DNA of 64,000 bases from Corallium rubrum (Eukaryota > Cnidaria > Anthozoa > Scleralcyonacea > Coralliidae), in contig CAXIUP010000186.1 of NCBI GenBank assembly GCA_964035015.1, positions 62,001-126,000 on the forward strand, written 5' to 3'. This document shows positions 1 through 64,000 of the stretch, in pieces (within the stretch, counting starts at the first letter, position 1; each line of letters starts with the position of its first letter). The notes under the pieces were generated by a model, which was given only the letters and a program-made list of their open reading frames with translations, was not told where the DNA came from and ran no database searches. The position numbers and the translations under genes were made by a program.

Positions 1-3000
1 TTATTGTCCAAGTTTATCCGCTTTATTCGCGTTTATAAGTCGATTGAGGTTTTTAAAGAACGAGACAATATTCTATGTTTATATTGTCCTAGTTTATACA
101 CTTTATTCACGTTTGTAAGTCGAAAGAGGTTCTTATTATCGTCATCTGTGCATCCATACTGTAATAACATATAGTTCTTAGGCAATCAGATGATATGTTT
201 TTATTGTCGTAGTTTAGACGGTCTATTCACGTTTATAAGTGGAATGAGGTTTTTGAAGAACGAGGCAATATTATAGGTTTGTACTGTCCCAGTTTATACC
301 TTCATTCCCGTTTATAAGTGGAATGAGGTGTTTAAACAACGAGGGAATATGATAAGTTTTAATTGTGCCAGTTTGTAGACTTTATTGGCGTTTATAAGTC
401 GAATTAAGTTTTTAAAGAACGAGGCAATATGATGTTTTTATTGTCATAGTTTATACGGTTTTTTCACGTTTATAAGGCGAACGAGCTTTTTAAAGAACGA
501 GGCAACATGATATGTCTTCATTGTGCTAGTTTATACGCTTTATTCACGTTTATAAGTGGAATGAGGTTTTTAAAGAACGAGGCAATATGATATGTTTTTT
601 ATTGCGTTAGTTCATACGCTTCATTCACGTCTATAAGTGGAATGAGGTTTTTGAAGAACGAAGCAATATGATATGTTTTTACTGTCCTAGTTTATCCGCT
701 TTATTCACGTTTATAAGTCGAAAGAGTTTCTTATTGTCGTCATCTGTGCATCTATACTGTAATAAGATATAATTCTTAGGCAATCAGATGATATGTTTTT
801 ATTGTCGTAGTTTAGACGTTTTATTCACGTTTATAAGTGGAATGAGTTTTTTGAAGAACGAGGCAATATTATAGGTTTGTATTGTCCCAGTTTATACCTT
901 CATTCCCGTTTATAAATGGAATGAGGTTTTTAAACAACGAGGGAATATGATAAGTTTTTATTGTGCCAGTTTCTAGACTTTATTCGCGTTTATAAGTCGA
1001 ATGAGGTTTTTAAAGAACGAGGCAATATGATGTTTTTATTGTCGTAGTTTATACGCTTTATTCACGTTTATAAGTCGAATGAGGTTTTTAAAGAACGAGG
1101 CAATATGATGTGTTTTTATTGTGTTACTTTATACACTTCATTTATGTTTATAAGTGGAATGAGGTTTTTGAAGAACGAGGCAATATGATGTGTTTTTATT
1201 GTCCTAGTTTATCTGCTTTATTCGCGTTTATAAGTCAATTCAGGTTTTTAAAGAACGAGGCAATATTCTATCTTTTTATTGTCGTAGTTTATACGGTTTT
1301 TTCTCGTTTATAAGTCGAATGAGGTTTTTAAAGAACGAGGCAATATGATATGTTTTTATTGTGCTAGTTTATACGCTTTATTCACGTTTATAAATGGAAT
1401 GAGGTTTTTAAAGAACGAGGTAATATAGGTTTGTATTGTCCCAGTTTATACCTTCATTCCCGTTTGTAAGTGGAATGAGGTTTTTAAACAACGAGGGAAG
1501 ATGATAAGTTTTTATTGTGCCAGTTTCTAGACTTTATTGGCGTTTATAAGTCGAATTAAGTTTTTAAAGAACGAGGCAATATGATGTTTTTATTGTCATA
1601 GTTTATACGGTTTTTTCACGTTTATAAGGCGAACGAGCTTTTTAAAGAACGAGGCAACATGATATGTCTTCATTGTGCTAGTTTATACGCTTTATTCACG
1701 TTTATAAGTGGAATGAGGTTTTTAAAGAACGAGGCAATATGATATGTTTTTTATTGCGTTAGTTCATACGCTTCATTCACGTCTATAAGTGGAATGAGGT
1801 TTTTGAAGAACGAAGCAATATGATATGTTTTTACTGTCCTAGTTTATCCGCTTTATTCACGTTTATAAGTCGAAAGAGTTTCTTATTGTCGTCATCTGTG
1901 CATCTATACTGTAATAAGATATAATTCTTAGGCAATCAGATCATATGTTTTTATTGTCGTAGTTTAGACGTTTTATTCACGTTTATAAGTGGAATGAGTT
2001 TTTTGAAGAACGAGGCAATATTATAGATTTGTATTGTCCCAGTTTATACCTTCATTCCCGTTTATAAGTGGAATGAGGTTTTTAAACAACGAGGCAATAT
2101 GATATGTTTTTATTGTGTTAGTTTATACGCTTCATTCACGTTTATAAGTGGAATGAGGTTTTTGAAGAACGAAGCAATATGATATGTTTTTACTGTCCTA
2201 GTTTTTCCGCTTTATTCACGTTTATAAGTCGAAAGAGTTTCTTATCCTCGTCATCTGTGCATCTATACTGTAATAAGATATAATTCTTAGGCAATCAGAT
2301 CATATGTTTTTATTGTCGTAGTTTAGACGTTTTATTCACGTTTATAAGTGGAATGAGTTTTTTGAAGAACGAGGCAATATTATAGGTTTGTATTGTCCCA
2401 GTTTATACCTTCATTCCCGTTTATAAGTGGAATGAGGTTTTTAAACAACGAGGGAATATGATAAATTTTTATTGTCGTAGTTTATACGCTTTATTCACGT
2501 TTATAAGTCGAATGAGGTTTTTAAAGAACGAGGCAATATGATATGTTTTTATTGTGCTAGTTTATACGCTTTATTCACGTTTATAAATGGAATGAAGTTT
2601 TTAAAGAACGAGGTAATATTATAGGTTTGTATTGTCCCAGTTTATACCTTCATTCCCGTTTATAAGTGGAATGAGGTTTTTAAACAACGAGGGAAGATGA
2701 TAAGTTTTTATTGTGCCAGTTTCTAGACTTTATTGGCGTTTATAAGTCGAATTAAGTTTTTAAAGAACGAGGCAATATGATGTTTTTATTGTCATAGTTT
2801 ATACGTTTTTTTTCACGTTTATAAGGCGAACGAGCTTTTTAAAGAACGAGGCAACATGATATGTTTTCATTGTGCTAGTTTATACGCTTTATTCACGTTT
2901 ATAAGTGGAATGAGGTTTTTAAAGAACGAGGCAATATGATATGTTTTTTATTGCGTTAGTTTATACGCTTCATTCACGTCTATAAGTGGAATGAGATTTT

Positions 3001-4381
3001 TGAAGAACGAAGCAATATGATATGTTTTTACTGTCCTAGTTTATTCGCTTTATTCACGTTTATAAGTCGAAAGAGTTTCTTATTGTCGTCATCTGTGCAT
3101 CTATACTGTATTAAGATATAATTCTTAGGCAATCAGATGATATGTTTTTATTGTCGTAGTTTAGACGTTTTATTCACGTTTATAAGTGGAATGAGTTTTT
3201 TGAAGAACGAGGCAATATTATAGATTTGTATTGTCCCAGTTTATACCTTCATTCCCGTTTATACGTGGAATGAGGTTTTTAAACAACGAGGCAATATGAT
3301 ATGTTTTTATTGCGTTAGTTTATACGCTTCATTCACGTTTATAAGTGGAATGAGGTTTTTGAAGAACGAAGCAATATGATATGTTTTTACTGTCCTAGTT
3401 TTTCCGCTTTATTCACGTTTATAAGTCGAAAGAGTTTCTTATCCTCGTCATCTGTGCATCTATACTGTAATAAGATATAATTCTTAGGCAATCAGATCAT
3501 ATGTTTTTATTGTCGTAGTTTAGACGTTTTATTCACGTTTATAAGTGGAATGAGTTTTTTGAAGAACGAGGCAATATTATAGGTTTGTATTGTCCCAGTT
3601 TATACCTTCATTCCCGTTTATAAGTGGAATGAGGTTTTTAAACAACGAGGGAATATGATAAATTTTTATTGTCGTAGTTTATACGCTTTATTCACGTTTA
3701 TAAGTCGAATGAGGTTTTTAAAGAACGAGGCAATATGATATGTTTTTATTGTGCTAGTTTATACGCTTTATTCACGTTTATAAATGGAATGAAGTTTTTA
3801 AAGAACGAGGTAATATTATAGGTTTGTATTGTCCCAGTTTATACCTTCATTCCCGTTTATAAGTGGAATGAGGTTTTTAAACAACGAGGGAAGATGATAA
3901 GTTTTTATTGTGCCAGTTTCTAGACTTTATTGGCGTTTATAAGTCGAATGATGTTTTTAAAGAACGAGGCAATATGATATGTTTTTATTGTCGTAGTTTA
4001 TACACTTTATTCACGTTTATAAGTCGATTGAGGTTTTTAAAGAACGAGGCAATATTCTATGTTTTTATTGTGCTAGTTTATACGCTTTATTCCCGTTTAT
4101 AAGTGGAATGAGGTTTTTAAACAACGAGAGAATATGATAAGTTTTTATTGTGCCAGTTTCTAGACTTTATTGGCGTTTATAAGTGGAATGAGTTTTTTGA
4201 AGAACGAGGCAATATGATATGTTTTTATTGTGCTAGTTTATACGCTTCATTCACGTTTATAAGTGGAATGAGGTTTTTGAAGAACGAAGCAATATGATAT
4301 GTTTTTACTGTCCTAGTTTATCCGCTTTATTCACGTTTATAAGTCGAAAGAGGTTCTTATTGTCGTCATCTGTGTATCTAT
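1..4381. repeat. 80-bp satellite array, left block
   Basis: Tandem monomers of 80 bp recur throughout; each carries a TTTATAAGTSGAATGAGG box, an AAGAACGAGGCAATAT box and a TTTTTATTGTSNTAGTTTA box. Monomers are diverged subtypes arranged in a higher-order repeat. The variant reading TTTTTTATTGCGTTAG starts at 591, 1743 and 2940, and the variant GAAGATGATAAG recurs near 1498, 2692 and 3890, so the period is about 1.15-1.2 kb. A second monomer type replaces one half with a CGTCATCTGTGCATCTATACTG block. The 80-bp unit is not a multiple of three, so short ORFs here are not credible genes. The block ends where a BEL element inserted. Confidence 0.95.
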
Positions 4382-4595
4382 TGTCCTGAATTTCTTCGCC
4401 TCCCAAAGAATGTATCCAGGACAAGTCACTAAGTTTGTAAGTTTATTTGGAATATATTGTAGAAAGCTGTCTCAAGTCTTACTCTCACTCTCTTTGCGGT
4501 CTCTCACATACACTCACATTTTAAAAACAAACAAGGCACTCCTTTTTTATATGTTCGGAATTTCCGGTGATGTAATCAGACCCCAGTCCCCGACA
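4382..4595 (-). repeat. BEL LTR (3' end of element)
   Basis: Begins TGTCCTGAATTTC and ends GTCCCCGACA on the plus strand. It matches 18292-18499 except for a few substitutions and an extra CCCCAGT-like stretch near 4580. On the element strand it follows a short G-rich purine run (4596-4606), a possible polypurine tract. Confidence 0.93.
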
Positions 4596-4750
4596 CAATC
4601 CCCCATGTATATTCTCAGTTGAGATATACATGCACTCTCGTGGACTGGGTTAATCAACTAAAGTTTCTAACAAAATAAAAAGTTAGTTAATCTGATGTTC
4701 AATGGTAGTGTTTATGCTTCACTCTGATCTTGGCTGGCAATTTCTTGTAT

Positions 4751-6003
4751 TCATAGTGAAGCTGCTGCGGCAGCATCTCGTTTCGGTCTTGGTGTGAACT
4801 CTGGAGCCTTTGGGTTCAGTTGGATGGTCTGTTCTTTGTCACATGCCAATTCTAGTGGGTAAAGGTGTTGAATAGCTCGTTCTAAGTAACCATTACCAGT
4901 TTTCAGTTTGGCTGTTCGTACTGTGCCATCTCTGCCCGTGATGAGTTGGTTGACCACTGCTAGCTTCCACACGTTTCTGGGTTTTTGATCATCCTTGATG
5001 ATGACGACCTCTCCGATGGCAATGCTTGGTTGATTTGGTGTTTCTCTTGCTCGGGATAGGCGATGCTGCTCGCGAAGACCTCGGACATACTCGCGCGTCC
5101 ACCTGTTCCACATCGCTTGTTTACATTTCAGCAAGAATTTAGCTCTCTTCCTCAGGTCTTTCTCTTCTACATGGTATTCTTCTAAGTCGGGTAGATGAGT
5201 TGGGTTGGTGTGGAGGATAGAATTTGGTGGAGGACCGGCAACTGTACGTCATCTTCTAAATAGTTGAGGGGTCGATTGTCTAACACCACTTCTTCTAGCT
5301 CCGTCCAGCTCAGGATACCATTGCCAATAGACCTGTAAAAAGCGTTCTTGAACAGTCCTATCAGTCGTTCGAATTGGCCTCCCCACCAAGGGGCGCTACT
5401 CAAGTTGAAGCGCCATTCGATAGCACGGTTTGCAAGGAGGTTGTGGAGCTTTTCGTCTTCTCTTACTTGTTTTATCCATTTTGCGGCGGCCTTGAAAGTG
5501 GTGGCATTATCTGAATAGATTATCTCGGGTCTCCCACGGCGCGCTATGAATTTCTTTAGGCTGAAGATGAACTCTTTGGTATCTAAGGATTTCACTAAGT
5601 CTAGGTGTACAGCTCTTGTAAGACTGCATGCATACAGGACCAGATAGGCCTTTGCTTCCTTCTTAGGCTTGAGTAAGAACTTGATCGGACCTGCGAAGTC
5701 TACACCGAGTGCTTGGTATGGCGTTGATCCCTGTGTTCTGGTGGTGGGTAGATTTCCAGGTGGTGGGGCTTGATATGCTTTGTCTCGGAACCTCTTGCAA
5801 CCGTCACAGCCACTCCTTATTTCCTTTACCAAGTGACGGAGACGAGGTACCCAATAGGTTTCTCTAACTTTAGCCATTGTGATCCCGATCCTTCCATGTA
5901 GGGTAGAGATGTGTGCTTCGTGTACCACTAGTGCAGTGAACTGGTGCGTGTCAGGCAAATAGATCGGGTATTCTCCAACAATTCTTCCTCGACATTCTAG
6001 CAC
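4751..6003 (-). pseudogene. BEL/Pao integrase and C-terminal domain
   Basis: This is the integrase end of the BEL polyprotein, which joins retroelement cDNA to the target. At 6003-5182 a zinc-binding HHCC-like region (H-x-C-GC motif with CDGCKRF) is followed by a DDE core: Asp in GVDFAGPI, Asp in YSDNATTF and Glu in GGQFERLIG. A separate frame at 5134-4751 continues with a DUF5641-like domain (GEVVIIKDD, then YLERAIQHLYPLE). The two parts lie in different frames, so a frameshift near 5180 separates them. Another interruption lies between 6003 and the upstream RNase H segment. The domain order is that expected for Pao/BEL. Confidence 0.9.
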
Positions 6004-6081
6004 TTGATCTGCTTGGAAACGGCGATCTTCTTGTACTGCTTTCCGGGCTCGCCGTATCCACCATAGTTGTTGCTGTTTGAT

Positions 6082-8138
6082 TTATTGCGTTTTAATCGGA
6101 CCAGCCTCTCTTTCTTGGGACCGGCTCCTGCAATTATTGATGAAACGACATATCCACGCGCCGATCCTTAATAGTTTAGGAAGCGGGTGTTTGGCGAGCA
6201 ATTGGTCGAACTCCTCTTGCTTGGCTATGGCTATGTTGAAGATCTCTTTCGCTACCTTAGCTTCTGATCTGGTGTCTAGATTTGGTTCTAGTGTTTTGTC
6301 TGGTGGCCACTCAGATGGATTGCTTAACCAAGCTGGACCTCTCTCCACGACCGGTTGTTCACGACATTCCCTCCCCGACTTCCTACATCTGCTGGGTTGT
6401 CCACCGTTGGGACGTGATGCCATGCGATTTGGTCATGCTGTCGGATTTTGTGTACACGATTAGCCACAAACTGACGATACTCACCTTGGTCGTTTATCCA
6501 ATAAAGGGCCACTGTCGAGTCGAGCCAACAGTGAATGGTCACCTGTTGGGTGCTGAGGGCTGCTTGTACGTTGCTCACGAGGTTCGCCGCCATGTGTCCA
6601 GATATCAGCTCAAGGCGAGGAATTGTTAAATTGTGTTTAGCAATTCTTGATTTGGCACAAACAAGTCCTTGGGTGATTCCTTGTTCTTGCTTGACAACAG
6701 CATAAACTGCTGCACATACTCCACAAGAACTTGCATCTCCGAATCCATGCAGAGTGGTTTCTAAAACTGGCTGATGATGTGGTGTGAGCGCTCGAGGAAT
6801 GGTAAAGGTTTCAAGGCGGCTATTCCATTCTTTCCATCGTTTGGCTAGCGGTTCTGGTAGGTTTGCATCCCACGGAATTTTCGCGTCGCAGATGTCACGA
6901 TAAATTAGTTTGCCCGTCAGTGAAGTGGGTGATGCCAGTCCTAACGGATCATATATCTTGGCAAGCTTGGAAAGGACGCCTCTCTTGGTGGTTGGTAAGA
7001 GGGTGACGCTCATCGTGTCTCGTTGTCTATTCCATGGCAAGCCGAGTAGTTTCCCTCCTGGTTCTTCAGCTCCTCCAAGATGACTTTTAGCATAGGTCAT
7101 CTCGTCTGGTCCAGTCGGTACATCGGTTGCTGGTTCCAGCTCTGAGGCGTTTGAATGCCACTTGTGGATGGTAAAGGTTGAATCCTCAAACACTTCAATT
7201 GCGGTTGCTTCCTTTGTTTCGGTTTCTTCTACAGTTGTTCCACCTGTCATCAAGTCATCGACATATAGCCCCTCACGCAGTTCCTTTATTAACTCGGGCT
7301 GTCGATCCTCCCAGCTGTCGAGATGTTGATTTATTACTCCACCGAGGAGAAATGGGGAACAAGTGAGGCCAAATAGTGCTCGGGTGAAGCGGTAAACTTC
7401 AGTTCGGCTACTGTTTGGTGGTTTCCAGTGAAATCGCAACGTGTCCTTTTGTTCCACCTTGATTCTGATTTGTAGAAAGGCTTTCTTTAAATCGCCAGTG
7501 AGAACGGGGTAGAACCTTGCTCGTACGAGGACATCCCACAAGAGGTTCTGGAGTGGAGGCCCTGCATGAAGACAATCATTGAGCGAGGGCTGGTTGTTGC
7601 TTTCTCTTGCTGTTGCATCATAGACGATACGTAATTTAGTACTTTCTGCCTCTTTTCTGCTAACACCTTTGTGTGGAATATAGAACTCCTTCCCGACAGG
7701 CTCTTTGCTCGCAGCTTCGATAACTCCCTGTTGAAGTTGTTCTTGGATAATGTTGTCATACTCTGTATACTGGTTGGTTCGCTCTAGCTTTCTGACCAGT
7801 TGCTCGAGGCGTCGCTTGCTGCCAGACTCATTCGTGGGTAGTGATGGATGATTTCCTTTCCAGGGAAGTTTGGTTTCATACAAGCCGGCTTCATCTCTCT
7901 GGAGCTGCTCCTTAAACTCTTGGTACACCGTCAGCTGGTCGTTCTCATTTCTATCAGCGAGGCCGAGAACGTCTAGGGCACATAACTGCTCGTAATCCAT
8001 GCTGGAAGATTGGGTTAACAGGATAGGGCTTTCTGCTTCTTCTCTTCCAGAGGACATGACTGTCCATCCAAGCAGTGTTCTTTCAGCAACTGGTTGTCCT
8101 GGTGACCCAACCTTTTGGGCTGTTGTCGTCTTTATCAT
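6082..8138 (-). pseudogene. BEL/Pao reverse transcriptase-RNase H
   Basis: A 604-residue open frame (8138-6324) starts within the linker after the protease. RT motifs are visible: LRIVYDATA, TGDLKKAFLQI, LFGLTCSPFLL and the catalytic YVDDLMTGG. The peptidase-A17/RNase H-like part follows, with FGDASSCGVCAAVY and WLDSTVALYWI, ending at NPADVGSRG. The frame then shifts, and 6423-6082 continues in another frame (WLSNPSEWPPD is typical of the post-RNase H linker). The RT core looks intact, but the polyprotein cannot be read through. Confidence 0.93.
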
Positions 8139-8347
8139 GGCATATTCGCTTGCACATGGATTGGAATTTGTGGGCGGTTGTCACGGTCGTCTAGTTTCGC
8201 TCCTTTCAGATGGCTGTACTTTTCCAGGAGTTTTCCATAGTTTTGGTTGTTCAGAGTCATCAACGCAGGCTTGTCCACTTTTGACAGTTCAACTCGAATT
8301 CACGGTCAATTGATTTTAGGTCGGCTGAATATATTTCAACTCTGGTG
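8139..8347 (-). pseudogene. BEL protease C-terminal part
   Basis: The minus strand reads EIYSADLKSIDREF and PALMTLNNQNYGKLLEKY in shifting frames, the part of the Pao polyprotein between protease and RT. It is cut off at 8347 by the MULE and its target duplication. Its other half, with the catalytic Asp, lies 8.4 kb away. Confidence 0.75.
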
Positions 8348-8356
8348 GTCGACGAT
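8348..8356. repeat. 9-bp target duplication GTCGACGAT (left)
   Basis: An identical 9-mer lies at 16749-16757, immediately outside the terminal inverted repeats. A duplication of 9 bp is characteristic of Mutator-superfamily insertions. Confidence 0.92.
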
Positions 8357-8431
8357 GCAATTTTCCCTTTCGTAAACGGTCTTTGCCATCCCTGACCAAC
8401 TTGCATCTTGGGAGCTCGCGAGTTCTCACGC
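8357..8431 (+). repeat. MULE terminal inverted repeat, left
   Basis: The reverse complement of about 16654-16748 matches almost base for base, including GGGAGCTCGCGAGTTCTC. The first ATG of the left gene lies about 75 bp inside, so this repeat probably holds its promoter. Confidence 0.93.
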
Positions 8432-8504
8432 GCGCTCCACGAATTAAGTTCAAGTTTTTCGTCGAAGCTGATGGTTTTGTTTCATTGTTTGTTTGTTTGA
8501 AAAT

Positions 8505-10085
8505 ATGGCTGCATCAAACGGAGAAGCTTTGCAATCATTGAAAAGAACCGGATGGAATGAGTTTTATAGAAAAGTTGCCGTAAGTGCTTTACTATTGTGC
8601 TTTTATTTATTTAAGAAAATATGCTAATACGCATTTATAATAATGACTATTTATATGGCTCTGCACGTGGTCTTTATATAATTAATATTGAAAAGAATAT
8701 TTAACAGCTTTCTCTTTCCAATGATAAGATGACCTTCACGTCTGTTTGAGTGTTCTAATCATGTTGAGAGTCCGCATCACCTTTTGTGTAGTGTTATTAT
8801 AGTTTGTGAAATTATTCATGTGATAAATTCTTAATTTCCTGTAATAGCCATCAATAAAGTCAAGACTTGAAGATGCAAACATTGGCAAAGTTTCGACCGT
8901 TGCATCAAAGATGTGGAGGCAATTGGGTGAACGAAGAAATGTAAGTATGGTAGTATTGCTAAGCTTTACTATAAAAGTAAGTTACAGCTATATAAAGTTA
9001 TCCCTTCCTTCTCGTGGTATTCCCATATTTTGTTATTTTATAGGGAATGTGTGTGGAGGTGGGTACCCTTGTTGATTTTCATCTTGTGTTTCAATGAGAA
9101 CCAAGCCATCTCGCCTAGCCAAGATATCTGTTTATGCAACCAAGATCTCTGTTACCCATATGGGTAACCCAACCTTCATCACAGTGATGTTCGCATGATT
9201 ATTTATAGCCTGCTATCAGAGATGGTTTGCATGGAGCTTTGGCATTCCAGCCTGGATATATAGACCTGTTGTATGTTTATATAAACATCATTGGTCAGGC
9301 TGGTCTATCTATCCGGGCTGGAATGCCAAACCATCTCAAATAGCAGGCTATAAATAATCATGCGATGAAGATTGCATACTTGGGTATCTGAGCTGGTGCC
9401 TTTCATAAAAACACCTCTGATTTAGTTTAGATGCAAAAGTATCCTAAAAGTGATTGAAAAAAATTTTGCCAGTCAAGTAAACCCAGTTAGCTGGGCGAGC
9501 CCAACTCATGTATTTCCCCTAGGGTATACAGGTTGGATGGTTGACTAAGTTGGATGGTTGCCTAATATTTAATGAGGTGATGTTAGGGTTCCTAGGGGTA
9601 GGGCCAGGGAATTAATTTTTTAAAAACGTTCACACAAGTACTTGCCTTTAAATGAACAATACCCAACCACTAATTGAACTACGTGTATGTTTCTTTAGGA
9701 ATGGAGAAATGAAGCCCAAAGAAGAAGGGAGGATCTCGACACTGGGCTATCAGACACAAAAAAGCAGTGTATGAAGTGCCTAAAATATTTTAATCGTGAG
9801 AAAAATTTTCGCTACCACAGCAAAGGTTTTATTATTATCAATTGCAGTGAGTGTGATCAAGTATTTAGCCACACATCATTGTTAAAAACCCACATGGATA
9901 AAGTTCATATGAAAACCTTCAAATGTGAGGAGTGTGGAAAAGCTTTTGCCAGCAAGCGCAACCTTACCAGACATCTAGTTATTCACACTGGGGAGAAACT
10001 TTCTTGTAATGTCTGTGGAATTCCAATTAGTACAAAAACCAATTTGGATCGCCACATTAGGAAGCAACACCCATACTTTAAATAA
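8505..10085 (+). CDS. Transposon-borne HMG-box-like / C2H2 zinc-finger protein
   Basis: Three exons (8505-8579, 8848-8940, 9699-10085) join with phase-0 GT-AG introns (GTAAGT donors; TAG acceptors) to give about 184 residues with no stop. The first 70 residues resemble an HMG box: GWNEFYRKVAPSIKSRL, then KMWRQLGERRNEWRNEA. The C-terminal part has three or four zinc fingers, including CSECDQVF...HMDKVH, CEECGKAFASKRNLTRHLVIH and CNVCGIPI...HIRKQH. It therefore probably binds DNA in the nucleus. It sits inside the MULE, reading inward from the left inverted repeat, so it may be an accessory or captured gene. The HMG call is by eye; the C2H2 fingers are certain. Confidence 0.82.
9187..9367. repeat. 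Foldback repeat in intron 2
   Basis: GATTATTTATAGCCTGCTAT and GGCATTCCAGCC recur as inverted copies around a centre near 9275, making a hairpin of roughly 80-bp imperfect arms. It lies in intron 2 of the HMG/C2H2 gene and resembles a small foldback MITE. Confidence 0.8.
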
Positions 10086-10126
10086 AGACAATTCAATCTG
10101 ATTTCTTTAAGGCAGTGTTGTGTTAA

Positions 10127-12837
10127 GGTGGAATGACCCCCAAATTTATTTTTTAGAAAAAAAAGCTTTCAACAAAATTTAAATTGTATGAATGTTATAA
10201 GCATAACAAAGTATGAATATTTTTGTGGTAATGACATATTCTGTTGCCATGGTTACCAGGATAAAGTCTCGAAACCCGTACTTTGAGTCAAAACGCCAGC
10301 ATCCATAACGTGATTAGTTTTTAAGCAATGTCTATGAAACTTTGGGGATAAAATCAGCTTTAATATGTCTATGCAATGGACTAAAAGCTTTTTGATCAGA
10401 GAAGTGGTTATTAATTTATTTAGTCAATAGTATACATACTCGGAATCAGAATACATATTCCAAAATAATACAAAATCTATTAAAGCATATCCTACCATTC
10501 TAGTTCACTGCATAGCTTTACATATGTGGAATATTCCCTGAAAATTTGAGATATCAATGTTACGAGTTTAAAGTTTGTCTACAGAGAAAATACAGTTTAA
10601 AGTTTGTCTACCAAGTTTCACAGCTACATATACCTCTGCTTGGCTTCAGAAACCACTAAAACTCTCCTGCTCCATACTGTAGACCCTCTGCTTCTTGGTT
10701 CTTGTCCTCCTTTTTCTTTTTGAGTCCTCTGATCACCTTTCTTCTCTTTTTAGCTCTGGGCGTGCTTTTATATTGTGCGAGCGAAACACGAGACTTGTCT
10801 TCAGCTTGACAGGCGAGTTCAGTGTACTTGCCAGCAGGAATATTCATTGACTTGAAAAGTTCAACAATTGCATTGCAACCAATATTGAAGTGTAAGACCG
10901 CATCATACACTCCAAATTCTAGGCTGTCTCTGTGAACAAAGACTTCCTTAGGAATTCTTTGCCAAATTAGAGCATTCAGAGCCTGGTTCTGATTTTGCAT
11001 TTTTCCATGTAAGCACTTTTCCAAAAGACTGTTATCACTAAGTCTCTGGAACACAGGCTTCACCAGCTGAATGATACTCTTTGGGAGACCAGAACCATGT
11101 TTGTATGGTTTTGTCCCATTGGCTTTGTCTTGTTGGTAACGACACCAGCTATCACTTCCAGGTGGGCAATGGAAGGTATGGTAAGGGTTCGCATCACTGG
11201 AAGCACAATGGAAGAGACTAGCATGGATGGCTTTTGTCATCTTACCCAAATCTCCAACATTGGACCTAATAGCAATGCCATAATAATTTCGTAGCTTATC
11301 TATCATGGCATTTGTCAGCTTACCCTTACCACCCAGTCCAGGATTATCTTTCTTCAATTTTCGGAGTGCCGTTCCTACTCTTTTCTGGACATGGCCGATA
11401 CACTCTCGTTTCTGCACTTCAATGCCAGGATAGGTATTCTTTACTTCAGAAAAGCTTTTACTATCCCCATCGCCATAAAAATCTGTGTATTGCAGATTAT
11501 TCTCTTCCACTGACCTTTCAAACATACGCGAAGCTCCTTCCGGTTCCATGGCTGGAGCAGATCCTCGGTAATTTGCCTTACAGTTAGTGTGCTTGGCTTT
11601 CCATTCTCGATATTCTTTACTACTCTTCTCCAGTTTTTCATAGTGCTTGCACTCTTTACAGTGGCTGGTCAGGGCTTCAACGTCGAGAACTTTCCCGGTA
11701 TCCATGGAGATAATGGTAACACATCCATTCAGCGAAGAATGTCCTCTTCTCTGCCAAGAGCCATCACACGAAATTCCACAGTCGACAGGAATAGTGTCAT
11801 CAGAGTCGGCATTTCTTTTCTTAGCACGTACTTCTTCTGCGGCTGATTTCATACATGCTTTTGCAACTTTCTTGACATGTTGGGTAATAGTCTGTGAAGA
11901 CTTTCGAAACGACTTCGCTGTCAATGGCGATGGCATGTTCATAAGAGAACAGAACTTCGAGGCCCCTGCATGACCTTTCCCTATTCTCCGCATGCCATAA
12001 ATAAGACGCTTGTTTACTTTGAAGCTTTTTTCTGTTCGCTTAGAAGTCCAAAACAGATGCTTCCAATTGCAGTTTTGGCAACATAAACGAAGCTTTGATG
12101 CACAGCCTTTGCGACTTACATCATCTTCTTCAAGGGAAAGACCAACACAGTCACACTCTGGACATTTCAACAGACAAAACACATCAGCAATAAGTCCCAT
12201 ATCACAAAGTCTGAAACCAGTAATATCTTTACCACTATTATCCAACGTTTTAACGTTAGATCTTTCGTTGATTAGTTGCTGCAGCTTTCCAAAAGAAGCT
12301 GAATTTCCGGAAGCCATGTGCTCATTATTTGTCTCGCCTTCCACTGAAGAAATCTAATTCTTTCCAGCGTCTTTTTCTGGCATTTGTACATAGCCCCCTT
12401 CTTCATTATCAACACGAGGACGTTTTGTAAAGCGATTTCCAGTGAATTGCCGCTTTTTGTGCCTCTTAGTGGCAAATTTACCCATCTTACTTTTGAAAAT
12501 ATCTTCGATTATAAACTGGCCTTCGATTTTATGTTGCTAATTTGGCGTGCTGGATCCGGAGAGGGCTGGGAAGTTTAAAATAGAACCCAGTCCTTCATAG
12601 CTACCCCACATTTATTTGGGGTTAATTTTGGGCAATAACTTCGAAGTTATTGGCCAAAAACAAAGGGTAAACAAATACGTTTCCATGGCAACGAAGCCAC
12701 TAACGGTTAATAATCCTAAATAAAAAAGCCGTTATATGTATAAAATAAATGTAAAAACAATATAGGATCAAAGTTTCATACTCTAGGGCACATACGAGGC
12801 AAAAAAAATTTTCCCAAATTTTGGGGGTCATTCCACC
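10127..12837. mobile_element. Kolobok-like TTAA transposon
   Basis: Inverted ends GGTGGAATGACCCCCAAA are flanked by TTAA at 10123-10126 and 12838-12841. The interior holds one transposase frame on the minus strand with the CDGSWQ-RGHSSLNG signature. TTAA duplication with this transposase type points to Kolobok; piggyBac also uses TTAA but its transposase is different. It inserted 37 bp beyond the stop codon of the HMG/C2H2 gene, inside the MULE. Confidence 0.88.
10656..12485 (-). pseudogene. Kolobok-like transposase with one nonsense codon
   Basis: From the ATG at 12485 the frame starts with a basic stretch (KRHKKRQFTGNRFTKRP), typical of this family. It meets a TAG at codon 44 (12356-12354), then stays open in the same frame to 10656, about 565 more residues. 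The main part has paired cysteines (CPEC, CCQNCNWKH), then CGISCDGSWQRRGHSS, YGDGDSKSF and HCKECKHYEKLE. Asp residues in CDGSW and DGDSKS are likely catalytic. The family is often labelled Mutator-like in domain databases, but the TTAA ends argue for Kolobok. One stop codon makes it inactive unless read through. Confidence 0.85.
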
Positions 12838-12925
12838 TTAAATTGTTAAATAAATACAAATAGTGAGCTACTGTTATAGTTACTGTTAAAAGCTTCTAGG
12901 ACAGCGTCGGCCACGGTTGAAATCC

Positions 12926-13081
12926 AAATATTACCAGGGTTAAGTCACGTTGGCCTGAAAAACAGAGAAAAATCTTCTCGACGTTTCGAGCAAAGGCCCT
13001 TCATCAAGGGCCTTCGCTCGAAACGTCGAGAAGATTTTTCTCTGTTTTTCAGGCCAACGTGACTTAACCCTGGTAATATTT
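12926..13081. repeat. Near-perfect palindrome with decayed hammerhead-like core
   Basis: A 156-bp inverted repeat with about 78-bp arms centres near 13003. The arms contain GGGCCTTCGCTCGAAACGTC, resembling the stem II and GAAA part of a hammerhead. On the minus strand the other core box reads UUGAUGA instead of CUGAUGA, so the fold is probably inactive. The same motif family recurs at 21965-22050. Confidence 0.85.
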
Positions 13082-13344
13082 GTTATAGTTACTGCCTGCC
13101 TAGTGTCCAAGTTGACATTTTACTGATATGCATCTACAAGTAATGAACATGTCTCAATGAACCACTTGCATGATGTATTTTCACTTATTTAACTACAACT
13201 ACGAGAAGGTTTTGCCAGCATCCAGGGTAAATTAGATAGATACCAGCAAAGATTCTGGATGTTGTAGTTAAATAAGTGACAATGCATCATGTAAATGTTC
13301 TGTTGACGGTACTGACTGGGAAAGTACAATCATGCGTGACCTAA

Positions 13345-14237
13345 CAGGGTCTGAAATTTAAATTTTTTTTCAGTATCCCATGGGATACCAGGGTTCAAAG
13401 TTTTAGCATCCCCGCTAAGAATCCAGTATCCCACTTTTGGATACTAGTTACCATAATTTTTAGTATCCCACCTATTTGTCGGGGTGACTGTACATCACAA
13501 GAAATATATTAAGAAAACATTAATTAATCAAAACAGTTTTATTTTGCACTAAAACCCATCAAAGTCACTTTCAGAGTCAGACTCTGAATTAAATAAACTC
13601 AAACCAACATCATGTTGATGACATAATGTCACATTGTTCACATTGTCATTATTTACTGGCACTTCACTGTTTCTTTTGAAGTTCGTATTTACGTCTATGA
13701 TCAGCTGGGTGCTTTTCTTTACGTCTACGAACATTTTCTGTAAATCGTTGATCAGTTTGCTGTTCACGTACCTCTTCGTCTCTGACGACTACGACGTCTT
13801 CTACCTCTTCATCGACTACATTCACTACAAAGTCTTCTACAGGAGCTGATTCCGCAGGAGTTTTTGTTTTTTTAATTAGATATTTTAGCATATTCACCGA
13901 AATTATTTTAATAAAAAAACCCAACACTACTTATAAATTAATATTCAAACATCCCCGTGAAGGCCTTCGGGTAGCAAGCTGACAACCATCCCCGCGAAGG
14001 TCCTGGGGACGAGATTGACAAATATCAACGACGCTATTACACGATTTCCAAGATGGCGACTTATATAGATCAGTTGTGCTAACAAAGCTATCGGGAGACC
14101 AACGGAGGCCTTTTCCGCTATCCCGATTTTTGAAATTTCGTGGTATCCCGTCGGGATACAAGTAAAACAGAAGTTAGTATCCAAAACGAAATTTTAGTAT
14201 CCCGTGGATATCGGGATACCGCAAATTTCAGACCCTG
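13345..14237. mobile_element. Short hAT-like non-autonomous element
   Basis: Inverted ends CAGGGTCTGAAATTT are flanked by CCTAA on both sides (13340-13344 and 14238-14242), an 893-bp element. Subterminal copies of TATCCCRTGGGATACC repeat at both ends. The CAGGG ends and short duplication suggest a hAT group with 5-bp duplications. Minus-strand ORFs inside (13549-13767 and 13664-13927) are acidic then basic, but I recognise no transposase. Confidence 0.75.
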
Positions 14238-14863
14238 CCTAATTAAACTGAGGGCAGGTCAGATTAGCCAAACAGCAATGAAATCAATGTACTTTCTTCA
14301 GGGGAAAGCATGTATGTACTTTCCTGAGCCTTCGTAGCCCAGAGTTTGATTCCGATTGAAAGGCCTTGTTGCATTTTTTAATGTGTACAATGGTTGTGTA
14401 TTTCAAATAATCAACACTCAAATTTAACCATCGCTTCAAAAACTCAATAATTCATGCTTAATCAAACTCATTAGCAATTCAGCTCTGCTTTTCTCAGCTT
14501 AGACAATGTTGATTTTCAAAATTACACTTGTGCTACTCCCTTGTGTTTTAAATCTGACAAAACACTGCTGCTCATGTTTTAAATAACCATTTTTCCTCAA
14601 CATGACTATAGTTATATGTTTGTAACAGGGCATGCATGACTGTGCTTTCTCAGTATAGTTATTGTAAACTACTGTTAGTATTTATACCATAATAACAAAT
14701 AGTGAATAAGTTTTTGTCTAATGCTTTGTTGATAACAATGCTGAAATACAAGTAAACAATGATAGACCACAACAAAATAAAATCCCACAGGATTTTGAAT
14801 GACACATTTTGAGTGATACATCATACACCTCGGTTCAACAGGCCTCTGGATTGTTCTCCTTAT
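14238..14863. other. Intergenic MULE DNA, no gene seen
   Basis: AT-rich sequence downstream of the SWIM gene. I see no convincing ORF, RNA gene or repeat structure here. Confidence 0.5.
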
Positions 14864-16612
14864 TTATTTTGATACATGCCTTGTTTTCGACTGCATCACA
14901 TGAGAGCCAGACTTCTTCGAACAATTTCGGTTTTCACGAACACTGCGTGCCAAGTCATGGCTTTGCTTTGCTTTTTTCTTGGGTACCTCGAGTGCAACTG
15001 TTGCAGGTCGTCCCTTGCCAACTGCTTGGCGACTGCAATTTCCTGACTTGCGTTTCCTGTTTGGCTGTACTTTAATTTTCTTGCCATTCTTGCCTTTTGT
15101 CAGCTCACTCTGTCCAAAATCAAAAAGTGCTGAGACCAGTTTTCCTTTTGTTAAACTTGAACCAGCTAACTTGGTTAATCTTTCTGAGAATTTCAAGGCA
15201 GCTTCAGAAAGTTTCGAATCTTGACAGCTTTGTAGCATTCCTGTAAGAACACTGCAGGCATTCTGGACTGAATAAACTGCATTATTCACCAGCTTCGCTT
15301 GGTCTCCACTATCGACTGCGTTAGGGGTATCTGTGGTCAAATTTAATTGAGTGGCACAGGTGGTCATTGGAATTCCATCAGCATGGTCTGCAGCCTGTTG
15401 TGGATCTACACCATCTACAGCGTCATGGGTATCGGTGTCATTGCTCTGTCCACGTAAAGAGGTGTAGTACGACAGTGGCAATGTGTTTCCCAATGCCATA
15501 GCTGCTAACTTCCACCTTTCATCTGGGTTAGAAATTGGCACAAAGTTGATACAAGTGGCAATATTTGCAGCCCAAATCAGGTACTGGTGTTTGCAAGGTG
15601 CACCATCCTTCCCTCCGTGACAGCTGCACACTCCAAGTGACATATCCACACTATATCTAAGGATTGAAGTAAGATACCACTATATTAATCTGTGAGAAAT
15701 TTTGGTTTAAGAAATAGAAAACATTTTCCATGTTTACACTTACATATACAGTTATAGAAACACGAGTGAAAGTTTGGGAGGAACGAGAAATTGTAGTGGG
15801 AACACGAGCCCACAGGGTGAGTGTTTCCACGCTATTTTGAGTTCTCCCAAACTTTCACTCATGTTTCTATAACATATGGGAACATGGAAAAAAATGTTTT
15901 CCATTTCTTTTGCACCCAAGCTTTTGTCAAACATTACTTTTACTCTCGGCAGTGTTAAAATAATTTCAATGAAGCACAAGGGATATTTAAACACAGAGTG
16001 ATTGCATAAAAGGGAAGCACCCCCATGAAATTTATTCTAGTTGAGTGTTTGACTAAAGATGGTGAGTTAATCAACCGGCAAACAGGAATCAAAATATGAC
16101 CCAGCTTTGTTTTGAAATTAAGAACTTCGTTAAAATGTACTCCTTAAGTTAGAACAGTTATAAAGCAAGCTTCATGGAGAAATTAAGAGAGAATTTAGGC
16201 CTTATTCAAAAATGGCCGCCGAATTAAAATTCTTTTATATACATATAAATTAGCCAAAATAGCAACCAGCTTACGTGCCATCATAAAACCATAGGGAGCC
16301 ACCTTTCGTTTCTTTCTTCTTTACTTCAGCTCTGAGAGTAACACTATTAAGAGCTTGAAATTCGGCAAGCCATCCTTCTAAGTTATTCGACAAAAAATTA
16401 TCTGTCGTTACCTTCAACTTAAACTGCGATTCAGTGCCACAACATTCACTGACTTCATACTGGTAATCTTCGGGAAGCTTTTCCAAAACAACGATCTCAA
16501 ACTTCTCCTTCTCTTCTTGTGTCAGTTTCTGACGATGGAAACGGTTATCGACTTTATTTAACGCACTCTCTAGTAAATCGTCAAAGCCCTCCAGGTTTAT
16601 GCTTGACGCCAT
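14864..16612 (-). CDS. Transposon-borne SWIM zinc-finger protein
   Basis: Exon 1 runs 16612-16275 (starting MASSINLEGF) and ends at a GTAAGC donor. Exon 2 starts at 15656 after TTAG and runs to 14864. Phases match (2 then 1), giving about 376 residues. The SWIM finger is CSCHGGKDGAPCKHQ (CxC...CxH), straight after the exon junction. The C-terminus is Lys/Arg-rich (KIKVQPNRKRKSG, GRPATV), like the tail of Mutator transposases. No catalytic DDE domain lies upstream: exon 1 is only 112 codons. It reads inward from the right inverted repeat, opposite the HMG/C2H2 gene. It could be the DNA-binding remnant of a transposase or a stand-alone helper. The earlier ATG at 16678 lies within the inverted repeat and is less likely. 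Confidence 0.78.
15710..15905. repeat. Foldback MITE in SWIM gene intron
   Basis: The segment with ACGAGTGAAAGTTTGGGAG and its inverted copy near 15840 form an imperfect hairpin inside the 618-bp intron, with ACATTTTCCATG at the outer ends. Confidence 0.7.
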
Positions 16613-16653
16613 TTTACATTTTTCACGCATGCATGCAAGCGTGCGTGAACCGC

Positions 16654-16748
16654 GTGGCGAGAACTCGCGAGCTCCCAAGATGCAACTTGGTCAGGGATGG
16701 CAAAGACCGTCTGGGATGGCAAAGACCGTTTACGAAAGGGAAAATTGC
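16654..16748 (-). repeat. MULE terminal inverted repeat, right
   Basis: Inverted match to 8357-8431, with one segment (GGTCTTTGCCATCCC on the inward strand) present twice in tandem. It is followed by the 9-bp duplication at 16749-16757. Confidence 0.93.
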
Positions 16749-16757
16749 GTCGACGAT

Positions 16758-18228
16758 CCCAGCATCATTTCTATTCTTTTGGTCTTCACTTCTTTAGGTT
16801 TTTTCTTCAGGGCATTAATTCAGCTGATGCGTAGGAACTGCCAGATCCGGTGTCAAGCAGTGCGTGGGTCTTAATCCCATCAATTTGAACGAGCACACTC
16901 GGATATCACTTCGTTATCATCTGGTTTGTACGCTGTCTTCACTAGTTCCGGTTCGCATTCTTTTGGCCCATTACAAATCGAAGTATGATGCCTTTCATGA
17001 CAATGTCTGCATGTTGTGGTACTTCGACATTCTGACGCTTTATGCGAAGGCCCCGTGCAGTTGAAGTACAGCTTCTTAGTAGATAGAACTTTCTTACGAT
17101 CTTCTATAGTAAGAACTGAATCACATTCCGATGACCGATGTCTTTCCGTATTGCAATAGACACACGCTCGCGTTTGTTTACCTTTTCTCTGCTGTGTCTG
17201 AAAATGATACCCTCCGTTTCTTCGTTCTTTCTTGTTCGAATCTTCTGTTTTGTTGCTCTCTACTGGGTTACGTCGAGTCCATAGTCGAAGGGCTTCTGTG
17301 AATTGAACAAAGTTCCAAGTCTCCCAATTGGGGTCGTTGCGAACTAGATCTCCTCTGTTTGGCAACTTCTCAAGTGTCATTGAAACAGTTCCGTTTACCA
17401 CGTCGAGCTGTTTAAGCGTCTCCAATGACTGCACGCAATACGCAAGCTTCTCGTAGAATTCATGGACTTTCTTTGGGTTTGCTGTAGCTGTATGGGGTAA
17501 CTCAAGGATTTCTTTAACGTAGGCTTTGACGACTTTGCTATCTTTCCCAAATCTATCTTTTAAAATGGCCACCGCTCGATTGTAGCCTTTGGCGGTGTAT
17601 GGCAAAGCTTCGATTGCTCTTTTGGCTTTGTCGCACAACAATTCTCTAAGGTAAGATAATTTGGTCACTGGTGGCATGCTGGTTTTGTCGATCGTTTCGG
17701 AGTATTGTCCCCAGAATCTAGGCCAATCGGCGTAAGTCCCGTTGAATTTCGTGATCTCGAGTTTGGGCAACTTTGCATGTTCACGGCTGGGCTGTTTACT
17801 TGCGATTCACTGTCTGGTTTGACGAATTCCGCTTGTAATTTCATTTTCGCTTCGTGTAGATTCATCTCAAAGTTCATGCGTTCTTTCCGTTCTTGGTCCT
17901 CACGTTTGGTTTCTGTGTCACTCAACCATTCTTCCATGATATTGAGCTTTTGGTCTGCTTCTTCCATCTCGCTTTCCACCTTGTCGCTCCACTTGTCAAT
18001 TTCTTCGGTGCTTTCGTGCGCTGTAATCTTTTCTGCTTCGACGGTTCTTTGCCATTTGCTTACTTCTTTGAGTGTTTCTTTTAAGGTTTCGATGTGTCTT
18101 CAAATGGCATGCTCCTTACCTGCTTTTAAAACCTTGTCCGTTTTATCTCTGGCTCTTCCTAGTTGTACTAGATTCGTTTCTAATACAGAGGCGGTCTCTT
18201 CGGGGACTGTCTTGTCGGCAGTCGCCAT
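16758..18228 (-). pseudogene. BEL/Pao gag and start of protease
   Basis: The frame opens at an ATG at 18228 and shifts near 18105 and again near 17780. It then runs to 16880 as a DUF1759-type gag (LPKLEITKFNGTYADWPRFW) with zinc knuckles (CVYCNTERHRSSEC, CRHCHERHHTSIC). Immediately after, in another frame at about 16870-16820, comes the aspartic-protease motif LLDTGSGSSYAS, and then the MULE cuts the gene. Gag packages RNA; the protease processes the polyprotein. At least three frame changes make it non-coding as it stands. Confidence 0.9.
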
Positions 18229-18270
18229 CGCTTCGCTTGTTATATAGTTCCTTGCGTAAGAATCAAATAT

Positions 18271-18289
18271 GATCCCGTCGGAGGTGCCA
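18271..18289 (-). other. Probable primer-binding site of BEL element
   Basis: On the element strand, two bases after the 5' LTR, the sequence TGGCACCTCCGACGGGATC starts with TGG, as expected for pairing with a tRNA 3' end. I did not identify the tRNA. Confidence 0.6.
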
Positions 18290-18291
18290 CA

Positions 18292-18499
18292 TGTCCTGAA
18301 TTTCTTCGCCTCCCAAAGAATGTATCCAAGACAAGTCGCTAAGTTTGTAAGTTTATTTGGAATATATTGTATAAAGCTGTCTCAAGTCTTACTCTCACTC
18401 TCTTTGCGGTCTCTCACATACACTCACAGTTTAAAAACAAACAAGGGCACTCCTTTTTTATATGTTCGGAATTTCTGGTGATGTAATCAGTCCCCGACA
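18292..18499 (-). repeat. BEL LTR (5' end of element)
   Basis: Direct repeat of 4382-4595; ends TCCCCGACA, followed by CTAT at 18500-18503, which matches the left flank. Confidence 0.93.
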
Positions 18500-18503
18500 C
18501 TAT

Positions 18504-18932
18504 ACTGTAATAACATATAGTTCTTAGGCGATCAGATGATATGTTTTTATTGTCGTAGTTTAGACGGTTTATTCACGTTTATAAGTGGAATGAGGTTTTT
18601 GAAGAACGAGGCAATATTATAGGTTTGTATTGTCCCAGTTTATACCTTCATTCCCGTTTATAAGTGGAATGAGGTTTTTAAACAACAAGGGAATATGATA
18701 AGTTTTTATTGTGCCAGTTTCTAGACTTTATTGGCGTTTATAAGTCGAATGATGTTTTTAAAGAACGAGGAAATATGATGTTTTTATTGTCGTAGTTTAT
18801 ACACTTTATTCACGTTTATAAGTGGAATGAGGTTTTTGAAGAACGAGGCAATATGATATGTTTTGATTGTCCCAGTTTATCCGCTTTATTCGCGTTTATA
18901 AGTCGAATTGAGGTTTTTAAAGAACGAGGCAA
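18504..18932. repeat. 80-bp satellite array
   Basis: The array interrupted at 4381 resumes here with ACTGTAATAACATATAG and about five monomers, then is cut at GAGGCAA by the CMC transposon. The broken monomer continues at 40530. Confidence 0.93.
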
Positions 18933-19130
18933 CCCAGTGGGCAATGGTACGTTGAAACAACGTTGTTTCAACGTCGAAACCACGTTGTTTCAACGTCGAA
19001 ACCCGACGTTGAAATTAGGTTGGATTTTGGTTGTATATGTAAATTGGATCGACGTCGCATTTCGACGTTGAACCAACGTCATTTCACAACGTCAGAATAC
19101 AACGTTGAAACAACGTTTAAACAACGTCGC
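18933..19130 (+). repeat. CMC left end with subterminal repeats
   Basis: About a dozen copies of AACGTTG or AACGTCG motifs in both orientations follow CCCAGTGGGC. Subterminal repeat clusters of this kind are where CMC proteins bind. The mirror copy lies at 40255-40529. Confidence 0.88.
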
Positions 19131-20736
19131 AGTGTTTCTCGTTGCATGTTTAGATTTTTTGCTACCTCACCCGGCAACTGAGTAGCACAAAAAGATATTT
19201 AAAGTGCTGAATAACAGATTGTTCGTATTTCAGCACACGCAAATAGCCAAAAAGGACGAAAATTCGGCAGAATCATGTTTTAACTAATTGCGACATATAT
19301 GGAATATATATTTACAAATGAACAATCACGTAACTTTTTAAAATCGTATTTGTCAAAAAAACAACAAATATAGACGCATAATTCTTATAATTGTTGGGAA
19401 ATACGAAGTTTTTGAACTGCTTGATTTTTGAATTGGATATAGGACGGATAAGCGAAACTAACCAAGCTTTGTTCAACGCAAGAAACAAATTTGGGTGCTT
19501 TGCCTTTGGAACAGTCCTGCTTTCTCTTTCAAACCAAAGATAATCGACCTTACACGCGATTGTACGCAAATTAAAAACTACCGGATAAAGAACATATAAA
19601 ATTTATTTCGATTGGACGTTAACTTTACTTACTGTCGGCAACTTCATGAAAACCACAGGACTGGCTGATGGCTGGGGATAGACACACGATAACTCACGAG
19701 TAGGTGAAACAAATGGGGGAGTGAGATATTGCTGACATGTGAGATATATATGACATGTCATGTTTGGTTTATTACATAAAATGTTGGAAGTTTCCATTTA
19801 AAAAGGGCAGTAAAGATCGACACCACGCAAATTGCGAAAAATGGTCCGTTTATCATAGATAATCGCATAGTACAATTATCGTATTTATTAGTGACGAAAG
19901 AATGAATAAAGTCCACTCTTGTGTATAAAAAACGTGATATTTTTATTAGCCTTAATCATCAAATAGATGGCCTAAATTATCAAATCATATAAATAATTAA
20001 ACGTCATTGATTTTTTCTTCCACCACCACCCACCTTGACGGTCTGGGGCGTACTTGAGTGAGGACGAAATTGCCACCACAACGTCGCATTCAGTTCCTTT
20101 CTAAACTTTTAGGACACTCTCTGTAAAGAAATAAAATAATAAAAACGATTAGTGTAAATTAGTGTAAATCCGTAGATTTCTTGTAGTTTTTATATAGATT
20201 GGGAGAGCAAATTAAGCGTTTAAAATTAAAAATATGCGAGAAATAATGATGTTGGTTATGTGTCTCCGCCAAATCATTTAGAAAAGAAACCTAGCTAATT
20301 GGATAATGCTCAGGTTTTTTTATTTGACCAATTTTAAATCTGTTTGTGGTACAAATGGATAAGTCGTACGATATACTTTTGATTTCACAAGGGAATACAC
20401 AAAGAAATATCGGCGAGTAAGATATAGTCGTAAATGTATCAATTCCAGTGGATATATAAAACTTGCAAAAAAATTTATGTTACTTACGTAAATCCAATTG
20501 AGGTTAGAAAAACTAAACTTAAAACCCATCTCTCAGTAATATATATCACGCTTCAAAGAGATTGTTTTCTTACAATACACAATTTAACAACGTATGGTTA
20601 AGGAGAGTGTAGCCTACCAGTGATAATTCTAAATAGTGGCGTATCCTGAAATGACAATTTTCCTTTCTTCCCCTGCATGTTCATTTTGGACATATCATTT
20701 GACATTAACCTGCAAAATACACAGTATTTGTTTTAC

Positions 20737-20810
<74 letters not shown>

Positions 20811-21002
20811 GTTATCCAAGTTCTCAAGTTACCAGGGTTTTAGTGTATACACATAGTGATTGTATTACCTTTTCATTACTCGGTTTACGTTGTCTTTCAC
20901 GTTAACCCCACCAATTTTTGAAAGCTGGGAAACCTGAATTAATATAATATAAATGCGTAATTATTAAAATTAATAAAAAAACGATAATTTTTTGGAAGAA
21001 AG
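19131..21002. other. No gene seen; contains (AC)n
   Basis: AT-rich left arm of the CMC element. A perfect (AC)n microsatellite of about 69 bp lies at 20741-20809. No ORF resembles a known protein. Confidence 0.55.
20741..20809. repeat. (AC)n microsatellite
   Basis: About 34 uninterrupted AC dinucleotides. Confidence 0.98.
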
Positions 21003-24000
21003 CTATTTTTGTTCAACCTTTCTTAATCCCTTAGTGGCAAGGGTTTCCTCCCATTCCTACAGTGAACTGAAGTTAAATAATAATGCATGTCTAAAACAGT
21101 TTTACTCACCAAGAGTTTTCGATTATCATCATCGTTTAAACTCTTCATCATTTCATTAAATTCCTCTATTGACTCTGCTTTTTCAATATGAGAATCAGAG
21201 TCTTGAGGCTCATATTTCTTAGAAACTTGTTGCAAGTTGTCCCTTATTTCTGTCAACAGATACAGTACTCTTTTTTGAAATTCTGAAGCAACAAAAGAAT
21301 TAAAACATAAGTTAAGCCTGATTTTCAATGGCGACATAAGCATAACGACATATGCAAGCGCAGTAAGCACTTCATGGTCAATTTAACACTTTGTTCTCCC
21401 TTAATTCAAAAGAAATCATCTACCATAAAGTGCTTACTGCGCTTGCGTATGTTGTTATGCTTCTGCTGATGTCGCTAGTGAAAACCAGGCTTTAGTGTTT
21501 TCAAAAGAAATTTCAAGACGTATCTTTTTAAGTTAGTTTTTAACATTTTGGTTTTGTTATTGACTATATTTTTATTAATCTATGTAAGGGGTTAGATGTC
21601 AATTGGGACGCAAGTTCTGTTTCTTATCCGTGTCACAATTGTAATTAATTAATTTGGTTGGTTCAAAAATCTATTATGCTACAGTGGCGCCCAGAAGTTT
21701 TTTTTTATAATTTTTTGCGTGTAGTGTGCGTGTAGTTTGGGTGTAGTACACGGAAAAACTACACGCACTTTCCGTGTACTACACGGAGGTTACGTGTAGT
21801 TTTTGAAAGTCCGTATACTCATTATACGGAGTTTGTTTTGATCGTCAGTATTGACAATTAAGTTTATCTAAATAGTGAAATAAAAGTTTGTTGCGTAGGC
21901 AGTGTTGAAACAACAATCGAAATATATAGTAAGGTTAGATAAAGCTACTGCCGAAACAGAGAACGTGAGTCTAACGTTTCGAGCGAAGGCCCTTCGTCAG
22001 AGAGGAGTTTATCTCTGACGAAGGGCCTTCGCTCGAAACGTTAGACTAACCTTACTATATATTTCGAAGTTTATCTAAACCCGCTTTTTCACGCAATCTT
22101 CATATATAGAACTTTTGCTCTTGACAGCAAAAGTTCGTCAAGTTTCCGCAGAATTGCCGAGTTTTGGCTCCTTACATCCTACAACAGATATGGTTTATAC
22201 AATTCATAAATATAAGAATACTCAACGTTTCATTAATCGTGTTGTTCGAAATGCTTAAATTCTCGGATGTAAATTGCATTAAACAAATTAAAGAGCACTC
22301 CACCCAAATAAGGTGTAGTTTTTCCATGTACTACACGGACAGTGCGTGTAGTTTTTCCATGTACTACACGGACAGTGCGTGTAGTTTTTCCGTGTACTAC
22401 AAGGACAGTGCGTGTAGTTTTTCCGTGTACTACACGGACAGTAGTGCGTGTAGTTTTTCCGTGTACTACATGGACAGTAGTGCGTGTAGTTTTCAGTGCG
22501 TGTAGTTTTTCCGTGTGCTACACGCAAACTACACCCACAATGACGTTTAAAAACTTCTGGGCGCCACTGTAAATCTAAAACTACTCAACCGTTTCAGCTT
22601 GAACAACCAGTGTTAGATAGCTTGTGACATTGTCTATAAAATACTTAGAAAGCTTGTGACATTGTCTATAAAATACTTAGAATTAACACTTCTATTCTTG
22701 ATATTTTTCATAAAAAGAACTTTTGTACATCTCACCAGTTCGATTTGAAATTTGAATGCCGCAGCAAATTATGCATTCTGAGCAAAATAGCACAGTTAGG
22801 AATTAAGTTTGTTCTTGTTCTTTCAACTTTTATTTGGACCAAGAGAGTGAAAAAAAAAGTATAAAATTACAAGTCCAAATTCGGCGAGCACGAACGAGAA
22901 AAGTCCCATGCAATGTGCTCACCGTTAGATTAAAATAAAATGAAAAGTAATGATATATACATAGATCTATCGAAGATTAAGTTGGACTAGACATGACCGG
23001 AACAATTTCTGCATATACTAGGGGTACTGCATGTACATATACTGCACGTGCGTATACTGCAGGTACTTACTTGCTTCTGACATGGGAAAAGCGTCTGCTT
23101 TTTTATTGTTTGTTGATGTTTGCACTGTATGGATTGGTGTTGACCTCCCTGAACATGTACTTGGTGATGGTGAATCTTCGTGGTGTCTGTGGGTATTTTG
23201 GGGGGCCTTGGGTAAGGTCACCACACCTGCAGGGAGGAAATTAAGAACACATTGGAATGAAAAACAAATTGGAAAATCCAGGGCAAACTGGCATGTAAAT
23301 TCTAGTTGGTATGGGATGAAATAGCACTGCTCTATTTTAATTGATTAATGTACTGGTCAGTACTTTATTCCCAAGAAGTGCGGCACAACTGCTTTATGAT
23401 TGCCTTTTCCTTTACTTCTACTGTAACATGTGGATGATTTAAATCGTTTTGGTTGAACCTCTTTGGAACAATCTTCATCTGGTGATGGTGAACAGTCTCT
23501 AGGTGGTGGAGAAACTGTGCCACTGTCAAAAGCATCATTGTCTTCAAATGACTCTAAAACCAGAAAATACAAAACATGAGATATGAAATTAATCAAATTA
23601 TATACACAACATAGTATTATGTATGGGTTGTATGGGTATGGGTTGGTCTCATGAACACATACTTGGTGATCGTGCATCTTTGTGGTGTCTGTAGGTCTTT
23701 TGGGGGACCTTGGGTAGGGTCACCACATCACAAGACATTTTCTGTTTTTAGAAATTATGTAGTGATTACCTGTAACAAAGTCTTCCAGCCACCTCCGTTT
23801 AACTGGTCTTTTGCGAGGCTCATCCTCCTCTTCATCACTGACTTCAGCTGTTGTTGTAATGTTATAATCATCACACACCTTTTTTCTATCTGAAATGGTA
23901 ATGCAATTCACCATGTGTTGATTATAGGTTTTGTTTCCTGTAACCTAACATCACATGTTCAACAAACAAAAGGACCGCTATGCGCACATGTATCTGCGCC

Positions 24001-25608
24001 AAACCCACCACTGTGAGAATCTTGTCAAGATCTTGTAAGATCTTGTGTGATCTTGGGAAATCTTGTAAGATCTTAAGAAATATCTTATAAGATTTTTATA
24101 CGTAGATCTTATAAGATTTTAGCGAGATTTTATAAGATAATTAAAGAGAAAGCACATGTTCTCTGACCAAAATAATTTTTTATCATGACTCACAAAAACT
24201 GTGGTAGACCAAACTCACAAGTTTACAATAAGTCACGTTAAAAAAGTTTTATCAGGAATACCCCCTGTCTCCGAAATGTTTTAGTGCAAAACTTTGTCGG
24301 AAGTATGGAATTTAACGGCTAACTGCAGGAAGATATATCCCAATGGCCAATACGGCTGTTGAGCCGGACACCGCGGGTCAAAAGTATACCCCTGAATCGT
24401 CTGTAGGTTTGTGCATTTTGGAAACCTATACCGTTAGATAGAGCGTTAAATTCTGTTCAACAAATGTGCATTAAGAAAAATCGTAGAATAGCAACGGAGA
24501 AATATCTATTTGAACTGAGATGAGCTCCAAATAACAAATGGCAATTATCGGGTCAAACGCAATCATATTTTAAAGTATCCGCCTGATTCCCTGAATCGTC
24601 TGTAGGTTTGTGCCATCCACGAAACTTGTACAGTTAGATGGAGCGTTAAATATTCTACAACATATGTGAATTAGAAAAAATCGTATAGAATATAACCCTG
24701 AAAAAAGCATAGTGTTTTAGTCAAAAACGTTGTCGGAAGTATAGAATTTAACGGCTAACAGTCGTATTGGGATATATCTTCATTGCAGTTGAGCCACCGG
24801 ATACCGCGTGTTTAAAGTATACCCTTGTACGGTTAGATAGAGCGTTAAATTCTGTACAACAAATGTGAATTAGAGAACATGGTATAGAATAACAACGGAG
24901 AAAGGGCTATTTGAACTGACATGAGCGCAAATATCAAATTATATTATTACGCTATTTACTTGGCGTACGGTCAAACGCGGTCATATTTAAAGTAAATCAA
25001 TCGTCTGTAGGTTTGTGCCATTTGGGAAACTTGCACGCCGGTTATATAGAGCGTTAAATTCTGTACAACATATGTGAATTAGAACAAATCGTATAGCATA
25101 GCAATGGGGGAAAATATATTTGAACTGAGATGAGCGCAAATATCAAATTGCATTATGCTATCACTTGGCCTATGGTCAAACGCAATAATTTTAAAGTATC
25201 CCTGAATCATACTACCCCAATCATACAGCATTGCAATTGACTAACTTTCTTTGCAAATAATGTTGTTCTTCGTCTCGCTCCGCAGCTCATACAACATGGC
25301 GAGGAAATATAAAACAGTCACAGTACTGCACACATTACAGGTCAGCGGTTACACCAAAAAGTTAACAGACCCACAACACGATAGCAATATATCTGCACGT
25401 TGCGCAGATACAAAAACATACCTGAAATAGTCTTAACTTTAACAAGTGGAAACATGTACCACTTTTCATTTGGCTGCTTTCTTTCCTTCAAAGCTTTTGC
25501 AGCATTTGCCCCTGATGGCCAAAAAACATACTTGTCATTTGCCCAACAGCCTGGAATGACTCCTTCCTCTTCTGCACCGTCTTCAACCCAAACAGCTCTT
25601 TTCCACAT
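21003..25608 (-). CDS. CMC companion gene, DUF4806-like protein
   Basis: Six exons (25608-25422, 23889-23770, 23553-23416, 23226-23071, 21282-21110, 21056-21003) splice at GT-AG sites with every phase matching (1,1,1,1,0), giving 275 residues and no internal stop. The N-terminus (MWKRAVWVEDGAEEEG...WANDKYVFWP) resembles the start of DUF4806 proteins, which read W-V-E...vP..W....yWP. Exon 5 (FQKRVLYLLTEIRDNLQQV...SIEEFNEMMKSLNDDDNRKLL) resembles the DUF4806 domain itself. The middle is acidic then basic, with KRPVKRRW as a likely nuclear signal. It lies 152 bp downstream of the transposase on the same strand, so it may act like the TnpA-type DNA-binding partner of plant CACTA elements. The DUF4806 call is from memory of the family. 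Confidence 0.72.
21682..22569. mobile_element. TA-flanked MITE with internal minisatellite
   Basis: Inverted ends CAGTGGCGCCCAGAAGTTTTT are flanked by TA (21680-21681, 22570-22571), as in Tc1/mariner-type elements. Inside, GTGCGTGTAGTTTTTCCGTG units of about 30 bp repeat five or six times at 22312-22520, with inverted copies at 21720-21810. Both sets contain the self-complementary motif CCGTGTACTACACGG. There is no transposase. It also contains a hammerhead-like palindrome at its centre and lies in an intron of the DUF4806-like gene. Confidence 0.85.
21965..22050. ncRNA. Pair of inverted hammerhead-ribozyme-like motifs
   Basis: On the plus strand CTGACGA (22015-22021) is followed by a short stem (GGGC with GCTC, one G-U pair) and GAAA (22035-22038). 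Then comes CGTT and AGA, which can pair with TCT just before the core. The minus strand of 21965-22005 carries the same motif in inverted orientation. The stem III position ACGT is self-complementary, so cleavage would need a dimer. One extra A separates the core box from stem II. Activity is untested. Confidence 0.55.
23655..23727 (-). pseudogene. Duplicated copy of companion-gene exon 4
   Basis: About 73 bp match the start of exon 4 (23155-23226) with roughly 14 percent differences by eye, including the ACTTGGTGATSGTG and TTGGGKAAGGTCACCAC boxes. It lies in the intron between exons 2 and 3. It is probably a relic of an internal duplication, not a used exon. Confidence 0.6.
24005..24145. repeat. 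Short tandem GATCTTGTAA-like repeat
   Basis: Imperfect repeats of AGATCTTGTAAGATCTT grade into ATCTTATAAGAT, forming many local hairpins. Non-coding, in an intron of the companion gene. Confidence 0.75.
24330..25210. repeat. Tandem repeat of about 200 bp, four diverged copies
   Basis: The phrases GTTAGATAGAGCGTTAAAT and GTCTGTAGGTTTGTGC recur near 24400, 24600, 24830 and 25010, each followed by AATTAGAAAAAATCGTATAG-like sequence. The units differ by indels. It lies in intron 1 of the companion gene; no coding potential was seen. Confidence 0.8.
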
Positions 25609-25760
25609 GGTGACAAAATCTATATAATAATAGAGAACAAATATTTTTAACCAAGCTAATGCAGAAAATGATAGAAAATATATGGCTGTAACTGCAAAAA
25701 ACTAAAAATAAAACCAAGCAGAGTTGCTTCACCATAGACATTACCTATAAAAATTGACAG

Positions 25761-27670
25761 CTATATATTCACAGATCTCTCATTCTCATGTAATAATGGG
25801 AGTAGCACATAACTATCCTTGTAAGGCAAACAAGCAACTTTGCGAGCCAAGTCTTTAACTTCAAGAAGCACCCTTTTCATTATCCTGTTGTTATTGTTCA
25901 CACGAACAATGTCTAAAATTTTTGAGCAGCAAGGTTGGTGGAAGAAATTGTCCATGTCAGACTGCAATACTACATTACAGAGTAATTTTCCATCCAGTCT
26001 CTTTTCTTTCACAAAAGCAAACTTTCCAGAATGCAAGAGAAAACAACTATCTTTCATCTTGGTTGAAATACAAACATCCCTTTGTTTTCTCACCACAACA
26101 TTTTTTGAGATTTGTAACTGATGTACCCTCTTAGCAACTTGAGCAATTGGGTTTTGTGCTTTCCTCACCATTTTCTTCAATTTTTGGAAATTATTTTCAA
26201 ATGGGAAGCTCGATACACAATTTAAAGAGCAACTAAAATACTCAACATCGTCAGCGATATGGAGAAGGCTATGTACATTGTAAACGGTGAATGTTTTCCC
26301 ATAACCCTCTTCACTTTTTCTTACAAAGTAGACAATAAGATCTTTTGCATACTGCAAGTGCTGTTTACGTTTTTCAGCATCTGTGTCCAATAATATGGAG
26401 AGTGCAACAGTGAGGGTTAAGAAGTGATTGTACACTTCATTAGAGACAACATTCCTCAGAACTAGAGGGCCGGTGTAAAGAACAAATTGCCGAAATTCTG
26501 TCGCCTTCCACCTATCCAAATATTGCAAGGACCTAGGTTGCCTGGCAAATTCACTGGGCATTTTCCCTTGAAGTAATTCAAGGTTAACCGATATCTGACT
26601 GATGAGTTGTGACGAAAGCCTGCACTCACGTGGGCCTTTTTTAAGGAAGGACAACATCCGCCTTACAACCCTTAAACACACCAGATGCATGTAGTCAAGT
26701 GGGAAGGAACTGATACATGGTATGCCAAAATTGACAAGAGGGCTTAGTTGTACTTGGTGTAATGGGTACAATAGAGAACCAAAATCATCATCATTTCGTA
26801 GTGGTGACAACTCACCCGAATTAAAAACAACTCTTCCGTCCCAAGAACCTTTAACCGTGCATCTTTCACATGCATGATAGGCACGGTTTTTTATGCATTT
26901 CATAAATGACCTTGCTGAAGCATCACACACAAAAGCTGTTATATCCACTGTAAATTTTTTAGTGTTAAATGTTAGACCTTGCTCCCTCAGCATTTCATAT
27001 TCATGAAGGAAGTCACTCATGCACAGAGTTTGGTTTATGCTCCCCACAATACAAGGCAATCACAAATGGCTCAATCCCACCAAAATGACCCAATATTGGC
27101 CACATTTGGGTATTAGTGGACTTAAAAAGAGGTACTCCATCAGCGTTAATATTCAACAATATACTGTCATTGCTTTCAACAAAGCCAGGATTTTGTTTTA
27201 AAACCTGCACAATATTTAATTCAATACCAAAGTGGTAGTATGTACCACCACACTTCTCATCTACTTGTATTACTTGGAGAGTTCCTAGCAGTGTTTGTGC
27301 ATCTTTGGGGAGACAATGTCCCTGATGTCTAAGTATTTCGAGGAGTTCATTGGTACCAGAACGGGTTATATTATTCTTTGTAGCCCAGGTGGGAAGTTGC
27401 TCAGAAAGAACAGGGTTGTCTTCAACATCAGAGTCAGATTGTTCCCTACTTTCAGAATTAGGCAACCAATGAACATTATCACTGTCTGACACAGATAATG
27501 AACTTAAATCAGTTGCTAATTGTTCTGACCTATCCTCATCAGTTAAGTTAGGTGGTGTGGTAAGGTGATTGTCTTGCACATCGGTGTCACTGCTATTACT
27601 TGATGATTCTGCTAATGCTTTTATGCTTTCGTGACACTTCCGCCACCTTTTTATGATACATGATGGACCT
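25761..27670 (-). pseudogene. CMC (EnSpm/CACTA-like) transposase, frameshifted
   Basis: An exon begins after a pyrimidine-rich acceptor near 27670 and is open to about 27013, ending VIALYCGEHKP. The protein continues in another frame from about 27030 (MSDFLHEYEMLREQGLTF) to 25761, so one frameshift near 27030 breaks it. Family marks are the DGVPLFKS...WPILG motif with a likely catalytic Asp, the cysteine pair CERCTVKG, and FPLDYMHLVCLRVVRRML with a second Asp. The rest ends at LENERSVNI-type sequence near 25761. It would cut and rejoin the CMC ends. The upstream exon is not identified; a Penelope-like element has inserted in the intron just 5' of this exon. Confidence 0.85.
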
Positions 27671-27779
27671 TACAAAGAAAAACTAGCACTTATATTTTTA
27701 ATTCTTTGAACGTTTTCATGGCGATAAAGTAATATAAATAAGTTTTGTGGAAACACGACGTAAAATATTTCTTTGCTAA

Positions 27780-27811
27780 GCTTTCGGCCTGTTGACTCAG
27801 GCCTTCATCAG
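27780..27811 (-). ncRNA. Hammerhead-like ribozyme motif, sense with element
   Basis: On the minus strand: CTGATGA, a 6-bp stem GGCCTG/CAGGCC closing a 6-nt loop, then GAAA. TTGCT just before the core can pair with AGCAA just after AGCTT, forming stem I. The stem III segment AGCT is self-complementary, which suits dimeric cleavage as reported for Penelope-like elements. One extra A follows the core box. It lies downstream of the reverse-transcriptase gene. Confidence 0.65.
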
Positions 27812-27925
27812 AGCAATGACAACAAGTTGTTGGCTCACGTCATTTATAAACTAAGCAACTGATCAATTAAATCACGTAAGAATACAATGGCGTATCACGT
27901 TAATTTTATTAATTAGAAAACAAAA

Positions 27926-28994
27926 TCAAGAATGTTCTCCGAATAGGGCACGCCACGTGCTATTTAATGGCTGTCCCTCCTGAGAAATAGTGTGATGTTT
28001 TGCGATCTCAATGGATTCTCTTGTTCTTCGCGTGAAGTATTGCTTGTCGCTGGCTAAGAGTGATGACTCTTCCCACTTAACACGATGGTCATACTTCCAA
28101 GCGTGTTTGGCAACAGCAGACTTTTCTTGTTGCGCTTTTATGCAACATGTCTTGTGTTCCTTCAGGCGAGTTGAGAGATTCCTTCCCGTTTCTCCGATGT
28201 ACACCAAGCCACACTCACAAGGAATGCGATACACTCCAGGCTTAGATAAGCTATCCACTTCATCTTTATGTGTGAAAAGTACCTTGAACAATCTGTTGAC
28301 TACTGTGAAATACTTCATACCAGCACGATTTAGAATCCTCTCAATCTTGTGAGATGCTGGTCCGATATACGGAAGAGAAACTGAAGGTGGTTCTTGCTGG
28401 GGCTGTGTATTCGGCTCTGGATGTACCGAAGGAGTCATAGAAGCTTGAATCATCTTCTCAGGAAAACCGTTGTTAGTTAAAACCAACTTAAGGTGATCTA
28501 ATTCTTCCTGAAGATGTTCTTCGTCACAAATTGTTCGCGCTCGATGAACGAGAGTTTTGCACACAGATGATTTAATACTTGGATGATGGAATGAAGTGTA
28601 GTTAAGGTATCTGTCAGTATGTGTTGGTTTTCGATACACAGTATGACTTAAAGTCCCATCTGATTTAACGGAAAGCCAAACGTCCAAGAATGGGATAGAT
28701 TTGTCTTGATTTTGTAATTCCATAGTAAATTTGATTGAAGGATGTATGCTGTTAAGGTGGTCAAGAAAATTAGACAAAGCATTCAAACCGTGTGACCAGG
28801 TACTTAGCGTATCATCAACATAACGTTTCCACATACCTGGTTTTAACGGGGCAGTTGCAAGAGCCTTCTTCTCAAATTCCTCCAAGTATAGGTTAGCCAT
28901 GATTGGAGACAAAGGGGAACCCATTGCTGCTCCAGTAGTTTGTTCGAAAAATCTGTTCCGCCATTGAAAACAAGTTGAATTTACAAGACAAGAC
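27926..28994 (-). pseudogene. Penelope-like RT (C-terminal half) with GIY-YIG endonuclease
   Basis: Open without stops. It begins inside RT with FQWRNRFFEQTTGAAMGSPL, then the catalytic YVDD (in KRYVDDTLSTW) and IPFLDVWLSV. After a linker comes a GIY-YIG endonuclease: GVYRIPCECGLVYIGETGR...TRLKEHK, ending near AKHHTISQEG. The N-terminal half of RT is missing, so it is 5'-truncated. The 48 extra residues that an ORF gains from 28995-29137 come from the antisense of the inverted arm and are not part of the protein. Confidence 0.92.
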
Positions 28995-29336
28995 AAGACA
29001 TGTTGCATAAAAGCGCAACAAGAAAAGTCTGCTGTTGCCAAACACGCTTGGAAGTGTGACCATCGTGTTAAGTGGGAAGAGTCATCACTCTTAGCCAGCG
29101 ACAAGCAATACATCACGCGAAGAACAAGAGAATCCATTGAGATCGCAAAACATCACACTATTTCTCAGGAGGGACAGCCATTAAATAGCACGTGGCGTGC
29201 CCTATTCGGAGAACATTCTTGATTTTGTTTTCTAATTAATAAAATTAACGTGATACGCCATTGTATTCTTACGTGATTTAATTGATCAGTTGCTTAGTTT
29301 ATAAATGACGTGAGCCAACAACTTGTTGTCATTGCT

Positions 29337-29368
29337 CTGATGAAGGCCTGAGTCAACAGGCCGAAAGC
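29337..29368 (+). ncRNA. Hammerhead-like ribozyme motif in inverted arm
   Basis: Identical in sequence to the motif at 27780-27811 but on the plus strand, because the arm is inverted. Core CTGATGA at 29337-29343 and GAAA at 29363-29366. Confidence 0.6.
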
Positions 29369-29429
29369 TTAGCAAAGAAATATTTTACGTGGTGTTTCCA
29401 CAAAACTTATTTATATTACTTATATTTTT

Positions 29430-29536
29430 GTTCAGAAATTCTACATAGTTATGTATGATAGGTGACAATTTCATATAATATGTCACTAACATATATATAT
29501 ATATATACATATATATATACATATATACATATATAT

Positions 29537-29592
<56 letters not shown>

Positions 29593-29627
29593 GTATATAT
29601 GTATATATGTATATATGTATATATGTA

Positions 29628-29681
<54 letters not shown>

Positions 29682-29819
29682 GCGACCCATTGTTGAAATT
29701 GCCCGATGTAAATAGATAACTGACCCGTCCAACTCAATTAACATTTAAACAATCATGAAAATCCATTTGCCAGGCTTGCTAGTGCTGCCTAAGAAGGTTT
29801 AGAAACCTGCCCCTGTATG

Positions 29820-29850
<31 letters not shown>

Positions 29851-30265
29851 TTAATGCAGGTAAAAAAACAATACGAAATACCAATTGAGTCATTCCAGAA
29901 AACATCCACACCTCCCCCATGGAGGAAATGTGAAGTTGACCCCCTCCCCCCTTCGGATGTCCTAGTACATTTTACTATTATCAGAAGTAGATTTACCCCC
30001 CTTGTCTCCCCGGATGGCACAAATTTCCTCTGTGGGAGAGGTATGGATCTTTTCTGGAATGACCCATTGGGACCGCTCGTAGGTGGCCGTGGCTGCTTAG
30101 TAGAGGTGGCCGTTTAATAGAGGGGTAATCTATAGTAAATTACAGGGAATATTTTAGGGGTTTTGACAAGTGGCCGTTTAATAGAAGGTGGCCGCTTAAT
30201 AAAGGGCCGCTTAATAGAGGGCCGCTTAATAGAGGTTCAACTGTATTTATATATATTTATATATA

Positions 30266-30363
<98 letters not shown>

Positions 30364-30380
30364 CATATATACATATACAG
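29430..30380. repeat. AT microsatellites and GGCCGCTTAATAGAGG repeats
   Basis: Long (AT)n tracts lie at 29491-29672, 29820-29851 and 30246-30360. Between them (30063-30244) the motif GGCCGCTTAATAGAGG recurs about five times with variants, ending GGTTCAACTGTA. That resembles the terminal motif of a common animal MITE family. Long ORFs of alternating Ile and Tyr here are microsatellite artefacts. Confidence 0.85.
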
Positions 30381-30473
30381 GATATTACATGGTGGTGCGA
30401 AGGTACAAGTTTTATCTTCGAGTGGTGTAAGCAATATTTTACGAATGAGTGAAGCGAATGAAGATAATATTAT
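30381..30473 (+). repeat. Foldback arm; partner at 38991-39073
   Basis: GATATTACATGGTGGTG, TTTTATCTTCGAGTGG and AAGCAATATTTTACGAATGA recur inverted at 38991-39073. Shorter inverted copies lie at 35671-35720 and 35925-35965. The arms abut AT microsatellites on both outer sides. This looks like a nest of one foldback/MITE family into which the IS3-like element inserted. Confidence 0.8.
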
Positions 30474-30482
30474 TTTCACCAC

Positions 30483-30816
30483 TATGGTGGCCGAGCATTG
30501 CCACTGTTGTTTTTTTAATTTTTATTTTAATTTTAAAATTAAAATAAAAATTAAAAATAAACTAAAATGAAATACAAAGTAAATTTATTTTAATTTTAAA
30601 ATTAAAAATAAACTAAAATGAAATACAAAGTAAATTTATTTTAATTTTAAAATTAAAAATAAACTAAAATGAAATACAAAGTAAATTACCATCGTAAATA
30701 CACATCGACTTAAATTTAATATGCAATTGCAATGAAAATGAAAGTAAAAGTTAATTTGCCCATGGCCGAGGGCTGCCACTACCATAATTCACTGCGACCT
30801 CATTAAAATTCCTGCA
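30483..30816 (+). repeat. IS3-like TIR, left
   Basis: 334 bp, inverted match to 35373-35664. It contains three tandem copies of a 62-bp unit (AAACTAAAATGAAATACAAA core), of which the right repeat has fewer. The ATG of the transposase is 21 bp beyond its inner end, so the promoter probably lies in the repeat. Confidence 0.93.
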
Positions 30817-31784
30817 TACATAAATATTTCGACAAAATGGCGGACAATTCTGACATGAGAGAAGCACCTTGGAAAGATGATGGAAATCTTAAAGAAGCTT
30901 TGTCAACATACGTTCAGAAAGGATTACAAAGAAGAGAAGTACTAGATTCTGTTGCTCGCGACTTTTCTCAGTACACGTGGAGTCTTAGGTCGCTCAATAG
31001 ACGCCTTCGTTATTTTGAATTGTATTACAATGACCAAAATATTGGAGTTGCGGATGTGATCGAAGCGGTGCAAACTGAATTGAACGGCCCAGGTAAGCTT
31101 TTGGGCTATAGGGCCATGCACAAGAAGATTAGGATAGAACATGGTATTAATGTTACCAGGGACAAAGTTTATGATGTGATGAGCGAGCTTGACCCAGAGG
31201 GACTTGAAACAAGGGGTGGCGTTGGTGGCAAGAAAAAAAGACAGAAGGGCCATTTCACTACAAGAGGAACAAATTGAGTGCATGCATTTCATGGTCATGA
31301 TAAGCTGATGGGGTACCAAAACTCCACCTTCCCATTGGCTATCTATGGCTGCATTGACACTGCCAGTAGAAAGCTGTTATCGTTAAACGTTTGGGTGTCA
31401 AATTCTGACCCAAAATTAATTGGAAAGTGGTACCTTGAATACCTTTATAAAACAAGATTAATGTCAGCCATGCTGCGAGTGGACAAGGGCACTGAGACGG
31501 GAGTCATGGCAACTATGCATGCTTTCTTACAAAGAAACCATGGAGATATGGATCCCCATGACACTGTTGTCTATGGTCCTTCCACCTCTAATCAGGTAAA
31601 TTCTCCATTGTTTGGTGACTAACATATTTAATTGCAGCTAGATTTAATTTTTTTCTGCTATATTACTTTTGAAGATTGAAAGATGGTGGAAGGAGTTGCA
31701 TGAAAGAATGGAAAAGTATTTCAAAGTCCATTTGAGGTGGCTGAAAGACCAGGGTCATTATGATCCTAACAATGAAACTGATAG

Positions 31785-32633
31785 GTATTTAATACAAATA
31801 ATGGTGAATATCCATCCATCAATGTATTTCATAACATGCCAATGCATCTTTGAACAGATTTGGCAACCAGAAAAAATTATCGGATGAAGTTGAGCATGAT
31901 AGCTTGTGTTATCAACGCCGAAGTGTTATCTGTCGAAGTGTTATCTGTCGAAGTCCAAGGCTGAGGCAGATAATACCAACCGAGGCTTGATAACACAAGC
32001 TATCATGCAAAAACCGAATTCAATAATTGTTTTATTATACAATTATAAATATAGAAGCCTTTAGAAAGTCTTTTACAAAGTTAAACAAAAATGTTATATT
32101 CATACCGTCTTCAGTTCGAGGTTCGCTTCCTTTTTTCTCTTTCAAATACAATTTTCTCTTTCAAATACTGCTTTAAACTCTAACAGCTGTATGTGTAGCT
32201 CGCTTGGTTTTTCTTTGTGACTTTGGCGTCAACAAAACGTACCAAATTCGCCGAATTAATCCGCTTCTGATCTTCACTCCTGAGGACGGCCACCATGTTT
32301 GTTTTGTTCAAACCTCAGACAATTTTCAATGTCGTGTAGGTGGCAAGACATTGACAATTGTCTGTAGGTCATTAACCAATCAGAATCAAGATTGCACCAA
32401 TATTGTAATACTCATTAATGGGCTCTTCTTGGGTTGAACAGTATGTCTGTCTATGTCACTTTTTAACCCATTAACTGGCAATGAGCCCAAATCCACCTAC
32501 TTCAGTATTTTACTGTCTAATACCAGATGATTTTACTCATCAGTGGAAGAGTACTGCCAGTTAATGGGTTAAGTTCTAAGGGATGCCAGAAAGGATAAGT
32601 TGTTAAATTGACCTCAATTTTTTATGTTTCAAG
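31785..32633. other. Intron 2 of transposase, with small repeats
   Basis: Contains an inverted pair GATAGCTTGTGTTATCAA (31897 and 31980-32005), tandem CGAAGTGTTATCTGT units, and a 102-bp TTAA-flanked MITE at 32467-32568. No coding sequence seen. Confidence 0.6.
32467..32568. mobile_element. 102-bp MITE with TTAA duplication
   Basis: Inverted ends CCCATTAACTGGCA are flanked by TTAA at 32463-32466 and 32569-32572. A tiny non-autonomous element, piggyBac- or Kolobok-type by duplication. Confidence 0.82.
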
Positions 32634-33743
32634 AATGCTTCTATCTTTTGTTATGATACCATTGGTTCAGAAAGAACTGGATATTTTTCGAAAGACTGTG
32701 TGGAACACTCACAGAATAAGAGTACAAAAGGATGTAGTTTTACCTAGTGGGGTACCTAATCACATATATAGCTTCCCGGATGAGTATGATCTGGAAGAAT
32801 GTGGTATGTCATAATATGTTTGTCAATTCATTTTTGCATTCATGTCATTGTTCTCATATTATATGCATTTTTTGTTAGTCATTAATTATAGCTGGCATGC
32901 CTTTACAGCCAACTTCAACTTAATGGACAAGCGTTGATTAACACCATCTTATTTGCTAAATATAGCGACCTAAATTTGTGTTTTTCCATTGCCAGTTGTA
33001 ATAAGAAAGATGGTATGAGAAATTGACTGCACCCACTGTAAAAGGTCTACAGTTAGTCTATTTAATTCATTAGTTTTTTTGCCAACTCTATCTTGAGTTC
33101 ACTAGCAAATCTACATAATTTATTGTAGAGCTGCTAATGAATTCAAAATAACAATTATAGCAATAAAGCATGAAAATACATTAGGGTAGACATCAATATA
33201 GGAAGGTCTAATTTGCATCAGTTTAAATACAGGGTATTTATAACCCTACTGGACAGTTGGAGGCGCAACCAGTTCGAGACCATTTATAGGGAATGCTCAT
33301 CCAAAGAGCACACATGAGCATTCTCTAACCTCTGCGTTTTGATGCTCTATTTTACAGGCCTTAAAATAACTGAAGAACAGTTGAAGGAGGCAGCTACCCA
33401 TTCTGGAGTTTTGACAATATCAGACGACTATTTAGAACCAAATGTTAGAGCTGAATGTGAAAGGCTGATACCTGACCATAACACTATCAAACCACATGAA
33501 TGCAGAACTGCGTACTTATATTTGAAACATCATTATAACAGTTAACTTTAATATTTTATTATAGTGTAGATATTCATAGTCAATGTTACTACATTAACTA
33601 GTGCCAGTTGCTGAAATTGTTCACTTACAGTTTTTAACAAAAGAATATTAACCAAAAAAGTGAATTGATGCATTGAATAATACAGTATTAGTACTCAATT
33701 GCATAAATTTAACAAAACACAATATTTGTTGAACTTATAATTT

Positions 33744-35306
33744 TTAAAAAAAACACTCAATAGCTACTGTGGACAAATTTCCTGTACAGAACTGGTAATT
33801 ATCATCTACTAGTTGCTCAGATGCAATTTCCGGATCATATAAGGTATATCCAGACCCTTGAATATCCAACACAAGCTTTCTTTCTGACTTCTCATATGTG
33901 TAATGAGAAAAGGCCTCTGCTTTATCAGCAATAATGTTATCCTTTTCACGTCTATCACCAGTGTTGTTTAAGTATTTTACAAATTCACCACTGATAAATT
34001 CCTCCAATGTGACAACTTCACCTGTGCCCATTTTTCCCATGAACACTTTGTTGAATTCAAAGACTTCACCAAACTCTAGCAAATTCTCTTTCTTCACCTT
34101 CTCCTTCAGCTGACTAGCAAGATTCCTAGCAAGATAATGCATCTGGACAGATTTTTGTGCATGTGCATCTTCAGTTTGATTCATTTCTTGAAGTATCTTC
34201 TTGGTATGATCTGTGTATTTCTTGACAACCCATGTTACATCTTTAAATCCCTCGGTGATACTGGTGGCTTTGAAGGCCTCACGAAAACCACCACTTGCAA
34301 ATGGTTTATCAGACACCATGAACTCTGCCTCACATGGAATCAATGACCACTCCATACAATTCAAGTCAAATTTGTATATTTTGATGGTCACAGATTTCTT
34401 ATCTAATTTTGCTCCAAGTTTTACCATGTCCTTGATCGACAAACTCTTTGGGTAGAATGATTGGAGTTTTTTGTCTGGTTCTTTAACTGGGCTTGGTGCA
34501 GAAGGCTTCTCTATACGGGGCTTTTTTACTCTGTTTTCCTACAAGAGAACATCAAATGTTAACATCAAATGGGTACCAGGCATTTGCAGCATATTTCCAA
34601 AGTCATGCGTATGTAATTATATTATTGAGAAAAAATTATTTTGAGACATATGGTGGTGGTGGTGGTGGTGGTGGTGGTGGTGGTGGTGGTGGTGGTGGTG
34701 GTGGTGGTGGTGGGTTAGCAAGGAATCTGCAATTGCAAAATAAACAAGCTGACTTTTCTGGCTAAAATAGGCATTGATTGGTCCATAATGGGTGGTGGTG
34801 GTGGGTGGTGGTGGTGGGTGGTGGTGGTGGGTGGTGGTGGTGGGTGGTGGTGGTGGGTGGTGGTGGTGTGTGTGTAGGGGGGGTGTGCTAAAGCAATAGC
34901 GGGCCGAAATCTATTAATGCCAACCCATAACTCCCAATTTAGATCTGGTGATCAAGTACTCTGGTGGGTGGAAGGTGGGAGGGGTAAGGGGTACTTGTAT
35001 AAAGCCCTCATTTCCCCCACATTATAACCCCTAGATCAGCACAAGTCAACATAAAAATACATGTATAAGTGAATGATATATGTCACAATGACTCACATCA
35101 CTTGAGTCCAGGTCTACCACATCCTCTGTTTTCTCTCCCTTTGTAAATCTACGATTGTATTTTTGCTGTTTCCCGCTAACATCAGCACTTATTCTCTGGA
35201 CTACTACTTCATCTTTACCACCATCTTTATTGTCCCCTTTACCGCCCTTTCCTTTTGCGGCTCTTTTCTGTTTTTGTTTGTTTGCAAATTGTCGCCATTC
35301 AGCCAT
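33744..35306 (-). CDS. Transposon-encoded alpha-kinase
   Basis: Exon 1 (35306-35097) ends at GTGAGT. Exon 2 (34538-33744) follows a TTGTAG acceptor in phase 0, giving 334 residues with no stop. Residues 1-70 are rich in Lys/Gly and basic; after that, exon 2 holds an alpha-kinase (MHCK/eEF2K-type) domain. Motifs are the glycine loop FASGGFREAFKA, the ATP-binding lysine region VTWVVKKYTD, VTLEEFISGEFVKYLNNTG, AFSHYTYEKSERKLVLDIQG, YDPEIAS, and FCTGNLSTVAIECFF near the end. The protein stops before the usual zinc-binding CxxxC tail, so either the domain is short or a last exon is missed. Alpha-kinases phosphorylate Ser/Thr. The gene reads inward from the right inverted repeat toward the transposase. 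The intron contains a (TGG)n tract. I see no frameshift. Confidence 0.85.
34651..34870. repeat. (TGG)n minisatellites in kinase intron
   Basis: (GGT)n at 34651-34712, and GGTGGTGGTGGGT units at 34791-34868, separated by about 80 bp. Poly-Gly ORFs here are artefacts. Confidence 0.97.
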
Positions 35307-35372
35307 GTTATTTTATTCACAACGAAGACGAAGCACGTGGCGCCATATGCCCGCACCTAGCCTGCGAACGGG

Positions 35373-35664
35373 TGCAGGAATTTTAATGAGGTCGCAGTGA
35401 ATTATGGTAGTGGCAGCCCTCGGCCATGGGCAAATTAACTTTTACTTTAATTTTCATTGCAATTGCATATTAAATTTAAGTCGATGTGTATTTACGATGG
35501 TAATTTACTTTGTATTTCATTTTAGTTTATTTTTAATTTTAAAATTAAAATAAATTTACTTTGTATTTCATTTTAGTTTATTTTTAATTTTTATTTTACT
35601 TTTAAAATTAAAATAATTTTGAAAAAAACAACAAAAACGACAGTGGCAATGCTCGGCCACCATA
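35373..35664 (-). repeat. IS3-like TIR, right
   Basis: Inverted match to 30483-30816. The kinase ATG (35306) lies 67 bp inside its inner end, so it probably supplies the promoter. Confidence 0.93.
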
Positions 35665-35674
35665 CACCACGAGA

Positions 35675-35965
35675 AGATAAAATTCATATCTTCAAGCCAC
35701 TGTGTAATGTTCGTTTTATTACAACATGAAAAATCTTCACTTCAGTTAATCACGCGATCGATAACTTCACTAGTGAGGATATTGAAAATATCTCGCTATA
35801 GATTTCCCAGTATCTTACTCACTTCCAAATATTTATTATATGGAAATGTGTGAGATATTGGGAAATATACAGTGAGATATTTTTGATATCCTCGCTAGTG
35901 AAGATATCGATGATGACGGTGGCTTGAAGATATGAATTTTATCTTCTCATGGTAAAAACAATATT
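35675..35965. repeat. Foldback element, about 290 bp
   Basis: AGATAAAATTCATATCTTCAAGCCAC and its inverted copy at 35925-35965 enclose a second inverted pair (ATAACTTCACTAGTGAGGAT and the matching segment near 35890). It belongs to the same family as the arms at 30381 and 38991. Confidence 0.8.
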
Positions 35966-36019
35966 TTACTCATAATAAAAGCAAATAAAATGTTCACTGA
36001 CCAGAATAATTTATTGAAA

Positions 36020-36052
36020 CGAGCTTTCGGCTACCAGACTGTAGCCTTCAAC
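36020..36052 (-). ncRNA. Decayed hammerhead-like motif
   Basis: On the minus strand CCGTTGA replaces CTGATGA, followed by GGCTAC/GTAGCC (6-bp stem) and GAAAGCTC. Two core bases deviate from the conserved C-U-G-A, so cleavage is unlikely. An inverted partner lies near 38870-38902. Confidence 0.4.
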
Positions 36053-36082
36053 GGGTATGAGATTAATGGAAACAATTTAACA

Positions 36083-36360
36083 TATAAATGATATTGGGCA
36101 TTTCACTCGATTACATAGCATGTTCTAAGGATTTAGGGTGAAGGAAAATTCGAGTGTGGAATGTATACATTTAAAGACCAAACCGGGAGCAGTTGCGAAA
36201 AATGCAACTACACAGGCCCTCCGGCAGGAATTGAACCCACGACCTTGCGATTCTAGTGCAATGCTCTGACCACTGAGCCACGGAGGCCGTTGCCGAGAGC
36301 TTGATCGCGAGTTCTGTATATATAATAAGGTGGTAATGCGAGGAGAGAATTGGGTATATT
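36083..36360 (-). repeat. tRNA-derived SINE, copy 1
   Basis: The minus strand of 36215-36288 reads as a tRNA-like body: A box TGGCTCAGTGG, B box GGTTCAATTCC, and complementary ends CCTCCG/CGGAGG. A non-tRNA body follows with GAAGGAAAATTCGAGTGTGG. An RNA polymerase III promoter is therefore likely. The anticodon loop is irregular, so it is not a functional tRNA gene. Confidence 0.82.
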
Positions 36361-36474
36361 CCCCGAGCCCGGGTGGAGGGCCGAAGGCCCGGAGCCCGGT
36401 GAGGGTGCTAATCTCGACATGCGTGGAGTCCACTTTACACGCGTGTAGAAAAAGCGAGGGAGACGAAATCTGGG

Positions 36475-36515
<41 letters not shown>

Positions 36516-37449
36516 GTTTGGTACGACGTCACGCGGTAAGAATAGTTGGACACTGGTGACTAGCGACGAAGAAAACTATGAACTCCTCAAACAAATAGTA
36601 TTTTGCTTTCGTTTATTTAAACGAACCGAAATGGAGCACGAAGAAAAGAAGGATACAAACAACCCGTTTAATATATCGTGAAGAGAAACCAGAGAACTTG
36701 AAGAAACCAAACGCCGTATGGTAAACAAAAACACGATCTGCAGTCACTCACTCCGTGGTCAAATACAACGGTAGGATTCTTATTATATTTTTCAAGTTTT
36801 CGTTTAACCTAAACAATATACAGCTTCACGTTTTCGTGCTTTCCCTTTGCTCGTCCAAACCATAAATCAGCTTAACTAAAGCTAACTCAAAACACTAACT
36901 TTATAAGCTTATGTAGACGTGATGTTCTTCATTGGCATTACTTCATTACTTTTATTATTAAATACTCATCATTCATGGCCATGGGCTTTGGCGATTTCTT
37001 TGGCTGTATTTCCAATTTCGACTGAAACGTTGTCTGTTTAATCCTACTTTCAAGAATCCGATTCTACCGAATTGTTTTTATCTTGGACTCTATTATAAAT
37101 GTAATTTTTGAGCTGTTGACTTTTAATTCTGTCTTTGCAAAAGATGTATACATAGGGAAGCCATTTAAAGCTTGTTAAAAATAATCCCTCAAAAAAGGAA
37201 CCTCATAAAAACATATTTTGTACAACCAGAATTTAATAATGAAATCTAAGTTTTGCTTTGATATGTTCATCTTATCCATAAATTATAGAATGAGCTTGAG
37301 GATTATCATTTGTTTTTATATCTGTTTGTTTTTATATTGGCTGTAATTATCAGGTGTGCTTATCTTAATCAGGGTGGGTGGGTGGGGGGTGTTTCAAGAA
37401 AGCATTTAATAAAAGCGGGCGAGGGGTTGTTGCATTCATGTATTTCTAG
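36361..37449. other. Unassigned DNA between SINE copies
   Basis: Contains a GC-rich stretch (GAGCCCGGGTGGAGGGCC near 36365), a short (AT)n at 36484-36510 and otherwise AT-rich sequence. No gene was seen. Confidence 0.5.
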
Positions 37450-37726
37450 TATAAATGATATTGGGCATTTCACTCGATTACATAGCATGTTCTAAGGATT
37501 TAGGGTGAAGGAAAATTCGAGTGTGGAATATATACATTTTAAGACCAAACCGGGAGCAGTTGCGAAAAATGCAACTACACAGGCCCTCCGGCAGGAATTG
37601 AACCCACGACCTTGCGATTCTAGTGCAATGCTCTGACCACTGAGCCACGGAGGCCGTTGCCGAGAGCTTGATCGCGAGTTCTGTATATATAATGTGGTAA
37701 TGCCAGGAGAGAATTGGGTATATTAT
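37450..37726 (-). repeat. tRNA-derived SINE, copy 2
   Basis: Near-identical to copy 1; tRNA-like part at 37582-37655 on the minus strand with the same A and B boxes. Confidence 0.82.
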
Positions 37727-38075
37727 AAATGATATTGGGCATTTCACTCGATTACATAGCATGTTCTAAGGATTTAGGGTGAAGGAAAATTCGAGTGTGG
37801 AATGTATACATTTAAAGACCAAACCGGGAGCAGTTGCGAAAAATGCAACTACACAGGCCCTCCGGCAGGAATTGAACCCACGACCTTGCGATTCTAGTGC
37901 AATGCTCTGAGCACTGGGCCACGGAGGCCGTTGCCGAGAGCTTGATCGCGAGTTCTGTATATATAGTAAGGTGGTAATGCCAGGAGAGAATTGGGTATAT
38001 TATAAATGATATTGGGCATTTCACTCGATTACATAGCATGTTCTAAGGATTTAGGGTGAAGGAAAATTCGAGTGT
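37727..38075 (-). repeat. tRNA-derived SINE, copy 3 and partial copy 4
   Basis: Copy 3 follows copy 2 head to tail with a period of about 277 bp; tRNA-like part at 37856-37929, with GCCCAGTGCTCAG replacing GCTCAGTGGTCAG near the A box. A partial fourth copy starts at 38003 and is followed by an inverted piece at 38081-38122. Confidence 0.8.
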
Positions 38076-38219
38076 ATATATTCCACACTCGAATTTTCCT
38101 TCACCCTAAATCCTTAGAACACTTTAACATATATATTTACAATCGGAAGCTATAATTAAGTTATGACGTGTGTGTGGTATGTGTTTGCGAAGAGCGTGTG
38201 TATATTAATTAGACGGCGT

Positions 38220-38597
38220 TTATTTCTTCGCGAGAAGAATGGCGTATTGCCCAGGAATCGGTTTAGAGTTATTGTCCGCTTCATTTGTCAAGGCGGTATG
38301 CCAAGACTCTAAAGTTTTTCTTCGAAAATTGCCCTTGTCGATAACTTTTCCATTTTCAAAATCAATCTTGTGGTCGTTTGTCCATGCGTGGTTGGCAATG
38401 TTTGAACCTTTCGTGTAGTTTTTCACGTTCCTGATATGCTCTTTCTTCCTTGTTGTAAAACTTCTCCCTGTTTCTCCGATGTAACTCCAGTTGCACTCTT
38501 TGCATGGTATCCTGTAGACGACATTTGGTTGTTCGTTAATCGGATGTCTGTATTTTTTTTTTAAAACATTGCCAACCACGCATGGACAAACGACCAC
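38220..38597 (-). pseudogene. GIY-YIG endonuclease fragment of Penelope-like element
   Basis: VVYRIPCKECNWSYIGETGR...TTRKKEHIRN is the GIY-YIG core, followed by NHAWTNDHKIDFENG and a C-terminal tail ending AILLAKK. The first 17 residues of the frame come from antisense of the inverted arm. The reverse-transcriptase part is absent. Confidence 0.9.
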
Positions 38598-39073
38598 AAG
38601 ATTGATTTTGAAAATGGAAAAGTTATCGACAAGGGCAATTTTCGAAGAAAAACTTTAGAGTCTTGGCATACCGTCTTGACAAATGAAGCGGACAATAACT
38701 CTAAAACCGATTCCTGGGCAATACGCCATTCTTCTCGCGAAGAAATAAACGCCGTCTAATTAATATACACACGCTCTTCGCAAACACATACCACACACAC
38801 GTCATAACTAATTATAGCTTCCGATTGTAAATATATATGTTAAATTGTTTCCATTAATCTCATACCCGTTGAAGGCTACAGTCTGGTAGCCGAAAGCTCG
38901 TTTCAATAAATTATTCTGGTCAGTGAACATTTTATTTGCTTTTATTATGAATCATCCTGACCACGTTTCTTCCATTTTTTCGAATAATTTACTCATTCGC
39001 TTCGCTCATTCGTAAAATATTGCTTCCACCAGTCGAAGATAAAATTCATATATTCACACCGCCATGTAATATC

Positions 39074-40254
39074 ATATATATATATATATATACTCTTTAA
39101 ATCTTGGCCTGAGTTTTCCCATAATCACAACTTGGATATCTTGAAAAGCAAGACCCTAAAACCTTGTAACATACGTATTTTTGGCCTAAAAAGCTTAAAA
39201 TTCCAAAGGTCAAATAAACACCATACTGTAAATACATTCAGTTAATGAGATCATATATAGGGTGCCAGTGTCAGAGGTTTTACTTTTCATGACATCACAA
39301 AATGCTATATTCATATCATAAATACGCATGGGAGTACCTACAGTATAATTATAGTAATAAAAATAGCATAGAACAAGCAACATACTTACAAATAAATCAA
39401 ATCAACACTTTCTACTTTGGCGACACTGTAGCCCACAGACCTCTAGCTGTCTCTGTTTAATACTGTAATAACAGGGGGGAAAATATACCCTATGAATAAC
39501 CGTAAACCGAAATACAGGTTTAAAACACATAATAAGATACTAAAGAAAGAATTTATTATAAAACTATGAAGGGATGGCATATTCACTTTAAAATATCCAA
39601 GGATTCCTTCAGGTTTACGTCTTACTACTCTAAACACGAAGAAAATACGTGTATCAGCCTCTACAGATCACTATGGGGTCACAAGAAAAAAATAACCTTT
39701 CTATGAACCACAAAAAAATTAACGACTTATTTACGTGCCAATATATTAGTCGATACAGAAGTATACAGATCGCTGAAACGTTAAAAAAATACCCTTCACT
39801 TCAAATGATTATAATCTAATCCATGGGAACTAACCACTGATACTACAATACTAAAGAATAAAATGGTTTGAAAACTATTAAAGGATGATCACTTACGGAC
39901 AAATAATTCAAAGATCAAGATGCCTTGAAGTTGAAACAAACCACGCTGGGAAAACAAGAGAAAAAATATATTTATTCAAACGTAAACGGGAAAATACAAG
40001 CGACAAGCCAAAACTTAGATACTAAACAATTAATTATTCTTAATATTATGAATGGATGGGATCACTTACCCACAAATAATCCAAGGAGTTTAACAGAATG
40101 CGCTTCGACTATCAAAAGACTTCGGAACAGCTATCTGACTAAACAACGATGGACTGAATAATAATGTAATATGCGCATGACCAAAATCACCGCTGACCCG
40201 TACTCAGTCTGTCTATATCGATTTTAGGTCACTCTTCCACGTTTATCCAACGTC
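39074..40254. other. Right arm of CMC element, no gene seen
   Basis: AT-rich sequence with a short (AT)n at 39075-39092. A small ORF at 39925-40161 (78 codons) has no recognisable domain. The phrase GATCACTTACSSACAAATAAT occurs at 39888 and 40059, a weak direct repeat. Confidence 0.5.
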
Positions 40255-40529
40255 AGAATTCGACGTCGATGTTGGGTATACAGACTCGACCGCAATGCAG
40301 ATCCACTATATACAATCTACACGTTTTATTAACTATTTTTCTGACTGCAAAATCATGTTAATTTTAAAAAAAAAAAGTTTAAATCACACGTTGATAAAAC
40401 GTTGATCCAACGTCGGCGTTCGACGTCGAAATACACGACGTTGTACCAACGTTGAAATTAGGTTGGCCGACCTCGCGACGTGAATTCAACCAAAATACAA
40501 CGTTGAAACAACGTCGGATGCCCACTGGG
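40255..40529 (-). repeat. CMC right end with subterminal repeats
   Basis: Inverted counterpart of 18933-19130: CAACGTTG and GACGTCG motifs, ending in GCCCACTGGG at 40529. Confidence 0.88.
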
Positions 40530-41489
40530 AATATTCTATGTTTTTATTGTGCTACTTTATACGCTTTATTCACGTTTATAAGTGGAATGAGGTTTTTAAA
40601 GAACAAGGCAATATAATGTTTTTATTGTGTTAGTTTATACGCTTCATTCACGTTTACAAGTGGAGTGAGGTTTTTGAAGAACAAGGCAATATTATAGGTT
40701 TGTATTGTCCCAGTTTATACCTTCATTCCCGTTTATAAGTGGGATGAGGTTTTTAAACAACGAGGGAATATGATAAGTTTTTATTGTGCCAGTTTCTAGA
40801 TTTTATTGGCGTTTATAAGTCGAATGAGGTTTTTACAGAATGAGGCAATATGATATCTTTTTATTGTCGTAGTTTATACGCTTTATTCACGTTTATAAGT
40901 GGAATGAGGTTTTTAAAGAACGAGGCAATATGATGTTTTTATTGTGTTACTTTATACGCTTCATTTACGTTTATAAGTGGAATGAGGTTTTTGAAGAACG
41001 AGGCAATATGATGTTTTTATTGTCCCAGTTTATCTGCTTTATTCCCGTTTATAAGTCCATTGAGGTTTTTAAAGAACGAGGCAATATTCTATCTTTTTAT
41101 TGTCGTAGTTTATACGTTTTTTTCGCGCTTATAAGTCGAATGAGGTTTTTCAAGAACAAGGCAAAATGATGTTTTTATTGTGCTAGTTTATACGCTTTAT
41201 TCACGTTTATAAGTCGAATGAGGTTTTTAAAGAACGAGGCAATATGATATGTTTTTATTGTGTTAGTTCATACGCTTCATTCACGTTTATAAGTGGAATG
41301 AGGTTTTTGAAGAACGATGCAATATTATAGGTTTGTATTGTCCCAGTTTATACCTTCATTCCCGTTTATAAGTGGAATGAGGTTTTTAAACAACGAGGGA
41401 ATATTCTATGTTTTTATTGTCCTAGTTTATACTGTTTTTTCGCGTTTATAAGTCGAATGAGGTTTTTAAAGAACAAGGCAATATGATAT
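40530..41489. repeat. 80-bp satellite array
   Basis: About twelve monomers. The first completes the monomer broken at 18932. The array is interrupted at 41489 by a LINE. Confidence 0.93.
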
Positions 41490-42987
41490 AGACATTTGCT
41501 ATTTTCCAGTCTTGTGGTAAAGTGCCAGTTCTAAGTGATTTATCAAATAGGATTGTTAATGATGGAGATATTTGTCGGGCAACTACTTAAAGAAACTGCC
41601 CGACAAATATCTCCATCATTAACAATCCTATTTAATAAATCACTTAGAACTGGCACTTTACCACAAGACTGGAAAATAGCAAATGTCGTTCCAGTGCATA
41701 AGAAAGGTGACAATGAACAAGCAGAAAATTACCGCCCTATCTCGCTACTAACCCTCATATCTAAAGTCTTGGAACGCTGCGTATTCCTCAATATTAAACA
41801 ACATGTTTTTTCCAAAATTAACCCTTGTCAACATGGTTTTACTCCGGGTAGATCTTGCGTTACACAACTAATCGAAGTTCTTGACAAGATTGGAAGTCAG
41901 TTAGATCTTGGGAAGCAGATAGATATGATCTATCTTGATATGTCAAAGGCATTTGACAAGGTTAGCCACAAACAACTTCTCAACCGTCTCCGTGATTTCG
42001 GCTTTGGAGGAAATTTTCTAGCGTGGTTCCAGTTGTACTTGAATAACCGTAGACAACAAACAACTGTTCTTGGTGCTACTTCTTTACACCAACAAGTAAC
42101 ATCTGGGGTACCACAAGGTTCTATCCTTGGGCCAGTACTGTTTCTGATATACGCCAACAACCTTTACTCATCTGTCACTAATTCCTCCATTGTAGCGTTT
42201 GCAGATGACACAAAAATCTTTAAAGAAATTCGACACGAGATGGACCCTATAAGTTTGCAACAAGATCTCTCAAACTTCCAAACACACTCTTCGAACGCTA
42301 ATCTACAACTGAACCCTCAAAAATGTAAAGTCCTCCATATCACCAGAAAGCATGCAAAAACTATCCATACCTACAGCCTGAATAACAACAACCTAGAGAC
42401 AACCAAGTGTGAACGCGACCTAGGTGTTCTGACAAATGACGATCTTACTTGGTCAAAACAAGTCTCAAACCAAACTGGTGCAGCTAACAAAATGTTAGGA
42501 CGTATACGAAGGTGCACACATAACATCCATAACTTCTCTATCCGGCATAAACTGTACTTTGCATTGGTTCACTCACACTTAGGATATGCTTCGCAAATCT
42601 TGTCTCCTCAATCCACTGAACTGATGAGAAAAGTCGAACACGTACAACGACGAGCCTCCAAATACATGCTCAATCTACCCTTTAACTGTGATATGATCTA
42701 TAAACAAAGGCTTCTGGCTTGCAAAATTCTTCCATTGTCATACTGGCACGAATACCTGGATATGCTGTTCTTTTACAAGATTAATCACGGTATAATCACC
42801 CTCGACAAACACGCTATTGCAACGCCACAAGCTAATAGAAATATACGATCATCGGACTCAAACTGTTACCTCCACCAAACCAAGAAATGCAAAACCTCTA
42901 CCTACCAAAAATATTATATCTGCCGGACAACAAGAACCTGGAACTCTCCCAAAAAGTCTCATTTGAAATCTCTATCACTCATAACTT
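41490..42987 (+). mobile_element. Non-LTR retrotransposon (LINE) with 5' inversion
   Basis: The first 91 bp (41491-41581) are the inverted complement of 41597-41688, separated by about 15 bp. This is the classic 5' inversion left by twin priming. The remainder encodes RT. The 3' end stops inside the coding region, without poly(A) or 3' UTR, and joins satellite sequence at CAGTTTATACC; about 17 bp of the monomer are missing across the insertion. No target duplication was seen. Confidence 0.88.
41595..42987 (+). pseudogene. LINE reverse transcriptase, truncated at both ends
   Basis: RT motifs in order: IANVVPVHKKGD, NYRPISLL, MIYLDMSKAFDKVSH, SGVPQGSILGPVLFL and the catalytic FADDTK, then a C-terminal region to about THNIHNFSIRHKLYFALV and RTWNSPKKSHLKSLSL. 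This arrangement fits CR1/L2/jockey-type LINEs. The endonuclease part is missing at the 5' end. The open frame continues past 42987 into satellite DNA, and those last 48 residues are not LINE protein. Confidence 0.92.
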
Positions 42988-45900
42988 CAGTTTATACCTT
43001 CATTCCCGTTTATAAGTGGAATGAGGTTTTTAAACAACGAGGGAATATGATATGTTTTTATTGTCGTAGTTTATACGCTTTATTCACGTATATAAGTCGA
43101 ATGAGGTTTTTAAAGAACGAGGCAATATGATGTGTTTTTATTGTCCTGGATTATCCGCTTTATTCGCATTTATAAGTCGATTGAGGTTTTTAAAGAACGA
43201 GGTAATATGATATGTTTCCATTGTGATAGTTTATACACTTCATTTACGTTTATAAGTGGAATGAGGTTTTTGAGGAACGAGGCAATATGATAGGTTTTTA
43301 TTGTGTTAGTTCATACGCTTCATTCACGTTTATAAGTGGAATGAGGTTTTTGAAGAACGAGGAATATTATGGGTTTGTATTGTCCCAGTTTATACCTTCA
43401 TTCCCGTTTATAAGTGGAATGAGGTTTTTAAACAACGAGGGAATATGATAAGTTTTTATTGTGTTAGTTCATACGCTTCATTCACGTTTATAAGTGGAAT
43501 GAGGTTTTTGAAGAACGAGGCAATATTATAGGTTTGTGTTGTCCCAGTTTATACCTTCATTCCCGTTTATAAGTGGAATGAGGTTTTTAAACAACGAGGG
43601 AATATGATAAGTTTTTATTGCGTTAGTTTATACGCTTCATTCACGTTTATAAGTGGAATGAGGTTTTTGAAGAACGAAGGAATATGATGTGTTTTTACTG
43701 TCCTAGTTTATCCGCTTTATTCACGTTTATAAGTCGAAAGAGGTTCTTATTGTCGTCATCTGGGCATCTATACTGTAATAACATATAGGTCTTAGGCAAT
43801 CAGATGATATGTTTTTATTGTCGTAGTTTAGACGGTTTATTCACGTTTATAAGTGGAATGAGGTTTTTGAAGAACGACGCAATATTATAGGTTTGTATTG
43901 TCCCAGTTTATACCTTCATTCCCGTTTATAAGTGGAATGAGGTTTTTAAACAACGAGGGAAGATGATAGGTTTTTATTGTGACAGTTTCTAGACTTTATT
44001 GGCGTTTATAAGTGGAATGAGGTTTTTAAAGAACGAGGCAATATGAAGTGTTTTTATTGTGTTAGTTCATACGCTTCATTCACGCTTATAAGTGGAATGA
44101 GGTTTTTGAAGAACGAGGCAATATGATGTGTTTTTGTGTAACTTTATACGCTTCATTTATGTTTATAAGTCGATTGAGGTTTTTAAAGAACGAGGCAATA
44201 TTCTATGTTTTTATTGTCGTAGTTTATACGGGTTTTTCGCGTTTATAAGTCGAATGAGGTGTTTAAAGAACAAGTCAGTGTGATATGTTTTTATTGTGCT
44301 AGTTTATTCGCTTTATTCACGTTTATAAGTGGAATGAGGTTTTTAAAGAACGAGGCAATATGATATGTTTTTATTGTGTTAGTTTATACGCTTCATTCAC
44401 GTTTATAAGTGGAATGAGGTTTTTGAAGAACGAGGCAATTATTACAGGTTTTTATTGTCCCAGTTTATACCTGCATTCCCGTTTATAAGTGGAATGAGGT
44501 TTTTAAACAACGAGAGAATATGATAAGTTTTTATTGTGTCAGTTTCTAGACTTTATTGGCGTTTATAAGTCGAATGAGGTTTTTAGAGAACGACGCAATA
44601 CGATATGTTTTTACTGTCGCAGTTTATACATTTTATTCACGTTTATAAGTCGAATGAGGTTTTTAAAGAACGAGGCAATATGATATGTTTTCATTGTGAT
44701 AGTTTATACACTTCATTACGTTTATAAGTGGAATGCGGTTTTTGAGGAACGAATCAATATGATATGTTTTTATTGTCCCAGTTTATCCGCTTTATTCGCG
44801 TTTATAAGTGGATTGAGGTTTTTAAAGAACGAGGCAATATGATATGTTTTTATTGTGTTACTTTATGCGCTTCATTTATGTTTATAAGTGGAATCAGGTT
44901 TTTGAAGAACGAGGCAATATGATATGTTTTTATTGTCCCAGTTTATTCGCGTTTATAAGTCGATTCAGGTTTTTAAAGAACGAGGCAATATTCTATGTTT
45001 TTATTGACGTAGTTTTTACGTTTTTTTCACGTTTATAAGTTGAATGAAGTTTTTAAAGAACGAGGCAATATGATATGTTTTTACTGTGCTAGTTTATACG
45101 CTTCATTGACGTTTATAAGTGGAATGAGATTTTTAAAGAGCGAGGCAATATGATATGTTTTTATTGTCGTAGTTTATACACTTTATTCACTTTATTCACG
45201 TTTGTAAGTCGAATGAGGTTTTTAAAGAACGAGGCAATATGATATGTTTTCATTGTGCTAGTTTATACACTTTATTTACGTCTATAAGTGGAATGAGGTT
45301 TTTGAGGAACGAGGCAATATGATATGTTTTTATTGTGTTAGTTCATACGCTTCATTCACGTTTATAAGTGGAATGAGGTTTTTGAAGAATGAGGAATATT
45401 ATGGGTTTGTATTGTCCCAGTTTATACCTTCATTCCCGTTTATAAGTGGAATGAGGTTTTTAAACAACGAGGGAATATGATAAGTTTTTATTGTGTTAGT
45501 TCATACGCTTCATTCACGTTTATAAGTGGAATGAGGTTTTTGAAGAACGAGGCAATATTATAGGTTTGTGTTGTCCCAGTTTATACCTTCATTCCCGTTT
45601 ATAAGTGGAATGAGGTTTTTAAACAACGAGGGAATATGATAAGTTTTTATTGCTTAGTTTATACGCTTCATTCACGTTTATAAGTGGAATGAGGTTTTTG
45701 AAGAACGAAGGAATATGATGTGTTTTTACTGTCCTAGTTTATCCGCTTTATTCACGTTTATAAGTCGAAAGAGGTTCTTATTGTCGTCATCTGGGCATCT
45801 ATACTGTAATAACATATAGGTCTTAGGCAATCAGATGATATGTTTTTATTGTCGTAGTTTAGACGGTTTATTCACGTTTATAAGTGGAATGAGGTTTTTG

Positions 45901-48900
45901 AAGAACGACGCAATATTATAGGTTTGTATTGTCCCAGTTTATACCTTCATTCCCGTTTATAAGTGGAATGAGGTTTTTAAACAACGAGGGAAGATGATAG
46001 GTTTTTATTGTGACAGTTTCTAGACTTTATTGGCGTTTATAAGTGGAATGAGGTTTTTAAAGAACGAGGCAATATGATATGTTTTTATTGTCGTAGTTTA
46101 TACGCTTTATTCACGTTTATAAGTCGAATGAGGTTTTTAAAGAACGAGGCAATATGAAGTGTTTTTATTGTGTTAGTTCATACGCTTCATTCACGCTTAT
46201 AAGTGGAATGAGGTTTTTGAAGAACGAGGCAATATGATATGTTTTTATTGTCGTAGTTTATACGGGTTTTTCGCGTTTATAAGTCGAATGAGGTTTTTAA
46301 AGAACAAGTCAGTGTGATATGTTTTTATTGTGCTAGTTTATTCGCTTTATTCACGTTTATAAGTGGAATGAGGTTTTTAAAGAACGAGGCAATATGATAT
46401 GTTTTTATTGTGTTAGTTTATACGCTTCATTCACGTTTATAAGTGGAATGAGGTTTTTGAAGAACGAGGCAATTATTACAGGTTTTTATTGTCCCAGTTT
46501 ATACCTTCATTCCCGTTTATAAGTGGAATGAGGTTTTTAAACAACGAGAGAATATGATAAGTTTTTATTGTGCCAGTTTCTAGACTTTATTGGCGTTTAT
46601 AAGTCGAATGAGGTTTTTAGAGAACGACGCAATACGATATGTTTTTACTGTCGCAGTTTATACATTTTATTCACGTTTATAAGTCGAATGAGGTTTTTAA
46701 AGAACGAGGCAATATGATATGTTTTCATTGTGATAGTTTATACACTTCATTACGTTTATAAGTGGAATGCGGTTTTTGAGGAACGAATCAATATGATATG
46801 TTTTTATTGTCCCAGTTTATCCGCTTTATTCGCGTTTATAATTCGATTGAGGTTTCTAGAGAACGAGGCAATATGATATGTTTTTATTGTGTTACTTTAT
46901 GCGCTTCATTTATGTTTATAAGTGGAATCAGGTTTTTGAAGAACGAGGCAATATGATATGTTTTTATTGTCCCAGTTTATTCGCGTTTATAAGTCGATTC
47001 AGGTTTTTAAAGAACGAGGCAATATTCTATGTTTTTATTGACGTAGTTTTTACGTTTTTTTCACGTTTATAAGTTGAATGAAGTTTTTAAAGAACGAGGC
47101 AATATGATATGTTTTTACTGTGCTAGTTTATACGCTTCATTGACGTTTATAAGTGGAATGAGATTTTTAAAGAGCGAGGCAATATGATATGTTTTTATTG
47201 TCGTAGTTTATACACTTTATTCACTTTATTCACGTTTGTAAGTCGAATGAGGTTTTTAAAGAACGAGGCAATATGATATGTTTTCATTGTGCTAGTTTAT
47301 ACACTTTATTTACGTCTATAAGTGGAATGAGGTTTTTGAGGAACGCGGGAATATGATATGTTTATATTGTCCCAGTTTATCCGCTTTATTCGCGTTTATA
47401 AGTCGATTGAGGTTTTTAAAGCACGATGCAATATTCTATGTTTTTATTGTCCTAGTTTATACGCTTTACTCACGTTTATAAGTCGAAAGAGGTTCTTATT
47501 TTCGTCATCTGTGCATGTATACTGTAATAACATATAGTTCTTAGGCAAATCAGATGATATGTTTTTATTGTCCTAGTTTAGGCGGTTTATTCACGTTTAT
47601 AAGTGGAATGAGGTTTTTGAAGAACGAGGCAATATTATAGGTTTGTATTGTCCCAATTTATACCTTCATTTCCGTTTATAAGTGGAATGAGGTTTTTAAA
47701 CAACGAGGGAATATGATAAGTTTTTATTGTGCCAGTTTGTAGACTTTATTGGCGCTTATAATCGAATGAGGTTTTTAAAGAACGAGGCAATATGATGTTT
47801 TTATTGTCGTAGTTTATACGGTTTTTTCACGTTTATAAGTCGAATGAGGTTTTTAAAGAACGAGGCAACATGATATGTTTTTATTGTGCTACTTGATACG
47901 CTTCATTCACGTTTATAAGTGGAATGAGGTTTTTGAAGAACGAGGCAATATTCTCTGTTTTTATTGTCCTAGTTTATACGCTTTAGTCACGTTTATAAGT
48001 CGAAAGAGGTTCTTATTGTCGTCATCCGCGCATCTATACTGTAATAACATATAGTTCTTAGGCAATCAGATGATATGTTTTTATTGTCGTAGTTTAGACG
48101 TTTTAGTCACGTTTATAAGTGGAATGAGGTTTTTGAAGAACGAGACAATATTATAGGTTTGTATTGTCCCAGTTTATACCTTCATTCCCGTTTATAAGTG
48201 GAATGAGGTGTTTAAACAACGAGGGAATATGATAAGTTTTTATTGTGCCACTTTGTAGACTTTATTGGCGTTGATAAGTCGAATGAGGTTTTTAAAGAAC
48301 GAGGCAATATGATGTTTTTATTGTCGTAGTTTATAGGCGCACGGTTTTTCACGTTTATAAGTCGAATGAGGTTTTTAAAGAACGAGGCAACATGATATGT
48401 TTTTATTGTGCTAGTTTATACGCTTTATTCACGTTTATAAGTGGAATGAGGTTTTTACAGAACACAGCAATATGATATGTTTTTATTGTGTTAGTTTGAG
48501 GTTTTTGAAGAACGAGGCAATATGATATGTTTTTATTGTCCCAGTTTATCCGCTTTATTCGCGTTTATAAGGCGATTGAGGTTTTTAAAGAACGAGGCAA
48601 TATTCTATGTTTTTATTGTCGTAGTTTATACGCTTTATTCACGTTTATAAGTCGAAAGAGGTTCTTATTATCGTCATCTGTGCATCTATACTGTAATAAC
48701 ATATAGTTCTTAGGCAATCAGATGATATGTTTTTATTGTCGTAGTTTAGACGGTTTATTCACGTTTATAAGTGGAATTAGGTTTTTGAAGAGCCAGGCAA
48801 TATTATAGGTTTGTACTGTCCCAGTTTATACCTTCATTCCCGTTTATACCTTCATTCCCGTTTATAAGTGGAATGAGGTTTTTAAAAAACGAGGGAATAT

Positions 48901-49071
48901 GAAAAGTTTTAATTGTGCCAGTTTGTAGACTTTATTGGCGTTTATAAGTCGAATGAAGTTTTTAAAGAACGAGGCAACATGATATGTTTTTATTCTGCTA
49001 GTTTATACGCTTTATTCACGTTTATAAGTTGAATGAGGTTTTTAAAGAACGAGGCAATATGATGTTTTTAA
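42988..49071. repeat. 80-bp satellite array with 2-kb higher-order repeat
   Basis: The monomer variant GCGCTTCATTTATGTTTATA near 44870 recurs at 46905, 51643 and 53747, marking four copies of a 2.0-2.1-kb unit starting near 43970, 46005, 50665 and 52765. The second and fourth are followed by a unique tail and then the 1.59-kb element. Confidence 0.93.
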
Positions 49072-50657
49072 TGACAATTTTTAGCACTAAAAATTAGAGT
49101 TAATGGACGATACTGGCCGCACTAGTCCTAAGGGTATGAGCTACTCGTCATAAAAAAAACAGTTCTTTGTCTACACGACAATATAGCCCTAAACGGGACA
49201 ACTGTCTAAACAAAGAAAGACTCTGTCACAGACTTTCATTATTGCTTGCCAAACCCGTAGGCTACTACGCCCAGTATCGTTAATTATTCTTCAGATACTC
49301 TGTGACTGTTTGATTCATGCACAAATAACAATGGTGCTATAGTAAAATATATTGGCATAAACCTTAGTAAAATTCATATTTCAATATCATTCCTACTTGG
49401 ACCGCAAGCAGTAAAGACTGAAAAACCCACTCGCCTCCCCAAAACATAAGCAATAGCCTTTTTCACCAATTGTTGGGCTACTTTTAATGATATTGTGTTA
49501 TGTGATATTTTAATATGGTTACTGTAATTACTGTATATGGTCTCTTAGCTTAATAAATAGGATGTTATACCTATATACTGGACGATTTAAACTATTCTGC
49601 AACCTAAAGATATGCATGCAATCACCGGCGACTTGGAACTTTTGCAATCGTTCACGACCGTGCTTACCAGAACTGCTGCTCCTTGACGTTTATAGTTATG
49701 AACAATTAGAGATGTGACGAAAGCAACAATGTTAGACGAAATGTTGTATCAATACATAAAAAATGTTAATGAATTAAATTGAATTATGAAATAAAAACGT
49801 AGTGTCTTAGGCAATTGCTCTAGTATGAGGTCGCAATTTTACCATAGACCTCACGTTTTCTCTACGGAATTTGGCAATCTGGCCTAGAGCCAATTTAACT
49901 TAAAAAATCGCTCTGATTTCTGCATACGAGTATATGTCCTGAGGCAGATCAAGGGTCCAACTCGGAGTATATGTCCTGCAGGGCAGACTAGGATCCAATT
50001 CCATTAAGTATATGTTCTAGTCGCCTTTCAGGATCCAGCTCAAATCCACGCGGTGAAAGTATATGTCTTGAGCAGATTAGGACCCAGCTAAAATCAGCAT
50101 TTGTCTTAATCGCCTTTCTCAAGATCAAGCTTTCAATTACGAGTATCTGCCCTTGGAATCACTCAGGACCCAGCTCATCGCAGATAAACAAAAATATATA
50201 GAGAAATTACCCCACACTTCCATAACCCCACAAAACCATTGCCTTATTTACTGTGTCAGTATCAATCTTAGCAGTATTTGGTAGTTGAGGACATTAAATG
50301 ACAATTTTTAGCACTAAAAATTAGAGTTAATGGACGATACTGGCCGTAAGCTATATGAGCTATTCGTCATAAAAAGCCAGTTCTTTGTCTACACGACAAT
50401 ATAGCCCTAAATGGGACAACTGTCTAAACAAAGAAAGACTATCACAGACTTTCATTATTGCTTGCCAAACCCGTAGGCTACTACGCCCAGTATCGTTAAT
50501 TATTCTTCAGATACTCTCTGACTGTTTGATTCATTCGCAAATAACAATGGTGCTATAGTAAAATATATTGGCATAAACCCTAGTAAAATTCATATTTCAA
50601 GAACATTCCTACTTGGACCGCAAGCAGTAAGGACTGAAAAATCCACCCAACTCCCCA
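49072..50657. mobile_element. 1.59-kb element with terminal direct repeats, copy 1
   Basis: Direct repeats start TGACAATTTTTAGCACTAAA and end CTCCCCA (49072-49441 and 50299-50657; 370 and 359 bp), enclosing 857 bp. TG...CA ends and small size suggest a TRIM-like non-autonomous LTR element, but no target duplication, primer-binding site or polypurine tract is clear. The interior (49925-50185) holds five or six diverged repeats of about 55 bp containing GAGTATATGTCCTG and GGATCCARCTC. It sits inside the satellite and was copied with it. Confidence 0.75.
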
Positions 50658-53600
50658 ATATGTTTTTATTGTGCCAGTTTCTAGACTTTATTGGCGTTTA
50701 TAAGTGGAATGAGGTTTTTAAAGAACGAGGCAATATGATATGTTTTTATTGTCGTAGTTTATACGCTTTATTCACGTTTATAAGTCGAATGAGGTTTTTA
50801 AAGAACGAGGCAATATGAAGTGTTTTTATTGTGTTAGTTCATACGCTTCATTCACGCTTATAAGTGGAATGAGATTTTTGAAGAACGAGGCAATATGATG
50901 TGTTTTTGTGTAACTTTATACGCTTCATTTATGTTTATAAGTCGATTGAGGTTTTTAAAGAACGAGGCAATATTCTATGTTTTTATTGTCGTAGTTTATA
51001 CGGATTTTTCGCGTTTATAAGTCGAATGAGGTTTTTAAAGAACAAGTCAGTGTGATATGTTTTTATTGTGCTAGTTTATTCGCTTTATTCACGTTTATAA
51101 GTGGAATGAGGTTTTTAAAGAACGAGGCAATATGATATGTTTTTATTGTGTTAGTTTATACGCTTCATTCACGTTTATAAGTGGAATGAGGTTTTTGAAG
51201 AACGAGGCAATTATTACAGGTTTTTATTGTCCCAGTTTATACCTTCATTCCCGTTTATAAGTGGAATGAGGTTTTTAAACAACGAGAGAATATGATAAGT
51301 TTTTATTGTGCCAGTTTCTAGACTTTATTGGCGTTTATAAGTCGAATGAGGTTTTTAGAGAACGACGCAATACGATATGTTTTTACTGTCGCAGTTTATA
51401 CATTTTATTCACGTTTATAAGTCGAATGAGGTTTTTAAAGAACGAGGCAATATGATATGTTTTCATTGTGATAGTTTATACACTTCATTACGTTTATAAG
51501 TGGAATGCGGTTTTTGAGGAACGAATCAATATGATATGTTTTTATTGTCCCAGTTTATCCGCTTTATTCGCGTTTATAATTCGATTGAGGTTTCTAGAGA
51601 ACGAGGCAATATGATATGTTTTTATTGTGTTACTTTATGCGCTTCATTTATGTTTATAAGTGGAATCAGGTTTTTGAAGAACGAGGCAATATGATATGTT
51701 TTTATTGTCCCAGTTTATTCGCGTTTATAAGTCGATTCAGGTTTTTAAAGAACGAGGCAATATTCTATGTTTTTATTGACGTAGTTTGTTTCACGTTTAT
51801 AAGTTGAATGAAGTTTTTAAAGAACGAGGCAATATGATATGTTTTTACTGTGCTAGTTTATACGCTTCATTGACGTTTATAAGTGGAATGAGATTTTTAA
51901 AGAGCGAGGCAATATGATATGTTTTTATTGTCGTAGTTTATACACTTTATTCACTTTATTCACGTTTGTAAGTCGAATGAGGTTTTTAAAGAACGAGGCA
52001 ATATGATATGTTTTCATTGTGCTAGTTTATACACTTTATTTACGTCTATAAGTGGAATGAGGTTTTTGAGGAACGAGGCAATATGATATGTTTTTATTGT
52101 GTTAGTTCATACGCTTCATTCACGTTTATAAGTGGAATGAGGTTTTTGAAGAACGAGGAATATTATGGGTTTGTATTGTCCCAGTTTATACCTTCATTCC
52201 CGTTTATAAGTGGAATGAGGTTTTTAAACAACGAGGGAATATGATAAGTTTTTATTGTGTTAGTTCATACGCTTCATTCACGTTTATAAGTGGAATGAGG
52301 TTTTTGAAGAACGAGGCAATATTATAGGTTTGTGTTGTCCCAGTTTATACCTTCATTCCCGTTTATAAGTGGAATGAGGTTTTTAAACAACGAGGGAATA
52401 TGATAAGTTTTTATTGCGTTAGTTTATACGCTTCATTCACGTTTATAAGTGGAATGAGGTTTTTGAAGAACGAAGGAATATGATGTGTTTTTACTGTCCT
52501 AGTTTATCCGCTTTATTCACGTTTATAAGTCGAAAGAGGCTCTTATTGTCGTCATCTGGGCATCTATACTGTAATAACATATAGGTCTTAGGCAATCAGA
52601 TGATATGTTTTTATTGTCGTAGTTTAGACGGTTTATTCACGTTTATAAGTGGAATGAGGTTTTTGAAGAACGACGCAATATTATAGGTTTGTATTGTCCC
52701 AGTTTATACCTTCATTCCCGTTTATAAGTGGAATGAGGTTTTTAAACAACGAGGGAAGATGATAGGTTTTTATTGTGACAGTTTCTAGACTTTATTGGCG
52801 TTTATAAGTGGAATGAGGTTTTTAAAGAACGAGGCAATATGATATGTTTTTATTGTCGTAGTTTATACGCTTTATTCACGTTTATAAGTCGAATGAGGTT
52901 TTTAAAGAACGAGGCAATATGAAGTGTTTTTATTGTGTTAGTTCATACGCTTCATTCACGCTTATAAGTGGAATGAGGTTTTTGAAGAACGAGGCAATAT
53001 GATGTGTTTTTGTGTAACTTTATACGCTTCATTTATGTTTATAAGTCGATTGAGGTTTTTAAAGAACGAGGCAATATTCTATGTTTTTATTGTCGTAGTT
53101 TATACGGGTTTTTCGCGTTTATAAGTCGAATGAGGTGTTTAAAGAACAAGTCAGTGTGATATGTTTTTATTGTGCTAGTTTATTCGCTTTATTCACGTTT
53201 ATAAGTGGAATGAGGTTTTTAAAGAACGAGGCAATATGATATGTTTTTATTGTGTTAGTTTATACGCTTCATTCACGTTTATAAGTGGAATGAGGTTTTT
53301 GAAGAACGAGGCAATTATTACAGGTTTTTATTGTCCCAGTTTATACCTTCATTCCCGTTTATAAGTGGAATGAGGTTTTTAAACAACGAGAGAATATGAT
53401 AAGTTTTTATTGTGCCAGTTTCTAGACTTTATTGGCGTTTATAAGTCGAATGAGGTTTTTAGAGAACGACGCAATACGATATGTTTTTACTGTCGCAGTT
53501 TATACATTTTATTCACGTTTATAAGTCGAATGAGGTTTTTAAAGAACGAGGCAATATGATATGTTTTCATTGTGATAGTTTATACACTTCATTACGTTTA

Positions 53601-55259
53601 TAAGTGGAATGCGGTTTTTGAGGAACGAATCAATATGATATGTTTTTATTGTCCCAGTTTATCCGCTTTATTCGCGTTTATAATTCGATTGAGGTTTCTA
53701 GAGAACGAGGCAATATGATATGTTTTTATTGTGTTACTTTATGCGCTTCATTTATGTTTATAAGTGGAATCAGGTTTTTGAAGAACGAGGCAATATGATA
53801 TGTTTTTATTGTCCCAGTTTATTCGCGTTTATAAGTCGATTCAGGTTTTTAAAGAACGAGGCAATATTCTATGTTTTTATTGACGTAGTTTTTACGTTTT
53901 TTTCACGTTTATAAGTTGAATGAGGTTTTTAAACAACGAGGGAATATGATAAGTTTTTACTGTGCTAGTTTATACGCTTCATTGACGTTTATAAGTGGAA
54001 TGAGATTTTTAAAGAGCGAGGCAATATGATATGTTTTTATTGTCGTAGTTTATACACTTTATTCACTTTATTCACGTTTGTAAGTCGAATGAGGTTTTTA
54101 AAGAACGAGGCAATATGATATGTTTTCATTGTGCTAGTTTATACACTTTATTTACGTCTATAAGTGGAATGAGGTTTTTGAGGAACGCGGGAATATGATA
54201 TGTTTATATTGTCCCAGTTTATCCGCTTTATTCGCGTTTATAAGTCGATTGAGGTTTTTAAAGCACGATGCAATATTCTGTTTTTATTGTCCTAGTTTAT
54301 ACGCTTTACTCACGTTTATAAGTCGAAAGAGGTTCTTATTTTCGTCATCTGTGCATGTATACTGTAATAACATATAGTTCTTAGGCAAATCAGATGATAT
54401 GTTTTTATTGTCCTAGTTTAGGCGGTTTATTCACGTTTATAAGTGGAATGAGGTTTTTGAAGAACGAGGCAATATTATAGGTTTGTATTGTCCCAATTTA
54501 TACCTTCATTTCCGTTTATAAGTGGAATGAGGTTTTTAAACAACGAGGGAATATGATAAGTTTTTATTGTGCCAGTTTGTAGACTTTATTGGCGCTTATA
54601 ATCGAATGAGGTTTTTAAAGAACGAGGCAATATGATGTTTTTATTGTCGTAGTTTATACGGTTTTTTCACGTTTATAAGTCGAATGAGGTTTTTAAAGAA
54701 CGAGGCAACATGATATGTTTTTATTGTGCTACTTGATACGCTTCATTCACGTTTATAAGTGGAATGAGGTTTTTGAAGAACGAGGGAATATTCTCTGTTT
54801 TTATTGTCCTAGTTTATACGCTTTAGTCACGTTTATAAGTCGAAAGAGGTTCTTATTGTCGTCATCCGCGCATCTATACTGTAATAACATATAGTTCTTA
54901 GGCAATCAGATGATATGTTTTTATTGTCGTAGTTTAGACGGTTTATTCACGTTTATAAGTGGAATTAGGTTTTTGAAGAGCCAGGCAATATTATAGGTTT
55001 GTACTGTCCCAGTTTATACCTTCATTCCCGTTTATACCTTCATTCCCGTTTGTAAGTGGAATGAGGTTTTTAAAAAACGAGGGAATATGAAAAGTTTTAA
55101 TTGTGCCAGTTTGTAGACTTTATTGGCGTTTATAAGTCGAATGAAGTTTTTAAAGAACGAGGCAACATGATATGTTTTTATTCTGCTAGTTTATACGCTT
55201 TATTCACGTTTATAAGTTGAATGAGGTTTTTAAAGAACGAGGCAATATGATGTTTTTAA
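50658..55259. repeat. 80-bp satellite array, duplicated higher-order block
   Basis: Repeats the organisation of about 43970-49071. Relative to that block, about 660 bp present at 48060-48720 are missing after 54900; both sides of the gap carry the same CGTCATC...TTAGGCAATCAG monomer, as expected for unequal exchange. Confidence 0.92.
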
Positions 55260-56846
55260 TGACAATTTTTAGCACTAAAAATTAGAGTTAATGGACGATA
55301 CTGGCCGCACTAGTCCTAAGGGTATGAGCTACTCGTCATAAAAAAAACAGTTCTTTGTCTACACGACAATATAGCCCTAAACGGGACAACTGTCTAAACA
55401 AAGAATGACTCTGTCACAGACTTTCATTATTGCTTGCCAAACCCGTAGGCTACTACGCCCAGTATCGTTAATTATTCTTCAGATACTCTGTGACTGTTTG
55501 ATTCATGCACAAATAACAATGGTGCTATAGTAAAATATATTGGCATAAACCTTAGTAAAATTCATATTTCAATATCATTCCTACTTGGACCGCAAGCAGT
55601 AAAGACTGAAAAACCCACTCACCTCCCCAAAACATAAGCAATAGCCTTTTTCACCAATTGTTGGGCTACTTTTAATGATATTGTGTTATGTGATATTTTA
55701 ATATGGTTACTGTAATTACTGTATATGGTCTCTTAGCTTAATAAATAGGATGTTATACCTATATACTGGACGATTTAAACTAATTCTGCAACCTAAAGAT
55801 ATGCATGCAATCACCGGCGACTTGGAACTTTTGCAATCGTTCACGACCGTGCTTACCAGAACTGCTGCTCCTTGACGTTTATAGTTATGAACAATTAGAG
55901 ATGTGACGAAAGCAACAATGTTAGACGAAATGTTGTATCAATACATAAAAAATGTTAATGAATTAAATTGAATTATGAAATAAAAACGTAGTGTCTTAGG
56001 CAATTGCTCTAGTATGAGGTCGCAATTTTACCATAGACCTCACGTTTTCTCTACGGAATTTGGCAATCTGGCCTAGAGCCAATTTAACTTAAAAAATCGC
56101 TCTGATTTCTGCATACGAGTATATGTCCTGAGGCAGATCAAGGGTCCAACGCGGAGTATATGTCCTGCAGGGCAGACTAGGATCCAATTCCATTAAGTAT
56201 ATGTTCTAGTCGCCTTTCAGGATCCAGCTCAAATCCACGCGGTGAAAGTATATGTCTTGAGCAGATTAGGACCCAGCTAAAATCAGCATTTGTCTTAATC
56301 GCCTTTCTCAAGATCCAGCTTTCAATTACGAGTATCTGCCCTTGGAATCACTCAGGACCCAGCTCATCGCAGATAAACAAAAATATATAGAGAAATTACC
56401 CCACACTTCCATAACCCCACAAAACCATTGCCTTATTTACTGTGTCAGTATCAATCTTAGCAGTATTTGGTAGTTGAGGACATTAAATGACAATTTTTAG
56501 CACTAAAAATTAGAGTTAATGGACGATACTGGCCGTAAGCTATATGAGCTATTCGTCATAAAAAGCCAGTTCTTTGTCTACACGACAATATAGCCCTAAA
56601 TGGGACAACTGTCTAAACAAAGAAAGACTATCACAGACTTTCATTATTGCTTGCCAAACCCGTAGGCTACTACGCCCAGTATCGTTAATTATTCTTCAGA
56701 TACTCTCTGACTGTTTGATTCATTCGCAAATAACAATGGTGCTATAGTAAAATATATTGGCATAAACCCTAGTAAAATTCATATTTCAAGAACATTCCTA
56801 CTTGGACCGCAAGCAGTAAAGACTGAAAAATCCACCCAACTCCCCA
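55260..56846. mobile_element. 1.59-kb element with terminal direct repeats, copy 2
   Basis: Near-identical to 49072-50657: I count fewer than ten differences by eye over about 1.59 kb. The repeats are at 55260-55629 and 56488-56846. Its satellite flanks also match, so it arose by segmental duplication, not a second insertion. Confidence 0.85.
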
Positions 56847-57762
56847 ATATGTTTTTATTGTGCCAGTTTCTAGACTTTACTGGCGTTTATAAGTCGAATG
56901 AGGTTTTTAAAGAACGAGGCAATATGATATGTTTTTATTGTCGTAGTTTATACGCTTTATTCACGTTTATAAGTCGAATGAGGCTTTTAAAGAACGAGGC
57001 AATATTCTGTTTTTATTGTCGTAGTTTATACGCTTTATTCACGTTTATAAGTGGAATGAGGTTTTTAATGAACGAGGCAATATGATATGTTTTTATTGTC
57101 TTAGTTTATAGCTTTATTCACGTTTATAAGTGGAATGAGGTTTTTAAAGAACGAGGCAATATGATATGTTTTAATTGTGCCAGTTTCTAGACTTTATTGG
57201 CGTTTATAAGTCGAATGAGGTTTTTAAAGAACGAGGCAATATGATATGTTTTTATTGTCGTAGTTTACGCTTTATTCACGTTTATAAGTCGAATGAGGTT
57301 TTTAAAGAACGAGGCAATATTCTGTGTTTTTTGTCCTAGTTTATACGCTTTATTCACGTTTATGAGTCGAAAGAGGTTCTTATTGTCGTCATCTGCGCAT
57401 CTATAGTGTAATAACATAGAGTTCTTAGGCAATCAGATGATATGTTTTTATTGTCGTAGTTTAGACGGTTTATTCACGTTTATAAGTGGAATGAGGTTTT
57501 TGAAGAACGAGGCAATATTATAGGTTTGTATTGTCCCAGTTTATACCTTCATTCCCGTTTATAAGTGGAATGAGGTTTTTAAACGAGAGAATATGATATG
57601 TTTTTATTGTCGTAGTTTATACACTTTATTCACGTTTATAAGTTGAATGAGGTTTTTAAAGAACGAGGCAATATGATATGTTTTCATTGTCCCAGTTTAT
57701 CCGCTTTATTCGCGTTTATAAGTCGATTGAGGTTTTTGAAGGAGGCAATATTCTATGTTTTT
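56847..57762. repeat. 80-bp satellite array
   Basis: About eleven monomers, including one of the CGTCATCTG type near 57385, with several small deletions. It ends at CTATGTTTTT where unrelated DNA begins. Confidence 0.93.
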
Positions 57763-59150
57763 GCTGCCGAAGGCAGCACACTAATCTTGACATGGGTGTC
57801 CTATGTCTCGTGTCCAGACCTCTTTGCCGAGTTATGTATAGTCAACGGAATCGAGATTTTGAGAGTTTATTTATTTGTTGAGCATTTTATGACGTTTTGT
57901 GACGTAGGAAGTTTCTTCCTACAACTTACATCACATACGCCAGAAGGATTTGCTCTCACAAATTGCATGTATGTTTGAAGTTGCTAAACACCACGATGGC
58001 GATGGATTTTCCAAATTGGCAATGAATCGTTCTTGTTCTCTAACCTCTGAACACACTTATGAACTGTCTTACTATTTCGGTGGGGAGAGTTTATCTTGTC
58101 GAGGTAAGATATCAATTTCTACAACTGACAACTCTGTTTCTTTGTAGGAGATCTCAGTTGTTTTCTTCTATTTTTAGGTGTATATTGGTGTGGGTTCATT
58201 GTGTATTTGTGTTTGCACTTTGCACTGATCAGCATTCTGATCAGACGCTACTATCTGCGTGTGTGTATTTCGACTTATACAAATTCTACAAAATAATGTG
58301 ATGGGCTCAATGGTACATTGCTGTATAATTTTATTAAAGCTCTAGATTTGTCAAAACATATTCAGCACTTGGAATTGCATTGACAATTTTGCGACAGCAT
58401 CAGAGCAAGAGGTGTGATTATTTAATTGTGTGCATATCCTGTCAAAACCCTTGTTGTTTTCAATCTTATAATTAAAAAATATAGAAGAGATGTGTAAATA
58501 CTCTGGCTATTGTAATTAATATTACATTTTTGGACTTCCCAGTCTTCTTCGAAGGCAACTCTGTTGGCTCTTATGGTGAAGAGGTGAGAAAAAATTGGAG
58601 GGAGTGGGCAATCTTTGGTGGAGTGGGCAATCTCGTGTGGAGTGGGTAATCTTTGGTGGAGTGGGCAATCTTGGATGGGGTGGGCATCTTGCGTGGAGTG
58701 GGCAATCTTGGGTGGAGTGGCAATCTTGTGTGGAGTCGGCAATCTCGGGTGGAGTGGGTAATCTTGGGTGGAGTGGGCAATCTTGGGTGGAGTGGGCAAT
58801 CTTGTGTGGAGTGGGCAATCTTGTGTGGAGTGGGCAATCTTGTGTGGAGTGGGCAATCTTGTGTGGAGTGGGCAATCTTGTGTGGAGTGGGCAATTAGGG
58901 GTGGAGTCGGCAATCTCGAGTGGAGTGGGTAATATCGGGTGGAGTGGGCAATCTTGGGTGGAGTGAGAAATCTTGGGTGGAGTGGGCAATCTTGGGTGGT
59001 GTGGGTAATCTTGGGTGGTGTGGGTAATCTTGGGTGGAGTGGGCAAGAGGGGTGTCACATTGGTCATGGACTGCAGATATTTGCCTGTGGAGTAGGCTAA
59101 GGTTTCTGTCCCTTTCGAGGCAGCACTTCACTTGCGGTAGTAACTTCTAG
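57763..59150. mobile_element. 1.39-kb insertion of unknown type in satellite
   Basis: Starts with the palindrome GCTGCCGAAGGCAGC and ends GTAACTTCTAG, with satellite on both sides. No clear inverted repeats or target duplication were found. Its right half is an 18-bp minisatellite. A short ORF fused to satellite at the left end has no recognisable domain. Confidence 0.5.
58597..59046. repeat. 18-bp minisatellite, about 25 copies
   Basis: Unit GTGGAGTGGGCAATCTTG with scattered variants (GGTAATC, GTCGGC). Because 18 is divisible by three, it produces long artificial ORFs in several frames on both strands. Confidence 0.97.
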
Positions 59151-59647
59151 TTATTGTCGTAGTTTATACGCTTCATTCACGTTTATACGTGGAATGAGGT
59201 TTTTGAAGAACGAAGCAATATATGTTTTTATTGTCCCAGTTTATCCGCTCTATTCGCGTTTATAAGTCGATTGAGGTTTCTAAAGAACGAGGCAATATTC
59301 TGTTTTTATTGTCCTATTTTATGCGCTTTATTCACGTTTATAAGTCGAAAGAGGTTCTTATTGTCGTCATCTGTGCATCTATACTGTAATAACATATACT
59401 TCTTAGGCAATCAGATGATATGTTTTTATTGTCCTAGTTTATACGCTTCATTCACGTTTATAAGTTGAATGAGGTTTTTGAAGAACGAGGCAATATTATA
59501 GGTTTGTATTGTGCCAGTTTCTAGACTTTATTGGCGTTTATAAGTCGATTGATGTTTTTTAAAGAACGAGGCAATATGATATGTTTTTATTGTGTTAGTT
59601 TATAGGCTTCATTCACGTTTATAAGTGGAATGAGGTTTTTGAAGAAT
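59151..59647. repeat. Last visible block of 80-bp satellite
   Basis: About six monomers, ending abruptly at TTTTTGAAGAA, after which no satellite is seen to the end of the window. Confidence 0.92.
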
Positions 59648-60011
59648 ATGCTTGCCTAAACTGGACAAAATTATGAACATGTAAATATCAAGTCCATTAG
59701 CGAAATACCAAGTCCATTTTGGTCAATATCACTTTCATTTGGCAAATTCGATGTTCAAATGCTCAACTATTCCAAGTTGAAGTTGAGATTTCAAAGTCCA
59801 ACTAGAAATTTGGAAATCGAATTAAAACTTCGATGTCGAATTGAAATTTCGAAGTCCGGGTAAAATTTTTCAAAGTGGAATTGAATTCCTGTGGTGCACA
59901 CGCATATTCGAAGTCGAACATGATAATTTTGTTATAATTTATGCTATAATTTATTTAATTATTTAACCGCCATTGCGCCATGAATGTAGTTCGCTCCATG
60001 TTAATTCAAGC
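59648..60011. other. Diverged short repeats upstream of HECT gene
   Basis: Imperfect repeats of CGAAGTCSAATTGAAATTT at 59755-59900 suggest the end region of another element that extends beyond the window. No gene was seen. Confidence 0.45.
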
Positions 60012-63000
60012 ATGGCTCGTCAAACAGCTCCCGGTATGCCTGATTTGCAAAATTTAGTACGGAATATAGTGTCTGATATCGTTACTGATGAAAACAGCAG
60101 AAGTGAAACAAGAAAAAGTACTAATTTGCAGCCCTCAAGCACCGCAGATTATAGTAATGTAACTCAAGAGCTCAACGCAAGATTTGGCGTACCTCGACAG
60201 ATATACAATCCACGTCAAAATTATGGCCAACCTCCAGCCCCCAGATTCATAAGTCGCCAAACGATCCAAACTTGAAAAAACAAAAAGTAACCAGAGAGCT
60301 ACAAGGACGGTGACTAACAATGACTTTTACATGAAAAATGTATTTCTACTGCCCTCACCTTCGTGGACGGTGGTGCCACGAAGAGACACAAAGAACTATC
60401 TCCAGTCACATGGCCTTGTAGTTGATGCTTACGAGATAGATAAGAAATGGAACCAGGAAGAACTGATCACAAGATTCAATGATCTTTTTAAAGAAATGCG
60501 AGAGAAAGAAAACCAGTCATTTGTCAAGTAAGTGCAGGGTAACAGCCACTAACAGGCCCTTTTGTTTTCGTGATATGCGATCAACTACGAAAGAATACGT
60601 TCAAGTAAGCCCATTTTTGCCAAAAAATATATATAAGATTATATGTGTTGGACTTTTCGTTAAAATTCTGCAAAGGTTTTACTTTCACAAATGCTAATGA
60701 CCGTGATGTCATTTAAGGGGGGGGGCAACCCACGGGGAAATTGACTTTTTGGAGAAAAAAAATATGTCAAATTCTCCTCAGTAGAATAGCCTTGTTGGTC
60801 AAAATACCCCTCCCTAAGTTCTAAAATATAGTATTAAGATCATTTTATGTGTCAAAAATCCCATCCCTCGAGCTTGTCAAGGAAGTCAAATTTCCCTGTG
60901 TTGGGATATGTTGATCAGTCAATACCTGGGGCTTAACATTGATAGGTGCATTATTAACTTCTAAATCCTGGTGCAGTTTACTATTTAACAAAAAGCAAGA
61001 AAAACATCCAATTCCGTAAATGATGTCACAGTCATTAGCATTTGTGAAAGTAAAACCTTTGTAGAACATTAACAAAGGGCTAAAAACAAAATATTTTGGC
61101 AAATATTGCATTTGGGGTCATAGGCCCCCAGTGCACCTGAAAATTGTAAAATGTTGGCAGTTCATTGAAATTTTCTTGACCCCCCTATAAAAGGATGTAA
61201 AACTTTGTTTGCTCCCCCGCCCCCCCCCCCCCTCCATTTGCCAATCCCCCTCTCCATAAATAATGACCACTCCCTAATATTGTTAAAAGTTAAAGTATAA
61301 AACAATGTTTTAGGTTTTAATTTGTCAAGCCAGCCGGAACAAAGATAACAAATATAAACCTGCCACCTGGACAACAGATAAATGCTCGGATCTTGAAACA
61401 TATAACTGGAAACGGGCCAGTCTATATCCGAGCATTGGAAAAGCTTCCCTGTGAGGTTGGTACTGTATATATATATAAACTTCGGACATTGAAGTACTTG
61501 TAATAAGTCAGAAGGTAGATCTGAATAGGGAGGGTGGGAAGCCTGCAACACCACTAAGGTAAATTATTAAACTTGATATTTTGCTTACTGATTTTAAAAT
61601 CATAAAGCAATATAATTATATTTTTAAGCTATATAATTACGTATCAGTCAATTCTGAGGGTAACCTTCCCCATGCCCCCCCCCCCCCAACACTATTGGGC
61701 ATTTGGGGCTTGTACCAATATGGAAATGTTGATGTTTTATTTTACGGCCAATTCAGACTAGGCACACTGCTCTGGCATGGGCACTAATGTGAACAGAACG
61801 TTTTCACTGTGCACGTACCCAAGTGCTCTGGCACGGGCACCGTAAGTAAGCATAGTATCTGATCACTGTACTTGGGTTATAATCCAGAGCACCACAAATC
61901 TGAGGTGCATTTAGTGCCGATGCCTGACAACTGTACCAGGGCACCCAACAGAAGTTTGATAAATTCTTCAAAAATGTTGCCCTGTGATGGGAATCAAACA
62001 TAGATGAAAATGCCCCACGGTGGGGCCAAAAATCTGTGATCAACAGCCTGTTCAGACTGGGGGCAGCAGGGGGTGGACACAAATGGATTTGACTGATACA
62101 TTAGCGGCATTAGCGGTACATGGTGAGTATTTCTTGTACATTTTGCTTTAATATTGTATTTTTGCAGCTCAGATGTGTGTGTTATTGGGGTTTTTTTGGG
62201 GGTTTTTTTTGGGTTTTTTTTTTGGGGGGGGACCGGGTTGGGGTTGGCAGGCGTTAGAGGGCTTATGTATACAAGTTTACAAATTATTTATTACTTGGGC
62301 TACCTATGGGGGGGGGGGGGGGGCACAAAATGGCATTATTGCATCATCCCATCAGGGCCATCAGGGCATCTTGTTATAATATATATTTGTTTTCTTTCAC
62401 AGATTAAAACAGGTGATGAAGAAAACAATGGTTGTGAAATAACAAAATGGATCAAGCAAGGTTAGGAATCCCCAATTTGCGCATTCTTTCAGTCAGAAAG
62501 TTGGAAAAGACTTCTGAATGGGTTTCATGTTTTAACTAACTTTATTTAACAGAATCACCTAGTCAACTGGAACTTTCTGAAGATTCTCAAACATTACCAG
62601 TGTTTCAACATGCCACTGATTTACCTGTGTCTCAACATGCCAGTGATGCTACTGATTTACCTGTCTCAACATGCCACCAATTCACTGGTAGTACATGTAT
62701 GTTCACCAGATTCAATTGATGCAACTGAAGACAAATGCAATAACATGGTAAAGGTTCTGCAAGATATCTTTCCTGGAAAGCAGTACACTGAGCTGTTTTT
62801 AGTTGCTTCTGAGTCCTTCACCTTGCAGCAAGCCACAGATTCTTTGTTGGATAATAATAACCAGAGTATAATAGAAAATGGAGGTAAAATACTTATATGT
62901 GATCAGGTTGCAGCAATTGAGCATGCAGAGCTTAAGCAACAATGTACCTAGGAAGAGGGAAAGTATTTAAATTTAGTATTTTGTTATGTACGGTATTATT

Positions 63001-63991
63001 GGATATTTATGCACAGGTCAGAAAAGGTTACATGTTATAGTCACTTGTTAGTTTAACTGAGCATGTACACTCTGAGTTCTAGACAGGACTTGAACGTGTA
63101 ACCTTCTAGCATTCAGGTTGGACGGTATGGTGTTAGTATGTACAAGTGACACAGCTTGCACAGCAATATTTACTTCACAAGGTTGAACATTTACTTGGTA
63201 TAATAATTATTGGAAATATTTTCTTTGTGTTCTTTTCAGATTCAGATTCAGAAAACATCTGGGAGCTACCACTTTCTGCTACAAAATATCGAAAACTTGG
63301 TGCTGTTGACTCATTGAAGAAATTTGTCAATGAAGTTGTTATGCGGAATGGGGAACAAGAATTTCTGTACATTACAAGAGAACAAAGTATTATCAGCCAA
63401 GTTATCCAAAAGTACAAGGATCCAATGTTTGACATAAGGAACCCACTGCATGTTCAGTTTAGAAGCTCTGGTACCAGTGAACTTGGGGTAGATGCAGGTG
63501 GTCCAACTACAGAATACTTTTACAATTTGATGAAGGAGTTAGAGAGAGGCAATTTCTATGGAATACAGCTGTTTGAAGGAGGGCCTGGCCACAGGGTTCC
63601 AAGGTTTGATTATGACCTGGTGTCTGGCGACATGATGAAATTAGTTGGTCGGATGATTCTGCATTCCATCCTGAACAACTGTAGGGGGTTGAGTGGACTT
63701 TCACCTGCAGTAATTACCTATGTAGTAAGTGGTACCAGAGACACAGTTTTGGAGAAATTGGATATTCATGGTGTACCAGATCCATGCCTTAGAGAAAGCC
63801 TAAAAGAGGTACAGTGCTCTACAACATGTGTCAATTTTGCAACTGCTTATTTAGAACAATACAATTCAGCAACAAGAAACACACACCCGTCAGCAACTGG
63901 TAAATGTTTGTTACTCCTATTTAGCAATATGCCATATCACACTCTAAAACCCAAGAAGAGAAAGTGTCCACAAGTACCCATGGTACACTAG
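60012..63991 (+). pseudogene. CUE plus HECT ubiquitin-ligase-like gene, partial and probably frameshifted
   Basis: Exon-like blocks are 60012-60255 (ATG at 60012, low complexity), about 60264-60530 (NDFYMKNVFLLPSPSWTVV), 61321-61454 (GTKITNINLPPGQQINARIL), 62403-62460, 62553-62883 and 63240-63808. Frame jumps without splice sites near 60255 and 62690 suggest indels. Residues from 62700-62880 resemble a CUE ubiquitin-binding domain (VKVLQDIFPGKQYTELFL...QQATDSLLD). The last exon resembles a HECT N-lobe (VQFRSSGTSELGVDAGGPTTEYFYNLM, then VGRMILHSILNNCRG). The catalytic cysteine would lie beyond the window. A HECT protein passes ubiquitin from E2 to substrate. Joins are partly unresolved. Confidence 0.65.
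60700..62402. other. Introns of HECT-like gene, homopolymer-rich
   Basis: Contains G or C runs at 60718-60725, 61217-61232, 61673-61688 and 62190-62325 and one exon-like block (61321-61454). An inverted pair GCTCTGGCAYGGGCAC lies near 61770 and 61830. No other gene was seen. Confidence 0.5.
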
Positions 63992-64000
63992 TACAGTACC

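Follow-up and report, generated by a model that had tools for sequence, protein, structure and literature searches.

The alpha-kinase gene in the window (the whole stretch of 64,000 nucleotides of Corallium rubrum DNA that was analysed; GC 37%) is carried by a decayed copy of an IS3EU-like cut-and-paste transposon. The best explanation of the data as a whole, to which we assign a probability of roughly 70%, is that the autonomous form of this transposon encodes a convergent DDE transposase and an alpha-kinase, and that the kinase serves the element as an accessory. The identity of the element and the existence of a two-gene system are, on their own, close to certain.

The element spans positions 30483..35664 (5182 bp), and its ends read TATGGTGGCC..GGCCACCATA. 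An earlier note on this DNA had reported a perfect target-site duplication, and this was borne out: CACCAC (6 bp) is present on the left (30477..30482) and on the right (35665..35670). The left terminal inverted repeat (30483..30816, plus strand) begins TATGGTGGCCGAG and contains three internal AT-rich repeats of 51 bp. The right one (35373..35664, minus strand) ends at the element's right terminus. The outermost 24 nt form a perfect inverted repeat (TATGGTGGCCGAGCATTGCCACTG), and the longest inverted-repeat arms (30591..30816 and 35373..35598) are 226 nt long with 98% identity. A transposase gene on the plus strand and an alpha-kinase gene on the minus strand lie tail to tail, both inside the inverted repeats. 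With TA..TA termini, a 6-bp duplication, long inverted repeats and an IS3/IS481-like DDE integrase core, the element appears to fit the IS3EU superfamily. It resembles the IS3EU/GingerRoot elements in the accessible text of PMC10045372, which have TA..TA termini, a duplication usually of 6 bp and an IS3/IS481-like integrase core; the word "kinase" has 0 occurrences in that text.

The first transposase exon (30837..31595, plus strand) encodes an HTH_21-like region and the integrase core, and ends at a GTAA donor read from the sequence. Three further putative exons on the same strand come from frame translation with splice sites placed by eye: 31675..31784, which bears the E of ..NQ/IERWW; 32634..32803; and 33358..33545, which includes the stop codon. 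The HTH_21 and rva_4 profile matches of this transposase, and of that in another copy (L010), lie below the Pfam curated cut-offs; the rva_4 cut-off of 26 is exceeded by three distant relatives (L029-L031), which reach 104-131 bits. The first exon is interrupted by an in-frame TGA at 31275-31277. The window transposase reads FHGHDKL, as against LDGHDKL in L010. We assigned the DDE residues by eye on the motif DGxDKL; read in this way, the first catalytic D appears to be lost. A palindromic stretch at 31892-32010 (GATAGCTTGTGTTATCA..TGATAACACAAGCTATC), spotted by eye in a transposase intron, is perhaps a small nested element.

The kinase gene has two exons on the minus strand. Exon 1 (35092..35306) holds the start and the first part of an N-terminal module, and exon 2 (33744..34538) holds the linker, the kinase domain and a premature stop. 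The intron between them contains two (TGG)n microsatellite arrays (34650..34868). The translation matches PF02816 with 102 bits against a curated cut-off of 21.3 (E=5e-29) and has the alpha-kinase fold, in agreement with the earlier claim of an alpha-kinase lying wholly between the inverted repeats. That claim had gone further, to a stop-free, phase-consistent two-exon gene, and as a description of a working gene this fails. Exon 2 ends ..AIECFF, upstream of the HxCNxxC zinc motif. A remnant of the motif is found in another frame, as KNYKFNKYC versus KNHKCNKYC in P0001 (97% identical, from another source), with the His and the first Cys substituted. The C-terminal zinc motif HxC..xC is thus missing through a frameshift and substitutions. 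Approximately 65 residues of the related protein P0010 (RIGPREF..CDILAGERGPS..FYVRF) are also missing from the N-terminal domain; tblastn of this piece from P0010 and P0012 against the element gave a best match of only E=3.7. As a member of the alpha-kinase family, the window copy is defective. Because the transposase carries the TGA and the apparent loss of D, and the kinase is without its zinc motif and most of its N-terminal domain, the copy is dead, with both genes damaged. An intact kinase system in the window is ruled out by the loss of the zinc motif and of the N-terminal piece.

We searched the genome (474 Mb, 312 contigs) with the inverted repeats, as the earlier note had proposed. 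All 24 of 24 candidates were scored and gave 44 matches. Identity of 100% was found only at the element's own two ends, and the next-best matches reached 68%. The inverted-repeat family of the window element is therefore single-copy in this genome and offers no second copy for comparison. Two ends of the 68% type at C82:2698779-2727737, about 29 kb apart, flank one transposase and one kinase; they probably belong to a single element that later insertions have split.

The pairing is a rule of the family, as the position of kinases relative to transposases shows. Alpha-kinase matches number at least 144 and merge into at least 131 loci (150 of 161 candidates scored); transposase matches number at least 150 (150 of 450 candidates scored). 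All these counts are lower bounds. The transposases fall into a close class, mostly of 50-99% identity, and a distant class of 34-48%. Among the matches listed, a convergent alpha-kinase is found within 8 kb of 87 of 104 close-class transposases and of 0 of 46 distant ones, where 0.48 would be expected by chance for all 104. Within 40 kb the counts are 94 of 104 and 1 of 46. As for the other 10 close-class copies, no kinase is listed within 40 kb of 8 of them, and the remaining 2 are accompanied only by a kinase that runs in the same direction. These counts include one match, C150:635612 (48% identity), in the close class; it was first placed in the distant class and was reassigned when a kinase was noticed in its locus, L028. 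It is a partial transposase match in a normal kinase element. Counted by nearest partner within 8 kb before this reassignment, 84 of 103 close-class copies (at least 48.5% identity) have a convergent kinase, 2 a kinase of equal orientation and 17 no listed kinase; in the distant class the corresponding figures are 1 of 47 convergent and 46 of 47 with no listed kinase. A kinase is part of the standard make-up of the close transposase class, as the earlier note had conjectured.

The same pairing explains most of the alpha-kinase expansion in this genome, again in line with that note. Of the 131 merged kinase loci listed, 87 lie within 8 kb of a convergent transposase (85 by nearest partner). The remaining 44 have none at this distance, and 7 of them have one within 40 kb; six of the 44 are of host type, so that not every kinase is accompanied by such a transposase. 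An expansion of an animal gene family can thereby be recast as a trait of a transposon, and the kinases look like tools of parasites rather than host genes.

We considered whether a host alpha-kinase had been flanked by chance by two transposon ends. Kinases of a host-like kind are indeed present. The six highest-scoring matches (C1:3243392, C1:3267737, C23:13999520, C23:14006679, C46:6702475 and C46:6722251; 151-166 bits) have no listed transposase within 8 kb and are likely host genes; they form three close pairs, perhaps tandem duplicates. However, in an unrooted tree, five of the six host-type kinases form one branch with L016 (support 0.995; L005 gave no match). This branch is separate from the element kinases and joins beside L017 (0.885). 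The linkage of kinase and transposase is about 180 times that expected by chance, and the same two-gene unit occurs at many sites with differing target duplications. A chance neighbourhood is refuted by these multi-site insertions and linkage counts, and we give it a negligible probability.

To describe other copies of the two-gene element, we fetched 20 kinase loci of 10 kb each. These are ranks 7 to 26 by score and not a random sample. Seventeen contain a convergent transposase match, and 16 match exon 1 of the window kinase by tblastn. Inverted repeats of 169-374 nt enclose both genes in 15 of 20. Twelve of 20 have TATGGTGG-type termini together with a perfect 6-bp duplication, which further supports the kinase as a regular component. 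In these 12 and in the window the termini are TATGGTGG..CCACCATA or near variants. The search for termini required TA at each end plus a 6-bp repeat, with target duplications searched as 6-mers, and the inverted repeats were found independently of it. L014 and L017 have inverted repeats and no perfect 6-bp duplication, and L009 has both genes and no inverted repeats that we could find. In L012 there is a weak, non-convergent transposase match within the 10 kb and a close-class copy 10.1 kb away. L016 is a different alpha-kinase with no match to the window exon. The transposase of L023 lies at the edge of the locus, L024 has no transposase match in the fetched 10 kb, and L021 is truncated by the end of the fetched locus.

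The target duplications share a base pattern. In all 13 (12 loci and the window), positions 1 and 6 are G or C and position 5 is A or T; position 2 is A in 11 of 13. From this pattern the targets follow S-A-S-S-W-S. L010 and L011 show no difference in the parts compared, the kinase domain and a transposase exon, and a single-residue difference elsewhere. Their duplications differ (GAGCTG and CACGTC), so that these near-identical copies are recent, separate insertions. The two-gene system is numerous in this genome and has been recently mobile.

Both genes are under purifying selection between families. The earlier note had suggested dN/dS across copies of the kinase as a check. For this analysis we dropped L001-L004, L006 and L016, together with L007 and L008 (the same places as L017 and L009); the transposase set was additionally without L012, and L005 gave no match. 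Between-family pairs are saturated, with a median pS/pN of 0.82/0.36 over 171 kinase pairs and 0.84/0.30 over 173 transposase pairs (the distant-class L029 and L030 included). The sole kinase pair of moderate divergence, L018/L020, has a dN/dS of 0.145 over 220 codons, and its transposases 0.203 over 71 codons. Very close kinase pairs give 0.25-0.33 at a dS of 0.008-0.026, and pairs that involve L009 give 0.68-1.0. The latter ratios are consistent with decay of the L009 copy, and also with weak short-term constraint.

The two proteins also diverge in parallel over 11 element families. Kinase and transposase distances correlate (r=0.61; 45 of 100,000 permutations in a Mantel test) with one copy taken per family, the near-duplicates L009, L011, L013-L015, L021, L024 and L025 and also L012 being left out.

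These results bear on whether the kinase is a captured host gene that rides along without helping the element. Gene capture by fungal transposons is documented in the accessible text of PMC12730594, constraint is weak in some close pairs, and the distant class, with 0 of 46 listed transposases beside a convergent kinase within 8 kb, evidently does without one. A neutral passenger would nevertheless decay, and selection and linkage are seen instead: purifying selection between families resembles that on the transposase, catalytic motifs are kept in 50-55 of 56 relatives, the convergent order is fixed, and divergence is parallel in the 11 families. A mere passenger is, on this evidence, very unlikely.

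Intact relatives of the kinase are around 400-440 aa long and consist of an N-terminal domain, a linker and an alpha-kinase domain with the zinc motif, which is retained in 51 of 56. The N-terminal domain is conserved among relatives and carries no Pfam name; in whole-model fold searches the match lists were filled by the kinase domain, and the lack of the N-terminal domain from them carries no weight. The window kinase as query finds 135 homologous proteins, and a family profile finds at least 423 among its best 7999 candidates. Lengths of at least 380 aa were found in 133 of 212 proteins, and the N-terminal signature in 113 of these 133. Among the best 120 of 135 and the best 120 of 423, 17 homologues have a named organism. 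All are cnidarian (corals, sea anemones and soft corals) except one from the hemichordate Saccoglossus. The signature CDxLAxxxGPS is present in 12 of these 17. Its carriers are named TRPM6-like, alpha-protein kinase 2-like, vwkA-like, eEF2 kinase, and myosin heavy chain kinase B- or D-like. As the signature is shared under such differing names, several of the database names are misleading. Pattern matches in viral contigs (26) and in contigs of prokaryote genomes (145) yielded no confirmed relative.

How the kinase might serve the element is a separate question. One reading is that it acts through host translation or signalling, for example by braking translation in the manner of eEF2 kinase or by signalling stress. 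Besides the TRPM7 kinase (106 bits), the family profile hits myosin heavy chain kinase (94 bits) and eEF2 kinase (84 bits), and some relatives bear the name eEF2 kinase. Against this reading, the names were given by the sources and seem to be automatic, and NLS-like clusters and SPxK sites occur in about half of the linkers. The survey covered 56 representatives of 100, and its proportions apply to proteins with a recognised N-terminal domain; the basic NLS-like cluster is absent in 27 linkers and SPxK in 21. Both features are weak signals that hint at a nuclear protein. We regard a role in translation or signalling as unlikely.

A nuclear accessory factor that phosphorylates the transposase or chromatin, rather than a host gene caught by chance, is in our opinion a serious though tentative candidate. 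The transposase would move the element into S-A-S-S-W-S targets. The kinase would enter the nucleus, perhaps by means of its linker, and phosphorylate the transposase or the chromatin at the element, which would permit transposition or lift silencing. Its substrate may be selected by the N-terminal domain, and the SPxK sites of the linker may couple the kinase to the cell cycle. Fragments of TRPM6/7 kinases are reported in the accessible text of PMC13143021 to phosphorylate nuclear histones, and such chemistry would thus be available to the family. The role would parallel that of the fungal TET/JBP enzyme, which the available part of PMC12730594 describes as thought to oppose methylation-based silencing. 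A kinase under selection within a cut-and-paste transposon makes the role of transposon accessory enzymes testable.

The pairing of kinase and transposon is not wholly new. The accessible text of PMC12730594 (Kojima 2025), a paper on fungi, mentions oppositely oriented transposase and alpha-kinase genes, including in rust-fungus elements. It uses the term alpha-kinase twice in the main text, in a single passage on gene order. The fungal IS3EU elements described there have termini TAYGG..CCRTA, inverted repeats of more than 30 bp and a 6-bp duplication; by description, the element reported here shares the termini, inverted repeats, duplication and opposed genes. In all TET+ IS3EU families studied there, transposase and alpha-kinase flank the TET/JBP gene, whereas the genes surveyed here are transposase and kinase. 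Styx of Zymoseptoria is said, in the accessible text of PMC10853768, to come from an IS3EU element that encoded two proteins, one a DDD/E transposase; it differs in having two further coding sequences, with no alpha-kinase named in that text. A 2012 talk, as reported in PMC3520738 (as far as accessible), covered IS3EU-derived fungal elements with five to six proteins and host-derived proteins in transposons, and the accessible part of PMC5753468 merely lists IS3EU as a superfamily. Among the titles and abstracts listed, a literature search found no animal alpha-kinase transposon, though a subscription or Repbase report may exist. As far as this search reaches, the animal system, its scale and the selection on it are new.

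Lineage-specific inflation of PF02816 is known from rusts. The accessible text of PMC4469406 counts 79, 39 and 5 members in three genomes and none in seven others, and describes the family as greatly enlarged in rusts and missing from the Microbotryomycetes; the pattern is like that seen here, but is reported there as a gene-family expansion. The available part of PMC4150398 names one rust alpha-kinase in a list of proteins with diversifying selection, a point against the accessory reading, and the family is entered in a domain table in that of PMC5295586. The element kinases differ from TRPM6/7, eEF2K, MHCK and ALPK in their N-terminal domain without a Pfam name and in being transposon-borne, and within this genome they branch apart from host-type kinases in the unrooted tree. 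A 2026 study of TRPM proteins (PMC13143021, accessible text) derives the TRPM6/7 kinase from ALPK2/3 and finds some cnidarian "TRPM6-like" sequences to be kinase-only and wrongly annotated; "transpos" has 0 occurrences in that text. The transposon kinases are a candidate identity for these genes.

A wider reading is that IS3EU-like elements are a modular platform, which joins a transposase to a convergent host-manipulating enzyme: an alpha-kinase, with a licensing or anti-silencing role, in one ancient clade (cnidarians, a hemichordate and perhaps the rust-fungus elements), and a HECT ubiquitin-ligase-like gene in some distant-class copies of this genome. If this were true, eukaryotic alpha-kinase expansions would stem mainly from such elements instead of from duplication in the host. 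We consider the whole of it doubtful, and more so than at the outset, because, among the matches listed, just 2 of the 46 distant transposases have a HECT match no more than 8 kb away (0.2 expected by chance), as do 4 of the 104 close ones (0.5 expected; 2 of the 4 non-convergent). As close-class copies also have HECT matches, these are not specific to the distant class. The HECT matches number at least 131, a lower bound (129 of 515 candidates scored); a first pass on pairing used 42 of the 131 and the final counts all 131.

An open reading frame at 7401-8000 (minus strand) of L030, downstream of a distant-class transposase, looks HECT-like by eye and has no Pfam match up to E=0.1. Two sites show a distant-class transposase convergent with a HECT-like reading frame at a spacing of about 2.47 kb. 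Spanning inverted repeats were not found around one of the HECT sites in the 8 kb fetched. L031 has the transposase at 1553-2944 (plus strand; rva_4, 131 bits) and a HECT ubiquitin-ligase-like frame at 4918-5955 (minus strand; PF00632, 39 bits). At the second site, the transposase is at C8:15598514 (plus strand) and the HECT match at C8:15601282-15601707 (minus strand). This transposase–HECT pair may be another two-gene element.
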